Shown here: piece by piece, positions 1 to 64,000 of the stretch
Layout of the letters: the number at the start of each line of letters is the position of its first letter
How positions within the stretch are numbered: the stretch's first letter is position 1
Assembly: GCA_029256575.1 (NCBI GenBank)
Contig: JAQSXR010000004.1
Coordinates: 66,514-130,513, forward strand
DNA: 64,000 nucleotides
Source of the DNA: Clostridiales bacterium
GTDB taxonomy: Bacteria > Bacillota > Clostridia > Lachnospirales > JAQSXR01
Direction of reading: 5' to 3'
Notes under the pieces: model-generated
Database searches by the model: none
Seen by the model: only the letters and a program-made list of their open reading frames with translations
What the model was told of the DNA's origin: nothing
Position numbers and translations under genes: made by a program

Positions 1-7
1 TATTAAT

Positions 8-2053
8 ATGCAAAAAACTTTTAAAGTAAATGTTCTAAAAAGGTTGTTAAAATATATTAAGCCTTGTTGGAAAACGATGGTTCTGTCTTTTTTACTAGTC
101 CTTTTTATTACTGGCTTAGAATTATATAGACCTGTATTAATTGGAGGTGCAATCGATCAATATATTAACGGGTATAGTCAACCTTATGCTGAAGTTGGCG
201 AATATAGTAAAGATGCTATATTCTATAATAACAAATACATAAGTAAAACCTTTCCCTCCACTACAAAAAACAATCTACTTCAACTTATAATTTATGACAA
301 CAAGTACTATTTGTTCGATGATTTGGATTTAAATGAGCAAATAATACTGAAAAAATTTGATGAGTCCGTTATTCACGATATAGTTCCTACCGAGAGCGTA
401 CTCAAATTAAATATCAATAATGAAACATTGACTGGAACCCTTATGCATAAGGATGATCTTAAAATCTTAAGAACTGGTGATTTTTCTGGAATTAAGTTTG
501 TCTCATTAATATATTTATTGGTACTTGGACTAAGCTTTCTATGTAACTTTCTACAAACTTGGATGTTACAGCTTACTGGACAAAAAATAATATACAATAT
601 ACGGCAAGAGGTTTTTCAACATGTTCATTCACTATCGCTTAGATTTTTTGATATTAATCCTGTTGGTAAAATAGTAACAAGGATTACAAATGATGTTGAA
701 TCACTCAGTGAAATGTACTCAGGTATTTTAGTGAAATTGTTTAAAAATACAATAAAAATTATTGGACTTGCTATTGTAATGATATCTATTAATTTTAAAA
801 TGTCTATGTATGCATTTATTCTACTCCCACTTATTATTTTCCTTACTTTTATATTTAAGAGAATATCAAGAGCCACCTACAGAATTACGAGAACAAAAAT
901 TACTACAATCAATACTTTCTTATCCGAAAACATTTCTGGAATGAAATTAATACAAATATTTGCAAGAGAAAATGAAAAGTATAAGGACTTTGAAGTCAAA
1001 AGTAAGGAACTCTTTCATGCCAACTTTAAAGAAATGATGGTTTTTGCAATATTTAGACCTATTATATATATGCTTTCTATCGTATCACTTATTATTATTA
1101 TTATTTCTGGAAGCGCTTCCGTCTTACAAGGGGCACTTTCAATGGGTACATTATTTATTTTCATTCAATACATTGGTTCATTTTTTGAACCTATCCAAGA
1201 ACTTGCTGAACAACTTGGTACTTTACAATCAGCGATGGCTTCTGCTGAAAAGATATTTACTGTATTAGATGAAGAACCACAAATCGTGCAAAAAGAAAAC
1301 CCTACGAAATTAGATGTAATATCCGGAAAAATTGAATTTAAAAATGTATGGTTTGCATATGAAAATGAAGAGTATATTTTACGGGATGTTAGTTTTACAA
1401 TAAATCCAGGTGAGAAAGTTGCTTTTGTTGGTGCTACTGGTGCTGGAAAATCTTCCATTTTAAATCTAATTGGACGCTATTACGATATTCAAAAAGGCGA
1501 GATCTTAATTGACGGTATCAATATAAAAGATTTAGATAAAGATCAACTTCGTGGTTCAATTGGTCAAGTACAGCAAGACGTTTTTATATTCACTGGGGAT
1601 ATCAAAAGTAATATACGATTAAGAAACGATGAAATAACAGAAACTCAAATAAAACAAGCAGCTTCTTATGTAAATGCAAAGACTTTTATTGAAAAGCTCC
1701 CAAATGCTTATAATGAAAAAGTTACCGAAAGAGGCTCTACCCTATCACAAGGTCAACGTCAATTACTTTCTTTTGCAAGAACACTTGCCTTTCATCCTCG
1801 AATATTAGTTATGGATGAAGCGACTGCAAATATAGATACCGAAACTGAACTTTTAATTCAAGAGGCGATTCAAAAGCTTATGGATGATCGCACTACAATC
1901 ATGGTTGCACATCGTCTCTCTACCATCCAACATGCAGATAACATTATCGTAATGCATAAGGGTAAAATAAGAGAAGCTGGTACACATCAAGAACTACTTA
2001 ATTTAGATGGAATATATAAAAAATTGTACCAATTACAATTAAATAAGTTATAA
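8..2053 (+). CDS. ABC transporter, fused permease-ATPase (multidrug/lipid exporter half)
   Basis: 681 residues. TM1 lies near 20-42, then an unusual hydrophilic stretch of about 115 residues (roughly 50-165) before TM2 at about 166-190. The rest of the six-helix exporter domain runs to about 330. The nucleotide-binding domain has Walker A GATGAGKSS (about 474-482), signature LSQGQ (about 579), Walker B ILVMDEA (about 600-606) and the H-loop in VAHRLS. Family knowledge: MsbA/MdlB-type exporters work as dimers, often from two adjacent genes; a partner could lie left of the window. The insertion would be extracellular if topology is standard. Substrate unknown. The start is 7 nt from the window edge, so its ribosome site cannot be judged. 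Confidence 0.9.
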   Translation: MQKTFKVNVLKRLLKYIKPCWKTMVLSFLLVLFITGLELYRPVLIGGAIDQYINGYSQPYAEVGEYSKDAIFYNNKYISKTFPSTTKNNLLQLIIYDNKYYLFDDLDLNEQIILKKFDESVIHDIVPTESVLKLNINNETLTGTLMHKDDLKILRTGDFSGIKFVSLIYLLVLGLSFLCNFLQTWMLQLTGQKIIYNIRQEVFQHVHSLSLRFFDINPVGKIVTRITNDVESLSEMYSGILVKLFKNTIKIIGLAIVMISINFKMSMYAFILLPLIIFLTFIFKRISRATYRITRTKITTINTFLSENISGMKLIQIFARENEKYKDFEVKSKELFHANFKEMMVFAIFRPIIYMLSIVSLIIIIISGSASVLQGALSMGTLFIFIQYIGSFFEPIQELAEQLGTLQSAMASAEKIFTVLDEEPQIVQKENPTKLDVISGKIEFKNVWFAYENEEYILRDVSFTINPGEKVAFVGATGAGKSSILNLIGRYYDIQKGEILIDGINIKDLDKDQLRGSIGQVQQDVFIFTGDIKSNIRLRNDEITETQIKQAASYVNAKTFIEKLPNAYNEKVTERGSTLSQGQRQLLSFARTLAFHPRILVMDEATANIDTETELLIQEAIQKLMDDRTTIMVAHRLSTIQHADNIIVMHKGKIREAGTHQELLNLDGIYKKLYQLQLNKL

Positions 2054-2057
2054 TAAG

Positions 2058-2121
2058 TGTAGTATTATAATCTTATTACCATTCCATACATACATTTTCC
2101 TGTTTTGTTTATAATACTACA
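2058..2121. repeat. 13-bp perfect inverted repeat before the ferredoxin gene
   Basis: TGTAGTATTATAA (2058-2070) and its exact reverse complement (2109-2121) flank 38 nt. Each arm contains a TATAAT-like -10 element; the right arm points toward the ferredoxin gene. It could be a regulator site, a promoter pair or a long-loop hairpin ending the ABC gene transcript. Its role is not known. Confidence 0.5.
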
Positions 2122-2147
2122 AAGAAATAAAAAGGAGGATTATTAAT

Positions 2148-2339
2148 ATGAAAGCAAGTGTAGATCCAGATCTTTGTATCGGTTGCGGACTATGTCCAAG
2201 CGTTTGTCCTGAAGTTTTCCAAATGAATGATGATGATTTAGCAGAAGCTTATGTTGACGAGGTTCCAGATGAACTTTTCAAAGAAGCTGAGGACGCTAGA
2301 GATGGTTGTCCAACTAGTGCAATTAGTTTAGACGAATAG
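2148..2339 (+). CDS. Ferredoxin, single [4Fe-4S] cluster type
   Basis: 63 residues with CIGCGLCPSVCP (Cys10, 13, 16, 20) and one distant cysteine in DGCPTSAI near residue 54. This matches mono-cluster ferredoxins, where the first three cysteines plus the distant one bind the cluster and Cys20 is spare. The second CxxCxxC motif of 2[4Fe-4S] clostridial ferredoxins is absent. It is acidic, cytoplasmic and a likely low-potential electron carrier. AAAGGAGG lies just before the ATG. It converges on hcp, with a bidirectional terminator between them. Confidence 0.93.
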   Translation: MKASVDPDLCIGCGLCPSVCPEVFQMNDDDLAEAYVDEVPDELFKEAEDARDGCPTSAISLDE

Positions 2340-2346
2340 TAAATGT

Positions 2347-2384
2347 AAAAAAAGCAATTAGCCTAATAGCTAATTGCTTTTTTA
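2347..2384. terminator. Bidirectional terminator between ferredoxin and hcp
   Basis: A 14-bp stem, AAAAAAGCAATTAG against CTAATTGCTTTTTT, with an 8-nt loop. It has an A-run on one side and a T-run on the other, so it can end both converging genes. Confidence 0.9.
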
Positions 2385-2386
2385 TA

Positions 2387-4036
2387 TTATGCTAAAAATA
2401 TTTTCATATCTTCTTCTACTGTTCCAATACCACTAATTCCAAAGTTCTCAACTAATACGTTTACTACATTTGGTGATAGGAATGCTGGTAATGTTGGTCC
2501 TAAATGTATTTTCTTTACCCCTAGGTATAATAATGATAAAAGTACGATAACTGCTTTTTGTTCATACCAAGCAATATTATAAGCGATAGGTAATTCATTT
2601 ATGTCATTAAGTTCAAATACTTCTTTCAATTTCAATGCTATTAATGCTAATGAATATGAATCATTACATTGTCCTGCATCTAGAACTCTTGGTATTCCAC
2701 CAATATCTCCTAATTGAAGTTTGTTATATTTGTATTTCGCACAACCTGCAGTTAATATAACAGTATCTTCTGGTAAAGCTTTCGCAAAGTCTGTATAGTA
2801 ATTTCTTGATTTCGCTCTACCATCACAGCCAGCCATTACGAAGAATTTCTTTATAGCGCCAGATTTAACGGCATCTACAACCTTATCCGCTAAAGCAAAT
2901 ACTTGATTGTGAGCAAATCCACCAATAATTTCGCCTGTTTCAATTTCTGTTGGAGCTGCACAGTTCTTAGCAAGTTCAATTAATTCTGAAAAATCTTTTA
3001 CATCTCCATTTTCGCCTTCAATATGAGTACATCCAGCAAATCCTGCTGCTCCTGTTGTAAATAATCTAGCTTTATAACTAGCATTTGGAGGAACGATACA
3101 GTTTGTTGTCATAAGAATTGGTCCATTGAAGCTTTCGAATTCTTCTTTTTGTTTCCACCAAGCATTTCCGTAGTTACCTACAAAGTTGCTGTACTTCTTA
3201 AATGCAGGGTAGTAATGAGCTGGAAGCATTTCTGAATGTGTATAAACATCAATTCCAGTTCCTTGCGTTTGCTTAAGAAGTGCTTCGAGATCTTTTAAAT
3301 CATGGCCTGAAACTAAAATACCTGGGTTAGTTCCTACCCCTATATTTACTTTTGTTATTTCTGGATTACCGTAAGATGTTGTATTCGCCTTATCAAGTAG
3401 AGCCATTCCGTCAACGCCTGCTTTACCTGTTTCTAATGTTAAAGCTACTAATTCAGCAACTGAAAGTTCATCATTTAATGTTTTCGCTAATGTACTTTGC
3501 ATAAATATATTTACAGATTCATCATCAAATCCCAAAGCATTACCGTGTTTTACATAAGCGGATAAACCTTTTAGACCATATATGATAAGCTCTCTTAAAC
3601 TTCTTACATCTTCATCTTTGGTATTTAGAATTCCTACTGTAGCTGATTTTTCTTCAAGTATTGTATCGATATTTTCAACTGGCATTACATCCCATGCTGC
3701 TGCTTCTGATAAATCATTTTTATTAGCAAGCTTTTGTAATAATTCTCTTTTTACATTTAAAGTCATTTTAACTCTATCATAAAATACCTTATCGTCAAAG
3801 TTTGCATTTGTAATTGTTGTAAATAAGTTTAATGTGATTAGGTGATTTACGTCTGAAGTAATTACTTCTCCCTCAGCTCTTAGTTTAGTAGTTACTTCTG
3901 ATAACCCTTTTGAAACATATATTAATAAGTCTTGAATTTTTGATAGTTCTGGTGATTTTCCACATACTCCAACTTGAGTACATCCTGTACATCCTGCTGC
4001 CTCTTGACATTGGTAACAAAACATTTTATTTTCCAT
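2387..4036 (-). CDS. hcp: Hybrid cluster protein (hydroxylamine reductase)
   Basis: 549 residues, normal for the anaerobe-type Hcp. The N-terminus has Cys7, Cys10, Cys19 and Cys25 ([10 protein letters not shown]...), the C-x2-C-x8-C-x5-C pattern that binds the cubane cluster in strict-anaerobe Hcp. Downstream cysteine regions ([45 protein letters not shown]) fit the ligands of the hybrid Fe-S-O cluster. The family reduces hydroxylamine in vitro and is linked to nitric oxide defence. The start has GGAGG about 8 nt upstream. A perfect palindrome precedes it and a Crp/Fnr gene lies directly upstream, suggesting regulation by nitrosative stress. Confidence 0.96.
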
Positions 4037-4093
4037 TTTCGTTCCTCCATATTGTTTTTATCTTCGGATTAATAATATAACAATAAACGAAGA

Positions 4094-4119
4094 ATGTCCG
4101 TAACAAATGTTACGGACAT
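4094..4119. promoter_or_regulatory. 26-bp perfect palindrome upstream of hcp (likely HcpR-type operator)
   Basis: ATGTCCGTAACA, two bases, then TGTTACGGACAT. The core is GTAAC-N4-GTTAC. It sits 58 bp before the hcp start, between hcp and the Crp/Fnr gene. Symmetry and spacing suit a dimeric Crp/Fnr protein. I recall this core for clostridial HcpR but cannot verify it here. Confidence 0.7.
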
Positions 4120-4137
4120 AAATAAAATTTTAAAATT

Positions 4138-4809
4138 TTATATTTGGTCTTGCAATCTCTTATAATCTAATATCCGAATCACGTCTTGATCTACCTCAAT
4201 TAATAAATCTTTTTGCATATTAATTAACTCTCTAGACAAAGAGGGTCTTGCTACATTAAGGTAATCTGCCAATTGTTCTCGGTTCATGTTAAGTTTTATA
4301 ACTTTATCCTTATTGCAACTTTCCAATACTAGTTTTGCTATTTTTTGCCTAAGAGTCCCGCTCGTGAGCAATTGAACTTTATTATTTAAGAAATATGCCT
4401 TCTGGGCTAGAATTCTTAGCAAATTATTTATTAATGTATGATGCCCAGCACACGAATTATTGCAAGTAATATAAAAAAACTCTTTGGGAATCTCTAATAC
4501 GACCGAATCACTCGTTGCAATTCCATAGTAAGTATAGGTGACGTTATCTAAGAATACAAAAACCTCACCAAATATATCATTTTCATGTATGTGTGTGGCT
4601 ATATATCGTTTCCCCTCAATCGAATCTTTACAAACAATAATTGAACCCTTAATAAGTACATATAATGCACTAGGGACATCTGTTTGTTCAAAAATCATTT
4701 CATCTTTTACGAATTCTCTTGTTTTTGATTGAGAACACTTTATGCAGACTTCTATCTCCTCTTTTGACATATTCTTAAATAAAATGTTGTTTTGTAGCAT
4801 ATCCATCAT
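4138..4809 (-). CDS. Crp/Fnr-family regulator, probable regulator of hcp
   Basis: 223 residues. Residues about 10-125 form a cyclic-nucleotide-binding-like beta barrel (FVKDEMIFEQTD..., GSIIVCKDS). A C-terminal winged helix spans about 150-220, with recognition region LADYLNVARPSLSREL. It lacks an Fnr-type N-terminal cysteine cluster. Cysteines occur at KCSQSK and CNNSCAGHH, so a haem or redox sensor is possible but not shown. The start has GAGG about 8 nt upstream; a second ATG two codons later is possible. It lies 101 bp upstream of hcp on the same strand. HcpR is the most likely identity. Confidence 0.85.
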   Translation of the reverse strand: MMDMLQNNILFKNMSKEEIEVCIKCSQSKTREFVKDEMIFEQTDVPSALYVLIKGSIIVCKDSIEGKRYIATHIHENDIFGEVFVFLDNVTYTYYGIATSDSVVLEIPKEFFYITCNNSCAGHHTLINNLLRILAQKAYFLNNKVQLLTSGTLRQKIAKLVLESCNKDKVIKLNMNREQLADYLNVARPSLSRELINMQKDLLIEVDQDVIRILDYKRLQDQI

Positions 4810-4877
4810 ATAAATACCTCATCGCAAATACGTTGAAGTGAATCACGTTATCCACTTACCCCTTGCTCTATCTTATT

Positions 4878-6398
4878 CTATTCTTGTCTCGGTGTAACGA
4901 TTCCACCTTCATCTATATTTACATCATATGAGATTTCTTCTACGTGATTTAATATTCGGACTCTTTCGGACTCATCTGTAATTAGTGTCGTTTTTAATTC
5001 AGTTTGAATACAAGGTAAATATTCTAATTGAGTTTCATTGTTATTACCAATATTTACTTTAAGTAATGCTGTATCCGTTGTCCAGTCATTAAACCAAAAG
5101 TCACTCAAGCTATATATAATAGGTTTACCCTCGTAATATTCAATACCTTGAAGACAATGCGAGTGCCCTCCCAATACGATATCTGCTCCCGCATCAATAT
5201 ATTCTTTCCCTTGTGTTTTTTGATCATTATCAGCATAAATGCTATATTCAGTCCCCCAGTGTACATATGCAACAACATAATCACTATTTTCTTTCGCTTT
5301 CTTTATTACTTCAAGAAATAGTGAAGAATCATAAGTGCGAAGAACACCAGGTTCGTCCTTCGTAGCTTCTGGTGTAAGAATATTTTTTTCTGCTCGTGTA
5401 GCCGAAACAAAAGCTATCTTTTTTCCATTAACCACATAATATACTGGTTTCATCGCCTCATTAATGTCTTTACCGGCTCCTACATAATTAATATTTGCAC
5501 CATCTAAAGTAGAAAGGGTATCATAAAATGAATCTGCCCCATAATCAAAGGTATGATTATTTGCAAGAGAAACAATATCCACCCCCCAATCTCGTAAAAT
5601 ATTTACTCTATTCGGATTCGCTCGGAACGTATAGGCTTTACCAGGTAAAGATTCGCCTCTACTACTATAGGTAAATTCATTATTTAACATCATAATATCC
5701 GCAGAAACCATTTCATTAATCAAGTTTTCTGACAAACAATCAAAGCTACCATTTTCCTGTTTATCATAGAACTGCATCGTGCTCCAATTTTCATCAAAGT
5801 TAATATCGCCTGCAAACGTAAGATTTATCACCTCTTCATTAGCCGCTTCTATAAGATATATATTGTTTTGAGCTGCGATTTCGTCACTATCTAGTTTCCC
5901 TGCATACATATCCCATAAAACTTTAACCGTATTACCGGTAAATTCATACCATATATTATCCGTATATTTATTCTCTTGTAAACTTGATACTAAATCCTGG
6001 ATTATATTTGCACTTACATTCTTTTCTATCCATAGTAAGAAGGCTGCTGTTATTTCATTTCCATCCTTAAAACTTTGCATTTCATCATATTTTGGTAGCT
6101 CTGCATCTACATTACTGTCAATTTGATATTTTGCATATTTAATAAGCCCTTGTATAAGCCAACTGTGCTCATCATCTTGCAGATTCAATACCTCCTCCAA
6201 TAATTCTTCCTTTACATCTTGGATATCAGGTGGCTGCTCAACCTTATTCTCAATCGATGTGGTACTGATGGATTCAACTGGATCTTTTTTCTTATTATCT
6301 TTACAACCTGTTACTACAATTGATAAAGTTAATACAATTAAATAAATGACAATTTTCTTTGAAAAAAGACTTTCTAAACCATTTTTATAAATTTTCAT
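4878..6398 (-). CDS. CapA-family (poly-gamma-glutamate capsule type) lipoprotein
   Basis: 506 residues. An N-terminal signal peptide ends in the lipobox VVTGC (about residues 28-32), so it is probably membrane-anchored outside the cell. Residues about 40-190 form an acidic domain I do not recognise. From about 195 there is a CapA/PGA_cap metallophosphoesterase-like domain: LTFAGDINF, ANNHTFDYG, YVHWGTEYS and LGGHSHCLQG carry the expected Asp, Asn and His metal ligands. AGGGAG precedes the ATG. No other capsule synthesis genes are nearby, so a polyglutamate role is not implied. Confidence 0.88.
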   Translation of the reverse strand: MKIYKNGLESLFSKKIVIYLIVLTLSIVVTGCKDNKKKDPVESISTTSIENKVEQPPDIQDVKEELLEEVLNLQDDEHSWLIQGLIKYAKYQIDSNVDAELPKYDEMQSFKDGNEITAAFLLWIEKNVSANIIQDLVSSLQENKYTDNIWYEFTGNTVKVLWDMYAGKLDSDEIAAQNNIYLIEAANEEVINLTFAGDINFDENWSTMQFYDKQENGSFDCLSENLINEMVSADIMMLNNEFTYSSRGESLPGKAYTFRANPNRVNILRDWGVDIVSLANNHTFDYGADSFYDTLSTLDGANINYVGAGKDINEAMKPVYYVVNGKKIAFVSATRAEKNILTPEATKDEPGVLRTYDSSLFLEVIKKAKENSDYVVAYVHWGTEYSIYADNDQKTQGKEYIDAGADIVLGGHSHCLQGIEYYEGKPIIYSLSDFWFNDWTTDTALLKVNIGNNNETQLEYLPCIQTELKTTLITDESERVRILNHVEEISYDVNIDEGGIVTPRQE

Positions 6399-6735
6399 TA
6401 TAATCTCCCTAAACGTTTATCTATTATTTATCCATCTTTTTAGTTTTGATAATGTACTCAGATTCTAGCCTCTATTTGCTAATTCGTTTTATTCTATCAA
6501 ATAAAGCCTTTTACTTCAAGGAGTAAATAGAATTTACAATTATGAAAAAATAATCGCAGGTGGTAAATATTTGTATTTCGATGGTTCCATATAAGATAAT
6601 TCATGGTATAATAGTAAGTAATTCATCAATAAAGATTTTTAATAAAAATTATAGATGAATTAAAGCAACTTTGATATACTTAAATAATATAGCACACCTA
6701 TAAAAAAGCTATATTCTATGAAAGGATGATAGATT
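6399..6735. promoter_or_regulatory. Ferritin upstream region with extended -10 and a leader inverted repeat
   Basis: A 337-bp gene-free stretch. On the + strand TGGTATAAT (TATAAT at 6607-6612) is an extended -10 element. Just downstream, TAATTCATC (6619-6627) pairs with GATGAATTA (6654-6662), with a further AT-only stem inside. This could be an RNA hairpin in the ferritin leader or an operator. I see no gene and no clear iron-box. Confidence 0.4.
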
Positions 6736-7248
6736 ATGTTAAATCAAGAAGTAGCAATACTATTAAATGAACAAATTAACAAAGAACTTTATTCCGCTTA
6801 TCTTTATTTAGATATTGCAAATTACTATTCTGATCAAGGATTGGCAGGTTTTGAAAATTGGTTTTACGTTCAGATGCAAGAGGAATTTGCTCATGCAATG
6901 TTATTCAGAAAATATTTACTTAATCTTGAACAAATTGTTAAATTAACTTCAATTGACGCACCTACAAAACAATATAAAGATTTTAAAGAACCACTATTAG
7001 ATACACTTGAACATGAAAAATTTGTAACTGCTTCCATCAATAACATTTATGACAAAGCATACCAAAGTAAGGATTTTCAAACTATGCAATTCTTAGATTG
7101 GTTTGTTAAGGAGCAAGGCGAAGAAGAAAAGAACTCGAATGATTTAATTAAAAAATATGACTTATTTGGAAGCGATTCCAAGGGGTTATATATGTTAGAT
7201 AATGAATTAAGTACAAGAATATTCACAGCCCCTTCGCTTGTGATTTAA
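6736..7248 (+). CDS. ftnA: Non-haem ferritin
   Basis: 170 residues, the usual length for bacterial FtnA. Ferroxidase residues are in place: Glu17 (NKELYSAYLY), Glu and His in QEEFAHAMLF (about 49-53), Glu near 94 (LEHEKFV) and Gln/Glu in KEQGEEE near 127. It stores iron as a cytoplasmic 24-mer cage and removes Fe(II) using O2 or peroxide. Ribosome site AAAGGATG precedes the ATG. It is monocistronic and converges on sigI with a shared terminator. Confidence 0.95.
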   Translation: MLNQEVAILLNEQINKELYSAYLYLDIANYYSDQGLAGFENWFYVQMQEEFAHAMLFRKYLLNLEQIVKLTSIDAPTKQYKDFKEPLLDTLEHEKFVTASINNIYDKAYQSKDFQTMQFLDWFVKEQGEEEKNSNDLIKKYDLFGSDSKGLYMLDNELSTRIFTAPSLVI

Positions 7249-7254
7249 TAACAT

Positions 7255-7305
7255 AAAAAAGTCCTAATCCATACTTATTTAGTAAGTGGGGTTAGGCCTT
7301 TCTAT
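7255..7305. terminator. Bidirectional terminator between ferritin and sigI
   Basis: A stem of about 13 bp (AAAGTCCTAATCC with GGGTTAGGCCTTT, one mismatch and one wobble), topped by an inner ACTTA/TAAGT pair. It has an A-run on the left and T-rich sequence on the right. Confidence 0.8.
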
Positions 7306-7310
7306 ATTAC

Positions 7311-8027
7311 CTAAATAATCTCTTTTTTTATGTATTGCATATATTCAGCTAAATGTGGATAATCTCCTGAAAGTATTTCTACTGCTGCTATAATATATTT
7401 CCTGTGTCGTTCTAATATTTTTCGATTTACATTAACATTTTTTTCAATTATTTTTAAAGGAAGTTGCTTTATATTATGCATTTCCTTCAATAGTAATGGG
7501 TTATTAATAATAAATGCTACCGCTTTCGCACATGCTGATTTTGTTTTACTACTTTTGGGAGAACAATCTACTAAATCAAAAAAAGAAAAACCATAAGTTG
7601 AAATCATTTCATTTGCAGATTCAATCTCTAGCTTAATTGTGTCATTATTTTCTTTTGAAACTTGTTTTGCTACCGCGAGTTTCATAGCTAGATCTTCGTC
7701 TTCTTCTTCAGGCTCTATTTCAAAAACAGTTGGATTTACAGAAATCTCTACATTATGTTTTATTTGTGTTCTAAAATAATCGACTAATCTTCGTTTCATA
7801 AGAAGTTCAGCAAAACTAAGGAAACTACCTTTATCTAGGTTATAATTCTTCACTGCTTGGGTAAAGGCAATTATAGCAATTGACCATTCATCATCACTTT
7901 TCGTAATATAGTGATGTGTTACTGAATATGCACATTTTATGATAAAAAACTCATTTTGCTGAATAAGTTGGTTCAAAGCTAGATCATCGGAAGCTGCTTT
8001 TACTGCCATATTATCTATTTCTCTCAA
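7311..8027 (-). CDS. sigI: RNA polymerase sigma factor SigI
   Basis: 238 residues. The N-terminal region-2 motif (FIIKCAYSVTHHYI, SDDEWSIAIIAFTQAVKNYN, KGSFLSFAELLMKRRLVDYFR) is typical of SigI. The C-terminal DNA-binding domain holds LPLKIIEKNVNVNRKILERHRKYI. TTG is the best start: GGAGG lies about 9 nt before it, while the next ATG (8009) is too far away. SigI controls heat and envelope stress in Bacillus, and polysaccharide-degrading genes in cellulolytic Clostridia. It normally pairs with RsgI in one operon. Here rsgI lies upstream and an FMN-binding lipoprotein gene sits between. Confidence 0.93.
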   Translation of the reverse strand: MREIDNMAVKAASDDLALNQLIQQNEFFIIKCAYSVTHHYITKSDDEWSIAIIAFTQAVKNYNLDKGSFLSFAELLMKRRLVDYFRTQIKHNVEISVNPTVFEIEPEEEDEDLAMKLAVAKQVSKENNDTIKLEIESANEMISTYGFSFFDLVDCSPKSSKTKSACAKAVAFIINNPLLLKEMHNIKQLPLKIIEKNVNVNRKILERHRKYIIAAVEILSGDYPHLAEYMQYIKKEII

Positions 8028-8047
8028 TGCCTACACCTCCATTATCC

Positions 8048-8075
8048 AGGTTGATGCAAATTTCTTGCATCAACC
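8048..8075. other. Perfect 12-bp hairpin with 4-nt loop just before sigI
   Basis: AGGTTGATGCAA and its exact complement flank a tetraloop (GAAA in the sigI direction). It lies between the FMN-binding gene stop and the sigI ribosome site. No T-run follows on the - strand, so it is not a standard terminator. It may be an RNA processing or stability element, or may tune sigI expression. Confidence 0.6.
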
Positions 8076-8095
8076 TATCAAATCTAAATCAAAAT

Positions 8096-8473
8096 CTAAT
8101 CTATATCTACCCCAGCTTCACTGACCGCTGCTCTTGCCGCATCAATAAATGCTTTACTTGTTACTGTTGCACCAGAAATACTATCTACGTTTGGTGTATT
8201 TTGTTCTTCCATCGCCTCGGCTAAACTCTCTGCTGCAGCTCCACCGATTTCGGTTGTTTCATCTTTTGCTGTATAACTTACATCAGTAATTTTACCTGCT
8301 GCGTCTACCGTTACTTCAACCGTTACATCTCCCTTATAGCCTTTTTCCGTTGCAGAATACTTCCCTGCTTTTACACCAGTAGCATCTTCATTATCAGCAT
8401 TATCAGCACATCCTGAAAGAAGTATTGATAATGATACTATTATACTAAGTAATATAGTAATTGTTTTTTTCAT
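8096..8473 (-). CDS. FMN-binding-domain lipoprotein, single domain
   Basis: 125 residues. Signal peptide with lipobox LLSGC (about 17-21), then one FMN-binding domain (about 38-122). It ends in DSISGATVTSKAF, the D-x2-SGAT-x-T motif whose threonine ApbE modifies with FMN in NqrC, RnfG and related surface proteins. It is therefore likely an extracytoplasmic flavin carrier. No apbE gene is visible in this window. It lies between rsgI and sigI on the same strand. GGAGACG precedes the ATG. Confidence 0.88.
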   Translation of the reverse strand: MKKTITILLSIIVSLSILLSGCADNADNEDATGVKAGKYSATEKGYKGDVTVEVTVDAAGKITDVSYTAKDETTEIGGAAAESLAEAMEEQNTPNVDSISGATVTSKAFIDAARAAVSEAGVDID

Positions 8474-8588
8474 TTGACGTCTCCTTTTTTTATATGGTTT
8501 TTATCTCCATTATAATATCCAGATTCGTCAATATTATGCAATTCCTATAATTACATTATATTCTAATAATTAATTCATGGGACATGCC

Positions 8589-8630
8589 AATAATGGATCG
8601 AGTATTATTATAAATACTTTATCCATTATT
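8589..8630. repeat. Strong palindrome between rsgI and the FMN lipoprotein gene
   Basis: AATAATGGAT and ATCCATTATT form the outer stem, with AGTATT/AATACT inside. Internal mismatch is 2 bases on each side. No T-run follows in either direction. It could be an operator for the lipoprotein gene or an intercistronic RNA hairpin. Confidence 0.5.
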
Positions 8631-8685
8631 AGCAAAGAACTTAGCAACAGCCTTTTTTACTTTATTAAGTTACAATATATCTATA

Positions 8686-9849
8686 CTAATTCTTTTTATC
8701 GCTATTTTTCCCATTGTTAGAATTATCTTTACCATTTACTTTATCATCTTTTTTTTCATCTGTAGAATCTTCTTCTGTATCTACATTATCATCATCAACA
8801 TCATTTGATATAGTATCGTCAGCTTCAGTCTTATTCTTAACAGCCTTTTGCGCTTCCTTCGCTGCTTTTTCTGCTTCTTTTGCTACTTTTTCGGCTTCTT
8901 TTGCTGCTTCGTTTGCAGCTTTTTCTGCATCTTTTGCGACTTTTTCTGCATCTTTCGCTGCTTTTTCAGCTGCTTTCACTTTTTCATTTTCCAATTTTTC
9001 CGCTATTTTTTCTAACTCTTTTTGTTGTTCTGCAGTTAAATCTTTATCTATTTCAGCTTCTGTTGTTGTTTTTGTTGCTGTATCTGTCTCAGTTTTCTTT
9101 GCTTCTTCTTTTGCTGCTTTTTTATTTTCTTTTGTAGCTTTCATTATATCTTTAACTGGTTTATTTAACCATTCTTGAATATTTATACTAGATGGATCTA
9201 CTGCACTAGCTTGTAGTTTTTCAACTAAATTAAGTTTACCAGGTGTTACCCCAAGTTCCTTCGCTTGAAGTACACGTTCATTCTCAACTGTAATTGCTTC
9301 AACTTCAACTACATCTTCGTTTTCAATAACTTGTTCCTCAACAGCAGTTTTCAACTCTTCTGCTAGTTCTTCTGCTTTCTCAGTATTGTCTGCTGATGTA
9401 GCAATGATAATACCACCAACGATATCTCCACTAAAATAACCTGCTTCTGAAATTTCATTAACTGTGATTTTAAGGGCATCTTCAATCGATTTATTTGTTA
9501 AGTCATCAAGATTGATTTCTTTTAATAATTCTTCGCCATCATCATTTACTGCTTTAACATTTAACACTCGATCAAATCTATTAACTGAATATTCAATTGA
9601 TGGATTAACATCTAAGCTAACATATGTATACGGAGAAACATATGCCCAAGCTCCTACACCACACACTAATACAAATGCTGCAGCTGAAGAAGCCCACATT
9701 GCTATTTTATTAAATTTATTTGATTTATTATTCTTCATATTTATCACCTGTCCAATCTTATAGTTTTTATTTTTCTCTTTTGTTATGCTTCCATCATCTG
9801 ATAAAGCTGCTACAAATCCATCATTTATTTCTAAGATTACTGCTTTCAT
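8686..9849 (-). CDS. rsgI: Anti-sigma factor RsgI with Lys/Ala-rich heptad-repeat tail
   Basis: 387 residues. RsgI_N domain (1-45, MKAVILEINDGFVAALSDDG) binds SigI. One TM helix spans about 49-70. The extracytoplasmic domain begins YVSLDVNPSIEYSVN, with the Asn82-Pro83 pair reported as the autocleavage site in RsgI proteins, and runs to about 200. After a linker, residues about 250-335 are Ala/Lys/Glu heptads (AEKVAKDAEKAANEAAKEAE), predicted as a long helix or coiled coil. An acidic, Asn-rich tail follows. No carbohydrate-binding module is visible, unlike the polysaccharide-sensing RsgI proteins of cellulosome producers. The ribosome site is GAGGGGATG. Confidence 0.93.
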   Translation of the reverse strand: MKAVILEINDGFVAALSDDGSITKEKNKNYKIGQVINMKNNKSNKFNKIAMWASSAAAFVLVCGVGAWAYVSPYTYVSLDVNPSIEYSVNRFDRVLNVKAVNDDGEELLKEINLDDLTNKSIEDALKITVNEISEAGYFSGDIVGGIIIATSADNTEKAEELAEELKTAVEEQVIENEDVVEVEAITVENERVLQAKELGVTPGKLNLVEKLQASAVDPSSINIQEWLNKPVKDIMKATKENKKAAKEEAKKTETDTATKTTTEAEIDKDLTAEQQKELEKIAEKLENEKVKAAEKAAKDAEKVAKDAEKAANEAAKEAEKVAKEAEKAAKEAQKAVKNKTEADDTISNDVDDDNVDTEEDSTDEKKDDKVNGKDNSNNGKNSDKKN

Positions 9850-9933
9850 TATTACATCCCCTCTCTCTTATGTATCGCATTTTATAAATTATTCTTTTCG
9901 AAAAGTTTTTATTATGTTTTGCTATTATATACT

Positions 9934-9962
9934 TTCGTACTTGTCCTTTAAAATTTTGGGGT
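9934..9962 (-). promoter_or_regulatory. Candidate SigI-type promoter of rsgI
   Basis: On the - strand ACCCCA (-35-like, 9957-9962) is followed after 19 nt by CGAA (9934-9937). SigI promoters are described as ACCCCC and CGAA boxes, so this fits autoregulation of the rsgI-sigI cluster. A TATAAT at 9924-9929 nearby has a poor -35 and is the alternative. Confidence 0.5.
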
Positions 9963-9978
9963 ACCTCCTAACTTTTCT

Positions 9979-10007
9979 TAAAAAAAGAGACACATTAAGT
10001 GTCTCTT
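9979..10007 (-). terminator. Terminator of the 132-residue membrane protein gene
   Basis: 9-bp stem AAGAGACAC/GTGTCTCTT with a 5-nt loop. It starts right at the stop codon and is followed by a T-run on the - strand. Confidence 0.85.
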
Positions 10008-10008
10008 C

Positions 10009-10407
10009 TTACAATCTGTTCCTTTTATCCTTATACTTGATATATAAATATACAAGAAATTCTATAATAAGGCCTGTTACGAATCCAGCTGTTGCCCATA
10101 CAAACAATGACATTAGTCCAGTTAAATCTCCCCATCCACCCATACCATTTATAAACATTCGATACATTTCGAAATATCCAATTGTAATTCCAATAATAAA
10201 TATAGTAAATGCTACCCACATCTTATAATAATATAATCCTGACGAAAGTACCCCGAATATAATTGCTAGTACTAAAAATGCGATAATATTCTCATTCGTT
10301 AAATTATTATTCAGTACATATTTAATACCTACAAGCAATAAAACAAAAGTAATAACTGCAACTAAAAAGCCTATTAATAGAAATCTTTTTTTATTATGTT
10401 TTATCAT
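10009..10407 (-). CDS. Small integral membrane protein, unknown function
   Basis: 132 residues with four predicted TM helices (about 9-28, 40-60, 64-84, 97-120) and basic ends (MIKHNKKR, KYKDKRNRL). I do not recognise a family. It has its own terminator downstream, and another terminator separates it from the upstream FMN lipoprotein gene, so it is probably transcribed alone. Translation looks real: uninterrupted frame, hydrophobic periodicity, and GGTAGGG upstream of the ATG as a weak ribosome site. Confidence 0.75.
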   Translation of the reverse strand: MIKHNKKRFLLIGFLVAVITFVLLLVGIKYVLNNNLTNENIIAFLVLAIIFGVLSSGLYYYKMWVAFTIFIIGITIGYFEMYRMFINGMGGWGDLTGLMSLFVWATAGFVTGLIIEFLVYLYIKYKDKRNRL

Positions 10408-10460
10408 TAATATCCCTACCTTTTATATATTAGTATATACATTAATAATATTTTTAATAA

Positions 10461-10503
10461 AAAAAATAGTTGTTACTTCATTAGAAAGTAACAACTATTT
10501 TTG
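10461..10503 (-). terminator. Terminator of the second FMN lipoprotein gene
   Basis: Stem of about 14 bp (AATAGTTGTTACTT with its complement) and a short loop, followed on the - strand by a long T-rich run. Confidence 0.88.
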
Positions 10504-10523
10504 AATACTTAAATTCTATGTTC

Positions 10524-11045
10524 TTATTTAGCTGCCTTAGCTGCTTCAATAATTGATTGGATATATCCTAATGTATCAGCAAGAGTTGCTCCTGAAACTG
10601 CATCAACCATATCTGCACTTTCTTTGCCTTCGATTGCTTTTTCTAATTCAGCAATTGTTTTTCCAACTGCATATTTTTGAATTGCATCGTAACTGTCTGC
10701 AAGCTTAACTGTTGATCCAGCTTTTGTAGCCATATTGTTACTGTAATATTCATTATTTACTCTTTTAGAAGCTAATTGAGTTTCTGCATCTGCAAATGCT
10801 GCACCAAAATCTGAATCGCTGTTTGGAACACCTACAGTATCAGCTTTAGCCATTACTTGGAATTCATCAATATAAGCGATTGCTATTTTGTCGCCGTCCA
10901 TAACAACTGTTGTTACTGCAAATGATTTTGTTCCATGTGCTGCATATTCAACTTGACCGAATTTTAAATCAGAAGATTTTGACCCACAAGCTGCTAGGGA
11001 TAATACCATTCCCATTACTAATACTACTGATAATAATTTTTTCAT
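10524..11045 (-). CDS. Lipoprotein with FMN-binding-type domain
   Basis: 173 residues. Signal peptide with lipobox LAACG (about 17-21). The mature protein resembles one unit of the flavinylated surface lipoproteins used in extracellular electron transfer (PplA-like). It ends with VDAVSGATLADTLGYI, which contains the D-x2-SGAT flavinylation motif. It lies close to the rsgI/sigI cluster with its own terminator. Ribosome site AAAGGAG. The covalent FMN assignment is inferred from the motif. Confidence 0.8.
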   Translation of the reverse strand: MKKLLSVVLVMGMVLSLAACGSKSSDLKFGQVEYAAHGTKSFAVTTVVMDGDKIAIAYIDEFQVMAKADTVGVPNSDSDFGAAFADAETQLASKRVNNEYYSNNMATKAGSTVKLADSYDAIQKYAVGKTIAELEKAIEGKESADMVDAVSGATLADTLGYIQSIIEAAKAAK

Positions 11046-11180
11046 TTTAGATCTCCTTTAAATTTCAATGTTAGATTGATAAATATTAAACAATGATTTA
11101 CTTCGTAATTATAACATATTGTTAATTTATTTACAATCTTTTTTTTGATAATATTTGTTGAATTTTGCTTATTTATGCCA

Positions 11181-11241
11181 CTTATTAAAGTTGCTTATTA
11201 AGTTTTGCAATTATGTTCGACTTATTAACTATACTTATTAA
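11181..11241. repeat. Four CTTATTAA boxes in two pairs
   Basis: CTTATTAA occurs at 11181, 11194, 11221 and 11234, so within-pair spacing is 13 bp and the pairs are 40 bp apart. It lies in the 354-bp gap between the FMN lipoprotein gene (start 11045) and the small ORF. I see no gene here. The regular spacing suggests a protein-binding array, but AT-rich chance repetition is possible. Confidence 0.35.
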
Positions 11242-11348
11242 ATTCATATAGTTTATTTGGATTATTTGATATAATTGTTTATATTACCATTAATTTCCAT
11301 TATCTTATAATACTCTGTTTTAGTATTGAATTAATTGATATTTAAACA

Positions 11349-11396
11349 ATATCGAGGGTAATATCTTATATTGATATTACCCTCGATCTATTTTTA
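11349..11396. terminator. Terminator-like hairpin after the 56-residue ORF
   Basis: A perfect 15-bp stem, ATCGAGGGTAATATC with its complement, and a 6-nt loop. It begins about 14 nt after the small ORF stop on the - strand. The T-tract is better on the + strand (TATTTTTA) than on the - strand. Confidence 0.7.
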
Positions 11397-11399
11397 CTG

Positions 11400-11570
11400 C
11401 TAGTTTTTACCGTCAAAATTAATTGGTCTTGCTTTTTCATGTCCTGCTTTTGCTTTTCCTTGTATTTCTTTAACTGGAGCTGCATCATTTTTAGGAATAT
11501 GCATTTTATGATTACTTTCTGTTCCATGTGGTTCTTGTGGATCTGGTCGTCTCATCCCTGCTTTAGCCAT
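11400..11570 (-). CDS. Small basic hydrophilic protein (56 residues), conserved-type
   Basis: The sequence begins MAKAGMRRPDPQEPHGTESN and ends RPINFDGKN. AGGAGG lies 9 nt before the ATG, and a 15-bp hairpin follows the stop, so it looks like a complete single-gene unit. It is rich in Lys, His, Pro and Gly and has no TM segment or cysteine. I recall similar MAKAGMRRPD-starting small proteins in other Clostridia but cannot confirm that here. Function unknown. Confidence 0.8.
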   Translation of the reverse strand: MAKAGMRRPDPQEPHGTESNHKMHIPKNDAAPVKEIQGKAKAGHEKARPINFDGKN

Positions 11571-11724
11571 ATTGAAAGCCTCCTTTGATTAATTTATGCT
11601 TACTTAATATGTGTTAATTTTTTAAAAGGTATTCATCTATTAAAGTTAATTAACTGAATAATTTCTTCAATAAATGTTATCCTAAATTAGATAAAGAATA
11701 ATAAAATAATAGGAGGAATAACAA

Positions 11725-12330
11725 TTGGGAAAATTACTATATATAAAGGCGAATGCAAAGCCCGAAGGAACATCTAGAACTTACAAAATTTCTGATAGTT
11801 TTATAGAAGCATACAAGCAAAGTCATCCTGAAGATGAGGTTATAACTCTTGATTTATATAATGAAGGCATAAGGTTTTTGTCTGTTGATGATGTTAATAC
11901 CGTATTCGGACCAAAGACTGATGAAAGTAAGAATCACCCGATTCTAAAATATGCTTTTCAATTTATCGAGGCTGATAAATATGTAATCGCTGAACCAATG
12001 TGGAACTTAAGTGTCCCAGCCATATTAAAGGCTTATATTGACTATATTTGTGTAACTGGGGTCACATTTAAATATACTGAGAACGGTCCAGTCGGTTTGT
12101 GTACGGAAAAAAAAGCAGTTAATATCACTTCTAGAGGTGGTTTATACGCAGAAGCACCATACTCATCATATGAGATGGGCGATCGCTATTTGAGAACAAT
12201 ATTAGGCTTTTTAGGAATTACTGATTTTACAACAATCTCTGCAGAAGAATTGGATGTTATGGGTAAAGATGTAGATACTATTTTAGGTAATTCAATTACC
12301 AAAGCAAAAGAAATAGCGAATAATTTTTAA
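11725..12330 (+). CDS. azoR: FMN-dependent NADH-azoreductase
   Basis: 201 residues, normal for AzoR. It has a flavodoxin-like fold with the N-terminal FMN phosphate loop KANAKPEGTSRTYKIS, the EPMWNLSVPAILKAYIDYI segment and the NITSRGG(L)Y flavin-contact motif. It reduces quinones and azo compounds with NADH in the cytoplasm, and is usually a quinone or electrophile detoxification enzyme. The start codon is TTG, with GGAGG 8 nt upstream; no in-frame ATG fits better. Confidence 0.92.
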   Translation: MGKLLYIKANAKPEGTSRTYKISDSFIEAYKQSHPEDEVITLDLYNEGIRFLSVDDVNTVFGPKTDESKNHPILKYAFQFIEADKYVIAEPMWNLSVPAILKAYIDYICVTGVTFKYTENGPVGLCTEKKAVNITSRGGLYAEAPYSSYEMGDRYLRTILGFLGITDFTTISAEELDVMGKDVDTILGNSITKAKEIANNF

Positions 12331-12332
12331 TT

Positions 12333-12371
12333 AAAAACTGCCGAATAGATATTATCTATCGGCAGTTTTAT
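12333..12371 (+). terminator. Terminator after azoR
   Basis: AAAACTGCCGA stem with an inner TAGAT/TATCTA pairing, closing with TCGGCAGTTTT. It may also serve the converging pgmB gene. Confidence 0.85.
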
Positions 12372-12390
12372 AAAAGGGGGGAGTGGAAGG

Positions 12391-13026
12391 TTATAAGCTT
12401 AATAAGTTTGAAAAACTTTGTAAATTATACGTAGCTAGATTACAATTAACTGCATCACCAATTGCTGCACAGTCCATTCCGCAAGCTAATGCAGCTTCAA
12501 GGCCTGCTTTGGCATCTTCTACGACTAAACAATCTATTGGTTGAAGTGATAATAAATCACTCGCTTTTACAAATACTTCTGGATCAGGTTTTGAATTAGT
12601 TATATTATTTCCATCAGAAATTTCATCAAAGTAACCTTCTAAACCTATTTGTTTCAATATGATTTTTGCATTTTTACTTGAAGATCCAATCGCTAGCTTT
12701 AGACCTTCTGCTCTTAGTTTATCTAGTGTATCTTTTACTTCTTTTGTTAAATCGTCCGTAGACATATTCTTTAATAATTCCTTATAGATTTCGTTTTTTT
12801 CTTCTGAATAAGCAAGCTTTAATTCTTCGGATAACGGTGTTCCTTCATATCTTTCCAAAATTATACCAAGGCTATCCATACGTCCAACACCACGTAGTCT
12901 ATTGTTAATCTCCTCGTCAAAATAAACCCCTAATTTATCTGCAAGTACTTTCCAAGCAAGGTAATGAAATTTATCCGTATGACAGATAACCCCATCTAAA
13001 TCAAAAATAATAGCTTTGTATTTCAT
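12391..13026 (-). CDS. pgmB: Beta-phosphoglucomutase (HAD family)
   Basis: 211 residues. HAD motif I FDLDGVICHT gives nucleophile Asp9 and acid/base Asp11. The cap domain follows. Motif II is IGSSSKNAK, with the lysine motif in SKPDPEVF and motif III in VVEDAKAGLEAA. It converts beta-glucose 1-phosphate to glucose 6-phosphate. It lies 70 nt downstream of the GH65 phosphorylase gene, whose family releases beta-glucose 1-phosphate, so the pair forms one catabolic step. GAAAGGTG lies before the ATG. Confidence 0.95.
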   Translation of the reverse strand: MKYKAIIFDLDGVICHTDKFHYLAWKVLADKLGVYFDEEINNRLRGVGRMDSLGIILERYEGTPLSEELKLAYSEEKNEIYKELLKNMSTDDLTKEVKDTLDKLRAEGLKLAIGSSSKNAKIILKQIGLEGYFDEISDGNNITNSKPDPEVFVKASDLLSLQPIDCLVVEDAKAGLEAALACGMDCAAIGDAVNCNLATYNLQSFSNLLSL

Positions 13027-13096
13027 AATAACACCTTTCTTTCATACCGTGAAAATAGAATCATAATACTTATGCAGTCGCAAATAGTAACTAATT

Positions 13097-15376
13097 TTAC
13101 TTCATGATTGTAATTGTATCTTTGAGTTCATATTCTTTTCCATATACATAAATTTGCTTTTTACTTCCATTTATTAGCGTAAATGTACTTTGATTTTCTT
13201 TAACCTGTACGTTAATTTGGCTACCTTCAAAATTAACTTTGAATCGGTATCCAGTCCATATTTTCGGAAGTGTTGGCGCAAAATATAATCCACTTTCTTT
13301 TAATCGTAATCCAGCAAAGCCGTAAACGATTGCCATATAACTACCACCCATATTAGCTGTGTGAATTCCGTCTTTTGTATTCTTATGCGTATTGAATAGA
13401 TCTAATTTTGCAGAATCTCCAAAATAACCATATGCTTCATCTTCTAAACCTAATTTTGAAGCAACAATACTAAATATACAGGTTGATAAGGATGAGTCAT
13501 GTGTTGTAACTTTTTCATAATATTTAAATGAATTATGAATTGTATCAAGTGACTGTGCATCTTCAAATATAAAATGTGCTAATACGGTATCAGCCTGTTT
13601 GCATACTTGGTGCCTATATAAATAGAGAGGATGATAATGTAATAACAATGGGAATTTATCTTTTGGAGTATTTTCAATATCCCATACTGCTTTTGAAAGG
13701 AAGGAATCGTCTTGAGGATTAATTTTTAACTTATCATCAAATGGTAAATACATAAAATTAGCAGCTCTTTCAAATTCTTTGACTTCATACTCTGTTAGAT
13801 TTATTTTACTCTCTATTGCACATAATTTACCAGTACTTTTTAATAAATAATAAAAATTAGATGCCCATTGTAAGTTATACTGTGCAGAAGCATTTGTATA
13901 GTAATTATTATCCACCATACAAGTATATTCATCTGGTCCCGTAACTTCATTTATCCTAAAACGGCCATTATAAAAGTTTCCTGCATCTATCCATAATCTA
14001 GCTGTTTCAAATATAATTTCTGCACCTTTACTTGCAATAAAATCTATATCCTTAGTAGCCAAGTAGTAACTAATAACGGAATATGCAATATCACCATTAA
14101 TATGATATTGAGCTGATCCTGATGGGAAATATCCAGAACACTCTTTTCCCATAATAGTTCTCCATGGATATAAAGCACCTTTTTTGTGACCCAGTATTTT
14201 CGCATTATCTCTTGCAGCTTCAAGAATTGTATAACGATGTTCGATTAAGTTTTTTGCAACACTCGGATTAGTTAATGTAAAAAACGGTTGTATGTACATT
14301 TCCGTATCCCAAAAGTAGTGTCCTTCATAGCCTTCACCACTAAGACCTTTAGCTGCTATGTTACTGTATTCATCCTTACCTACCGATTGAATCAGCTGAT
14401 ACATATTATAGCTAACTGCAAGGCTTAAATCATCATCTCCATCGATATCTAAAAAGCAATTATCCCAGTACTTATTCAAATATTCTGTTTGATATCCATA
14501 TATTGTAGCAAGTGAAACGGATAATGCCATTTCCATCTCTTTCATTGCATGGCTTTCGCAGTCTTTGTGTCGAATGGAATCACTAAATACTGTATATTTG
14601 GTTAACACAATAGTCTCATTCTTTACTATAGAAGTATCGAATGTACTTGTTGAACTATGTTCCTCTATACTTGTATGCATGCTACATTCTTTTGACAATA
14701 TATTCTTAACACCTGTGCAAACAGATAAGCCAGACCTTGATGTATGAGAAGTAAGATAAGATGCACCCTCTTCTATCTTTGCTACAGTTGGTAGTAAATG
14801 TTTAAAACTTTCCCCTGCTACTCTTGGGTCATTCGGATTACTGTAATTCATGACCTCTCCTATATGTGATGAAACAAAACGTACTTCTCCATCAAAATTC
14901 AGGGCTGTTACTGAGTATTCTATCGTAAAAAGAGACAATTGATAAAAGGATGTCATTCTTTTTATTACTATTTCAACAATCTTTCCATTTGGTGAACGCC
15001 ATACTATTTTTCTACCTGTATATCCATTCGCCATATCTAACCAGCGCTTGCTTTCAAGTGTTGTTCCCTCAAACATGTTGAACTCTTCATCATCAAGTAT
15101 GATTCGAATCGTTTGAGAATCAGCAACATTTAACATAGTTTGCTTTTCTTCTACCAAGCCAAATAATTTTTCTGCTTGTTTCATTTCAGCAAAATCATAA
15201 AATCCATTAATATAGGAGCCCCTTATTGAATCAAATCCTTCAGGATAACCTTCTTCAAAGTTTGACCTTATTCCTATATATCCATTTGCATTATGAAATA
15301 CTGTTTCATTAAGCACTAATTCGTCTTTGTTTGTACTTAAATATTTGATTTCATATATTAGTTGTTTCTCTTTCAT
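13097..15376 (-). CDS. GH65 alpha-glucoside phosphorylase (maltose/nigerose/kojibiose type)
   Basis: 759 residues, the usual GH65 length. The N-terminal beta-sandwich (FHNANGYIGIRSNFEEGYPEG) is followed by the (alpha/alpha)6 barrel with GHYFWDTEMYIQPFF and the catalytic acid in EVTGPDEYT (Glu483). A C-terminal beta domain ends the protein. It is an inverting phosphorylase: alpha-glucobiose plus phosphate gives beta-glucose 1-phosphate and glucose. The disaccharide linkage cannot be read safely from sequence. No signal peptide, so cytoplasmic. AAGGAGAG precedes the ATG. It is downstream of an ABC importer and upstream of pgmB, consistent with uptake, phosphorolysis and isomerisation. Confidence 0.94.
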   Translation of the reverse strand: MKEKQLIYEIKYLSTNKDELVLNETVFHNANGYIGIRSNFEEGYPEGFDSIRGSYINGFYDFAEMKQAEKLFGLVEEKQTMLNVADSQTIRIILDDEEFNMFEGTTLESKRWLDMANGYTGRKIVWRSPNGKIVEIVIKRMTSFYQLSLFTIEYSVTALNFDGEVRFVSSHIGEVMNYSNPNDPRVAGESFKHLLPTVAKIEEGASYLTSHTSRSGLSVCTGVKNILSKECSMHTSIEEHSSTSTFDTSIVKNETIVLTKYTVFSDSIRHKDCESHAMKEMEMALSVSLATIYGYQTEYLNKYWDNCFLDIDGDDDLSLAVSYNMYQLIQSVGKDEYSNIAAKGLSGEGYEGHYFWDTEMYIQPFFTLTNPSVAKNLIEHRYTILEAARDNAKILGHKKGALYPWRTIMGKECSGYFPSGSAQYHINGDIAYSVISYYLATKDIDFIASKGAEIIFETARLWIDAGNFYNGRFRINEVTGPDEYTCMVDNNYYTNASAQYNLQWASNFYYLLKSTGKLCAIESKINLTEYEVKEFERAANFMYLPFDDKLKINPQDDSFLSKAVWDIENTPKDKFPLLLHYHPLYLYRHQVCKQADTVLAHFIFEDAQSLDTIHNSFKYYEKVTTHDSSLSTCIFSIVASKLGLEDEAYGYFGDSAKLDLFNTHKNTKDGIHTANMGGSYMAIVYGFAGLRLKESGLYFAPTLPKIWTGYRFKVNFEGSQINVQVKENQSTFTLINGSKKQIYVYGKEYELKDTITIMK

Positions 15377-15408
15377 AGAGTTCTCTCCTTATCGGCCTAC
15401 CTTATCGG

Positions 15409-16245
15409 CTATTTAACCGCCCCCGCTGCCACGCCCTTGATAATGTATTTTTGAGCACACAAGTAGAAAATAATTACTGGAATAATTGTTAACATTAATC
15501 CTGCCATTGCCATATTCCATTGTATTGTAAATTGTCCAAAGAAGGAAGCTGTTGATAATGGTATTGTACGTAATGCCTTGTCTGAAATTACCATTGATGG
15601 TAATAAATAATCATTCCAGATCCAAATTACATCAAGAATTATTACAGTTGCTGTAACTGGTTTTAGCATTGGAAACACTATTCTCCAAAATACACCAAAC
15701 TTAGTACATCCATCGATCGTTGCTGCTTCTTCTAGTGCGATTGGAATTGATTTAACAAATCCATGATATAAAAATACTGCCATTCCTGCTCCAAACCCAA
15801 CATTCATATAAATCAGCCCACCTAATGTATTTAACATAGGGATATGTAGTGTATCTCTTGCCCAACCCATTACTTGCATTAAAGGCATCATTAAAGTTTG
15901 AAAAGGAATTAGCATCGTTGCTACGAATACCATAAATATAACTTTACTAATTTTATTATCTACTCTTACTAACATCCAAGCTGTCATCGATGCTAATACA
16001 ACAATAATCAATATCGAGATTATTGTTACAATCAATGAATTACTTAATGCCTTTAAAAAATTCATCTTTGTCATCGCTTGAATATAATATTTAAAATCGA
16101 ATTTTTTAGGAAGAGCTACCATACTTTCATAAAGTTCTGCCCGATTCTTAAAAGAATTAACAAACACAATAAAAATAGGGAATAAGTATAATGCACAAAC
16201 TGCAAGAAAAAGTATTTCTCCGACCCATTTTCCCGTTTTTTTCAT
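15409..16245 (-). CDS. Sugar ABC importer permease (MalG/AraQ-like)
   Basis: 278 residues with six predicted TM helices. The EAA loop EEAATIDGCTKFGVFWRIVFPM (about 180-200) contacts the ATPase. It ends KGVAAGAVK, typical of CUT1 permeases. Its start overlaps the upstream permease stop by one base, showing co-translation. Its gene lies directly before the GH65 phosphorylase gene. Confidence 0.93.
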   Translation of the reverse strand: MKKTGKWVGEILFLAVCALYLFPIFIVFVNSFKNRAELYESMVALPKKFDFKYYIQAMTKMNFLKALSNSLIVTIISILIIVVLASMTAWMLVRVDNKISKVIFMVFVATMLIPFQTLMMPLMQVMGWARDTLHIPMLNTLGGLIYMNVGFGAGMAVFLYHGFVKSIPIALEEAATIDGCTKFGVFWRIVFPMLKPVTATVIILDVIWIWNDYLLPSMVISDKALRTIPLSTASFFGQFTIQWNMAMAGLMLTIIPVIIFYLCAQKYIIKGVAAGAVK

Positions 16246-17120
16246 TACATTACCACCTCTTTCTTCTTGGTTATAGAAACTTGAATTAATGTGATTATCG
16301 CTACTACTATAAAGAATACAATCGCTTTTGCTTGACCATATCCATAATTGCTGAGTGAAAAAATCTCGTTATATATATTCATAGCAAACATTTCAGTTGA
16401 TCTTGCTGGTCCTCCAGCTGTTAAAGCTAAGTTAACATCGTAAATCTTGAAACAGTTTGATACTGTCAAAAATAAACAGATTGTAAATGATGGCATAATT
16501 AGCGGGAACTTAATCTTAAGTAATGTTTGCCAAAATCCTGCTCCGTCAACCTTTGCTGCTTCTGTAACTTCTTCTGGTATTCCTTGAATACCTGTAATAT
16601 AAATTATCATTATGTATCCAGCCATCTGCCAAGTTGCTACAATAATAAGTGCTACCAATGCGAATTTTGAATTCAGAAGCCAATTAAAGAACACTCCTGT
16701 AATCCCTGTACTCTCTCCTAAGGATGAGAATACATCTGAAAAAATAAATTTCCATACATATCCTAAGATTAGTCCACCGATTAAATATGGCATAAATAAC
16801 ATTGTTCTTGCTACATTGCGTACCTTTAATTTACTTGTAACAATCAAAGCAAATGCAAGCCCTAATATATTAATTGCTACAATTGCAAATAATGTAAATA
16901 ATATTGTTTTACCTGCAGATGTTAGAAAATTCGCATCCGTAAGTAATTTTGCAAAATTATCAAACCCTATAAAAATTTTCTCATTTAAACGCATACCATC
17001 CCATTCAAAGAAAGAATAACCAATCCCGATTATAAATGGAATAATGACAACTGTTGTAAAAATTAATACAAGAGGTAATACAAATAGTAAATACCATGCT
17101 ATATTTGCCTTCTTCTTCAT
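16245..17120 (-). CDS. Sugar ABC importer permease (MalF/UgpA-like)
   Basis: 291 residues with six TM helices and the EAA-loop motif EEVTEAAKVDGAGFWQTLLK (about 195-215). It forms the inner-membrane pore with the next permease. AGGAGG precedes the ATG. It is separated from the upstream binding-protein gene by an intercistronic hairpin. No ATPase gene is present in the cluster, so a shared MsmX/UgpC-type ATPase encoded elsewhere is likely. Confidence 0.93.
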   Translation of the reverse strand: MKKKANIAWYLLFVLPLVLIFTTVVIIPFIIGIGYSFFEWDGMRLNEKIFIGFDNFAKLLTDANFLTSAGKTILFTLFAIVAINILGLAFALIVTSKLKVRNVARTMLFMPYLIGGLILGYVWKFIFSDVFSSLGESTGITGVFFNWLLNSKFALVALIIVATWQMAGYIMIIYITGIQGIPEEVTEAAKVDGAGFWQTLLKIKFPLIMPSFTICLFLTVSNCFKIYDVNLALTAGGPARSTEMFAMNIYNEIFSLSNYGYGQAKAIVFFIVVAIITLIQVSITKKKEVVM

Positions 17121-17178
17121 TCTAATTCCTCCTATCTTTTACAATTAAATCATTAAAATTAATAATTTAATTAAAGAA

Positions 17179-17219
17179 ATCTAACACCGCTTAAATTCAT
17201 TATTAAGAAGATGTTAGAT
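17179..17219 (-). other. Intercistronic hairpin between binding protein and permease genes
   Basis: ATCTAACA pairs with TGTTAGAT, with an inner CTTAA/TTAAG pair, followed on the - strand by TTCTTTAATT. Such hairpins often act as partial terminators or 3' stabilisers that raise binding protein over permease levels. Confidence 0.6.
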
Positions 17220-17264
17220 CTCTATGTTTGAACTTTATATTTTACTTCGATTTATTTTTATTAA

Positions 17265-18566
17265 TTATTTGCCTGCTTGTACGAATGCATCTGTTAATGC
17301 TGCTAGGAATTCTTCCCCAGTCATATCAGTAGTAAAGAATTCTTGAGCTACTGGTACTAAGTAAACATCAACAATACCTGCTGGCCAGTAAGCATTCATT
17401 GGCCATCCAATTGTTTTGCCTTCTGCTGTTAATCTAGCAACTTCTTGTGAAAGTGGATCTAAGCTTGTACTTACCATTGTAGTTAATACTGGAATGAAAC
17501 CAAATTCTTCAGTAAGGTATCTTTGTCCAGTTTTACTTGTGTACATCCATTCAAGGAATTCTTTACCTGCTTGAATTTCTGCTTCTGATGCTTGTGAATT
17601 TACATACCAACAAGTTGGAACACTTACAGCAATACTTTGATTTCCGTTAAGTGGTAATCCCATCATTCCCATTTCAAATCCAACATTGTAATCTTTGAAC
17701 ATTCCATATGCCCAGTTTCCTTGGTGGATTGATGCAGATTTTCCAGTTGCAAAATCGCCTGTTTCTTTATCATAGTTTACTTCTAAAGGATTTTGTGTAT
17801 TTTCTCTTACTGCTTCCATAACTTGAGCAAATTCCACAAATTCTTTTGTATCTTGCATTTTAACTTTTCCTGCTATTAAATCTTCAACATATGTCTTTGC
17901 ATCAGCTTGTAATGCGAATGGTGTATTAAGTATATGACCGATTAAGAAATAGCTTTCTTGTGATAAACTAAATCCATTAATTCCTGCTGCTTTTTGGTCT
18001 TTTAACATTGTTGCAAAAGCTTCAGTTGATGTCATTTTTGATGCATCGATTAAATCTTTGTTATATACAACTCCAAAACCTTCTACTGTGTAAGGAATAC
18101 CAACTACTTTTCCTTCACTTTCGTCTGCCATATTTGCTGCTATATCGCCAACAAATGATACATCACTTAAGTCTGCTAAGTAAGCTGCTAATTCGTCTGA
18201 TTCAGAACCAGGAGCAAGTGAAAATACTGTTGGTCCTTCATTGTTGTTCAATTTTAATTTAAGTTGTTGTAAATAATCATCGCCTGTAGTTCCCCAAACT
18301 TCAACTTCTACACCAGTTTCAGCTTTATATTCTGCTGCTGCTGCTTCAAGTTGATCAATTATTTCAACTTTTGATTGGAATACAACGATTTTCTTTGCTG
18401 ATTCTACTACTGGTTCTTCTGTTGCTGTTTCTGTACCAGTTTCTGTTGCTGTTTTTGTTTCTTCATCTTTGTTGTTGTTTGTTTCCTTTGTTTTACAACC
18501 TGTAAGAATCATACTTGCAATTAACATGATTCCTAGTAAAACACTAAGCATTTTTTTCATTTTCAT
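17265..18566 (-). CDS. Sugar-binding lipoprotein of ABC importer (family 1)
   Basis: 433 residues. Signal peptide with lipobox ILTGC (about 20-24), then a Thr/Glu-rich linker (about 30-55), then an extracellular solute-binding domain (KKIVVFQSKVEIIDQLEAAA...). It captures the sugar outside the cell for the two downstream permeases. It is the first gene after a strong promoter. Substrate is inferred as an alpha-glucobiose from the GH65 context. Confidence 0.93.
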   Translation of the reverse strand: MKMKKMLSVLLGIMLIASMILTGCKTKETNNNKDEETKTATETGTETATEEPVVESAKKIVVFQSKVEIIDQLEAAAAEYKAETGVEVEVWGTTGDDYLQQLKLKLNNNEGPTVFSLAPGSESDELAAYLADLSDVSFVGDIAANMADESEGKVVGIPYTVEGFGVVYNKDLIDASKMTSTEAFATMLKDQKAAGINGFSLSQESYFLIGHILNTPFALQADAKTYVEDLIAGKVKMQDTKEFVEFAQVMEAVRENTQNPLEVNYDKETGDFATGKSASIHQGNWAYGMFKDYNVGFEMGMMGLPLNGNQSIAVSVPTCWYVNSQASEAEIQAGKEFLEWMYTSKTGQRYLTEEFGFIPVLTTMVSTSLDPLSQEVARLTAEGKTIGWPMNAYWPAGIVDVYLVPVAQEFFTTDMTGEEFLAALTDAFVQAGK

Positions 18567-18614
18567 AATAGCTCTCCTTTTTTTGTTGGAAATTTAATAA
18601 ATCGTTATACTAAT

Positions 18615-18643
18615 ATAATATGGCGTTTTCACGAATTCGTCAA
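18615..18643 (-). promoter_or_regulatory. Promoter of the GH65 sugar operon with overlapping palindrome
   Basis: TTGACG (18638-18643), 17-nt spacer, TATTAT (18615-18620) on the - strand. ACGAATTCGT, a perfect 10-bp palindrome (18631-18640), overlaps the -35 and may be the LacI-type operator. TGAAAACG in the spacer resembles half of a catabolite-repression site. Confidence 0.75.
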
Positions 18644-18789
18644 CTATATTTTGCTATTATATGTCTACTTTGCATATGTTTGAATATTTTGTACATAAAT
18701 ATTACCAAATTGCCCTTATGAAAATGATTGTTTTATTACATTTGCCAACTATTTTATTAAATTGTAGTAAATTGTTTCTATGTATTTTA

Positions 18790-19770
18790 CTAAATTTTAC
18801 TCTTTTTTACTGAAACACTGTTTCTCCACTTAATTTTTGCTGATATTTTAAACGGTTCGACATTTCTATTTCCTCTAATATTCTCAATCAAATATTGTGC
18901 TGCGATATATCCTCTTTCATAATTCGGTATAGAAACTGTAGTTAATCCCATATGGTCTGCTAAATCACAATTATCAAAACCAGTAACCGCTATATCCTCA
19001 GGAACCCTAACCCCATTATCTTGAAATGCTTTTATCGCTCCAATTGCCATGTTGTCATTTGCGCAAACTAACGCATCTGGTAACTCTTGACTAAGCATCA
19101 GTATTTTTGCTGCTGTATATCCACTTTTTTCACGGTAATCACCTGCAAAATAACTCTTTTGTTGAAAATCTATGTTACTCGTTTCCAATACATCACGGAA
19201 TGCTCTATACCGTTCTTTGTTATCTGCAGTATGCTCAGGTCCTCCTACGAAACCAAACCGACGATACCCTCGATCTACTAAGCCCTGCACCAGTTCACTC
19301 ATAGGAGCATAGTTATTGACTACAACACTCTTAATATAAGGATTATCAATAACTCGATCTAAAACTACAATAGGATAATCTTCACCCGCAATTTTATTCA
19401 ATACTTCATCTTTCATTTTCTTATCCAAAACGATACTTCCACAAGTTAAATTATTACGCATATATTTTTCACAAGATTTCTCTGTACAAATAATCAGATC
19501 AAAATCATTATCTTTTACATAATCACTAATTCCATTAATTATTTTAAGAAAAAAACTTCTATCAAAATCACTAAAATTAAATAATATTGTATTACTATTA
19601 CCCGTCTTTAAAGTCTTCCCTACACTATTCGGGTAATAAGACATCTCTTTGCATATACTCATTACCCTTTCTCTTGTTGATTCTCCCACATTTTTCTTCC
19701 CATTCACAACATTAGATACTGTTGAAACTGATACTCCTGCAACTTTCGCAATATCTTTTATTCCGACCAT
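18790..19770 (-). CDS. LacI-family repressor of the GH65 sugar operon
   Basis: 326 residues. N-terminal HTH (GIKDIAKVAGVSVSTVSNVVNGKKNVGESTRERV) with hinge near 45-60, then a periplasmic-binding-protein-like effector domain. The end contains CANDNMAIGAIKAFQDNGVRVPEDIAVTGFDN, typical of the family. GGGGG precedes the ATG. It lies 223 bp upstream of the binding-protein gene on the same strand and probably controls that promoter. Confidence 0.93.
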   Translation of the reverse strand: MVGIKDIAKVAGVSVSTVSNVVNGKKNVGESTRERVMSICKEMSYYPNSVGKTLKTGNSNTILFNFSDFDRSFFLKIINGISDYVKDNDFDLIICTEKSCEKYMRNNLTCGSIVLDKKMKDEVLNKIAGEDYPIVVLDRVIDNPYIKSVVVNNYAPMSELVQGLVDRGYRRFGFVGGPEHTADNKERYRAFRDVLETSNIDFQQKSYFAGDYREKSGYTAAKILMLSQELPDALVCANDNMAIGAIKAFQDNGVRVPEDIAVTGFDNCDLADHMGLTTVSIPNYERGYIAAQYLIENIRGNRNVEPFKISAKIKWRNSVSVKKSKI

Positions 19771-19932
19771 TTCTTTACCCCCTAATATTTTATTAATACC
19801 ATTTTACTTGTATTTATTATATTTAACAATCTTTTTATTTATTATTTTACTAAAACAACTAAAAAGTATAAAATAAAGTAACATAATTATTTCTATTCGC
19901 AGCAAATACAACTCTTCAAATCAGTTGACCCG

Positions 19933-19961
19933 TTGACAGAAAGCGAAACCTCCTATAATAT
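19933..19961 (+). promoter_or_regulatory. Promoter of the UPF0316 gene
   Basis: TTGACA (19933-19938), 17-nt spacer, TAATAT (19956-19961), about 45 nt before the ATG. Confidence 0.7.
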
Positions 19962-20007
19962 AGAAATACATTCAATTAGATGGGCAAGTTTATAGGAGGA
20001 CTTAATA

Positions 20008-20541
20008 ATGGATTTTTTAAGCGAAGGAAGTATTTGGATTTATATTTTTATATTTTTCGGTAAAATATTAGAGGTGACCGTAGCTACCGTAAGAGTAGTT
20101 CTTATAAATCGTGGTGAAAAAGAAAAAGGTTCTATTCTCGCATTTTTTGAAATACTACTATGGTTATTTATTACCGGAACTGTTTTAGTAGGTTTTCAAG
20201 ATGATATCATACGAATCATAGTTTTTGCCGTTGCTTTTGCACTCGGAAATTACCTTGGATCAATATTAGAGTCAAAATTAGCCTTCGGACTATGTTCTAT
20301 TCAGGTAATAGTACCAGAAGGCGATCAAAGCCAAGAGCTTGTTTCATTACTACGAGCAAATGATTTTGCTGTTACAATTCTAAAAGGAAGAGGAAAAGAT
20401 GGCGAAAGAGACCTTATGGTCCTTCATATATTGCGCAAACGCGTTCCAAAGGCTGTTACAATAATCAAGTCCTATTTAAATAATGCTGTAATTATTGTAA
20501 ACGATGTAAAATCTCTCCACGGTGGTTACTTTAAGAAATAA
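20008..20541 (+). CDS. UPF0316 membrane protein (DUF5698/DUF2179)
   Basis: 177 residues. Three TM helices (about 10-30, 43-62, 66-86) are followed by a cytoplasmic DUF2179 domain from about 95 (VIVPEGDQSQELVSLLRANDFAVTILKGRGKDGERDLM). This matches the UPF0316 family, whose role is unknown. AGGAGG precedes the ATG. It has its own promoter and terminator and is probably a single gene. Confidence 0.88.
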   Translation: MDFLSEGSIWIYIFIFFGKILEVTVATVRVVLINRGEKEKGSILAFFEILLWLFITGTVLVGFQDDIIRIIVFAVAFALGNYLGSILESKLAFGLCSIQVIVPEGDQSQELVSLLRANDFAVTILKGRGKDGERDLMVLHILRKRVPKAVTIIKSYLNNAVIIVNDVKSLHGGYFKK

Positions 20542-20559
20542 TAAATAATGTAAACAGTC

Positions 20560-20606
20560 AAAAACTGCAAGACACAAGAATTTCTCCTTGTATCTTGCAG
20601 TTTTTT
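20560..20606. terminator. Terminator after the UPF0316 gene
   Basis: AAAACTGCAAGA-ACAAG pairs with CTTGT-TCTTGCAGTTTT over about 17 bp, followed by T6. The A-run on the left means it can also end the converging mgtC-like gene. Confidence 0.9.
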
Positions 20607-20634
20607 AGTTATTTGACAGCAAATTCTCAATTAT

Positions 20635-21315
20635 CTATACTTCTTCTATATAACTAACCCCTTCTGCAAGACTAAGCAAGTGAATAATCTCAGCATGCGG
20701 TACTTTCTTTGATAAACGTAAAGTAAATAAAACTGCTACTCCACTTTCATTTAAAGAATTGGATCGATTCATCTCCAAATCGCTAATTTTCATTTCATGG
20801 ATTTTGATATACTCCATAAAGCTTCCTACATCCGATACCTTTGCAAATTCTACATACAAATTAATCACTTTAGTAGATGCCATAACACGGTCATCCAAAC
20901 TATGCAATGCAGCCATTACAATTAAAATCAAAATACATCCGATAACTGCTCCAGAATAAAATCCCACACCGATTGAAAGTCCTACACAAGCAGAAGCCCA
21001 AAGTCCAGCGGCAGTTGTTAATCCCTTTACACGGTTTCGCCCCGTTACTATAATAGTTCCAGCTCCCAAAAAACCGATCCCACTAATGACCTGTGCTCCC
21101 ATTCTTGCTGGATCTATATTGGGAAACTTTTCGCTAATATATAAGTTTGTAATCATTACCAAAGCTGACCCAACGCAAACTAGCATATACGTCCTAAATC
21201 CAGCTGGTCTTTTCTTTCTTCCTCGTTCTATACCAATGACTCCTCCGCACACAAGTGCAAGTAGCAAGCGCACTGTGGTCGATACAACGTTTAGTTCTGT
21301 TAGAATATCAAGCAT
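20635..21315 (-). CDS. MgtC/SapB-family membrane protein
   Basis: 226 residues. Four to five TM helices in the first 145 residues carry the MgtC signature (GVIGIERGRKKRPAGFRTYMLVCVGSALVM, RMGAQVISGIGFLGAGTI). A C-terminal soluble domain (about 150-226) looks ACT-like. Family members affect Mg2+ limitation, acid tolerance or membrane potential; exact function is uncertain. Ribosome site AAGGGGGAAAC. Confidence 0.9.
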   Translation of the reverse strand: MLDILTELNVVSTTVRLLLALVCGGVIGIERGRKKRPAGFRTYMLVCVGSALVMITNLYISEKFPNIDPARMGAQVISGIGFLGAGTIIVTGRNRVKGLTTAAGLWASACVGLSIGVGFYSGAVIGCILILIVMAALHSLDDRVMASTKVINLYVEFAKVSDVGSFMEYIKIHEMKISDLEMNRSNSLNESGVAVLFTLRLSKKVPHAEIIHLLSLAEGVSYIEEV

Positions 21316-21358
21316 TTCGTTTCCCCCTTATAGAATAATTATATAAATATATATTAAT

Positions 21359-23083
21359 TTAAATTAATTTTTTAAGAATTTTAAATGATAGAGGTTGAAT
21401 TGATATTATCCCATGATATTCGCCTTTGTTTTCTTCGTAAATATCATAATAATTACATTCTTTTAAATCATAGTTCATTGTATCATTATTACTGTTATTT
21501 ATCATTACTATTATTACTTTATGATTAATATTCCTCTTGAATACCAAAAAATCTTCTTGAAATTCTAAGAATTCAACATTCCCATCGATTAGTTCTTTGT
21601 GTTTTTTCCTTATCTGGCACAACTTTTTATAATGGTCTAGTAATTTTTTATTTTGATTTTCCTCCTCCCATTCCATACACCTTCTACAATCAGGGTCTTT
21701 TCCACCTTCCATACCTATTTCATCACCATAATATATATATGGAACTCCAATATAAGTAAATTGAAATGTTGACGCTAATATTAATCCAGCAATTCCTGTT
21801 ATGCCCTCCGTTATAAATCTTCTCGTATCTTGACAATCAATTATATTAAATAATTGTCTATTGATATAACTCATCCCATTATGCCTTCTGATAGCAAGTG
21901 CATTTATGAAATCCTCTCCAGAAATTATCTTTGTCCCAAAAAAATCTAAGACCGCTTCTCGAAAGCTATAGTTAGTAGTAGAATCCATCTCATCGCCTCT
22001 GATAAAATCAGAATTATTATGTGTTATTTCTCCAACAATAAAAATGTCTTCCTTAACTAATTTCATTTCTTTATAAAAATCCTTCAAGAAAACATGATCA
22101 ATTTCATCACATACATCAATTCTCCAACCATCGATATCACACTCTCGAATCCAGTGTCTTCCAACCTCAACAAAATAGTCTTTAGCCTCATTATTTGACA
22201 TTCTTAATTTTGGCATGGAATGATGTCTACTTGCAAAGGTTACATAATTTAAATTAGTCATATCAATAGGGAAACTATCTACAAAATACCAGTTTTTATA
22301 TTTAGAAATCTCTCCATTCTTAATCACGTCTTGAAAAGCAAAAAAGTCATGACCAGAATGGTGAAATGCAACATCTAAAACAATTCTTATTCCTCTTTCA
22401 TGCGATTTCGCAACGAGTACTTTTAAATCTTCTTTCGTCCCAAACCCAGAATCAACTTGGTAGTAATCTTTTGTATTATATTTATGATATGTTGTTGACG
22501 AAAAAATAGGAGTTAAGTAAATTATGGTGATTCCGAGATTACTTAAATAATCCAATTTATTGGTTATTCCTATTAAATCGCCACCAAAGAAGTCACTGTA
22601 GCCACCCTTTTCACCCCAAGCTTTTACTCCAACCGGATCATTATTATGACAACCATTGTTAAATCGGTCTGGTATTATTTGATATACAATTCCTTCTTGC
22701 ACCCATTTAAGTTCTTTCGTTCTATCGCCCTCACAAATATATGGAAAATGAAACGCTTGCGCTCCCAAGGGGTTATTTATTACTGCTCCTCTTTCATTAT
22801 AGAATACCGTATCTCCGCCCTTATCCTCTATTTTAAAATAGTATCGAAATCTCAGTCTGCAATTATCAAGGGTTGTTGTATAATAATCAAATAACGAATC
22901 CCCTTGTTCATAATCCATCAGCTTCTCTGTATAAGGCAATCCTCTTCCATGTCTATCCTTGAAGTAAATATAAACTTTAGAAATATCATCATTAGCTACT
23001 CTAATCTTTACAAATAAGGTATCATCGTTAATAGCATATCCATAAGGAACTTCCGGTTTATGAAACAAAGCATGTCTATTCAT
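21359..23083 (-). CDS. Cytoplasmic GH13 enzyme (neopullulanase/cyclomaltodextrinase-like)
   Basis: 574 residues, no signal peptide. An N-terminal beta domain (about 1-115) precedes the catalytic barrel. GH13 regions: I LDVAFHHSGHD (Asp237), II GWRIDVCDE (nucleophile Asp323), III FIVGEITHN (acid Glu352), IV IIDCQDTRR (Asp419). In region IV the usual His before Asp is Gln418, which is unusual. It probably cuts maltodextrins or cyclodextrins imported by the adjacent malFGE system. It is separated from malE by a weak terminator, so it may be part of the mal operon by read-through. Confidence 0.88.
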   Translation of the reverse strand: MNRHALFHKPEVPYGYAINDDTLFVKIRVANDDISKVYIYFKDRHGRGLPYTEKLMDYEQGDSLFDYYTTTLDNCRLRFRYYFKIEDKGGDTVFYNERGAVINNPLGAQAFHFPYICEGDRTKELKWVQEGIVYQIIPDRFNNGCHNNDPVGVKAWGEKGGYSDFFGGDLIGITNKLDYLSNLGITIIYLTPIFSSTTYHKYNTKDYYQVDSGFGTKEDLKVLVAKSHERGIRIVLDVAFHHSGHDFFAFQDVIKNGEISKYKNWYFVDSFPIDMTNLNYVTFASRHHSMPKLRMSNNEAKDYFVEVGRHWIRECDIDGWRIDVCDEIDHVFLKDFYKEMKLVKEDIFIVGEITHNNSDFIRGDEMDSTTNYSFREAVLDFFGTKIISGEDFINALAIRRHNGMSYINRQLFNIIDCQDTRRFITEGITGIAGLILASTFQFTYIGVPYIYYGDEIGMEGGKDPDCRRCMEWEEENQNKKLLDHYKKLCQIRKKHKELIDGNVEFLEFQEDFLVFKRNINHKVIIVMINNSNNDTMNYDLKECNYYDIYEENKGEYHGIISIQPLSFKILKKLI

Positions 23084-23204
23084 CTATATCATTTCTCCAA
23101 TCTAATTTATCTAACAATATGTTTATCAAACAAGTATACTACAACTCAATATAACTGTTCAATCGTCTTCCTATATCCTTCCTAATTTACCCCTAGCAAT
23201 AATA

Positions 23205-23246
23205 ACCAAAAGACAACCCACAATTAAATAATCAAGGGTTGCCTCA
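23205..23246 (-). terminator. Terminator or attenuator between malE and the GH13 gene
   Basis: AGGCAACCC pairs with GGGTTGTCT (one wobble) around a 16-nt loop, followed by TTTTGG on the - strand. The T-run is short, so read-through into the GH13 gene is plausible. Confidence 0.65.
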
Positions 23247-23301
23247 GGTTAGTATTAAAAATGTATTAATACTATATATTATTTAAACAAGGGAGGGCAA
23301 A

Positions 23302-24609
23302 TTATTCACTCGCTACTAAGCTGTTCCATTCTTCAAGCGCAACCTTTGCAGCTTCTTTTGGAGATAGTTGACCATCAAATACTAGCGCTAAAGTTTTTTC
23401 ACCAACAGAGTAGTAATAATCCATTCTTTGTAAGTTTGGAACTGGAAATGCTGTTTTAAACTGTTCTGCAAATACTGACAAATACGGATCTTTTACTAAT
23501 CCAGGTACACTCGATATATCGGCTAAAGTAGTACCTTTTCCGTTTATATCATATAAAATATTAGCTCCTTCTACAGACACCATATATTCAGTTAATAACA
23601 TTGATGCATTTGGAAAATCTGTATAAGCTGATACGTGAGCTACTTTTAGTCCAGCAAATGGTGTTGGTACATTTCCATCTACTGTAGGCAAAGTAATTAC
23701 ACCAATGTTTAATCCAGCAGCTCTATAATCTGCAACATTCCATGGTCCACCCAAAATATAAGCTGTTTTTCCTTGCTTGAATTGTTCTGTTATAAAGTCA
23801 TCTGTTAAATCAGCAGATGCCACTGGCAGAATTTCTTTTAAACTTGCAATAAATTCTAATCCTTTTTCAAATTCAACACTGTCAAATCCATGAGCTTCTT
23901 GGTCATTACCTTCTGGTCCAAATAGACGGTAACCATATGCAGATAATAATCCATAACAGTTATATGAGTTTGCTACACTCATCATAAATGCAAATTTATT
24001 TTGTGAAGGGTTATTAAATCCTTTTGCAAATTCGAATAATTCTTCGAAAGATTCTACTGGCTTATCACCAACAAGATCTTTGTTATAAAAAACTGCAACT
24101 GCTTCGGTTGAAACTGGAGCACCATATAATTCTCCATCATATGTAGCACTTCCAATTGCAGATTCTGTTAAAGAACCTTTGATTCTCTCAGCTACATCAC
24201 CAATTATTGGGATAACTAATCCTGATCCTATTGCTCTGTTTAGACGACTATGTGATATCATATAAACATCCGCACCTAATCCAGCTGGTCCATCTAACTC
24301 CATTTTTTTGTAAGCATCTGAGAACCCAACTTCTTCCGATATAACTTTTACGGAAGGGTATTTTTTCATAAAACCTTCTGCAATCGCTTCCCCGTAAGCT
24401 GCTTTATCAGTCCAAAGAACTAATTCAGCACCTTCTTCTGGGATTGTTGCATTTGCATCATTTTGTCCATCCTGATTATTAGAACTGTCAGATTTTGTTG
24501 TTGTAGTCGTACTCCCATTATCTGTTTGAGTAGGAATCTTTTTTGCACAACCTGTTACAGTCATAGCAAGAACCAATAGTAATGATAAGATTATTTTAAT
24601 TTTTTTCAT
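23302..24609 (-). CDS. malE: Maltose/maltodextrin-binding lipoprotein
   Basis: 435 residues. Signal peptide with lipobox TVTGC (about 17-21) and a Ser/Thr/Asn linker, then a MalE-type binding domain (ELVLWTDKAAYGEAIAEGFMKKYP, GKTAYILGGPWNVADYRAAGLNIGV, KVAHVSAYTDFPNA). Acts outside the cell. It is the last of three transport genes, malF-malG-malE, an order less common than malE first. Confidence 0.92.
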   Translation of the reverse strand: MKKIKIILSLLLVLAMTVTGCAKKIPTQTDNGSTTTTTKSDSSNNQDGQNDANATIPEEGAELVLWTDKAAYGEAIAEGFMKKYPSVKVISEEVGFSDAYKKMELDGPAGLGADVYMISHSRLNRAIGSGLVIPIIGDVAERIKGSLTESAIGSATYDGELYGAPVSTEAVAVFYNKDLVGDKPVESFEELFEFAKGFNNPSQNKFAFMMSVANSYNCYGLLSAYGYRLFGPEGNDQEAHGFDSVEFEKGLEFIASLKEILPVASADLTDDFITEQFKQGKTAYILGGPWNVADYRAAGLNIGVITLPTVDGNVPTPFAGLKVAHVSAYTDFPNASMLLTEYMVSVEGANILYDINGKGTTLADISSVPGLVKDPYLSVFAEQFKTAFPVPNLQRMDYYYSVGEKTLALVFDGQLSPKEAAKVALEEWNSLVASE

Positions 24610-24672
24610 ATACTTTCTTCTCCTTTAATTTCTTAATTATTTTAAATGTGAACTTCTGCCCACAATTTAATT

Positions 24673-25506
24673 CTATTCTTTATTTGCACCAGCACTTATA
24701 CCCTTAACCAAATACTTTTGAAACACAATAAATAGTACGGATATCGGTAAAGCAATCAATACTGCACCTGCAGCAAATGTTGTGAATTGAGTACTTTCAG
24801 CCTCATTGATTAATGCAACCAACCCAACTGCCAATGTACGATTACTATCTTTTGATAACAAAAGATTTGGTAATATATAATCCATCCAAGGTGCCATAAA
24901 CTGTGTCACTATAACATAAGTTACAATCGGCATTGACAATGGTAATGTAACTCTAAAAAACGCTTTAAATCTGGTACATCCATCTATATACGCAGCCTCA
25001 TCTAACGATTTTGATACCCCATCCAAGTACCCTTTAACCAGCCACACATTGTACGGTATCGCACCCGCAGAATAAATTATAACCAAAGCAATCGGTTTAT
25101 TTAATAATCCAAATGTAAGGAATAATACATAGATAGCTGTCATTGAAAGAAACGAGGGGAACATCGAAAGCAATAGCAAGGTCATCAACCCTGTCTTTTT
25201 ACCCCTAAAATTAAATCGAGATAGTACCCAAGCTGTTATTACGATTACCGTAACGGATACAAGAGCATTTGTTACTGCAATCATTAGTGTATTTTTAAAC
25301 CATAATCCATAATTGGTGCCTTGAAAAAGTTTCACATAATTATTTAGCGTCCATTTCTCAGGAATTAAAGTAGCACTTGCTAATCCCGAGCTGTTATTAA
25401 AGGATGATGTTACAATCCATATAATAGGGATAATTACTATGAGGCATACAATAATCAATTCTAAATAAAGCAAAAATGAAATAAAATGCTTTTTAAATTT
25501 CGCCAT
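24673..25506 (-). CDS. malG: Maltodextrin ABC permease MalG
   Basis: 277 residues with six TM helices. EAA loop LDEAAYIDGCTRFKAFFRVTLP (about 165-185) and C-terminal QKYLVKGISAGANKE. It pairs with MalF. The gene starts 2 nt after malF ends, so translation is coupled. Confidence 0.94.
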   Translation of the reverse strand: MAKFKKHFISFLLYLELIIVCLIVIIPIIWIVTSSFNNSSGLASATLIPEKWTLNNYVKLFQGTNYGLWFKNTLMIAVTNALVSVTVIVITAWVLSRFNFRGKKTGLMTLLLLSMFPSFLSMTAIYVLFLTFGLLNKPIALVIIYSAGAIPYNVWLVKGYLDGVSKSLDEAAYIDGCTRFKAFFRVTLPLSMPIVTYVIVTQFMAPWMDYILPNLLLSKDSNRTLAVGLVALINEAESTQFTTFAAGAVLIALPISVLFIVFQKYLVKGISAGANKE

Positions 25507-25508
25507 TG

Positions 25509-26849
25509 TTAAACCTCCTTAAATGCTGATGTATTTCTGAAGTTGAAGAATGCTATCGTTCCAACAACAACAAATATCAAAATACTCATAACTGCAGCCA
25601 TACTAAACATTGAATTATCAAGTGTCAATTTATATATCCAAGAAATAAGGATATCGGTATCTCCTGCAATTTGATATTTCGGATTTGCAGGTCCACCTTT
25701 GGTCAAGAAGAAAACTGCTCCAAAGTTATTAAAATTATGGGCAAAACTCATTACCAAGAGAGGCATTGTAACCCTCATTATCATCGGGAACGTAATAAAT
25801 CTAAATTCTTGAAATTTAGTAGCCCCATCCGTTCTTGCAGCTTCATATAAACTAGGATCCAGATTTGATAGTACCCCTGAAATCATTAGCATTGATGATC
25901 CAAACCCAAGCCATAGATTAACGACGATAACTGTAATCTTTGCTATATTAGGGTCTGATAAAAATCCAATTCTTTGTGATATAATTCCCGCATCCAATAA
26001 AAATTGGTTAAGTGGTCCAAATTGTCCATTTAATATATTTCTAAATACTAACAAACAAACCAAATTCGGCATTACCCAAGGTAAAATTTGAATTGTTCTA
26101 AATACTTTTTTAAATTTAATATGGTCACTATTCAGTATGAGTGCTTGTAACATTCCGAAGAAGAAACAGGATAACGTCGAACAAACTGTCCAGACCAAGG
26201 TCCAACTCAAAACACTAAAAAAGGTTTTAGACCAAATTGGTACTTTAAATAATTTACCAAAGTTGGACAATCCAACCCAATCAACTAAATGTGCAGGTGG
26301 TAGGTTTCCTCTTGTATAATTTGTAAAAGCTGTTAATACAGAGAATATCATAGGCATTATAGATACAAATAAAATTAATACTACAACAGGAGAAATAACT
26401 ATGTACGGGAATTTTTGAGAGTAAAGTTTTTTAAAATACTTTTTCGTTGATAGGTACTCTTTGTTATCCTCAATATATTTTCCTGATTGATGTGCATCTT
26501 TAATATTCCATATGTAGATCATAGTAATTATTCCTAATATAATCATCGTTATAATACCCGAGATCATAAGTAGCATTGAATGATCACCCGTTTTTGCACC
26601 TGGTACTTCACCAAGAGTTAATAACCCCCACACTCCTTTTGTAAAGAAACCTCCATGAAGTCTAACCTCAAATTGGTTAAACATACCCATAAAGTATTCC
26701 ATCCAATAGCCTGTTGCTAATTCAATCCCAATAAACAGACATTGAATAGCAAAAAACATAAGTCCTTTCACTCTTTGCTTACATACAAAAAATTGACCGC
26801 TTCCCCATATAAATATGGATAAGAATAAAGATTTTTTCGCCCTGTTCAT
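25509..26849 (-). CDS. malF: Maltodextrin ABC permease MalF, long form
   Basis: 446 residues. The first 160 residues are an extra membrane region with two to three TM segments and a hydrophilic loop. The six-helix MalF domain begins near 165. EAA loop SLYEAARTDGATKFQEFRFITFP lies near 340-360. AAGGAGGAAAC precedes the ATG. It is the first gene of malF-malG-malE, behind a strong promoter with an overlapping LacI-type operator. Confidence 0.93.
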   Translation of the reverse strand: MNRAKKSLFLSIFIWGSGQFFVCKQRVKGLMFFAIQCLFIGIELATGYWMEYFMGMFNQFEVRLHGGFFTKGVWGLLTLGEVPGAKTGDHSMLLMISGIITMIILGIITMIYIWNIKDAHQSGKYIEDNKEYLSTKKYFKKLYSQKFPYIVISPVVVLILFVSIMPMIFSVLTAFTNYTRGNLPPAHLVDWVGLSNFGKLFKVPIWSKTFFSVLSWTLVWTVCSTLSCFFFGMLQALILNSDHIKFKKVFRTIQILPWVMPNLVCLLVFRNILNGQFGPLNQFLLDAGIISQRIGFLSDPNIAKITVIVVNLWLGFGSSMLMISGVLSNLDPSLYEAARTDGATKFQEFRFITFPMIMRVTMPLLVMSFAHNFNNFGAVFFLTKGGPANPKYQIAGDTDILISWIYKLTLDNSMFSMAAVMSILIFVVVGTIAFFNFRNTSAFKEV

Positions 26850-26870
26850 TGTTTCCTCCTTGTTGTTTGC

Positions 26871-26893
26871 AAAATCGATACCGGTACCGTTTT
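26871..26893. promoter_or_regulatory. LacI-family operator for the mal operon
   Basis: A near-perfect palindrome centred on ACCGGT. Each half reads outward as TACC-purine/pyrimidine-CG then A/T-rich (AAAACGGTACC and GGTATCGATTTT). It lies just downstream of the predicted malF start point, where a bound repressor would block transcription. The LacI gene at 27955 is the obvious partner. Confidence 0.75.
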
Positions 26894-26902
26894 CTTAAAC
26901 AC

Positions 26903-26931
26903 ATTGTACAACTTTATTTTTTATTAGTCAA
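26903..26931 (-). promoter_or_regulatory. Promoter of malFGE
   Basis: TTGACT (26926-26931), 17-nt spacer, TACAAT (26903-26908) on the - strand, immediately upstream of the operator. Confidence 0.85.
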
Positions 26932-26967
26932 TACTCTTTGTGCAAGTTTGTATTTTATTTTTATTCT

Positions 26968-26996
26968 TTGACATTTTAATTGTATAATGTTATTAT
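26968..26996 (+). promoter_or_regulatory. Divergent promoter for the PHP phosphoesterase gene
   Basis: TTGACA (26968-26973), 17-nt spacer, TATTAT (26991-26996). A TATAAT at 26983 is too close to this -35 to be used with it. Confidence 0.7.
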
Positions 26997-27043
26997 CTTG
27001 TGTGTACATAACCGTACCCAAAAGATATAGGAGGTATATAACC

Positions 27044-27820
27044 ATGAGAACAAATTATCACACACACACATATCGTTGCAGACATGCAGGTGGTACATCA
27101 CAAGATTATGTTAATTCAGCGATTATTAACAAATTAGATATACTTGGAATATCTGATCATGGACCTTTCCCTGATGATAGTTTTGATCTAAGAATGTATT
27201 TTAGAGAATTAGAAGAATATATTGATGAGATTGCGAAACTAAAAATAACCCACGCAAAAGACATACTAATTTATTCAGGTTTGGAAATAGAATATTTTTC
27301 GTATGAAAATGATTACTACAAAGATTTACTAACCAAATATAATCTAGATTATTTAGTATTAGGTCAGCATTTTTATGCAATGAATAACGAGGAGCCTAAA
27401 AATATATACTTTGCAAAGAGTACTAAAGACTACATTGATTATGCTACCTCTGCTGTTGAAGGAATGAAAACAGGTTTTTTCAAATTTTTAGCTCATCCAG
27501 ATTTAATGTTTATTAATGATTTCCCTTGGGATAAAAATTGTGAGGAAGCGACAGATATTATCATTTCTGCAGCAAAAGAGCATGATTTTATTCTTGAATT
27601 TAATGCAAATGGATTCCGAAGACAAGAACAGAACTACTGTGACGGGATAAGAATACCTTATCCTCATAAGAATTTTTGGAGCAAAGTTTCAAATACTGAT
27701 ATCAAAGTTATTATTAATACTGATTGTCATAATCCAAACCAAGTCTGGGATGATTATGTTGATTTAGCTTACCTTAAAGCAAACGAATTATCACTTAATA
27801 TAGTTAATACAATATTTTAG
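27044..27820 (+). CDS. PHP-domain phosphoesterase, histidinol-phosphatase-like
   Basis: 258 residues from the ATG at 27044, which has AGGAGG about 10 nt upstream; a longer frame from 26987 lacks a ribosome site and overlaps the promoter. PHP motifs: NYHTHTYRCRHA, ISDHGPF, GLEIEYF, LGQHFY, LAHPDL and NTDCHNP, giving the His/Asp/Glu ligands of the trinuclear metal site. It resembles HisJ histidinol phosphatase. No other his genes are present and it is divergent from malF, so a sugar-phosphate or housekeeping role is possible. Confidence 0.85.
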   Translation: MRTNYHTHTYRCRHAGGTSQDYVNSAIINKLDILGISDHGPFPDDSFDLRMYFRELEEYIDEIAKLKITHAKDILIYSGLEIEYFSYENDYYKDLLTKYNLDYLVLGQHFYAMNNEEPKNIYFAKSTKDYIDYATSAVEGMKTGFFKFLAHPDLMFINDFPWDKNCEEATDIIISAAKEHDFILEFNANGFRRQEQNYCDGIRIPYPHKNFWSKVSNTDIKVIINTDCHNPNQVWDDYVDLAYLKANELSLNIVNTIF

Positions 27821-27885
27821 CGTTACATATTTTGGTAGCAATTCTGTAATATTTCTTGTATAATTTAACTAGGAAATAATACATT

Positions 27886-27940
27886 ATCATAATAGTTCCG
27901 GAGTTTTATATCTGCTCTGACTATGATATATTAGGCTTTT
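27886..27940 (+). promoter_or_regulatory. Possible attenuator hairpin in the leader of the second lacI gene
   Basis: TATCATA...CCGGAG pairs imperfectly with CTCTGACTATGATA, followed by GGCTTTTTTGG just before the ribosome site. A TATAAT at 27859-27864 could start this leader. The stem has bulges. Confidence 0.35.
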
Positions 27941-27954
27941 TTGGAGGATGATCT

Positions 27955-28968
27955 ATGAAGATTAAAGATATTGCACAACTCGCTGGCGTTGGAATAAGTA
28001 CCGTTTCAAGGGTACTTAATAATTATCCAGATGTTAATAAGGAAACCCGTGAGCGTGTTTTAAAAATTATTGAAGATCACAACTATACCCCTAATGATAG
28101 TGCTCGTTTACTCAAATTAAATGACAATAACGATAATATTGGAATTGTAGTAGAGGGTGTTTACAATGAATTCTTCGCAGAAATGGAACGAGTGATTTCC
28201 ACCTTTGTTGGCAAAACCAACTATACACTTATTATTAACCATGATAATAAACATGATGAAGATAAAATCAAGAAATTCAAATCTCTTTTATCATTTATCA
28301 ATACAAAAAAGTTAAAAGGATTAGTTTATCTCGGTGGTAACTATGAATCCATCCCCCAAGACCTATTCAATCAAATTCCTTGTAAAATTGTTTTCTTAAA
28401 TACAATTTTACCTAGTAAATCAACTGCGTTTAATTACTCTTCCGTTGGAATAGATAACTACTTATCTGGTTATACGCAAATGGAATATTTATTAAAAAAA
28501 GGACATAAATATATTGGAATTATAATATCTGATTTCAAAGATTCCGGTGTTGGTAAGTTGCGTTTTAAGGGATATACAGACGCCCTTAAGAATTATAACA
28601 TCGAATTTTGTGAGGATTACATAATTGAAGGCCATTATAATTATGAATATACGTATAACCAAACGTTAGAATGTTTAAGAAATCATAGTAAAATAACCGC
28701 TATATGTTCTTCCTCAGATGCTATGTCTATCGGTGCTTTAAGAGCTGTACACGACCGGGGTCTTACTGCTGGAAAAGATATCGACTTAATTAGCTTTGAC
28801 GGTATGGACATCGTGAAATTTTGCATACCATCGATCACTACATTTATACAACCTAGACGAGAAATAGCCCTATCTGGTATCGAATTACTAATTGAATTAA
28901 TAGAAACCGGAATTGATAATTATCAAATTATTAAAGATGTTGTATTTTGCAAATTAGAATCCTGTTAA
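27955..28968 (+). CDS. LacI-family regulator of the maltodextrin genes
   Basis: 337 residues. N-terminal HTH (KIKDIAQLAGVGISTVSRVLNNYPDVNKETRERV) and C-terminal sugar-sensing domain (ICSSSDAMSIGALRAVHDRG, LISFDGMDIVKF). TTGGAGGATG precedes the ATG. It lies after the PHP gene and likely binds the palindrome at 26871-26893. Confidence 0.92.
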   Translation: MKIKDIAQLAGVGISTVSRVLNNYPDVNKETRERVLKIIEDHNYTPNDSARLLKLNDNNDNIGIVVEGVYNEFFAEMERVISTFVGKTNYTLIINHDNKHDEDKIKKFKSLLSFINTKKLKGLVYLGGNYESIPQDLFNQIPCKIVFLNTILPSKSTAFNYSSVGIDNYLSGYTQMEYLLKKGHKYIGIIISDFKDSGVGKLRFKGYTDALKNYNIEFCEDYIIEGHYNYEYTYNQTLECLRNHSKITAICSSSDAMSIGALRAVHDRGLTAGKDIDLISFDGMDIVKFCIPSITTFIQPRREIALSGIELLIELIETGIDNYQIIKDVVFCKLESC

Positions 28969-28984
28969 CAACCTTTCCAAATAA

Positions 28985-29028
28985 AAACCCTATAAACAAA
29001 ACAAGAAATTGTTTTGCTTATAGGGCTG
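28985..29028. terminator. Bidirectional terminator between lacI and the ArsR-type gene
   Basis: CCCTATAA, one mismatch, CAAAACAA, GAAA loop, then the exact complement. Flanked by AAAA and T-rich sequence. Confidence 0.88.
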
Positions 29029-29038
29029 TATATTTTAC

Positions 29039-30151
29039 TTACCTCACCAGTAAATTACGCACATCTTCTAAGACACTATTAATTCTCGTCTTATCAATAC
29101 TATAATAAACTTTATTGGCATCTTTTTCGATATTAACTAACCTTTCTGAAATAAGTCCACTCATATGATACGAAATCGTAGAAGTAGATAGATTAAGAGC
29201 ATTGGCCAGTTCAAACCCATACGCTGGTTTATCTTTGATAAACATTAAAATATCAAGTTTGCTTTTATCACTAAGAATCTTAAGCGTATTGTAAAGACTT
29301 TCATTATCTACCTGAGTTGGTTCAAGAGTAAGGGTCGAATCATTAATGATACCCAAATGAATAATATCCAACTTCCCTTCTTCTTTATCATGTATTGAAA
29401 GCGTAAGTATTTTAGGTTGAAATACGGTAGGCACTAAAACAGTCCCTAATTCACTATTCTCCCATGACATTTTGATATATTCTTTTATTTGCTTCAACAA
29501 ATCATTAGTCGCAATGTAGTTAGTCCAGTAACTATAAAACTCTTGCTCTATATATTCTATTTCCTCTTTACATTCCTTTAAAAGTTCTATCGTTTTCATA
29601 TAAATCTTAGCAATTTCATCGATATGTCTAGATCTATCTATATATGCCTGTGTTATTTTCCATTTTTCTTCAGCTGACATATCAAGTTTATCCATATTCC
29701 TAATAATATCTTCAAATGATGTTACTTCAACTTCATCTCCTGATTTACCAATCGCATAATATTGAGATAATATATAATCAAATTCTTCAAGCACTTTTTT
29801 ATTATCCATGTCTTTTGCAACCGCTATATACTCATCTAACGTACTATATTGGAATTCCGGTAATATCAAAAGAATATAATTTGCAAGACTCATTTTAGAT
29901 TTGCCTAGCTCCTTAAAATAATATTCTAATGTACTTTTATCAAATCGCATATGTTCGTAAACGTAATTACTTATTCTTACTATCCGGTCAAATCTATTAT
30001 TGTATGTTTCATCACTACTTCTAAACTTCCCACTGCCTTCTTCTCGCATCTTCTCGTAAGAATTGTGATTTACATAATTAAATAGCAAATTAAATGTCTC
30101 TTCAATATAATTAATCTCTTTTTGAACTGTAAATTTCATGCACATCACCAA
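29039..30151 (-). CDS. ArsR-type winged-helix regulator with long N-terminal domain
   Basis: 370 residues. Residues about 1-285 are a mostly helical domain with no known motif I recognise. The last 85 form an ArsR-like HTH (LKILSDKSKLDILMFIKDKPAYGFELANALNLSTSTISYHMSGL). No metal-binding cysteine motif is visible. It lies 82 nt downstream of an MFS transporter gene on the same strand and probably regulates it. Ligand unknown. Confidence 0.82.
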   Translation of the reverse strand: MVMCMKFTVQKEINYIEETFNLLFNYVNHNSYEKMREEGSGKFRSSDETYNNRFDRIVRISNYVYEHMRFDKSTLEYYFKELGKSKMSLANYILLILPEFQYSTLDEYIAVAKDMDNKKVLEEFDYILSQYYAIGKSGDEVEVTSFEDIIRNMDKLDMSAEEKWKITQAYIDRSRHIDEIAKIYMKTIELLKECKEEIEYIEQEFYSYWTNYIATNDLLKQIKEYIKMSWENSELGTVLVPTVFQPKILTLSIHDKEEGKLDIIHLGIINDSTLTLEPTQVDNESLYNTLKILSDKSKLDILMFIKDKPAYGFELANALNLSTSTISYHMSGLISERLVNIEKDANKVYYSIDKTRINSVLEDVRNLLVR

Positions 30152-30233
30152 CCTTAGTATATATTATATTTCATATTCTCTCGTACATGATAACAGGAAA
30201 TTCTTCAAAACAAAAGTAATATTTATGAAACCT

Positions 30234-31508
30234 CTATTCGAGTTCAACATTCTTAAAGAATACAAAGAGAAAAAATAAAATTCCCATCATTCCTATAGCA
30301 TAAAATATTGCTGTCAAAGATACAACCTTAGTAAATATGCCTAATAAGAATGACACTACCGGCATTGCAAGGACACATCCTGCTCCAAGTATAGCCCCTG
30401 CCCTTGCTAAATACTCCTCATCAACTTGCTTCATAAACTGGATACTTAATACGGATATTAATAGTGAAACCCCAACCCCAGTAAAAAACGAAGTCACTGC
30501 GCAGGTAATATAAATAAGCAATACATTATTACTTAAATTACCACTTAACACAATCAAGAGATAGTACGCACTTATTGTAAACCCACTTAATAGGACTATC
30601 ATTCTTGTTTTTATTATCCTAGCAATATATGGGTATACTGCCGAACCAATTCCCATACCAATTACCAGAGCGAGTGAGATAACAGATAACATATATTCCC
30701 CTTGTCTTAATATATCCTTTACCAAAGGAGCCTGTAATGAATTAATTGGGACTAATAGTCCATTTGTTACCATTGCAAGCAATACAAAGTTTAATATAAT
30801 TTTTTTCTTTTTTACATAAATAAATCCGCCTTTTAAAGTTTCACTATATTCCTTAAAATTAATCTTCTTATATTGATTTTTCTCTTCCTTCGTATTAATA
30901 AACGAAATAATCAAAGCTGAAAGTCCAAATGTGATTGCATCAATAAATATTGCTGTCTTAGTCCCATATAAGGCAATTATACCTCCAGCAGCAGCAAGAC
31001 CTGCTAATTCAACTACTCTTGCAACCGTAGAGCTTAATGACATCCCAAAATTGTAATATTCTTTTTTTAGTATTTTGGGAAGTACAGCTGTCCCTGCTGG
31101 ATTACCAAACGCCTCTACACTCGATATTATGATAGTTGTAGCTAATAATATCCATGGATTCAACACTCCAAGAATTAAAGTTAATGCCACTATACCAACA
31201 CATATTCCTCGAATGATATCCGTAATAATCATAATTCGCTTTTTATTCATATTCTCAACTAAGGCCCCAGCAAATGGTTGCAAAAATATAGTCGGTACTT
31301 TATTAAATCCAAATATTATCGCTGACCATGCTGCACTGTTTGTAATATCATATACAAGCCATGTAAATGCAATTGCATCAATTGAATCCCCGAATCTATT
31401 AATTATATTAGCTAAAATAAGTTTCATATATTCCTTTTGCTTAAATACCTCTTTATAACTAATTGCTTTTTCTTTCGTTACAACTCCACCTTCACCATTC
31501 GTATTCAT
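30234..31508 (-). CDS. MFS transporter, drug/siderophore-exporter type (MFS_3)
   Basis: 424 residues with 10-12 TM helices. The N-terminus (KEYMKLILANIINRFGDSIDAIAFTWLVYDITNS) and the loop ENMNKKRIMIITDIIRG fit the EntS/MefA-like MFS_3 group. It probably exports a drug or metabolite. The start at 31508 lies within a frame beginning MNTNGEGG, whose GGTGG codons may interfere with choosing the start; a GTG near residue 9 is an alternative. It is the first gene of a pair with the ArsR-type regulator. Confidence 0.88.
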   Translation of the reverse strand: MNTNGEGGVVTKEKAISYKEVFKQKEYMKLILANIINRFGDSIDAIAFTWLVYDITNSAAWSAIIFGFNKVPTIFLQPFAGALVENMNKKRIMIITDIIRGICVGIVALTLILGVLNPWILLATTIIISSVEAFGNPAGTAVLPKILKKEYYNFGMSLSSTVARVVELAGLAAAGGIIALYGTKTAIFIDAITFGLSALIISFINTKEEKNQYKKINFKEYSETLKGGFIYVKKKKIILNFVLLAMVTNGLLVPINSLQAPLVKDILRQGEYMLSVISLALVIGMGIGSAVYPYIARIIKTRMIVLLSGFTISAYYLLIVLSGNLSNNVLLIYITCAVTSFFTGVGVSLLISVLSIQFMKQVDEEYLARAGAILGAGCVLAMPVVSFLLGIFTKVVSLTAIFYAIGMMGILFFLFVFFKNVELE

Positions 31509-31616
31509 ATAATCGTTCTCCTTGTCCTATCACTATCGAATATCTTATTTTATAAAATCTTAACATTACATCCAGTATTTGTCAACTGTATTATTCGATA
31601 TTCATCAAACATAGAA

Positions 31617-31655
31617 ACAAAAAAAGTGACCTCTAATAAAACCGAAGCCACTAAA
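31617..31655 (-). terminator. Terminator after the DUF6512-type gene
   Basis: On the - strand AAGTGGCTTC pairs with GAGGTCACTT (wobbles included) and is followed by T7. Confidence 0.7.
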
Positions 31656-31690
31656 AACATTTGATGTATACATTCCCGTGATACTATACG

Positions 31691-32239
31691 TTATTGAATG
31701 CCGTATAATCCTGTTGAAGTATCTTTAAATAAAGGTAATTGTGGTGGATAAAATGTAAATATCACAAATACAATTACGATCAATAATATAATACAAAATG
31801 CAACAGTTGAATTGATACCATTCTTATTTTTGTATGAATAAAGTCCTAATAATTGTCCTATTAATACGGCTATAAATAATATTAAAATATCTACAATCAC
31901 TATTTCTACTCCAAATGCCTCCGTATAGAAATAATATAACAATGGTATTGTAATAATTGAAGTTACCAAAGCGATTAATGCACTCGTAAACCATTTATTT
32001 TTATCAATACTATATTTATCCCCTCTCAAAATATAGTATATAAACCACCACCCTATCATAGGTAAGGGTAACATTTTTAAATGTTCCCATACACTTTCAT
32101 TTACTGGAGCGATGCTTCCAACGAAAGGATTATTACCTGTGATTTCATATAAAAAGTGCATAAGGCTTCCTACTAAGAAAATAATGAATATACCTATAAC
32201 AATCGATTTTCGTGGTGCTTCCAAGTTTTTATATCTCAT
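31691..32239 (-). CDS. DUF6512-type membrane protein
   Basis: 182 residues with about five TM helices. The conserved-looking motif FLYEITGNNPFVGSIAPVNE and SVWEHLKM after TM1 match the DUF6512 family as I recall it. Function unknown. Monocistronic, with its own terminator. Acts in the cytoplasmic membrane. Confidence 0.8.
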   Translation of the reverse strand: MRYKNLEAPRKSIVIGIFIIFLVGSLMHFLYEITGNNPFVGSIAPVNESVWEHLKMLPLPMIGWWFIYYILRGDKYSIDKNKWFTSALIALVTSIITIPLLYYFYTEAFGVEIVIVDILILFIAVLIGQLLGLYSYKNKNGINSTVAFCIILLIVIVFVIFTFYPPQLPLFKDTSTGLYGIQ

Positions 32240-32334
32240 AAATTACCTCACATATTATTTAATCCTAATAGTATGTGATAGATTCTTACAATTTATTACT
32301 CATATATTTTTTCGCTTATGTGAATTTACCTTAT

Positions 32335-33222
32335 TCATTCAAATAACGATAGTTGCTTATCTTCGTAACCTTTTTTATATCCATTGATTATATCTTTCAT
32401 TTTATAGACAATCCCAAATTTATCACATTCATTTTGTAATAATTGCATTAGTTCCTTAGCTCTTGGGGAACGACATTCATATGAGTTCCCGTACTGTTTG
32501 ATATACTTTTGTTTAATTCCCGGGAAATTATCATCAAGTTTTTGGTAAAACCAATCCCTTTGATTTAAACGCAAGGTCACCCCAATGGCAGGATAAATAA
32601 ACTTTGCTCCATTTTCATGAGCAAGTTTAATAATGTTACTTATATTTTCCTCATTATCCTCCAAAAACGGTAAAACCGGCATAAGAAGTATTCCGGCAAA
32701 TATTCCATTCTTAGAAAGCTCATTAATAGCTGCAAATCGCTTCGATGAAAGTGAAACATTCGGTTCTATTTGTTTACCCAGTTTATCGTCTGCGCTTGTT
32801 ATCGTAATTTTGGTTATTACTGGAGCATACTTTTGTATTTCCTTAAGTATATCTATGTCTCTAATAATAAGGTCACTTTTGGTTGCGATCGATATTCCGA
32901 AGTTATATTTCGCTACTAACTCTAATGCTCCTCTTGTTAATTGATACTCTTTCTCAAAAGGATTATATGGGTCACTCATTGCCCCTGTCCCAACTACTCC
33001 TTTTTTTCGTTTTGCTTTTAAATCACGCTCGATTGTAGCAAGCGCATTTTCCTTTGCTCTAACTTCATCGAAATTCTCAACTCGATAGCATTCACTGCGG
33101 CTATCACAATAGATACACCCGTGGCAGCAACCCTTGTAAATATTCATATTATAGTTATTCCCAAACCATTCATGTCCATCAAAATAATTTGAAACTAATG
33201 ATTTTGCTGGTATAAGTTTCAT
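32335..33222 (-). CDS. SPL-family radical SAM protein
   Basis: 295 residues. N-terminal YKGCCHGCIYCDSRSECYRV carries the CxxxCxxC cluster motif. The rest has TIM-barrel elements GVVGTGAMSDPYNPFE and ISIATKSDLIIRD. It resembles spore photoproduct lyase-related proteins but is shorter than SplB (about 340 residues). The substrate is not known. GGAGG lies near the ATG. It follows the WYL regulator gene by 18 nt, so they form an operon. Confidence 0.87.
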   Translation of the reverse strand: MKLIPAKSLVSNYFDGHEWFGNNYNMNIYKGCCHGCIYCDSRSECYRVENFDEVRAKENALATIERDLKAKRKKGVVGTGAMSDPYNPFEKEYQLTRGALELVAKYNFGISIATKSDLIIRDIDILKEIQKYAPVITKITITSADDKLGKQIEPNVSLSSKRFAAINELSKNGIFAGILLMPVLPFLEDNEENISNIIKLAHENGAKFIYPAIGVTLRLNQRDWFYQKLDDNFPGIKQKYIKQYGNSYECRSPRAKELMQLLQNECDKFGIVYKMKDIINGYKKGYEDKQLSLFE

Positions 33223-33240
33223 TTAACAAATAACCTCCAA

Positions 33241-34161
33241 TTATATTATTCCAGAATATTTATTAAGTCCATCTTCAAATCTCTTTCTAATAATATTTCT
33301 TATATACTCTGGTTCGACAACCTCAGCATAACTACCAAAGGACATAATAAATCCGTAAACCCATTCATCTTCTGGGTATGTAGCCACTACGTTAAACGTT
33401 CCATCTTCATTTCTTTTGATATGTTCTTTATTAAATTCGTCAAATATCCTATATGCCATCTTCCCATCAATTCGAAGTACAAGCGTCACCATATTATTGC
33501 TAAAGGGTTCAAACGCTTCCCAAATATCGTCTGGTATGTCTCTACTAAAATTCTCATTTTCACAATGCAGGTTACTAATACGCGTAATCTTAAATATCCG
33601 AAAATCACTCTTAGCTTTACAAAACCCATAAAGATACCAGCTTTGCCCTTTAAAAAGAAGCTTTATTGGTTCTACTGTTCTTTCTGTCTTTTCACCATAC
33701 GAACTATAATAATCAAATGTAACAAGATTACAATTTAAAATGGAAGACTTAATATCATTAAATTTTTCTTTCTCACTCGCATCACTACCCCAATGTGAAA
33801 AATCAATATCAATCCAATTTACTCCTTTTTTATTAAAAAGAACACTTAGTTTATTAAGTACTGGCTCTATATCAGGAAGCTTTACAGCACTTAATCCCTG
33901 AAGGCTCGTTAATATTTCGTTTTGTTCCATATCTGTAAGCATAGATTTATTCAGTACGAAATTCTCAAGCAGACTAATTCCTCCACCCTTACCTTTACTT
34001 GTATATATTGGTATTCCCGCTGCTGAGAGTGTATCTATATCGCGATATATTGTTCTCATCGATACTTCGAAACGCTCAGCTAATTCCTTCGCCGTTATTG
34101 TCTTTTTATTAAGCAAAATATATACAATCTCAAACAATCTGTTAATTTGCATTTTCATCAC
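33241..34161 (-). CDS. WYL-domain transcriptional regulator (YafY-like)
   Basis: 306 residues. N-terminal HTH (TAKELAERFEVSMRTIYRDIDTLSAAGIPIY) and a glycine wing (TSKGKGGGISLL). A WYL domain spans about 135-205, with SWYLYGFCKAKSDFRIFKITRI. A C-terminal WCX region follows. WYL proteins often sense nucleic acid or damage ligands, which would suit a nearby SPL-like protein. Start ATG at 34161 has AAGGG upstream; a second ATG follows at once. Confidence 0.88.
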   Translation of the reverse strand: MMKMQINRLFEIVYILLNKKTITAKELAERFEVSMRTIYRDIDTLSAAGIPIYTSKGKGGGISLLENFVLNKSMLTDMEQNEILTSLQGLSAVKLPDIEPVLNKLSVLFNKKGVNWIDIDFSHWGSDASEKEKFNDIKSSILNCNLVTFDYYSSYGEKTERTVEPIKLLFKGQSWYLYGFCKAKSDFRIFKITRISNLHCENENFSRDIPDDIWEAFEPFSNNMVTLVLRIDGKMAYRIFDEFNKEHIKRNEDGTFNVVATYPEDEWVYGFIMSFGSYAEVVEPEYIRNIIRKRFEDGLNKYSGII

Positions 34162-34442
34162 CCTTGTAAATTATAACACAATAATATGACAACATTACGT
34201 CATATTAAGAGAGTCAATTACCTAATGCAATGTTTTAATTATATTTACATTTATATATCATTCTTATCACTAAATAAACACCATTCGACTCCTAGGCACA
34301 TAATATATATCATAATATAAGAGGTAATCAGATAATAAGTCTATATATTTTGTTAGTATATTTAATCTATAGAAATTATCTATATCAATTATCTCTTCCT
34401 ATAGCTCGGTATATGATATAACCAAAAGGAGTGTATAAATTT

Positions 34443-35075
34443 ATGAATAATCAAAGATATGGAACAAACGAAAATGCGAATCCTTATTACAGACGAAACA
34501 GGTATAACCATGAAAATGATTTTGAAAGTACCTTTTTCATTACCACGAATATAACCCAAACCGTAACTTCAAGTTCCAATGGCGGAGAAGGCGGGAGTGG
34601 TGGGGCTTCTGGAAATATAATCGCAGGATCTGCTTCTGCTGCTTTAGCAACAGATGAAAGCTTAGCTTTTGCTATTAGTAATAACGAGATTGAAGATACT
34701 TCTACTCCAAATACTACAGCAGCGGAAGATGATAATCCTTCTTTGGATGAGGTTGATGGTGAACCTAATAATAGTTCCGCTACTTCTGTAGGGGGCGTGG
34801 CAACTGGCGGAGATGGTGGCGACGGTGGTGATGGTGGTGATGGTGGTGCAAGTACTGCATCTGCATCTGCTTCGGTTACCAATGTTATAGTCATTAATTG
34901 TGATGGTACTTCTCCAGCTTCAACACTTACTCTAGGTGTTAATGACAAAAATCTTGACATCACAGTAGATAATGATGGTAATACTTTGGTTAATGGTCAG
35001 AAAATGTATGAAGAGACACTCAACAATGGAACAAAAGTTTTTATCTTTAGAAATAGTGAACAAAAAACAAAATAA
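34443..35075 (+). CDS. Gly/Asp-repeat, Ser/Thr-rich protein of unknown function
   Basis: 210 residues from ATG 34443; the GTG at 34431 overlaps the AAAGGAG ribosome site and is unlikely. N-terminus is Asn/Tyr/Arg-rich (NNQRYGTNENANPYYRRNRY). The middle is Ser/Ala/Thr-rich, with a GEGGSGG patch and a run of four GGD triplets (collagen-like Gly-X-Y). The C-terminal 60 residues (VTNVIVINCDGTSP, LTLGVNDKNLDITVDNDGNT) look beta-rich. No signal peptide or TM segment. A spore or surface-layer role is a guess. It is monocistronic with a strong terminator. Confidence 0.8.
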   Translation: MNNQRYGTNENANPYYRRNRYNHENDFESTFFITTNITQTVTSSSNGGEGGSGGASGNIIAGSASAALATDESLAFAISNNEIEDTSTPNTTAAEDDNPSLDEVDGEPNNSSATSVGGVATGGDGGDGGDGGDGGASTASASASVTNVIVINCDGTSPASTLTLGVNDKNLDITVDNDGNTLVNGQKMYEETLNNGTKVFIFRNSEQKTK

Positions 35076-35081
35076 TATCAA

Positions 35082-35125
35082 AAATAGACAAAGCGGATAT
35101 TTAGTATCTGCTTTGTCTATTAGTA
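35082..35125 (+). terminator. Terminator after the Gly/Asp-repeat gene
   Basis: AATAGACAAAGCGGATA pairs with TATCTGCTTTGTCTATT (one wobble) around a 5-nt loop. Confidence 0.85.
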
Positions 35126-35210
35126 TTTATGTTTGTATAAATATTTACTTTTAATAACTTTATAACACTTTCTTTATATTAATTTACTTAATGTGCTATT
35201 TACTTTTATT

Positions 35211-35259
35211 TAATATACTTAATATTATTTACTTAATATTATTTACTTAATATTATTTA
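35211..35259. repeat. 14-bp tandem repeat (AATATTATTTACTT), about three copies
   Basis: Two exact units at 35221-35234 and 35235-35248, a partial third, and a diverged copy before. The last copy runs into the 3' end of the esterase gene, so slippage has reached its stop codon. Confidence 0.7.
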
Positions 35260-36084
35260 TATTTTATTAAAGATAAATTTTATAAATTCCGGAAAATGTT
35301 TTTCCCAATACTTTTCATGGTGATATTCATCCACGCCTACTACTAATTTTAGATTCTCTATGAGAACACCCTTCTCTATAAGCTTCCTTTGTGTTCTCAG
35401 TGTAGTATCAATATATTGTTGACTTTTCTCTACATTATTCGTATTTGTTTCTCTGTCAAATGTTTCTTGCGTTCCAATGTGCAAATAATATTTTTGAGAT
35501 GAGAGTGAAGGTGACTGATCAAGGAATTTTAAGAACTCCGTTTCATTAAACCATGACGCAGTTGAAAATCCTCCTATTTTAGAAAAGACTTCCGTATACT
35601 TAGCTCCCATATACAAAGAAATATATCCACCCATCGAGCTTCCTGCAATCCCTGTATACTCTCTTTCACTAAGCGTTCTATATTCTCTATCAATATATGG
35701 CTTCAATGTATTTACAATAAACTCAGCATATTTATCACCCTCGCCACCCCAACTTCTTGTAGGTATACCATCAAAGTTTATTTCCATTTCATTTATCCAA
35801 GGCGAGTATTCATCTAGTCTCCTAATTCCATCATTGTCAATTCCCACCATAATTATACCGTCTGTATAGCCTTCCGCTTCAAGCAATTCCATCGCATTTC
35901 CGGCCTTCCAAGAACAACCATAAGTAGCATCTTCATCTACAAACATATTCTGTCCATCATGTAAATACAGAACAGGAAATTTCATCTTAGAATCCTTGTC
36001 ATATTTTTCTGGAACGTATATTCTTAACTTTCGTTCACTTCCTAAATAAGGTATCGTGATTGATTTTTCTTCCAATCTTCCCAT
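35257..36084 (-). CDS. Putative esterase (Esterase_D/enterochelin-esterase-like)
   Basis: 275 residues, no signal peptide, alpha/beta-hydrolase fold. Nucleophile Ser in GIAGSSMGGYISL (about 130), oxyanion region LYLHDGQNMF and catalytic His in VDEYHHEKYW near the C-terminus. Related proteins cleave siderophore, feruloyl or acyl esters; the substrate is not visible. GGAGGAC precedes the ATG. The 3' end overlaps a 14-bp tandem repeat. Confidence 0.85.
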   Translation of the reverse strand: MGRLEEKSITIPYLGSERKLRIYVPEKYDKDSKMKFPVLYLHDGQNMFVDEDATYGCSWKAGNAMELLEAEGYTDGIIMVGIDNDGIRRLDEYSPWINEMEINFDGIPTRSWGGEGDKYAEFIVNTLKPYIDREYRTLSEREYTGIAGSSMGGYISLYMGAKYTEVFSKIGGFSTASWFNETEFLKFLDQSPSLSSQKYYLHIGTQETFDRETNTNNVEKSQQYIDTTLRTQRKLIEKGVLIENLKLVVGVDEYHHEKYWEKHFPEFIKFIFNKI

Positions 36085-36149
36085 CCATTTGTCCTCCTAA
36101 AGAATAATTTATATATTGATTGTATCATAATATACGCAAACGAGAAAGC

Positions 36150-36187
36150 AATAAGCCAAGTTTTCCTAGTAGGTAACTTGACTTATT
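36150..36187 (-). terminator. Hairpin ending the FtsX-type ABC operon
   Basis: AATAAG-CAAGTT pairs with AACTTG-CTTATT (13 bp with one mismatch), 12-nt loop. The following T-tract is weak (TTATTGCTTT). Confidence 0.55.
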
Positions 36188-36225
36188 CTGCATCTTTTTC
36201 AATACAATATTTATTCTAATATGTC

Positions 36226-37338
36226 TTAATATTCTGTTATATCATATTTTCTAATCTTTCGAATTCTCAATAAAATTACTGGAACAATTACCAACACATC
36301 ACATACAACCGTACTTATTAATGATCGTAAATTGAAATACTTAAGTAGCAATCCCATGGAATAATAGTATAGTTCATTCGATAGCCACACAACAGAAAGT
36401 GCAATAATAACAGCTACTCCAACTCCAAATAAATTAATAAGCAAAACTTCTTTCATGATTTTAAAACTTATTGATTTTTTTGAAATACCAATTGCTTTAT
36501 AAATGCTAAATTCAAACTGCCTTTTTTCGTATGCTCCTAAAAAAGTTGCATTTACAGTAACCGATAAGATAATAATAAGTAAAATTATAATTCCATAGTA
36601 TAAATAATCAATTGATTTAACCTGTTGTTGAATGCGATCCAGAATATCTTCATACACCCTAATGGTTACTTTATCACCATAATCCCTACTTTTAATAAAA
36701 TTAACAAACTGATTGATTGCTATATCTTTATTTTTATCAAGCGCTTCTGGTCTAACTATCAAATATGTATTTTTTACCCCTTTATCTATTCCATAAGCAA
36801 AAAAATACTCACTATCAATAATTTGAACAATTTTATATTCTTTATCGATATTATATCCTTCTTCACTATCCTGATTGATCGTATCTCCAATCTTTAATTT
36901 GCAATTCTTAGCTACTTTAGAACTTAATGCTATTTCTCCATCCACCAAATTAATATTTTCATTTGGAAATATAATACTGAAAAAACGATTCGCATCTTCT
37001 GTATTTGCAAATGTTAAAACATTAATATCATTAGAAATGGATAATTCATTAGTAACAGTTAACGCCATAGCAGTATTTACATTTATAACACTACCAATAC
37101 TCTCACTATTATTAAAGTCTGCTAAAATGCTATTAAATTCCTCTTCACTACATCCATAGTTTGGAAAGATATAAGTATATTCATTGAATAACTTATAGGA
37201 ATACTCAGCCATATGCTCAAAAGTAGATATATATAATCCTCCAATATAAATAAATACAATAGAGGCGATCAAAAGCATCAGTGCAATTGCCCTAGATTTA
37301 TTATGTGATATATAATAAGCTGCATTAAATGGCTTCAT
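36226..37338 (-). CDS. FtsX-type ABC permease, second subunit
   Basis: 370 residues. One N-terminal TM (about 16-36), an extracellular MacB-like domain (about 40-240), and three C-terminal TM helices (about 245-360) with the FtsX motif FEFSIYKAIGISKKSISFKIM. It lacks a fused ATPase. The gene abuts the ATPase gene with no gap (37338/37339). Family systems handle peptide antibiotics or lipoproteins. Confidence 0.88.
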   Translation of the reverse strand: MKPFNAAYYISHNKSRAIALMLLIASIVFIYIGGLYISTFEHMAEYSYKLFNEYTYIFPNYGCSEEEFNSILADFNNSESIGSVINVNTAMALTVTNELSISNDINVLTFANTEDANRFFSIIFPNENINLVDGEIALSSKVAKNCKLKIGDTINQDSEEGYNIDKEYKIVQIIDSEYFFAYGIDKGVKNTYLIVRPEALDKNKDIAINQFVNFIKSRDYGDKVTIRVYEDILDRIQQQVKSIDYLYYGIIILLIIILSVTVNATFLGAYEKRQFEFSIYKAIGISKKSISFKIMKEVLLINLFGVGVAVIIALSVVWLSNELYYYSMGLLLKYFNLRSLISTVVCDVLVIVPVILLRIRKIRKYDITEY

Positions 37339-38022
37339 CTAGCTCTCCTCCTTAACTACCTCATCATCCGAACTGATTTCTCCGTCCCACATTTTAATAA
37401 TTCGATCGGCATCTTTCAGTATGGTTTCATCATGTGTAATAACAATAACAAGATGATCTTTCGCATACTCTTTCAGAATATCCATAACTAAAAATGCACT
37501 TTTATGGTCTAATGAAGCAGTTGGTTCATCTGCAAATAAAACTTTTGGTGAATTAATCATTGCTCTAGCAATTGCAACTCTCTGCCTTTGACCACCTGAT
37601 AATTTTGATGGTCTTTTCTTCATATCGTTCTTTTTTATACCAAAGCCTTCTAATATTTTTTCACCTTTTGTCAAAGCACTTGATTTATCTTCATTTGCTG
37701 CCACGATTACATTGTCCATCGCACTCATATAAGAAACCAGGAAGTGTCTTTGAAATACAAATCCGAAATCATTTCGTCTCAAAACTTCTTTTTCTTTTCT
37801 TGTGCAACTAGAAAATGGTTTTTTATTATAGACAACTTCTCCTGAAGTAGCCTCTTTTAAGGTTGATAAACAATACATTAGAGATGACTTTCCACATCCC
37901 GAAGGCCCCATTAACCCCACAATACCCTTATTCGGTAACTTAATATTCACATTGTTTACCGCATATACCTTATCTTCTTTTTCTATATCATATATTAAAG
38001 TTAAATCACTTATTTCAAACAT
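37339..38022 (-). CDS. ABC transporter ATPase (MacB/LolD-like)
   Basis: 227 residues. Walker A GPSGCGKSS (about 39-47), Q-loop FVFQRHFL, signature KLSGGQRQRVAIARA (about 139-153), Walker B VLFADEPTASLD (about 160-171), H-loop VITHDE. It powers the two FtsX-type permeases on either side. GGAGGATG precedes the ATG. Confidence 0.94.
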   Translation of the reverse strand: MFEISDLTLIYDIEKEDKVYAVNNVNIKLPNKGIVGLMGPSGCGKSSLMYCLSTLKEATSGEVVYNKKPFSSCTRKEKEVLRRNDFGFVFQRHFLVSYMSAMDNVIVAANEDKSSALTKGEKILEGFGIKKNDMKKRPSKLSGGQRQRVAIARAMINSPKVLFADEPTASLDHKSAFLVMDILKEYAKDHLVIVITHDETILKDADRIIKMWDGEISSDDEVVKEES

Positions 38023-38107
38023 ATTAACATCCTCCTATAAAATTATATCTAATTTTCCCTATCTACTTTTTCTCTACCTACTTATAATGTTTTCAAGAAA
38101 ATCATGT

Positions 38108-38222
38108 TTCTTCTATCAAGCTATTTATTGTTCTTCTTTCAAGCTATTCATTGTTCTTCTTTTAAGCTATTTATTATTCTTCTTTCAAGATATTTATTGT
38201 TCTTCTTCCAATATATCTATTG
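38108..38222. repeat. Five tandem 23-bp repeats derived from the permease 3' end
   Basis: Units start at 38108, 38131, 38154, 38177 and 38200, with consensus near TTCTTCTTTCAAGCTATTTA plus TTG. The last unit and part of the fourth encode the permease C-terminus (LEEEQ and stop). The other copies lie after the stop codon, before the ATPase gene. Since 23 is not a multiple of 3 and each unit carries the stop, added units do not extend the protein. Confidence 0.9.
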
Positions 38223-39282
38223 TTCTAATTTTATTCATAGCATAGAACAAAGGTATTTGGCATATTCCCAGAACAAATGCAAGTGATGCCAAAATAGAGC
38301 CAATTGCTTCTGGAATAAATTCTCTAGCTAATAGTCCTAGTGGTCTAACTGCTAACAAATTAATTGTTGTTACTCCAATTCCTATAATAAATACAGATAC
38401 GAACAATCCTAATCCGAAAAATATTAACATTTCTCTAAGAGTCACAAAAAATATATTTTGACTAGAAAACCCTATTGAATGGTATAAGCACCATTCTTCA
38501 TGTCTATCTCTATAGTACATGTTAATTACTATAACAAGACATATACATAATACAATCAAACTTCCTATATTGATTACCATTTTAGAAGCAGCAATAGAGT
38601 CTACGATAAATTCTTTGTAAGCTTTTTTACCTTGAACACTATCATACACAATATTGTCAAACTTAAGTTCCTTTGCAAGAATGCTATAATCGACACCTTT
38701 TCCATTTGACAGTATACTGATGCAATTATTTGACAGATTTCGGATTCCTGTTCCAAAATAATAATCAGATTCAACAATTCCTACAACAGTAAAATCAATT
38801 TTAAACTTATCATTTAATTGTATATTGTTATTTTTACATAATTTTTTATCTAATATTATTTCACCTGGACTTTGAGGCATTCTTCCTTCTATTAGCTTAG
38901 CGTCAAAATAATCCATAAGGACGTCGACCTTATCTATACTTGTCAAGGCCATATCCGCACTATTCATTCCTATAATAGAGGTTACTGATATCGACATATA
39001 CTGCACCGGAAAAACATCAATAACATTTTCTTCTTTAATTCTCTTTATACTTTGCTCAAATAATTCCTCTGCATTCTCATAACTACCTAAATTATTCACA
39101 CGTATAAATTGTTGTTTTTCCATATGGTCGAAGTACATTTTTTTAAACGACGTAAACGATGGATCTAGCATATAATTTACGAGATACAACATTGTGGCAA
39201 ATAGAGCGATAGTAATTACTAAAACACTAACACGTTTTTTATTAGCCTTGATGTATGTAGTGGCTGATAATCCTCTTTTCAT
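38194..39282 (-). CDS. FtsX-type ABC permease, first subunit
   Basis: 362 residues. N-terminal TM (about 19-36), MacB-like extracellular domain (about 40-230) and three C-terminal TM helices, with EWCLYHSIGFSSQNIFFVTLREM before the second. It ends NKIRTIDILEEEQ, the usual conserved end of these permeases, so it is complete. GGAGAAAG precedes the ATG. It is first in the operon with ATPase and a second permease, behind a promoter with a possible response-regulator site. Confidence 0.88.
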   Translation of the reverse strand: MKRGLSATTYIKANKKRVSVLVITIALFATMLYLVNYMLDPSFTSFKKMYFDHMEKQQFIRVNNLGSYENAEELFEQSIKRIKEENVIDVFPVQYMSISVTSIIGMNSADMALTSIDKVDVLMDYFDAKLIEGRMPQSPGEIILDKKLCKNNNIQLNDKFKIDFTVVGIVESDYYFGTGIRNLSNNCISILSNGKGVDYSILAKELKFDNIVYDSVQGKKAYKEFIVDSIAASKMVINIGSLIVLCICLVIVINMYYRDRHEEWCLYHSIGFSSQNIFFVTLREMLIFFGLGLFVSVFIIGIGVTTINLLAVRPLGLLAREFIPEAIGSILASLAFVLGICQIPLFYAMNKIRTIDILEEEQ

Positions 39283-39315
39283 AATCTTTCTCCTTATTTT
39301 TTATCTTTCTTATGT

Positions 39316-39379
39316 ATTATATATTTTAGAAACAAAAATTGTTAGTACCTATAGTCATAACAATACGTGACTTCAGTCA
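39316..39379 (-). promoter_or_regulatory. Promoter of the ABC operon with upstream 12-bp palindrome
   Basis: A good -10 (TATAAT, 39316-39321 on the - strand) with a poor -35 (TAACAA). The perfect palindrome TGACTTCAGTCA (39368-39379) is centred about 65 bp before the predicted start. This layout suits activation by the adjacent LuxR-type response regulator. Confidence 0.5.
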
Positions 39380-39407
39380 TATATCGCAATACCTCGTTCC
39401 TATTCAT

Positions 39408-39446
39408 AAAAATAGCTGCCTCTTCGTTAAGTAAGAGTCAGCTAAT
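39408..39446 (-). terminator. Terminator after the response regulator gene
   Basis: TAGCTG-CTCTT pairs with AAGAG-CAGCTA (one mismatch), followed on the - strand by ATTTTTATG. Confidence 0.85.
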
Positions 39447-39448
39447 AT

Positions 39449-40102
39449 TTATAGTCCCATTTCTTTTGATAATTTTACAGCTAATGCAGTTCTATCATGA
39501 ATATTCGTTTTGTCATAAATAGATGTCATGTAGTTCTTAACCGTTCCTTCTGAAATAAACAAGAAGCTAGAGATTTGAGCATTTGTATATCCTTCCGCAA
39601 TCATAGTACAGATTTCGCACTCTCTCTTCGTTAACTTTTCTAATATTACATTTGTTTTTGGCAAATCTAAATAATTATTATTTAGCTTAACTGACAAAGT
39701 TTCCATTACTTTTCCATCTAATACACTTTGCCCATTCATTACATTATGTATTGCATCTAAGATAGCCGCTCTTCCTGAGTCCTTTAATAAGTATCCATTC
39801 GCACCATTTCTTATTGCTGAAGTTATATTACTTTCATCATAAAAAGTAGTTAATACAAGTACTTTCATCGTTGGATACTTTAACTTTATTTCTTTTATTA
39901 ACTGTATTCCACCCATACCTACCATGTTCAGATCTACAATCGCCATATCCGTTTCTATCGTATTTAAAAGTTTTAAAGCTTCATTTCCATCTTTCGCTTT
40001 CCCTACTATTTCAATATCCGCATTAATTGATAGTATAATCTCTAAACTTTCTAGTAATAATAATTCGTCATCAACTAAAATAATTCTTATCTTACTTTGC
40101 AT
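39449..40102 (-). CDS. LuxR/NarL-type response regulator
   Basis: 217 residues. Receiver domain with acidic pocket VDDE (10-13), phosphoacceptor Asp57 (AIVDLNM), Thr near 87 and Lys near 108. The LuxR HTH (about 155-215) contains LTKRECEICTMIAEGYTNAQISSFLFISEGTVKNY. Its start overlaps the kinase gene end by 11 bp. It probably activates the ABC operon just downstream. Confidence 0.94.
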   Translation of the reverse strand: MQSKIRIILVDDELLLLESLEIILSINADIEIVGKAKDGNEALKLLNTIETDMAIVDLNMVGMGGIQLIKEIKLKYPTMKVLVLTTFYDESNITSAIRNGANGYLLKDSGRAAILDAIHNVMNGQSVLDGKVMETLSVKLNNNYLDLPKTNVILEKLTKRECEICTMIAEGYTNAQISSFLFISEGTVKNYMTSIYDKTNIHDRTALAVKLSKEMGL

Positions 40103-41342
40103 TTTGTTTTCCCTCCATTAAAGGTAAGGTAATGGAGACCACAAATCCTTCTTCCCCATTATATTGAAAATCTCCACCTATGTTATCAACATAATCTTTA
40201 ATTTTTCTTAATCCAAATCCATTTTTAAATAATTTATTTTTTTCATTCTCCGATAAAATACCAAGCCCTTTACCATTATCCTGTATAACAAACTTAACAT
40301 GCCTATCATCTATCTCAAACATAACGATAAATGCTGTTGCTGCCCCATGTCTTACTCCGTTAGATAAACATTCTTTTAGAGCTCCATAAACAAAATTTCC
40401 ATGCTCTGCATCTATATAAGAGTTATTTTCCTTCTGATATGTTCCGTCGAAATTATGCCTTATTCTTACATCTGTATCTAATTCAAATTGTTTCATGCAA
40501 TCTGATAATGAAACTAAAAGTTCCTCTATACTAATCATTATATCTTTATTATTTAGGACTCTAACCGCTTTTCTTATAGAATTAAGACTTTCATGCATCC
40601 GAGAATTAGCCACCAATAGTTTATCCTTCGCTTTCATTTTCTCAGAATCATATATTACTTCAGCTGCATCCAATGCCATAATTGCAGCTGTAATCGTATG
40701 TCCTACACTATTATGAATGTCCATACTAATCTTTTCCCGTTCTTCGAGCCTAGCATTTCTATCTACAAGAACATTCTTCATCGCTAATTCTTTATTCATC
40801 CTTTTGCCCTCAAGCTCATTAATGGCAGCTCTTACTAAGGCATTGTTCATCTTGCTGTTTGTATTTAAATATTCAATCGACAATTTATCAATAATAATAA
40901 CGATTAGTCCGAAAAACAATAATACTGCTTCGAAAATAAGAATCTCGAGAATTTCATATTTTTGTCTAAAAATATTTACTTTTATTATTAATAAAATCTC
41001 TGGTAGTATTAAGAGCAATGTTTTCTTAACTTTACCATATGCTCCTTCACTTGTTAATGCAGAAGCAATAAAGTAAATTGTAAAGAACATAAAATTATTT
41101 TTATCGATTAAGGTTAATAATGTATACATTAAAATTAAAGCTACTAGTAAGCCTTGTTTAATTCTAATATCCTCATTATAGATTACAAAAATATACCTAG
41201 ACAAGAATAGTAATCCAGATATTCCTATTATCAGATAAATGTTATTTACTGATTTTATAGTACTACACAAGATTGCAATAAATGCTATAGCAATAGCCGT
41301 AACATCAAGTGCATAATAGTTTTTGATATTCTTATTTTCCAT
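40092..41342 (-). CDS. Sensor histidine kinase (HisKA_3, NarL/DesK class)
   Basis: 416 residues. About five or six TM helices in the first 165 residues with short loops, so sensing is probably within the membrane. Then a coiled region, H-box EKISMDIHNSVGHTITA (His210), and an HATPase domain with N-box LKECLSNGVRHG and DNGKGLGIL. It phosphorylates the co-transcribed response regulator. Pairs of this type sense cell-envelope damage or peptide antibiotics next to FtsX-type ABC systems. Confidence 0.93.
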   Translation of the reverse strand: MENKNIKNYYALDVTAIAIAFIAILCSTIKSVNNIYLIIGISGLLFLSRYIFVIYNEDIRIKQGLLVALILMYTLLTLIDKNNFMFFTIYFIASALTSEGAYGKVKKTLLLILPEILLIIKVNIFRQKYEILEILIFEAVLLFFGLIVIIIDKLSIEYLNTNSKMNNALVRAAINELEGKRMNKELAMKNVLVDRNARLEEREKISMDIHNSVGHTITAAIMALDAAEVIYDSEKMKAKDKLLVANSRMHESLNSIRKAVRVLNNKDIMISIEELLVSLSDCMKQFELDTDVRIRHNFDGTYQKENNSYIDAEHGNFVYGALKECLSNGVRHGAATAFIVMFEIDDRHVKFVIQDNGKGLGILSENEKNKLFKNGFGLRKIKDYVDNIGGDFQYNGEEGFVVSITLPLMEGKQNAK

Positions 41343-41354
41343 TCTGTCACCAAC

Positions 41355-42278
41355 TTAATTCGATTCTTCAATATTTTCGATTCTATTTCTTCCCTTCATT
41401 TTTGCTTGGTATAATAAGTTATCTGCTCTATTTATAATCGCCTTGCCGTCTTCTGTATTACGTTGAGCGAGTCCAATACTTATCGTTACCTTTAACCCAC
41501 TTACTCCGAAGTCATATTCTTGAATACTTAATCTTATTCTCTCAGCAAGTTTATATGCATCTTCTGATTTGATATCAGGTAGAATTACAATAAATTCTTC
41601 ACCACCATATCTGCCTACCAAATCACTATTTCTGACATTTTTAATAATTTGATTCGATACTTCAATTAAGACCCTGTCACCAATCTGATGCCCGTAATTA
41701 TCATTTACGAGTTTAAAAAAATCAATATCTAACATCAAAACACATAGATCATTACCTGTCTTAGAAGTTTGCTCTATTTCCTCTTCTAAAAGTTCATTTA
41801 TATGTTGATGATTGAATAAATTAGTCAAACTATCTCTTCTTGACCTATTCTTTAATTCACGATTCATCACTAATAAATCATCATTCATTTTTTCAATCAT
41901 TTCTTTATCTTGCTTCATTTTTTCTTCTACCATCTTTTTATCTGTTATATCATTAATACAGGAGAGAAGTACTTCATGTTCAATATACATAGCTGATACC
42001 ATGGTAATTGATCCAAGAAAGTATGTACCATCTTTTCTCTTGAATGTAATTTCTCTATCTTTTACAGGAATACCATTATTGATATCTTCTGCAAGATCTT
42101 GTCTATCCTTGGGGCATTTGTAATAACTAGTCGCTTCACTACTCAACATATCAAGTCTCTCACATCCAAAAAATTCTTCCGTTTTACTATTTATGTATAA
42201 TATTTTATTATCTATCTTGCTTGTGAGTATAATCGAAAACGGTATTATCTCGATCATTGTTCTAAAAAGCTCTACCAT
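41355..42278 (-). CDS. PAS-GGDEF diguanylate cyclase
   Basis: 307 residues, no TM segment. PAS domain (about 8-115, SKIDNKILYINSKTEEFFGCE), coiled linker (116-145), and GGDEF domain with active site RYGGEEF (about 221-227) and the substrate/metal motif DIDFFKLVNDNYGHQIGD. It should make cyclic di-GMP. An inhibitory I-site (RxxD) before GGEEF is not visible. GGAGG precedes the ATG. It lies 12 nt upstream of the kinase gene, so it is likely the first gene of the same operon. Confidence 0.93.
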   Translation of the reverse strand: MVELFRTMIEIIPFSIILTSKIDNKILYINSKTEEFFGCERLDMLSSEATSYYKCPKDRQDLAEDINNGIPVKDREITFKRKDGTYFLGSITMVSAMYIEHEVLLSCINDITDKKMVEEKMKQDKEMIEKMNDDLLVMNRELKNRSRRDSLTNLFNHQHINELLEEEIEQTSKTGNDLCVLMLDIDFFKLVNDNYGHQIGDRVLIEVSNQIIKNVRNSDLVGRYGGEEFIVILPDIKSEDAYKLAERIRLSIQEYDFGVSGLKVTISIGLAQRNTEDGKAIINRADNLLYQAKMKGRNRIENIEESN

Positions 42279-42368
42279 ATTGATTCCTCCAATCTCTTAT
42301 AATTTATTTTATCACAGATAAAAATCATGTCAATATATGGTGTTTCTTGTTTCAATTTCTTTTACAAC

Positions 42369-42406
42369 ACAAAAGGCAAACAAAAATATATAAATTTGTT
42401 CACCTT
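42369..42406 (-). terminator. Terminator of the trp operon
   Basis: AAAAGG plus ACAAA pair with TTTGT plus CCTTTT across an A/T loop, just after the trpA stop on the - strand. Confidence 0.75.
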
Positions 42407-42412
42407 TTAATA

Positions 42413-43201
42413 TTAAGAATTAATAAATCCTTCTTTTACTGCTGCATTCATAGTTCTTACGTATTCGCATACTGGTTCTACACAATCTGATCCATATTTT
42501 GCAATAATTTTTATAATCGCACTTCCGACAATTACCCCATCTGCATATTGTGCCATTTCCTTAGCTTGATCTGGAGTAGAGATACCAAATCCAATTGCGC
42601 ACGGAATATCTTGTACTTCCTTAACAAGTTCTACCATCTCACCAACATTAGTTGTAATCTCATTTCTAACACCTGTCACTCCCATAGAGGATACGCAATA
42701 AACAAAGCCTTGCGCTTCCTTAGCAATCATTTTAATTCTTTGATGTGACGTTGGAGCAATCAATGATATTAAGTCTACTCCATATGCTTCACATGTTGGC
42801 TTCAACTCATTTTTTTCTTCAAAAGGCAGATCCGGTACGATTACCGCGTCAATTCCACATCTTTTACAATTACTCAGAAATTTATCTGTGCCATAAGTGT
42901 ATATTGGATTTACATAGGTCATAAAAGCCAAAGGTACTTGGGTCTTTTGTCTTATTCTCTCAATCATCCCAAAAATCTTATCTGTTGTTGTTCCAGTAGC
43001 CAGCGCACGTTCATCTGCTTCTTGTATTACAACTCCTTCTGCTACTGGATCAGAGAAAGGAATCCCTATTTCAATCAAATCTGCTCCTGCTTCTTCCATC
43101 TTTACGATTAGTTCTTCTGTAATATCAAGTGATGGATCTCCAGCCGTTATAAATGCAATAAATGCTTTCCCTTGGGAAAACGCTTCCTTTACTCTACTCA
43201 T
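42413..43201 (-). CDS. trpA: Tryptophan synthase alpha chain
   Basis: 262 residues. Catalytic Glu in [15 protein letters not shown] (about 46-58; Glu48 and Asp near 57 positions) and phosphate-binding loops CAIGFGIST and GVIVGSAI. It cleaves indole-3-glycerol phosphate to indole, channelled to TrpB. The gene start overlaps the trpB end by 8 bp. Last gene of the operon. Confidence 0.97.
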
Positions 43202-44378
43202 AAATCCCTACCCCCTTATATCTAGCAATTGCAGCAACATCCTTATCTCCCCTGCCCGATAAATTTATCACTATTATCTTATCTTTGCCCATAGTAGGTG
43301 CAAGTTTCTTTGCATAAGCAACTGCATGAGAACTTTCAATCGCTGGAATAATTCCTTCTGTTCTAGAAAGATATTCAAATGCTTCCACAGCTTCATCATC
43401 CGTTACAGGAACATATGATGCTCTTCCAATGTCATGTAAATTTGCATGTTCTGGTCCAATTCCTGGATAATCAAGCCCTGCTGATATTGAGTACACTGGT
43501 GCAATCTGTCCATATTCATCTTGGCAGAAATAAGACTTCATTCCATGGAATATCCCCTTGCTGCCATTTGCTATTGTAGCTGCATTCTTATCTGTATCAA
43601 CGCCATGCCCTGCCGCTTCGCATCCGATTAATTCAACACTTTCATCACAAATAAAATCATAAAACAGTCCCATAGCATTGCTACCACCACCTACACAAGC
43701 AATGACTGTATCTGGGAGTTTCCCTTCAACTTCTAATAATTGTTCTTTTACCTCTTTCCCAATTATACTTTGATAGTCTCGAACAATTGTAGGAAATGGG
43801 TGAGGTCCCATAACAGAACCAAGTACATAATGAGTATCTGAGACTCTGGAAGTCCACTCTCGGAGTGTTTCATTTACAGCATCCTTTAATGTCTGTGTCC
43901 CACTCGTAACCGGATGAACCTTTGCTCCAAGCAATTCCATACGATACACATTTAAAGCTTGACGTTCCGTATCTTCTTTACCCATAAAAATCTCACAATC
44001 CATACCCATCAATGCTGCTACTGTTGCGGTTGCAACACCATGTTGACCAGCTCCTGTCTCCGCAATTACTCTGCTTTTTCCCATCTTCTTTGCAAGTAGA
44101 ACTTGGCCTAATACATTATTAATTTTATGAGAACCAGTATGATTCAAATCTTCTCTTTTCAGATAAATCTTTGCTCCACCAAGGTCCTTTGTCATCTTCT
44201 CTGCATAATACAATAGCGAAGGTCTTCCCGCATAATTCTTTAAAAGATCATCTAATTCCTTGCAGAACTCTTCATCATTCTTATAATGATTATAAGCTGC
44301 ATCTAATTCTAATACTGCATTCATTAAGGTCTCAGGTATATATTGTCCACCATGTTCACCAAATCTTCCAATTGACAT
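43194..44378 (-). CDS. trpB: Tryptophan synthase beta chain
   Basis: 394 residues. PLP lysine in [15 protein letters not shown] (about residue 85), phosphate loop GGGSNAMG, and the N-terminal [15 protein letters not shown] typical of TrpB1. It condenses indole and serine to tryptophan. AAAGGAG precedes the ATG. A 99-nt gap follows trpF. Confidence 0.97.
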
Positions 44379-44477
44379 TTTTCATTTCTCCTTTTCTAAA
44401 AATACTATCTAATACTATCTATTTATATATCATCTTAATTTCTTATCTTATTTGATCAAATTAATATATCTTTATTT

Positions 44478-45089
44478 TCATTCCCTCCGAAGTTTTGTTA
44501 TAATATCGGTTATCTTTTGTGAATCTTTGTAGCCATCCGTTTCTACTCCACTACTAACATCAATACCAAATGGATTACAACTTTCTTTTGCCGCTACTAT
44601 ATTTTCTATATTAATTCCGCCTGCCAAAAAGAAGGGTTTTTTTATATTTTCTATCAACGACCAATCAAATGATTTTCCGCTTCCCCCATACTGTTCCTTA
44701 TCAAACGCATCAAGTAGTAGGTAATCAGAGGAGAATTTATACGCATTTATAATATCTTCTGAACACTTCACCCTAATAGCTTTAATAATAGGATTCGGTA
44801 CATAAGACCTTAATCTTTCTATATATTGGTTATCTTCCTCTCCATGAAGTTGAATTATGTCTATCGTCTTAGCTTCACAAAGTTTAACAATTCGTTCAAT
44901 CTCCTCATTCACAAATACTCCAATTACTTGAATGTTAGGAATAAGTCTTTCTCTCAGTATCTTTGCTCTATCTGGGGTAACTTGTCGTTTGCTCTTTGCA
45001 AATACAAAACCAATATAGTCTGGAATGATTTTATTCACAGCTTCAATGTCATTCTCTCTCGTTAATCCACAAATCTTAATCTTAGTCAT
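44478..45089 (-). CDS. trpF: Phosphoribosylanthranilate isomerase
   Basis: 203 residues. Catalytic Cys in KICGLTREND (Cys7) and Asp in LLDAFDKEQYGGSGKSFDW (about 127), and phosphate loops FFLAGGINIENI and GIDVSSGVE. The gene begins directly after the trpC stop (45090/45089). It performs the Amadori step before TrpC. Confidence 0.96.
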   Translation of the reverse strand: MTKIKICGLTRENDIEAVNKIIPDYIGFVFAKSKRQVTPDRAKILRERLIPNIQVIGVFVNEEIERIVKLCEAKTIDIIQLHGEEDNQYIERLRSYVPNPIIKAIRVKCSEDIINAYKFSSDYLLLDAFDKEQYGGSGKSFDWSLIENIKKPFFLAGGINIENIVAAKESCNPFGIDVSSGVETDGYKDSQKITDIITKLRRE

Positions 45090-45887
45090 TTAAACACCTC
45101 TTAAATAAGACAGCATCGCCTTCTTGTCATCACTTAACATTAGAGCCTCACCTATAAGCACTGCATCAACACCCACCTCATTGAGTAATGCAATATCATC
45201 AGCAGTTTTGATTCCACTCTCCGCTACAAAAATAATGTCACCAGGCACAATACCTCTAAGCTTTGTACATGTTCGAATATCAACCTCAAAAGTCTTTAAA
45301 TTTCGATTATTCACTCCAATAACCCTAGCTCCAGCTTCTATCGCAGACCGAACTTCATCTTCTGTATGAGCCTCTACAAGAGCAGAAAGTCCTAATTCAT
45401 CGCAAATTCCAATAAATCTATTAATCGTAGCCGTATCTAACAAAGCACAAATCAACAAAATTGCATCTGCCCCAATAAGTTTTGCCTCATAAATTTGATA
45501 CTCATCAACCGTAAAATCCTTACGCAAAACCGGAACATTAACCGCCTTACTTATCTCCCTTAGATACTCATTACTACCCTTAAAATAATTAGGTTCTGTC
45601 AATACCGAGATAGCACTAGCCCCTGCTTCTTCATATTCCGTAGCAATCTTAAGATAAGGAAAATCCTTCACAATAATCCCCTTAGAAGGAGACGCCTTCT
45701 TCACTTCACATATAAATGAAATATCCTCCCCCACCAAAGCCTTCTCAAAAGCAAAATCTTCTCTATGATTAAACCTCTTAACTATCTCCCCTTCATAAAT
45801 CTCCCTCTTCATATCCTCAAGAGAAATCCTCCTCTTCCCCTCTTCCACCCTAATCCTACTAGCCTCACACAACATATCAAGAATCAT
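45090..45887 (-). CDS. trpC: Indole-3-glycerol phosphate synthase
   Basis: 265 residues. Motifs ICEVKKASPSKGII (catalytic Lys), VPVLRKDFTVDEYQ, GVNNRNLKTFEVD and FVAESGIKTADDI. It closes the indole ring. It is the first gene after the 706-bp repeat region separating it from trpD. No convincing promoter is visible directly upstream, but the region is AT-rich. GGGATGTGATGGG lies before the ATG as a weak ribosome site. Confidence 0.96.
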   Translation of the reverse strand: MILDMLCEASRIRVEEGKRRISLEDMKREIYEGEIVKRFNHREDFAFEKALVGEDISFICEVKKASPSKGIIVKDFPYLKIATEYEEAGASAISVLTEPNYFKGSNEYLREISKAVNVPVLRKDFTVDEYQIYEAKLIGADAILLICALLDTATINRFIGICDELGLSALVEAHTEDEVRSAIEAGARVIGVNNRNLKTFEVDIRTCTKLRGIVPGDIIFVAESGIKTADDIALLNEVGVDAVLIGEALMLSDDKKAMLSYLRGV

Positions 45888-45953
45888 CCCATCACATCCC
45901 TTTCCACTTCATTATCTCAATTTAACCCCTCAAGCCAATTTAATCCTCTTCAT

Positions 45954-46250
45954 TAAATCCCCTAAGTTAATTAATTTATTTTATCCTCATCTTTAAATCC
46001 CCTAAGTTAATTAATTTATTTTATCCTCATCTTAAAATCCCTAAGTTAATTAATTTATTTAAATCCTCATCTTAAAATCCCTAAGTTAATTAATTTATTT
46101 AAATCCTCATCTTAAAATCCCTATAATTTATTCAAATCCTCATCTTAAATTCCATTAGTTAATAATTTAATAAATTCTCATGTTAAAATCCCTAAGTTAT
46201 CTTTAAATCCCCTAAGTTATTTAATCCCTAAGTTATTTAATCCCTCATCT
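45954..46250. repeat. 40-bp tandem repeat array between trpD and trpC
   Basis: Four 40-bp units (45954, 45994, 46034, 46074), two exact pairs, then shortened or diverged copies to about 46250. Read on the trp-coding strand, each full unit has AGGGG or TAGGGAT, about 8 nt, then ATGAGGAT and a stop within 3-4 codons (MRIK or MRI). The units are joined with no unique spacers, so it is not CRISPR. Role unknown. Confidence 0.9.
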
Positions 46251-46282
46251 TTTCCTCTTTCTTTAATCATCTATACCCTAAT

Positions 46283-46516
46283 AGTTTTGTCTGTTCCCTT
46301 CCCATACATTTCATATTCTTCGCAAGTCTTAAGATAAGTATTTGCATATGTTTTTCATTTGAATACACAATCTCGGGAATTGTCCGTGTATAGCAGACGC
46401 TCTTAGTCTGCAATACACGAACAAACCCAAGATTGTGGAGGCAAGAGAAAAACATGCAAATCTATCTTAAGACCAGCGAAGAATCTCACTCCCCCTCCAA
46501 GGGAACCGACAAAACT
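46283..46516. repeat. 234-nt imperfect palindrome (giant hairpin or MITE-like element) between trpD and trpC
   Basis: Arms 46283-46398 and 46406-46516 around a 7-nt loop. Matching blocks from the outside: AGTTTTGTC, GTTCCCTT, ATTCTTCGC, GTCTTAAGATA, ATTTGCAT, GTTTTTC, CACAATCT, GGG, CGTGTAT, GCAGAC and shorter ones, about 83 pairs in total. Internal loops are mostly symmetric (14x14, 9x9, 2x2). No transposase and no clear target-site duplication. ORFs within it are artefacts of the repeat. Confidence 0.9.
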
Positions 46517-46521
46517 CACCC

Positions 46522-46593
46522 CCTTATCTTGCCCTTGCTCTTGATCTTGCTCTTGATCTTGGTTTTGATCTTGCTCTTTCCCTTGATTTTGAT
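46522..46593. repeat. Purine-rich 12-mer microsatellite right after trpD
   Basis: Read on the trp strand, AAGATCAAGAGC-type units repeat several times directly after the trpD TAG stop. If TAG were read through, the frame would encode alternating Ile-Lys/Ser-Lys (IKSK) for about 24 residues before TGA. Confidence 0.85.
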
Positions 46594-47601
46594 CTATTCA
46601 TTCGACATTTCAATAAACTTATTTAACTGCTGCATTGCTTTTTTGCTATCTATCATTTCTGCTGCCATCTTTACACATTCTCTCAAGGTAATATTGTTAT
46701 ATGACATATATAAGCACACAGCCGAATTCAGTAATACAATATCACGTTTTGGCCCTTTTTCACCACTTAGAATTCGTCTGGCTATCTCTGCATTTACAGT
46801 TGGATCTCCACCTACTAGATCTTCCGGCTTACAATATTCGAATCCAAACTGACGTGGATCAAGGAAAAAGCTATTTAACTGTCCATTATTTACTTCACAA
46901 ACTGTGGATGAGGAAGTTAATGAAACTTCATCTAGTCCGTCATGTCCGTGCACAACCATTGCTCTCTTAACTCCAAGGTTGGCTAATACTCTTGCAAGTG
47001 GTTCCACTAGATTCTCATCATAAACCCCTAACAATTGAAGGTTTGCGCCTGCTGGACTTGCTAATGGACCAAGAATATTAAATATTGTACGGACACCAAG
47101 TTCTTTTCTTACCGGAGCAGCATACTTCATTGAAGAATGATAAAGAGGTGCAAACATAAAACACATTCCAATTTCTTTGAGTATTTTTTCACTCTTCTCG
47201 ACAGGTATATCTATCTTAACTCCTAGTGCTTCTAACACATCAGCGCTTCCACATTTACTAGATACACTTCTATTACCGTGTTTTGCAACCGGAATTCCTG
47301 CTGCTGATATTACGAAAGATGAAACAGTCGATATATTAAATGTAAATGCTTCGTCTCCTCCAGTTCCAACAATCTCTAATACATCTCCATCATGTCTTAA
47401 TTTTGTACCATGCTCCCTCATAATCATTGCACACGCTGTTATTTCATCAATACTTTCACCTTTCATTCTCATAGCAGTAATAAAAGAAGAAATCTGAGCA
47501 TTTGTTGCTTCGCCCTTCATAATTTCGTCCATAACGGACTTCGTCATTTCAAGAGATAAATCTTCTTTATTCAATAAATTATATATTGCTTGTTGAATCA
47601 T
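46594..47601 (-). CDS. trpD: Anthranilate phosphoribosyltransferase
   Basis: 335 residues, normal length. PRPP loop VGTGGDEAFTFNIST, KHGNRSVSSKCGSADVLE, the NILGPLASPAG motif and VHGHDGLDE. It joins PRPP to anthranilate. Its start overlaps the trpG end by 4 bp, so it is translationally coupled. Downstream of its stop lies the repeat region before trpC. Confidence 0.96.
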   Translation of the reverse strand: MIQQAIYNLLNKEDLSLEMTKSVMDEIMKGEATNAQISSFITAMRMKGESIDEITACAMIMREHGTKLRHDGDVLEIVGTGGDEAFTFNISTVSSFVISAAGIPVAKHGNRSVSSKCGSADVLEALGVKIDIPVEKSEKILKEIGMCFMFAPLYHSSMKYAAPVRKELGVRTIFNILGPLASPAGANLQLLGVYDENLVEPLARVLANLGVKRAMVVHGHDGLDEVSLTSSSTVCEVNNGQLNSFFLDPRQFGFEYCKPEDLVGGDPTVNAEIARRILSGEKGPKRDIVLLNSAVCLYMSYNNITLRECVKMAAEMIDSKKAMQQLNKFIEMSNE

Positions 47602-48179
47602 AGTAATTCACCACCTATCTTTAAGAAATTTTCCATAATTATTACTCCTTGTGGAGTCAATATAGATTCAGGGTGAAATTGTAACCCATATATTTCATAA
47701 TCTCTATGCTTTACAGCCATAACTTCACCATCAACATCTTCTGCAATAACTAACAGTTCATCTGGAAGTGAGATCCTTTTTGCTATGAGAGAGTGGTAAC
47801 GCGCCGCTTTAATTATTGGTGCCAATCCTTTAAAGATTCTACTTCCATTCGCAATATGAATGTCACTTTGTTTTCCGTGCATTAGATGTTTTGCCAATAC
47901 AATCGAAGCACCAAATACTTCACAAATTGCTTGATGTCCCAAACATACTCCTAGAACTGGAACCTTTCCTTTCATATACTCTATTACTTGTTCACAAACT
48001 CCAGCATTTACAGGATATCCTGGCCCTGGTGATATAATAATATGGGAAGGATTTAATTCTTTTATTTCTTCAACAGTCATTTCATCATTTCGTATCACTC
48101 TAATATCATCACAAATGCTTCCTGCAAGCTGTACTAAGTTATATGAAAAACTATCATAGTTATCTATTAATAATATCAT
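47598..48179 (-). CDS. trpG: Anthranilate synthase glutamine amidotransferase
   Basis: 193 residues. Class I amidotransferase: SPGPGYP, nucleophile Cys in VLGVCLGHQAI (about 79), and the His/Glu pair in LQFHPESILT (about 168-170). It supplies ammonia to TrpE. Overlaps trpE by one base and trpD by four. Confidence 0.96.
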   Translation of the reverse strand: MILLIDNYDSFSYNLVQLAGSICDDIRVIRNDEMTVEEIKELNPSHIIISPGPGYPVNAGVCEQVIEYMKGKVPVLGVCLGHQAICEVFGASIVLAKHLMHGKQSDIHIANGSRIFKGLAPIIKAARYHSLIAKRISLPDELLVIAEDVDGEVMAVKHRDYEIYGLQFHPESILTPQGVIIMENFLKIGGELL

Positions 48180-49636
48180 TAGTCATCCACCTCACTTGCT
48201 TTTAGAATCGCTTCAATTACAGCTTTCGCTTTATTTTCAGATTCTTCATACTCTTTCTCTGGATTGCTATCTGCAACAATCCCCCCACCAGCTTGAACAT
48301 ATACCTTGCCATCTTTTTGTACTGCCATACGAATTGCGATACAAGTATCCATATTTCCTGCAAAGTCGATATATCCAATCGCTCCACCATATATACCTCT
48401 TGGAACTTTCTCAAGTTCATCTATTATTTCACAAGCACGAATCTTAGGTGCTCCGGATAAAGTACCTGCTGGAAGAATAGCTTCAATTGCATCGAATGCA
48501 TCTTTTCCACTTTTAATACTTCCATCTACCTTTGAAGTAATATGCATTATCTTTGAATAGCGGTGTACTCTTTTGTATTCCGATAGCTTAACACTTGCAT
48601 ATTTTGATATTTTACCAATATCATTTCTTGCAAGATCAACTAACATATTATGCTCCGATAATTCTTTCTCATCTTGGAGTAATTCCTGTTCTAAAGCATC
48701 ATCTTCCTCTTTACTCTTTCCACGAGGTCTTGACCCTGCAATTGGAAAAGTTGTGATATTATCTTCTTGTACTTTTACAAGTGTTTCTGGAGATGTGCTA
48801 ATTAACTGCGTCTCCCCGTTTTGCATGAATACCATATACGGTGAGGGGTTAGTAGTCCTTAGAACACGATAAGCATTCAATAGACTATCTTTGTATTCCG
48901 TTTCAAATCGCCTTGAGATAACTGCCTGAAATATATCACCATTCACTATATATTCTTTAGTCTTTTCTACCATTTCACAATATTCTTCTTTGGAAACGTT
49001 ACAAGTAAAATGAGGGTTGCTTATTGTATGCAGTTTCGGCAATGGACTTGTATCTGTTATCAATCGAATAATATTTTCAATATCAGCAACCGCCTTACCG
49101 TAATTCTCCATTGTCTTATCTGTCTGCATATTCACAATTATATTCATCTTTTGTTTCAAGTGATCATAAGCAATTACCTTGTTGAATAGCATAAGGTCAT
49201 AATCATTGAACTCACTGTCTTGAAGCTTCAAAACCGGCTCTGCATAGCCAATCATTCCATATGAAAAGTAGCCAACAAATCCACCTGTAAATGGAGGCAT
49301 TCCCTCAAGTTTTGGTGCTTTATATTTTGCCAAGATATTTCTCAATACTTCGAGAGGTTTATCCGAATGAATAACTTTCTTCTCCCCATCATCAATGATA
49401 ATTTCACTATTTTTACATGTAACATGTAGTATTGGAGAAAAGCCGAGGAATGAGTATCGACCCCACTTCTCACCACCCTCAATACTTTCAAGCAAATAAT
49501 ATCGCTGGCTGATCTGAGATATCTTACGCAGTAGTGTAATTGGTGTAATAATATCTGCATATATTTCTTTACAGATTGGTATAATACTGTATTCTTTTGC
49601 TAAAACCTCAATTTCATTACAACTTGGTGTTATCAT
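48179..49636 (-). CDS. trpE: Anthranilate synthase component I
   Basis: 485 residues. N-terminal tryptophan-feedback motif YYLLESIEGGEKWGRYSFLGF (LLES) and the chorismate-binding domain with IAGSRPRGKS, DLARNDIGKISKYASVK, LPAGTLSGAPKIRA and YGGAIGYIDFAGNMD. First step of tryptophan synthesis from chorismate. Controlled by the T-box leader upstream and likely by feedback inhibition. Confidence 0.97.
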   Translation of the reverse strand: MITPSCNEIEVLAKEYSIIPICKEIYADIITPITLLRKISQISQRYYLLESIEGGEKWGRYSFLGFSPILHVTCKNSEIIIDDGEKKVIHSDKPLEVLRNILAKYKAPKLEGMPPFTGGFVGYFSYGMIGYAEPVLKLQDSEFNDYDLMLFNKVIAYDHLKQKMNIIVNMQTDKTMENYGKAVADIENIIRLITDTSPLPKLHTISNPHFTCNVSKEEYCEMVEKTKEYIVNGDIFQAVISRRFETEYKDSLLNAYRVLRTTNPSPYMVFMQNGETQLISTSPETLVKVQEDNITTFPIAGSRPRGKSKEEDDALEQELLQDEKELSEHNMLVDLARNDIGKISKYASVKLSEYKRVHRYSKIMHITSKVDGSIKSGKDAFDAIEAILPAGTLSGAPKIRACEIIDELEKVPRGIYGGAIGYIDFAGNMDTCIAIRMAVQKDGKVYVQAGGGIVADSNPEKEYEESENKAKAVIEAILKASEVDD

Positions 49637-49723
49637 AATAAATCACCGTATTTTTCATCTAAAGATGGGATGAAAAACTCCTTTCATATTTTTATTTTTG
49701 AGTAATCTGGCAAAAAACTATAT

Positions 49724-50007
49724 AAAAAAAGCTCCTGCCCCTGTATTTCTACAGGGACAAAAGCTTAAGCTTCTGCGGTACCACCCAATTTGGCGTATTA
49801 TAAAATACGTCCTCTCATTTTGCATACCATCATATGCACCCAACTGATAACGGACAGGGTTCCCGTCAGCACCTACTCCTAACTCAAGTTTCAGGCTGCC
49901 CTCACAAGTCCATTCAGGAAAATCTATGCTACCGCATTCTCACCAATCAGCGGTTCTCTGGATACACCAAATTTTTCTTACTTCTCTTGTTCAGCGGTTT
50001 ATTATTT
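49724..50007 (-). promoter_or_regulatory. Tryptophan T-box leader of the trp operon
   Basis: The 417-bp gap before trpE contains this RNA element. On the - strand the T-box GGGTGGTACCGC (about 49775-49786) is followed by a terminator (49724-49766) with a CCCTGTA/TACAGGG core and a T-run. Upstream are a stem I-like region (AACCGCTGATTGGTGAGA...) and the segment GAATGGAC with candidate specifier UGG (Trp; 49910-49912). Uncharged tRNA-Trp binding should favour the antiterminator and allow trp expression. Confidence 0.92.
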
Positions 50008-50013
50008 TAAACA

Positions 50014-50042
50014 ATTATACATTATCATATTTTGTTTGTCAA
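50014..50042 (-). promoter_or_regulatory. Consensus promoter of the trp operon
   Basis: TTGACA (50037-50042), 17-nt spacer, TATAAT (50014-50019) on the - strand. It starts 12 bp after the upstream EamA gene ends. Confidence 0.93.
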
Positions 50043-50053
50043 GTATCATTTAC

Positions 50054-51118
50054 TTAATGTGTATGTCTATGATGAAGGTCGGGTGTATGGGTATGCTTAT
50101 GCTCAATCGCATCATGTATATGCTCATGGCTATGTTCCCCCTCAACTTCCGGAATATGAATATGATTATGATGATCATCATCATGAGAATGTTTATGCTC
50201 ATGACTATCCTCTGCATGAATATGGATGTGTTTATGATTTTCAGTAACAGCGAAATATGCGCCTATTATCATAATGGCAAGTGCAATTAAAAAAGATGCG
50301 GTTATACTTTCATGTAACCAAATCCATGAAATAAGAACTCCTATAAATGGTGCAGTCGCATAATATGTACTGGTTCTTGCTGCTCCAAGAACTCTTTGTG
50401 CTTTAATATAAAAGAAAATGCTAAGTCCATAAGCGACAAACCCTAATAGCAGAGCAAAAAAGATATATAAAATATTATTACTATACTCTTTTAACATAAT
50501 CGAAATTATAAGCGACCCAATTCCTGACCCAAGACCTTTAACAACCACTATTTGTAATGGATCTTTCAGAGATAGCATCCGCGTGCAATTATTTTCAAAT
50601 CCCCAGCATAGGCAAGCAATGATAACGTATATAGACCCTATTGAAAAAGAAAAGCTACTGAAATCCTTAACTGACAAAACAATACTAGAGAGAGTGATTA
50701 ATGAAATAGCAATCCACATTCGTTTTCCGATCGCTTCTTTAAAGACAAAAAGAGCAACAAGCGAAGTTGCTACAATCTCAAAGTTATTAAGCAATGATGC
50801 ATTCGCAGATATTGTCTTTGAAAGACCCAACATTAGAAATATCGGAGCACCAATATCTAGTATAATCATCGAAACTATATATGGTAATTCATTCTTTGTC
50901 ATCTTTGCTTCTATTCGTCTTTTCTTACTTAGTACTTTGATTATATTAACGGTTAACATCCCAATGCCCGCACCTAAATACAAGAGTGCAGCCATTAGTG
51001 TTGGTGGAATCTTTATAAGTAGCAGCTTCGATATTGGTGCACTAATTCCATAAAGAGTCGCTGCCAATATAGCCATAAATATCGGTTTAAACTTTTGCTT
51101 ATTTAATTTTAGTTCCAT
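50054..51118 (-). CDS. EamA/DMT-family transporter with histidine-rich C-terminal tail
   Basis: 354 residues. Ten TM helices form two EamA repeats (about 12-150 and 160-290). The last 60 residues hold about 23 histidines in HxH patterns mixed with Asp/Glu (HKHIHIHAEDSHEHKHSHDDD...). EamA members export amino acids or metabolites; the His-rich tail suggests metal (Zn/Ni/Co) binding or regulation. The tail begins right after TM10 and is probably cytoplasmic. No terminator is obvious between it and the trp promoter. Confidence 0.9.
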   Translation of the reverse strand: MELKLNKQKFKPIFMAILAATLYGISAPISKLLLIKIPPTLMAALLYLGAGIGMLTVNIIKVLSKKRRIEAKMTKNELPYIVSMIILDIGAPIFLMLGLSKTISANASLLNNFEIVATSLVALFVFKEAIGKRMWIAISLITLSSIVLSVKDFSSFSFSIGSIYVIIACLCWGFENNCTRMLSLKDPLQIVVVKGLGSGIGSLIISIMLKEYSNNILYIFFALLLGFVAYGLSIFFYIKAQRVLGAARTSTYYATAPFIGVLISWIWLHESITASFLIALAIMIIGAYFAVTENHKHIHIHAEDSHEHKHSHDDDHHNHIHIPEVEGEHSHEHIHDAIEHKHTHTPDLHHRHTH

Positions 51119-51159
51119 CAGCTACCCTCTCCAATGTCTTGATAATTATTTAATGAGTT

Positions 51160-51648
51160 TTATAGTGATGATGGACAAGTTGCATTACTTTTATATCTTG
51201 CTTTTATTTCTTTGTACTTTGCTTCTCCTAGTTTATAAAGTTCTTCTTCCTCTTTCGTCGTTACGACTAATTCAGGAACTTTAGTAGGCTTATCATCAAC
51301 TAAATGTACCATCGTAAAGAAAGCTGTCATTGCTGTTTCTAATTTGGAATAATCCTCTATTTCATGCACTGATATACTTACCATTATCTGCATGGACGAT
51401 GTTCCAACATATGCAAGTTGCCCTTTACAAGTAACTATATCTCCAATATGAATCGGTTTATGAAAAACAATCTCATCTACTCTTGCTGTAACCACTGTTC
51501 CTTTTGCATGTTTTACCGCAACCAACCCTGCAATGTCATCCATCATCTTCATTAGATTACCGCCATGTACATTACCATAAGAATTACTATGCATAGGCTC
51601 CATTATTTGGCAAGTCTCTGCCCTTGAAAAAGCTATATTTTTTCCCAT
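51160..51648 (-). CDS. Acyl-CoA thioesterase (hotdog fold)
   Basis: 162 residues. HSNSYGNVHGGNLMKMMDDIAGLVAVKHAKGTVVTARVDEI is the YciA/BFIT-type hotdog motif, with the Asn/Asp catalytic residues. Cytoplasmic, hydrolyses acyl-CoA esters. AAGGAG precedes the ATG. Terminal part EEELYKLGEAKYKEIKARY is helical. Confidence 0.9.
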   Translation of the reverse strand: MGKNIAFSRAETCQIMEPMHSNSYGNVHGGNLMKMMDDIAGLVAVKHAKGTVVTARVDEIVFHKPIHIGDIVTCKGQLAYVGTSSMQIMVSISVHEIEDYSKLETAMTAFFTMVHLVDDKPTKVPELVVTTKEEEELYKLGEAKYKEIKARYKSNATCPSSL

Positions 51649-51686
51649 ATAAATCTCCTTATCTAATTTGATTTTATTTTCAATTG

Positions 51687-52085
51687 TTATAATTTATCTT
51701 TACTAGTTTCCTGTACTAATGTCTTCAATCTAAGAAGATGAATACTTACACTAATACCAATTATGCAAAGTAGTATTCTTAAATGCGAGTTATCAACAAC
51801 GATAATAGAAAAACCGAGAGATACCCACAAAAATATTATCGCTACTATCTTTACTCTTTTCTTTACTGCTTTATAGGTCATATAGTTATAAATATAAGTC
51901 CCAAAAATTCTATGGTTTACAAGCCAAGTATATAACTTTTTAGAACTACGCAAATAACAAAAAGCGGCCAATAATAAAAACGGTGTTGTTGGGAGCACAG
52001 GAATAAATATTCCTATCATCCCCAATCCTAGTGAAATTGTTCCTCCTAGAATTAACGAATATTTGATTATTTGCTTTGATATCAT
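51687..52085 (-). CDS. YbaN-family (DUF454) small membrane protein
   Basis: 132 residues, about three to four TM helices (12-34, 73-90, 93-112). Conserved DUF454 motif GMIGIFIPVLPTTPFLLLAAFCYLRSS followed by LVNHRIFGTYIYNY. Function unknown. It follows the GCAxxG gene by 4 nt, so it is likely in the same operon. Confidence 0.88.
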   Translation of the reverse strand: MISKQIIKYSLILGGTISLGLGMIGIFIPVLPTTPFLLLAAFCYLRSSKKLYTWLVNHRIFGTYIYNYMTYKAVKKRVKIVAIIFLWVSLGFSIIVVDNSHLRILLCIIGISVSIHLLRLKTLVQETSKDKL

Positions 52086-52089
52086 TTTA

Positions 52090-52539
52090 TCACTTTCTAT
52101 TTATATATTCATACATAATATCTGCTGCATCTCCAACAAGTTCAACACAAGGTCGTTTCTCATAATATTCTGGTGTTCTTGCAGCTGGTATGTAACCGTC
52201 ATTTTCTTTTTCTAATCCTAATAGTTCCCTGCAAATAATTGAACGATTGTCTTCTTTAAATTTATTTGCAAGTGACTGAATTAATTTATAATGTTCCGCT
52301 TTTACTTCATCGTCATTTGGGTCAGTATATCCATATTTCATTCCCGCAACCATAAACATACCACTTACAGCTCCACAAACTTCTCGTAATTTACCCATTC
52401 CTCCACCAAAAGAAGATGATAATTTTAGTGCAGTTTCAAAATCAATACCTATTTCTTCACAAAAAGCTGCAAAAACTGATTGCGAACAATTATATCCTTG
52501 ATTAAATAGTTCTTTTGCTCTATCTGAATGTTTACTCAT
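52090..52539 (-). CDS. C_GCAxxG_C_C family redox protein
   Basis: 149 residues from the ATG at 52539, which has GGGGGAA upstream; a longer frame from 52605 would start inside the mrp gene. Motifs: NQGYNCSQSVFAAFCEE, FGGGMGKLREVCGAVSGMFMVAG, CRELLG and the C-terminal RPCVELVGDAADI. Conserved cysteines suggest a metal- or disulfide-binding role; the family function is not settled. It starts 1 nt after mrp ends. Confidence 0.9.
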   Translation of the reverse strand: MSKHSDRAKELFNQGYNCSQSVFAAFCEEIGIDFETALKLSSSFGGGMGKLREVCGAVSGMFMVAGMKYGYTDPNDDEVKAEHYKLIQSLANKFKEDNRSIICRELLGLEKENDGYIPAARTPEYYEKRPCVELVGDAADIMYEYINRK

Positions 52540-52540
52540 A

Positions 52541-53386
52541 TTATTCCCCCATTTCCAAAGAAACTTCAAGAATATCTGCAGTTTTATCAAGCCAATCTGC
52601 ATCAAATTGTTCTATCTCTCCCATATCGCAAGCTGCTGCTATCTTAGGATCAATTGGCAATTTTGCAAGAACGTGCAATCCGTTTGTACGTGCTATTTCT
52701 TCAATATGACTATCACCAAATAACCTTATTTCCTTATCACAGTCGGGACATTTAACATATCCCATATTTTCAACCAATCCAATAATTGGTACGTTCATCA
52801 TTTCAGCCATTTTAACTGCTTTTCCAACTATCATAGATACTAGTTCCTGAGGTGTCGTTACTATAATAATTCCATCAATAGCGATTGACTGGAACACCGT
52901 TAAAGGCACGTCACCTGTTCCAGGTGGCATATCTATAAACATAAAATCAATATCACCCCAAATAACATCCGTCCAAAATTGTTTTACAGCATTTGCAATT
53001 ACTGGACCTCTCCATACAACTGGATCTGTTTCATTATCCAATATCAGATTAATTGACATAATTTCAATACCTTTATCACTTTTGACAGGTAATAATCCAG
53101 CTTCACTGCCCACTGCCTTTTGTTTTAATCCAAATGCCTTTGGAATAGATGGACCAGTTATATCCGCATCTAGTATTGCCGTTTTATATCCTTTTCTATT
53201 CATAAGTACAGCGAGAGTTGAAGTTACAAGAGATTTACCCACGCCTCCCTTACCACTCACAATACCAATAACTTTTTTTACTCTACTAAAATCATTTAGA
53301 TTTTCCGTAAAATCTGTCTTTCCTACTTTTCTATCACTACAAGTTTCACTACAATCTCCACAATTTTGGTTACAATTTTCGCTCAT
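52541..53386 (-). CDS. mrp: Mrp/NBP35-type Fe-S cluster carrier ATPase
   Basis: 281 residues. N-terminal Cys-rich segment (CNQNCGDCSETC) is like eukaryotic/archaeal NBP35. Deviant Walker A GIVSGKGGVGKSLVTS (about 40-55), DADITGPSIP, DMPPGTGDVPLTV. C-terminal CPDC (CPDCDKEIRLFG) would bridge a [4Fe-4S] cluster at the dimer interface. It assembles or transfers Fe-S clusters in the cytoplasm. The gene is followed by a GCAxxG protein gene. Confidence 0.94.
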   Translation of the reverse strand: MSENCNQNCGDCSETCSDRKVGKTDFTENLNDFSRVKKVIGIVSGKGGVGKSLVTSTLAVLMNRKGYKTAILDADITGPSIPKAFGLKQKAVGSEAGLLPVKSDKGIEIMSINLILDNETDPVVWRGPVIANAVKQFWTDVIWGDIDFMFIDMPPGTGDVPLTVFQSIAIDGIIIVTTPQELVSMIVGKAVKMAEMMNVPIIGLVENMGYVKCPDCDKEIRLFGDSHIEEIARTNGLHVLAKLPIDPKIAAACDMGEIEQFDADWLDKTADILEVSLEMGE

Positions 53387-53434
53387 CTTAAATTCTCCTC
53401 TTTTGCAATATTGTGCATCTATATATTTTATTAA

Positions 53435-54289
53435 TTAAAAAAATAATTTTTTATATTCGCTAGGCGAATGACCATTTATTATCTTAAATGTATTAGAGAA
53501 ATGTGGGAAACTTACAAACCCGCAAATCTTTGCTACTTCTGATACAGAGTGTTGCCTGCCAATCAATAATTCCTCGGCTTTCTTGATCCTTACATTCATT
53601 AAATATTGATGCGGTGATATTCCTGTTTTCTTTTTAAAGCACCTAATAAAATGATAAGGAGAAACATGTATTTCATCACAAATATCATTGATTGTTATAT
53701 TAGCAGTGAAAAATACTTGCATAAACTCCATTGCTAAGTTTACATAGTCATCTGTATCTGGAGATAACCCAGAATGTTTTTTTATATTCGTCTTAAACTC
53801 TCTTAATAGTTGCACCGCAATTTGTGTACCAATACAATCCATCATTAATCCTATGCTGTCTTTACGATTACTTTCTTTGATAAAGCTATCTATCTTATGT
53901 ATTAGCTCATTTGAAAAAGGATTTTGGAATTTTAAGAATTTAATATCCACTGAAATACCTAATTCATCTGAAATATACTTAATCAACTCTGGTTTGATTA
54001 GAAGCGAAATAAACGGTTTTGTTTTTGGTGCGTTCTCGCACAAAACACTGTCTCCTGGGTTAATGGCAAAGATCTTTCCTCGTTCAAGTTCTTTACGAAT
54101 CCCATTTACTTTAATATCTGGAGGTGGTGATGTTAGTAAGAAAAAATGATAATCAACAGATTGTATTACTTTGTCAGTAATATACGTTTTAGGTTTAAAA
54201 AGTGCAACACTACTAGCAAAGTATGCCTCATCATTTTGTATATTTCTTGCAGGAATTTGGTCCATAAAATTATCATACTTATGATCCAA
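53435..54289 (-). CDS. AraC-family transcriptional regulator
   Basis: 284 residues. An N-terminal cupin-like sensing domain (about 20-150) and two C-terminal HTH units (about 185-282) with NITINDICDEIHVSPYHFIRCFKKKTGISPHQYLMNVRIKKAEELL and VSEVAKICGFVSFPHFSNTFK. Target unknown; it lies 48 nt upstream of mrp on the same strand. Confidence 0.9.
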   Translation of the reverse strand: MDHKYDNFMDQIPARNIQNDEAYFASSVALFKPKTYITDKVIQSVDYHFFLLTSPPPDIKVNGIRKELERGKIFAINPGDSVLCENAPKTKPFISLLIKPELIKYISDELGISVDIKFLKFQNPFSNELIHKIDSFIKESNRKDSIGLMMDCIGTQIAVQLLREFKTNIKKHSGLSPDTDDYVNLAMEFMQVFFTANITINDICDEIHVSPYHFIRCFKKKTGISPHQYLMNVRIKKAEELLIGRQHSVSEVAKICGFVSFPHFSNTFKIINGHSPSEYKKLFF

Positions 54290-54363
54290 TATACACCTCT
54301 CCAGTCTATCAGCTTATTTATACCCTATTATATGGAATTTCATACTAATATATATTTTAATTA

Positions 54364-55554
54364 TTATTTTATCATTTCCAGATTTGTTTGTCTATTTTTC
54401 ATAAATACATTTATTCTTTCTGAACCTACTAACATAATTAAAATTAATGCTAATAAATAATAAGGGTAAATTACAATACTTGTCTTTACTGCAATAAATC
54501 CTAATATTGGAGGCATAAGTGTACTTCCAATATATGCGAATGCCATTTGAACTCCCATAACTGACTGTGAAGCAGATCTGCCAAAACGAGTTGGTGTTTC
54601 ATGAAGCATACAAGGATAAATAGGTGCACACCCTAGACCAATTAGTACTAACCCTACTATTGCAAAATAAGTTGGCAATGGCAGAATTAAAATAAATGCT
54701 CCTACTGCACAAATAATTTGACCTGTTCGAATTAGTACGCGATTATTAAACTTCATTGTAAGAAACCCTGACAAAAATCTTCCTACTGTAATTCCTGCAT
54801 AGAATATAGCAATCCATCTTGCTGCTTCATCCGCAGAAAACCCCTTTTGGTTTACTAAAAAACTACTACCCCATAGTCCAGCTGTTGTTTCAGTAGCACA
54901 GTAACAAACAAATGAAACTAGCGCTAGCTTTACTCCCGGTATCTTAAAGGAATTTATTTTCTCCGTATTCTTTTCTTCTTCTATTTCTTTTTTATTATCT
55001 TTTTTTTCAACTGTTTTCCATAATGGAAGAGTGGCAAAAAGTATAAGTACAAGTGACATCTGTATCATAGATATAGCAAAATACCCATTTGACCAACCAT
55101 TATTTTTCGTTATAAAGAATGACATAATAATTGGTCCTGTTGTAGCCCCTACACCCCAAAAGCAATGAAGCCAACTCATATGGTTTGCTTTATAGTGAAG
55201 TGCAACAAAGTTATTTAATGCTGCATCTACTGACCCCGCGCCAAGTCCTAGTGGAATAGCCATAATACACAACCATATAAACGATGGGAAAATTGAAAAG
55301 CCCAATAATGCAAAAGCTGTCATAGCAACGCTGACAATAGTTACCTTCCCCGTACCAAACCGCTTAATAATTCTTCCACTCGCAAAGCTAGAAATAATGG
55401 TACCACCACTAATTATCATTGAAATAATTCCTGCTGCGCCAAAAGAAACCCCTAAATCAGTCTGCATAATCGGCCATGCTGATCCTAACAAGGAATCCGG
55501 TAATCCTAAACTAATAAATGCTAAATAAATAATAACTAATAGTATTGTAAACAT
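54364..55554 (-). CDS. MFS transporter (FucP/sugar-type)
   Basis: 396 residues with 12 TM helices and a Lys/Glu-rich central loop (EKKDNKKEIEEEKNTEK, about 190-206). Motifs GLPDSLLGSAWPIMQTDLGVSFGAAG and SGRIIKRFGTGKVTI. Downstream of a ROK regulator and PHP phosphoesterase genes, so a sugar or sugar-derivative substrate is likely. Confidence 0.88.
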   Translation of the reverse strand: MFTILLVIIYLAFISLGLPDSLLGSAWPIMQTDLGVSFGAAGIISMIISGGTIISSFASGRIIKRFGTGKVTIVSVAMTAFALLGFSIFPSFIWLCIMAIPLGLGAGSVDAALNNFVALHYKANHMSWLHCFWGVGATTGPIIMSFFITKNNGWSNGYFAISMIQMSLVLILFATLPLWKTVEKKDNKKEIEEEKNTEKINSFKIPGVKLALVSFVCYCATETTAGLWGSSFLVNQKGFSADEAARWIAIFYAGITVGRFLSGFLTMKFNNRVLIRTGQIICAVGAFILILPLPTYFAIVGLVLIGLGCAPIYPCMLHETPTRFGRSASQSVMGVQMAFAYIGSTLMPPILGFIAVKTSIVIYPYYLLALILIMLVGSERINVFMKNRQTNLEMIK

Positions 55555-55571
55555 ATTTATTTCCTTTCATG

Positions 55572-56462
55572 TTACATAGATTTAATTTTACTCATCAATT
55601 GTAAATAAATATCTTCTTCTGAAAAAGCACCTAAAACTTTACCCAACTGAACAGACGGTTTTGTTTTTCCATGAAAATCACTACCAATCGTCTTTAATAA
55701 ATTATATTCATCTGCTTTCTCTTCATAAAATTTTATTTGTTCTATTGAGTGATAACTACTATATACTTCTATTCCTTCTATTCCCTCTCTAATAATGTTT
55801 TGAAGAAGTTCTTTATTCTCTTTTACATTGTTTCCTGGATGTGCTAGAACTGGAATTCCACCTGCAGAACAAATTAATTTGACTGCTTGAGCTAAGCTCA
55901 TATATCTAATCGGTACATATCCACCCTTACCTTTTGCACAGAAATCCCAATAGAAATTTACATACGGATTATCGCTCCTATTTCCTCCTGGAAAATAAGG
56001 ATACATTTGAGGATTATTCAGGTTCCTTCTATCCGCAATTGCTACCTCCGCTATCATTTCTCCAGTGATGACTCCATCCTTTGATAATCCCATAACAGTA
56101 TCATAGTCAAAATAAATACCCATTCCCTCTATAAGTTCCAATCTCTTTTTCGAAGCATTTTGTTCCTGTTCAATAATATATGATTCATTTTTATCAAACT
56201 CCAAACATGATATATCAATTCCATATCCTAACACATGTAAATCAACATTTTGAAAGGAGCAATCTAACTCGATTGCAGGAATAAGCTTCATGTCAAGTTT
56301 CTTGGCATATATTGTTGCTTCTTTAACTCCCCGTACTGAGTTATGATCTGCCAAAGCTACGACTTCAAGCCCTGCTTTTGAACATAACTGCATTAATTGT
56401 TGCGGTGTAAATTCACCATCATTACTAATACTTGAATGCATATGCAAATCTAACCAGCTCAT
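55572..56462 (-). CDS. PHP-domain phosphoesterase (TrpH/RnfA-like)
   Basis: 296 residues. Motifs DLHMHSSISNDGEFTP, ADHNSVRGVKEA, AIELDCSFQNVDLHVLGYGID, LAHPGNN and GSDFHGKTKP provide the metal-binding His/Asp/Glu set. TrpH-group enzymes act as 5'-3' exonucleases on short RNA or phosphoesterases; here the operon suggests a sugar-linked phosphatase, which is inference. Gene spacing to ROK is 14 nt. Confidence 0.87.
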   Translation of the reverse strand: MSWLDLHMHSSISNDGEFTPQQLMQLCSKAGLEVVALADHNSVRGVKEATIYAKKLDMKLIPAIELDCSFQNVDLHVLGYGIDISCLEFDKNESYIIEQEQNASKKRLELIEGMGIYFDYDTVMGLSKDGVITGEMIAEVAIADRRNLNNPQMYPYFPGGNRSDNPYVNFYWDFCAKGKGGYVPIRYMSLAQAVKLICSAGGIPVLAHPGNNVKENKELLQNIIREGIEGIEVYSSYHSIEQIKFYEEKADEYNLLKTIGSDFHGKTKPSVQLGKVLGAFSEEDIYLQLMSKIKSM

Positions 56463-56476
56463 ACTAATTCCCCTCT

Positions 56477-57520
56477 CTATCTATTTTTCTGAGCCTTGTG
56501 AATGAGATTACTCCTATATTCCAGGGTCAAAGAACTTATTCCTTTTAAATAAAATTCATCCACATTTTCAACGAAACGAATATTTGGTATATGTCTTTGC
56601 GGAATCATTCCACTACATATTTGATATATTTCTTCAACCATATTCTCTTCTAACGTTGTTCCTGTAATAATAACAGTCGTTGGATTGATTATTGCTGCTA
56701 TTGAAGCTATTGTTTTAGAAACGATCTGGATATTACCTTCTCTATTCTTCAGTAGTTCCTTCTGTTCCTCTTTCGTACAACCAAAAGGCAAGAAAGAAAC
56801 TTCACCTGCGAAATTAGTATCACCATGAATAATATGGCCATCTACTATAATACCTGCCCCAGGGAGATTGTCTTTAAAAAATGAAACTGCTGCGATTGAT
56901 GTATCTTCTTTGTATTCACATTCTTGATAAACCCCATAAGCAATTAAATTCATATCATTATCAATCACAACATCCAAAGCAAATTTCTTCATCAGTTTTT
57001 CTGATAGTGGACAATTCGATAATTCCTCAATATCACAAAAATCTATCACATTTTTACGCGTTGATACTCCGGGTATCCCAACTCCTACCGCTTTGATATT
57101 ATGATATTTAATTAGTAGTTTTCCAATTATACTTTCCAACACATCATAATCAATTACATCTTCTTCTGATGAAACCTTTTCCACTACATTCCCCAAAAGA
57201 TCAACTATAGCATAGGATAATTTTTTCTTCTTATTCTCAAAGCCTAAATTGATACAGCAAATATATTCATAATTTTCATTAAATCGGAATGCTTTTGCTG
57301 GTCTACCAACAATTACTTCTCCAATATTATCACTCTCTACTTCGAGTATTTCTCCAGCGGTAGCAAGTTCATTTAATATTGTATTACATGTTGCAACACT
57401 TAACCCAGTAATTCTTGCAATGGTTGTCTTTGTCCCATTTGATAAGGACTTTAATGCATTCTTCACGACTTCCTTATTGTTACTCTTAACTTGGGCTGTA
57501 TTACATACTATCTGCTTCAT
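56477..57520 (-). CDS. ROK-family (NagC/XylR-like) transcriptional regulator
   Basis: 347 residues. N-terminal winged HTH (LSNGTKTTIARITGLSVATCNTILNEL, about 28-55) and an ROK ASKHA domain with AVGVGIPGVSTRKNV, VVIDNDMNLIAYG and NFAGEVSFLPFG. The cysteine zinc motif of glucokinase-type ROKs (CxCGxxGC) is not visible. First gene of the ROK-PHP-MFS operon; a perfect palindrome overlies its promoter, so it probably autoregulates. GGTGG lies near the ATG. Confidence 0.9.
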   Translation of the reverse strand: MKQIVCNTAQVKSNNKEVVKNALKSLSNGTKTTIARITGLSVATCNTILNELATAGEILEVESDNIGEVIVGRPAKAFRFNENYEYICCINLGFENKKKKLSYAIVDLLGNVVEKVSSEEDVIDYDVLESIIGKLLIKYHNIKAVGVGIPGVSTRKNVIDFCDIEELSNCPLSEKLMKKFALDVVIDNDMNLIAYGVYQECEYKEDTSIAAVSFFKDNLPGAGIIVDGHIIHGDTNFAGEVSFLPFGCTKEEQKELLKNREGNIQIVSKTIASIAAIINPTTVIITGTTLEENMVEEIYQICSGMIPQRHIPNIRFVENVDEFYLKGISSLTLEYRSNLIHKAQKNR

Positions 57521-57545
57521 ATTACACCACCCTATTTATTATTAT

Positions 57546-57581
57546 AATAGTTATTATAAGTATTATAATAACTATTGTCAA
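57546..57581 (-). promoter_or_regulatory. ROK operon promoter with overlapping 31-bp perfect palindrome
   Basis: TTGACA (57576-57581), 17-nt spacer, TATAAT (57553-57558) on the - strand. AATAGTTATTATAA, 3 nt and the exact complement (57546-57576) cover the spacer and -10, so a bound regulator would block RNA polymerase. Confidence 0.85.
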
Positions 57582-57678
57582 TATGTTATTAGTAGCTTTC
57601 TTTATCTTTTTATATGTCTTTTTATATGCCTTTTTATTCATCTCATTTTGTTTTCTTATAGTCTGATTTAAATAAATA

Positions 57679-57706
57679 AAGTGTAAAAGGTTTCCCTTTT
57701 ACACTT
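57679..57706 (-). terminator. Terminator after the YbaK gene
   Basis: AAGTGTAAAAGG and its exact complement flank a 4-nt loop. Downstream sequence on the - strand is T-rich (TTTATTTATTT). Confidence 0.75.
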
Positions 57707-57715
57707 CGTCTTCAA

Positions 57716-58195
57716 TTAATTAATTATAATATCTTCAATGTTTCCTTTTATAACTTTTAACAAGTCCTGAGGGCTCATTTCTATCTGTGTTCCTAATCTA
57801 CCCCCACTAAAGAGAATGGTTTCGAAATCTACTGCTGTATTATGAATCACTGTTTTGAATTGTTTTTTCATCCCAATCGGACTACATCCCCCTCGGATAT
57901 AACCAGTAATCTGGTTGATATCTTTTACTTGAATCATTTCGATTGATTTTTCTGCAACGGCCTTAGCAGCCTTCTTTAAATCTAATTCTTCGGCAACGGG
58001 CACAAGAAACACAAAATAGTTCTTACTCTTTCCTTGTGTCACTAAAGTCTTAAATGTCTTTTCAACTGGTTGACCAATCTTTCTAGCAACTGAAACACCA
58101 TCAAGGAATTCATCACTTTCATAAGTATGTGTTTGAAAAGTTATCTTACTCTTTTCTAATAGTCGCATTGCATTTGTCTTTATTTCTTTTTCCAT
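57716..58195 (-). CDS. ybaK: YbaK/EbsC-family aminoacyl-tRNA deacylase
   Basis: 159 residues. Family motifs: KTFKTLVTQGKSKNYFVFLVPV (with the catalytic-site Lys), DLKKAAKA, GYIRGGCSPIGMKK and FSGGRLGTQIEMSP. It hydrolyses mischarged Cys-tRNA(Pro) in E. coli YbaK. GGAGGAC precedes the ATG. It follows the ABC permease genes by 20 nt on the same strand. Confidence 0.9.
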   Translation of the reverse strand: MEKEIKTNAMRLLEKSKITFQTHTYESDEFLDGVSVARKIGQPVEKTFKTLVTQGKSKNYFVFLVPVAEELDLKKAAKAVAEKSIEMIQVKDINQITGYIRGGCSPIGMKKQFKTVIHNTAVDFETILFSGGRLGTQIEMSPQDLLKVIKGNIEDIIIN

Positions 58196-58215
58196 GGTGT
58201 CCTCCCTAATTACGT

Positions 58216-58947
58216 TTAAAGCATTTTTCTAATAAACTTCTTATATAGAATTCCCATCCAACCAATCGAAATGAGTAAACTTAGAATAAAATATAGTATA
58301 TTTTCTTCTATTACAAATTTTGAAAGCCAAAAGGAAGGTAAAATCAATACTATATACTGTACATTTCCAGTAATAAAAAAAGGTACAGGGATCCCAAATA
58401 TAAATATTCCGGTTAATTTAGTCACTGCCATTCCTTCTACCTTATTTGTAGAAATCGCTACTACCATCATAGACATAATCAATCCCAGAACAGCGGATAA
58501 TACCGATACTCCAATTATAATGACTATAGTAGGGTTTGACAACGAAAAAGCAAATAATACACCCATCGTTACGACAAAAGAAATCATCATTGGAAATCCT
58601 AATCTTGATATTAAATAACCATTTTTTCCAAGTGGAGTAACTGCCATATAATTGGAGATTTTATCATCAATTTCACCAAGAATGACCATTGCTGCGACAA
58701 AGCAAAACATCATAGGTGTTAATACAGCTAAAAACAAATCAAAAATAAGATAGTAAGGGCCTAGTATTTCCGTAACTTTGAACTGTTTGGTCAACAGCTC
58801 TTCAGCAAATGGAACTCCGAATTTAATTAGAAACCCACATAGTATAGGAGCTAAGCAAGCTAAGAAAAGCATTGCATCTTTGGTTATTTGCTCCAGGAAT
58901 TGCTTAAATGAAGCAAATAGTCGTTTCCATAAAGCTGCTATCATCAT
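58216..58947 (-). CDS. ABC-2 type permease, second subunit
   Basis: 243 residues, six predicted TM helices and the loop VAAMVILGEIDDKISNYMAVTPLGKNGYLISR, typical of ABC-2 drug/fluoroquinolone-type exporters. Overlaps the upstream permease gene by 4 bp. Its matching ATPase gene upstream appears broken. Confidence 0.87.
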   Translation of the reverse strand: MMIAALWKRLFASFKQFLEQITKDAMLFLACLAPILCGFLIKFGVPFAEELLTKQFKVTEILGPYYLIFDLFLAVLTPMMFCFVAAMVILGEIDDKISNYMAVTPLGKNGYLISRLGFPMMISFVVTMGVLFAFSLSNPTIVIIIGVSVLSAVLGLIMSMMVVAISTNKVEGMAVTKLTGIFIFGIPVPFFITGNVQYIVLILPSFWLSKFVIEENILYFILSLLISIGWMGILYKKFIRKML

Positions 58948-59627
58948 AATTTAACCCCTCCTACCCTTTGAAACATTTTCTTAATAATATGTAATGCAAT
59001 ATAATAAAAAAGTCCAATCCAAAGGCATAATACAAGTATAAGCTGTAACAGGTATTCTTGGTTACCGTTAATAAAGCGAATTAATATGCATCCCGGATGA
59101 ATTAACATAAATGTCTTATCATATCCAAACAAATATCCAATTGGTGGAACAAAAAGAAATATCTCAACAGGAAGAGTAGCTATTAAGAATTGATTCAAAC
59201 TTGATATATTAGCTGCAACAATCAATCCAAATAATGAAAAAATAATTGAGCCAAGAAATGTTCCCAAAGCTACAGTAAATATATTTTCCGAATGAGCGGC
59301 TATTGCTATCAATGTCCCCACAGCTGTAGATATTACCCCTAAAGATATCACCTTAGAAGCGATATATTCCGACGCTTTTACAGGTGATACCGCGATGGAA
59401 TTTAATACTCTTTGACTTTTTTCTAATAAAATAATAGCACCCATAAAGAACATACCCATTGCTGCTGGATCAGAAAAAATCAGTATAGTTGTTGCTTTTT
59501 CCCTCCATTCACTTGGTAAAGCAAAGAGTAAGCATATATAAATTATAGTTAGAAAAGAATATAAAAAATAAAATCCATATTTAAACTGAAATCTTACATC
59601 CCCTATGATTAAATTTCGTATTCTCAT
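58944..59627 (-). CDS. ABC-2 type permease, first subunit
   Basis: 227 residues, six TM helices. Contains LLEKSQRVLNSIAVSPVKASEYIASKV, the ABC-2 cytoplasmic motif. Overlaps the ATPase remnant stop by 4 bp, so it was once translationally coupled to it. Confidence 0.87.
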   Translation of the reverse strand: MRIRNLIIGDVRFQFKYGFYFLYSFLTIIYICLLFALPSEWREKATTILIFSDPAAMGMFFMGAIILLEKSQRVLNSIAVSPVKASEYIASKVISLGVISTAVGTLIAIAAHSENIFTVALGTFLGSIIFSLFGLIVAANISSLNQFLIATLPVEIFLFVPPIGYLFGYDKTFMLIHPGCILIRFINGNQEYLLQLILVLCLWIGLFYYIALHIIKKMFQRVGGVKL

Positions 59628-60231
59628 TGTAGCACTCTCCCTGTTACTTCCATAAAAATATCATTAAGCGTTGGTTCACTACTGTGAATAGAAAGACCAT
59701 CCACAATAAAAGCAACTCTATCACAAAGTTCAGTTGCATCTACCATATTATGAGTGGTGAGAATTATGGTTTTCCCCTTTTTCTTTTCTTCTAATATAAT
59801 ATCTTTCATATCTTTACTATTAGAGGGATCTAAGCCACTTGTTGGTTCATCTAGAAATAAAATATCCGGATTATGTATCAGTGCCTTAATAAAATTCAAT
59901 CGTGATTTCATTCCTTTTGAATATTCTAGAGTGAGCCAAAATATTTTAAGTTCTGCCTTGCAGTTAATTTCTCATATAAACTGGGAAATTCAAAATCAAC
60001 TCCAATATTCTCATAAAAATCATTATTATGATTTTTACTTTCCATACCATTTACAATTGCATTCCCTTTATAATTAGTGATTAGTCCTGTCAGTACTTTT
60101 TGCAAAGTACTTTTACCAGCTCCTGAAGGACCCAAGAAACCAAAAATTTCTCCTTTCGATACTTCAAAATTAACATCCTCTAAAAACGGTTTTTTCGTAT
60201 AGCTGAATTCTAGCTTTCTAACTTGAATCAT
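59624..60231 (-). pseudogene. Degraded ABC-2 transporter ATPase gene (frameshift and two internal losses)
   Basis: The 5' part (60231 to about 59929) encodes MIQVRKLEFSYTKKPF, Walker A FLGPSGAGKST and LTARQNLKYFGSL, then TAG. A shifted frame continues with EYSKGMKSRLNFIKAL (signature region), Walker B DILFLDEPTSGLD and TTHNMVD to 59624. About 30-35 residues normally between GSLY and EYSKGM are missing, with a frameshift. A second stretch of about 50 residues appears missing between AFIVDG and LSIHSSEPTLNDIF. Estimates come from remembered family length (about 285 residues). Likely nonfunctional, unless the sequence is in error. Confidence 0.75.
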
Positions 60232-60235
60232 AATA

Positions 60236-60829
60236 TTATTCCTCCATTAATTGTATGACTAACCCGTTTATCATTAACTTGAACACATCATCAAATATCT
60301 CTTCCCCTATTTCTCTCTTATGTAACAAAACAAGAAATATCCCTCTAAAAGCTCCACTAAAATGCTCAATATTCTTGCCTCTTGCTTGCGGAATGAAAGC
60401 CATTATCTGTTCCATACTTAAATCATCGTGTTCTAAATGTTCCTTAACAACATCATCTGGTAGCTTTCTCATAAGTAACTCTAGGTCACCATTCGTCATA
60501 ATAGACAATAAGCAAGTATTATCAACTTCCTTAAAAATCATAAATAATAAATTTGTTAACTTTTCACTAGTAATTCCTTCTTGTAACGAAATAGCTTCAT
60601 GCATAAATTTACTTTGTATTCTATCATGGAGATCATTTATTACATCAAATAGTAATAATTCCTTTGAAGCATAGAACAAATAAAATGTACCTTTTGGAAT
60701 ATTTGCTCTACGGACAAGCTCATCAACAGTTGTTTTCTTTACACCAAATAACTTTAAGCACTCTTCCGCCTCTTCCTTAAGGCGTTTAATGATATATTCT
60801 CTTTCCTTATCTGAATATATTTTTGGCAA
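60236..60829 (-). CDS. TetR-family repressor of the ABC-2 operon
   Basis: 197 residues. TTG at 60829 is the best start: AGGAGG lies 7 nt upstream, and the longer ATG frame (60847) would put that ribosome site inside the gene. N-terminal HTH (LKLFGVKKTTVDELVRRANIPKGTFYLFYASKELLL). A helical ligand-binding domain follows. It lies 4 nt before the ATPase remnant and a palindrome overlies its promoter. Confidence 0.88.
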   Translation of the reverse strand: MPKIYSDKEREYIIKRLKEEAEECLKLFGVKKTTVDELVRRANIPKGTFYLFYASKELLLFDVINDLHDRIQSKFMHEAISLQEGITSEKLTNLLFMIFKEVDNTCLLSIMTNGDLELLMRKLPDDVVKEHLEHDDLSMEQIMAFIPQARGKNIEHFSGAFRGIFLVLLHKREIGEEIFDDVFKLMINGLVIQLMEE

Positions 60830-60853
60830 TTCGCAACCTCCTATCATACTATT

Positions 60854-60905
60854 TGACTATATCTGTTTATTTAGTCATTATAATACATTCATTGTTATAT
60901 GTCAA
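60854..60905 (-). promoter_or_regulatory. TetR operon promoter and operator
   Basis: TTGACA (60900-60905), 17-nt spacer, TATAAT (60877-60882) on the - strand: a full consensus. TGACTA (60854-60859) and TAGTCA (60872-60877) form an inverted repeat over the start region, the probable TetR site. Confidence 0.8.
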
Positions 60906-60984
60906 TATAATCCATTCCAGTATTACGAAAGTGGCTACTAGTAAGTAATTTTTTCCTTACGAGCAAGACGATCTTTCCTATTTA

Positions 60985-61036
60985 TAAAAAAAATACAGTA
61001 AAAGTCTTATATTAATAAGTCTTTTACTGTATTCAA
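60985..61036 (-). terminator. Terminator in the gap between the amylase and TetR genes
   Basis: AATACAGTAAAAG-CTTAT pairs with ATAAG-CTTTTACTGTATT (one mismatch), followed by T8 on the - strand. It lies about 120 nt after the amylase stop. The intervening 61040-61140 is T/A low-complexity sequence with repeated TATTTGTATTTT; no gene is seen there. Confidence 0.85.
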
Positions 61037-61154
61037 CGTTTGTTCAAAATAACGTAATTTATTTATTTGTATTTTAATTATTTGCATTATATTTTTTGTA
61101 TTTTTTTATTTGTATTTTATAAATATTAAATCAAAGACAAAATGTCCAACCTGC

Positions 61155-63629
61155 TTACTTCTTAATTATAATACTTGAATAAGCTCCTAATGTTACTCCA
61201 TCCTTCTCAATCTTCGTATCATTATTACTACTGTAAATAACTTCTCCACCTACTATTTCAGCTAGTGGTAATTTTACCGTTTGAGAAGAAAGATTATGAA
61301 CAACATATACTTTTTCATCTCCTACTTCTCTGTAATACGCCATTATAACGTTATTATCTAACTCTAAAGCTGTATAACTGCCACTAGTAAGAGCTGCATT
61401 TGCTTTTCTTAGTGCAATAATTTTCTTGTAGTGGTTAAACAAAGAAGTTGGGTCCTTAATTTGTTCTTCTAAAGAAACTGTTGCTGAATTAGAAGCTGCT
61501 CGTTCCCAAGTTGTATCCATATCAGTTCCTGATACCGTCCACTTAAAAGGTTCTCTTATTTTTTCGTCTGGTTTAGCACCAAGCATACCAATTTCTTCAC
61601 CATAATAAATAAATGGATTGCCTGATAACGTCATATAAATATTAACAACTAGTTTAGCCTTATCAATATTCTTAACTCTATTCATAATTCTATCTTGGTC
61701 ATGATTTGTTCCAAAGATTCCGTCCAAATAATTGGTATCAATCTTCTTATACTCATCTAAAATTGTTTGAAGAGAGGAAGCAAGTGATTGTCCATTTGAA
61801 GAAACTGCCTTTTCATTTACAACTGCATTTATCATATCCTGTTCAAACGAGAAATTGAATTTTGTATCAAATGGTTGAACATATTCTGCTAATACTTCAG
61901 AATCTTGCCAAGCTTCCCCCACTAGATATACTTCAGGATTTATTGATTCGCAGAACAATGCAAATTCATTCCACCATTGTAAATTGCTTGCTAATTGGTC
62001 CTCTTGTTGTTTGAATTCATTATCTCCATAAACATGCATTGCGGCATCTAATCTAAAACCATCAACACCCATTTCAAGCCATTTTACAGCTGCTGCTTTT
62101 ATTTCTTCTCTTACCTTTGGATTATTGTAATTTAAATCTGGCATTCCAGACCAGAATATTCCATAGTAAAATGAGTTTCCAGATTTATACCAAACACTAG
62201 ACTTCCATGGAGATTTATCAGTTACTGAATAATCTACCGTATCCGCTGGAGATACCCATCTGTAATAATTTCTAAATTCGTTATCCTCACCACTCTTTGA
62301 ACCTACAAACCAAGGATGTTGATCACTTGTGTGGTTAATTACATAATCCATAATTATCTTAATACCGCGCTCATGTGCCGCATCTAAAAGCTTTTTAAAG
62401 TCTTCTTCTGTTCCATAATCAGAATTCAAAGTATAGTAATCTGTGATATCATAACCATGATAGGATGGTGATTGATTAATAGGCATTAACCATAATCCAT
62501 CAATACCAAGGTCCGCTAAATAATCAAGCTTAGCTGTAATACCATTGAAATCTCCAATTCCATTTCCATCAGAATCAGCAAAGGAACGAACAAAGATTTC
62601 GTAATATACTCCTTCTTTTGTAGAAATATCCGATTTATTTCTTAGCTTTAACTCAAAGTTAGAAGTATCAAATTCATCGGAACTAGATGCTACATACTCA
62701 TCAGTCTCTTCTGTTGCTGTAGTAGTAACCTTATCCTTTATTTCAAATATTTTATTAGTATCCGCGATTGCAGCTCCTAATGATATTTTGTATAACGTTT
62801 GATTCTGTATAAAATATAGAAGCTTTCCATCCCCACTAATTGTCGGACTCATCACTGCGGAATCTTTTGTCTCAATATTTGTGCTAATCGCTTCTGCATT
62901 CTCTACTATTCCATTTTTTATATCGGCAGTATAAATATTTAAAATTTTATCTAATGAACTATACATAAAAATATACTTTTCATCATCGACTGGAGATATA
63001 TTTATTATCTCCCCTTTTAGTTCATCCGAATTTGTTTTAACCTCATAAACTTTATAATCTCCATTTACAAGTTCCGCATAACACACAGAAGCAGTCCCTT
63101 TTTCAACATTATGTTTAGTAAAAATAAGGTTATTATTATTGTCGATACCTGTAATTATATTAGCCTTAGAATCTTTTAAATTTTCTAATAATGTTATGTT
63201 AGTTACATTTTCACCACTTATATCAGCAGAGTAAATAAGAAAGGGGGTGTTAAAAGCATTCTTCATATAATCCTCTCCATCAACACCTGTAAAGAATAGT
63301 TTACTTCCATCGCTAGCTACAACGGTAAATGCTGGAAATATCTTACTCCCGAAATCAAGAGATACAGGTTCACTCCATCCATCTTTTGTCTTAGTAAACA
63401 TAAATACCTTAACAAAATCTTGTGGGTCAGAAGAATCAGGATTTCCTGCAGAAATAAATGCAAATTTATTATCTTTTGTAGTTGAAATACTACTAATAAC
63501 ATTAAACCCCTCCGGCAAATTAAACTCCGTACATTCTACTGGTGTTGGAAAAGGAAATTCCACTTTCCCCTCTTTTTTATCTTTACAACCGGCCATTGTC
63601 AATGCCAGTGCAATTTCACTATGTATCAC
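61155..63629 (-). CDS. Beta-propeller/GH13 alpha-amylase lipoprotein, N-terminus possibly damaged
   Basis: 824 residues. Residues about 16-310 are a PD40/TolB-like propeller (ISTTKDNKFAFISAGNPDSSD, SPTISGDGKLLYFIQ). About 330-824 is a GH13 barrel: region I DYVINHTSDQHPW, II GVDGFRLDAAMH (Asp528), III LVGEAWQ (Glu572), IV FGTNHDQDR (Asp644), and a C-terminal beta domain. The only start is GTG at 63629, giving IHSEIALALTMAGCKDKK. The lipobox MAGC is present, but the charged n-region and most of the hydrophobic core are missing, and no ribosome site is visible. An in-frame TAG lies just upstream. Confidence 0.83.
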   Translation of the reverse strand: MIHSEIALALTMAGCKDKKEGKVEFPFPTPVECTEFNLPEGFNVISSISTTKDNKFAFISAGNPDSSDPQDFVKVFMFTKTKDGWSEPVSLDFGSKIFPAFTVVASDGSKLFFTGVDGEDYMKNAFNTPFLIYSADISGENVTNITLLENLKDSKANIITGIDNNNNLIFTKHNVEKGTASVCYAELVNGDYKVYEVKTNSDELKGEIINISPVDDEKYIFMYSSLDKILNIYTADIKNGIVENAEAISTNIETKDSAVMSPTISGDGKLLYFIQNQTLYKISLGAAIADTNKIFEIKDKVTTTATEETDEYVASSSDEFDTSNFELKLRNKSDISTKEGVYYEIFVRSFADSDGNGIGDFNGITAKLDYLADLGIDGLWLMPINQSPSYHGYDITDYYTLNSDYGTEEDFKKLLDAAHERGIKIIMDYVINHTSDQHPWFVGSKSGEDNEFRNYYRWVSPADTVDYSVTDKSPWKSSVWYKSGNSFYYGIFWSGMPDLNYNNPKVREEIKAAAVKWLEMGVDGFRLDAAMHVYGDNEFKQQEDQLASNLQWWNEFALFCESINPEVYLVGEAWQDSEVLAEYVQPFDTKFNFSFEQDMINAVVNEKAVSSNGQSLASSLQTILDEYKKIDTNYLDGIFGTNHDQDRIMNRVKNIDKAKLVVNIYMTLSGNPFIYYGEEIGMLGAKPDEKIREPFKWTVSGTDMDTTWERAASNSATVSLEEQIKDPTSLFNHYKKIIALRKANAALTSGSYTALELDNNVIMAYYREVGDEKVYVVHNLSSQTVKLPLAEIVGGEVIYSSNNDTKIEKDGVTLGAYSSIIIKK

Positions 63630-63799
63630 TAAATACTAATGGCAAAATACTTACATTTTTTACCTAACTATTATTATACATAAAAAACGTAAAGATGCTA
63701 TATAATCTTTGATTTTTTACTAAAATAAACTTTGCTATTTTACCTAAATAATCTTTCCTATTTTACTAATCATTTAAGTAATCGTTTATAACTTTCCCC

Positions 63800-64000
63800 T
63801 TATTTATGCTCATTTTTAGATATCTTCTCCAGTAATAGTAGTCTTTCCTTAATGTCTAACCCTCCTGCATAACCAATTAATTTACCATTTGATCCAATTA
63901 TCCTATGACATGGAACAACAATCGCGATTGGATTCTTGTTATTCGCCATTCCAACTGCACGGCAAGCCTTTTCGTTACCTACCATAATAGCTATTTCTTT
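63800..64000 (-). CDS. ogt: Methylated-DNA-protein cysteine methyltransferase, 3' part (5' end off window)
   Basis: The frame is open to the window edge (KEIAI before the first visible Met). The visible 66 residues include NNKNPIAIVVPCHRII, with the alkyl-accepting Cys in PCHR, and GKLIGYAGGLDIKERLLLLE. This is the DNA-binding/active domain of Ogt/MGMT, which repairs O6-alkylguanine by suicide transfer. The N-terminal part lies beyond position 64000. Confidence 0.93.
   Translation of the reverse strand, partial: KEIAIMVGNEKACRAVGMANNKNPIAIVVPCHRIIGSNGKLIGYAGGLDIKERLLLLEKISKNEHK

Follow-up and report, generated by a model that had tools for sequence, protein, structure and literature searches.

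The window, by which we mean the whole 64-kb stretch of DNA that was analysed, carries a trp operon on its minus strand. Two neighbouring genes of this operon, trpD (46594..47601; TIGR01245, E 2e-124) and the next gene trpC (45090..45887; NF001377, E 2.6e-102), lie 706 nt apart in the source genome. The space between them holds a palindromic element of 234 nt at 46283..46516, separated from the 3' end of trpD by a gap of 77 nt. Its RNA strand is the strand of the trp mRNA (minus), as judged from the fold, the strand scores of a covariance model and the G-U versus A-C counts given below. Tandem repeats occupy both sides of the hairpin. Tandem repeat analysis revealed a short purine-rich array of 12/24-bp units from the trpD stop codon to the hairpin (46526..46595, minus strand). 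On the 3' side of the RNA strand, a second array (45938..46245, minus strand) is built of a 40-bp unit repeated 6.8 times, followed by a 16-bp unit repeated 3.4 times, and is purine-rich and C-poor. Upstream of trpE, a T-box leader was detected (RF00230, 118 bits; 49750-50003, minus strand), and this T-box is the likely control of the trp operon. We compared the trpD–trpC junction, for which contiguity in relatives had been proposed as a check by an earlier sequence-only reading of this DNA, with that of genomes from families other than the source genome's. In five of the six relatives where both genes were seen, they overlapped or were at most 39 nt apart. This adjacency in distant relatives is only suggestive of an insertion in the source genome.

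The sequence-only reading had described a near-palindrome with two arms around a 7-nt loop and with internal loops mostly of equal size on both sides, and the geometry was borne out. The arms are about 113 nt each, their alignment contains 86 Watson-Crick and 6 G-U pairs, and the internal loops of the window copy are mostly symmetric (14x14, 4x4, 1x1). Of all inverted repeats in the 64-kb window, the one ranked first falls within these 234 nt. Folding gave a minimum free energy of -108.3 kcal/mol on the plus strand and, for the trp strand that the same reading had singled out for folding, -117.2 kcal/mol. Shuffled sequences reached -41.5 +/- 4.0 and -54.9 +/- 4.3 kcal/mol, respectively, corresponding to z = -16.7 (plus) and -14.6 (minus), with 0 of 200 shuffles equally good. 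A chance origin of the palindrome was rejected on these z values of -15 to -17 and on the presence of about 18 copies.

The hairpin can be divided into several parts, all given here for the minus strand. The 3' arm of the outer helix (46283..46300, consensus AGGGGCACTGACAAAAC) pairs with 46499-46516, and these 18 nt are 94% complementary; in other copies the outer helix is present but variable. It is followed by one 14-nt side of the large symmetric internal loop (46301..46314, other side 46485-46498) in the predicted structure, and a large internal loop of similar size was found in several other copies. The 3' arm of the middle helix (46315..46336, partner 46463-46484; 22 nt, 91% complementary) varies in sequence among copies with its pairing kept. 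Next comes the 3' arm of a nearly invariant core (46348..46370, RNA consensus ATTGTGTATTCAAAGGAAAAACAT), which pairs with 46433-46455 (RNA consensus ATGTTTTTCTCTTGCCTCCACAAT) and contains an asymmetric 4x4 loop, CCUC/UAUU. Copy comparison assigned 46371..46432 to a variable stem block and a conserved apex, which in most copies reads TTTGTnCGTGA-CTAT-CAGAT / ATCTG-CTAT-TCACG.ACAAA; in the window copy the apex is a variant that is partly paired. The inner helix of the window copy (30 nt) is 80% complementary.

A lack of other copies had been named by the sequence-only reading as an argument against a functional or mobile element. Using blastn and a covariance model, we found about 18 dispersed copies on many contigs of the source genome. 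Blastn alone detected about 15 further places at 73-92% identity. The covariance model R1, built from 14 copies, recovered 13 full-length copies at 166-190 bits and one more, L017, at 118 bits. Four copies (L012, L016, L059 and L060) are truncated or decayed according to R1, and L015 is cut by a contig end. Across the family the element measures about 200-240 bp. The copies are at most about 87% alike and therefore do not reflect a recent burst. The ends of the element are GTTTTGTC-like in the window copy, L004, L010 and L014, and differ in L003, L005 and L013. In L013 (1898-2089) the outer stem has been replaced by a sequence wholly unlike that of the other copies, yet it is 97% complementary.

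Every full-length copy scored at least 30 bits better on the strand equivalent to the trp mRNA, and thus the palindromic element has a direction. This direction is related to that of the neighbouring genes. Sixteen of the 18 copies in the source genome follow the 3' end of a co-oriented gene, usually within about 110 nt (p = 0.0013 against an expectation of 50%; random insertion into gaps of the window gives a share of 0.45). The upstream genes are trpD, prfA, ispG, a flippase-like gene, tuf, an oppF-like gene, nspC, recO, spoIIP, acpP (read by eye), ribF, glmM, queA, tsf, a spoIID-like gene and an LL-diaminopimelate aminotransferase gene; another upstream ORF, 108 aa long, matched no family. 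The exceptions are L014, which lies between divergent genes, and L006, which lies at a contig end. The elements sit right behind gene 3' ends, that is after a stop codon, after an apparent terminator if there is one, or after an RNA gene, and one particular strand of the element is the sense strand. By eye, at least four copies (L002, L005, L007 and L010) stand right behind apparent intrinsic terminators, so little transcript would reach them.

The position of the window copy inside an operon, between trpD and trpC, might suggest an attenuator or terminator that serves trp control alone. An intrinsic terminator consists of a short GC-rich stem with a T-run; the window palindrome has no T-run behind its stem and the operon continues with trpC. 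The same element also stands behind prfA, tuf, tsf, rnpB and other genes, and the T-box before trpE is the more plausible control of the operon. Because the family sits behind many unrelated genes, the element is not a trp-specific device, and we rejected this explanation, to which we attach next to no probability. From its place inside the trp operon, the window element is expected to be transcribed.

Relatives were searched by several routes. A scan of 392 genomes of the order identified one other certain carrier, Mobilisporobacter senegalensis DSM 26537, which belongs to the same order (Lachnospirales) and to another family. It contains three clear homologues, which were found at E about 1e-21 with R1, a model that excludes them. 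All three lie just downstream of a gene 3' end in the same orientation: L055 and L056 come after the stop codon of a gene, and the RNase P RNA (rnpB) ends 30 nt before the L057 element. Their ends read GCCTTGCC. A first two-arm sequence pattern found nothing in the named genomes, and a widened exact two-arm pattern found only Mobilisporobacter there. A class-wide scan with model R2 under strict filters, which are able to miss weak matches, gave no further carrier. Behind guaB in genome G606, a very stable hairpin (L058, 1499-1659) scored 72.7 versus 62.5 bits on its two strands and lacks the CUAU/CUAU apex. On account of these close strand scores and the missing apex, L058 was counted only as a possible distant relative of the family.

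Database comparisons did not assign the element to a known family. Rfam gave no match at the gathering score, and a relaxed scan returned only far-below-threshold matches, mostly to miRNA-type hairpins; a known Rfam RNA family was therefore rejected. Blastn against phages and plasmids gave no match. In viral contigs the exact two-arm pattern was absent, and the 27 matches to a one-arm pattern all failed the covariance model, so that a phage or plasmid origin was rejected as well. As far as these searches reach, and with the named palindrome families compared by description, the family appears to be undescribed.

Compensatory base changes, the absence of which the sequence-only reading would have held against a real element, were evaluated in an alignment of 18 sequences and 69 pairs that includes the possible member L058 as one row. 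In this alignment 91.9% of the cells are paired, a share somewhat favoured by the fact that the structure was derived from the own-genome copies of the same alignment. Changes on both sides were found in 46 of the 69 stem pairs, compared with 26.1 +/- 2.5 after shuffling and 16-30 in slid controls. The cells with two-sided changes numbered 183 (48.3 +/- 5.5 when shuffled), and the covariation score was 0.424 against 0.130 for shuffled and 0.065-0.079 for slid alignments. The shuffle counts ignore the relatedness of the copies; the slid controls keep it. The changes are distributed unevenly over the hairpin. Two-sided changes occur in one copy or more at 23 of the 28 pairs of helix 1, at the middle helix, and at 21 of the 30 pairs of helix 3, at the variable stem block. 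In helix 2, the core, 8 of 11 pairs are the same in all sequences, those of Mobilisporobacter among them. Across both carriers there is hardly any variation in the core helix ATGTTTTTC / GAAAAACAT, in its adjoining 4x4 loop and in the CUAU/CUAU loop at the apex. Read from this alignment, pairing is preserved while the stem sequence drifts. The alternative of an ancient inverted duplication, perfect at first and diverged since, was raised by the sequence-only reading and is contradicted by these data: the stems change on both sides together and do not merely decay, and nothing in the element is better conserved than its asymmetric internal loops. Both computable counts of the test which that reading had set for itself, other copies and compensatory changes, speak for a real element.

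Complementarity could also be kept by copying from arm to arm, through template switching or conversion and without selection on the RNA; only the core would then be under constraint, perhaps because a transposase or nuclease acts on it in hairpin DNA. In copy-to-copy comparisons, two-sided differences outnumbered one-sided differences (1294 versus 581), and over half of the two-sided ones were of the transversion type. This dominance and the frequent transversions suggest that some arm-to-arm copying is possible. Stem blocks that look replaced wholesale fit the same process, as do L005 and L008, where each side carries tandem repeats of the arms. However, such copying would erase asymmetric internal loops, the very part that is best conserved, and in the three Mobilisporobacter copies most changes are one-sided. 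The strand-specific mismatches also count against it. Among the own-genome copies, with pairs found from both strands, the RNA strand has 19 G-U versus 6 A-C cells, a modest excess (p 0.015, with cells that are not independent) that favours constraint at the RNA level. The Mobilisporobacter copies have no such excess (4 G-U, 5 A-C). As the full cause of the pairing, arm-to-arm copying is in our judgement improbable.

At most full-length copies of the source genome, a tandem array starts close to where the hairpin ends on the RNA-3' side, with a unit of 6-64 bp that differs from locus to locus. The tails are mostly C-poor and have a mean purine content of 0.70, whereas 17 control regions gave 0.55 (p 8e-5, Mann-Whitney). 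Behind the window hairpin, the first 200 nt have values of 0.64 for purines and 0.03 for C. As a control, 18 gaps in the window were inspected, and six of them also have some tandem repeat. Thus repeats as such are not special; the place, strength and strand bias of the arrays beside the hairpin are. No tandem array was found at the Mobilisporobacter copies. A separate purine-rich array on the minus strand (38091-38226, 23/46-bp unit) was seen elsewhere in the window, and its fold shows no hairpin of the palindrome family. The arrays at L007 and L008 include a hairpin arm. In L005, L007, L008 and L018, hairpin arms were observed to be tandemly duplicated outward with periods of about 54-85 nt; stems can therefore grow as concentric modules.

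The near-fixed sense orientation, together with purine-rich, C-poor simple repeats on the RNA-3' side of most own copies, could be explained by retroposition. In this scenario a purine-tailed structured transcript would have been copied behind genes in the manner of a SINE, and its A/G-rich tail would have become a minisatellite. The genome does encode a single reverse transcriptase, of group II intron type by eye (L065 1060-2472, C34 near 31806; 470 aa), but no link between it and the element was seen. Moreover, no target duplication was found, the Mobilisporobacter copies have no tail, and some arrays contain the hairpin arm itself and therefore arose by local duplication. We regard retroposition as very improbable.

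Direct evidence of transposition was sought at the ends of the copies. Direct repeats across the element, as expected of a target-site duplication, occurred at about chance level in a test whose power is limited by low-complexity flanks. No transposase partner was noticed in the inspected flanks, and a genome-wide search for the Y1_Tnp and RVT_1 families linked neither to the element. The one Y1 transposase of the genome, of RAYT type (L066 1006-2293, C42 near 480808), is flanked by tandem and inverted TGATACAATnGGGACGGTTC repeats and is with them a separate REP-like system in the same genome. A REP/RAYT identity of the palindrome was rejected: it is not a palindrome of 20-40 bp flanking a RAYT, and the RAYT-like gene has its own, unrelated TGATACAATnGGGACGGTTC REPs. 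Multiple dispersed copies, about 18 on many contigs, are a feature of a MITE, and because the copies are dispersed we infer that the family is or was mobile. The interpretation given by the sequence-only reading is partly supported: of its suggestion of 'a structured RNA or MITE', both terms, the second in the sense of MITE-like, fit the dispersed copies and the strong covariation of the stems.

The same observations can be read without selfish DNA. The hairpin could be a functional cis-acting RNA in which core and loops serve as the binding site of a dedicated protein or a small molecule; together, the copies would then form a post-transcriptional regulon on housekeeping operons. Such a regulon is consistent with a core and 4x4 loops that are almost unchanged between two lineages, with covarying stems, with the strict position behind genes and with copies that each diverged separately without a recent burst. 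Against it, only two sampled genera carry the element with certainty, and it stands behind different genes in each; the upstream genes share no common pathway, four copies have decayed and several lie behind apparent terminators. We consider this regulon unlikely, though it deserves more credit than the copying or retroposition schemes.

The explanation that we favour, with slightly more than even confidence, is a dispersed family of miniature palindromes in two lineages of Lachnospirales that is mobile and acts as an RNA hairpin at gene junctions. Upon read-through of the operon, the RNA would fold into a hairpin of great length in which the core and the internal loops hardly vary. The family would have spread as a mobile element that is non-autonomous and favours the 3' ends of genes, and the RNA hairpin may be kept by selection, either as a cut site for a double-strand RNase (RNase III-type) or as a barrier to 3'-5' exonucleases. 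At the trp junction it might give trpEGD and trpCFBA separate mRNA lifetimes with transcription continuing. In the source genome, the hairpin may in addition provoke tandem duplication on its RNA-3' side, leaving a private purine-rich array at most copies. The more specific combination, a mobile sense-inserting family that is selected at the RNA level as a processing module of operon junctions and that drives polar 3' tandem-repeat growth at each locus, is a possibility that we put forward tentatively.

Long imperfect intergenic palindromes in many copies with a strong RNA fold are what characterises the ERIC/YPAL/NEMIS kind, and the present family has all of these features. YPAL (RU-2) of Yersinia is about 168 bp long, with observed empty sites and target duplications of 3-26 bp (PMC2229807). 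Likened by description, it is also a miniature intergenic palindrome with termini lacking TA and a long hairpin RNA that is expressed with upstream genes; its targets span or adjoin dyad symmetry, of which the four own copies behind terminators are reminiscent (PMC2229807). In contrast to YPAL, the present element is longer, covaries and has an associated 3' tandem array. ERIC (IRU, RU-1) elements of enterobacteria measure 127 bp, have TA ends and target duplications, and in Yersinia affect transcript stability in an orientation-dependent way (PMC2229807). By description they resemble our family as palindromic repeats in transcribed intergenic regions for which orientation matters, and differ from it in their TA ends, target duplications and enterobacterial hosts (PMC2229807). 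The Correia or NEMIS elements of Neisseria (about 107-155 bp, with TIR and target duplication) are described as transcribed palindromic repeats too, with a hairpin proposed as an RNase III substrate; NEMIS duplicate their target (PMC2229807), whereas no duplication was found here. REP/REPIN elements, which are associated with RAYT transposases, are likewise dispersed extragenic palindromes, but REPs are far shorter at 20-40 bp (PMC3116915, PMC3733652). In Porphyromonas gingivalis, a miniature inverted-repeat element is associated with a minisatellite (PMC4596501); there the minisatellite lies inside the MITE, whereas here the array lies beside the element and is different at every locus.

Judged from its sequences, this is a real family of the transcribed-palindrome kind, and its unusual traits are the covariation and the polar tandem arrays. 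In the best reading it belongs to the ERIC/YPAL/NEMIS kind, with a long hairpin kept at the RNA level in read-through operon transcripts, where it is probably cut or serves as an exonuclease barrier. The covarying stems and the placement point to a working RNA element that may have been dispersed in the manner of a small mobile sequence.

Palindromes scattered through bacterial genomes are usually taken for selfish DNA in decay. The present family has strongly covarying stems, a core that hardly varies, a sense orientation kept almost strictly behind housekeeping genes, and private arrays at most copies. Two questions thereby become testable: whether a miniature mobile element has turned into a lasting module of mRNA processing, and whether hairpins can give rise to minisatellites in a polar fashion.
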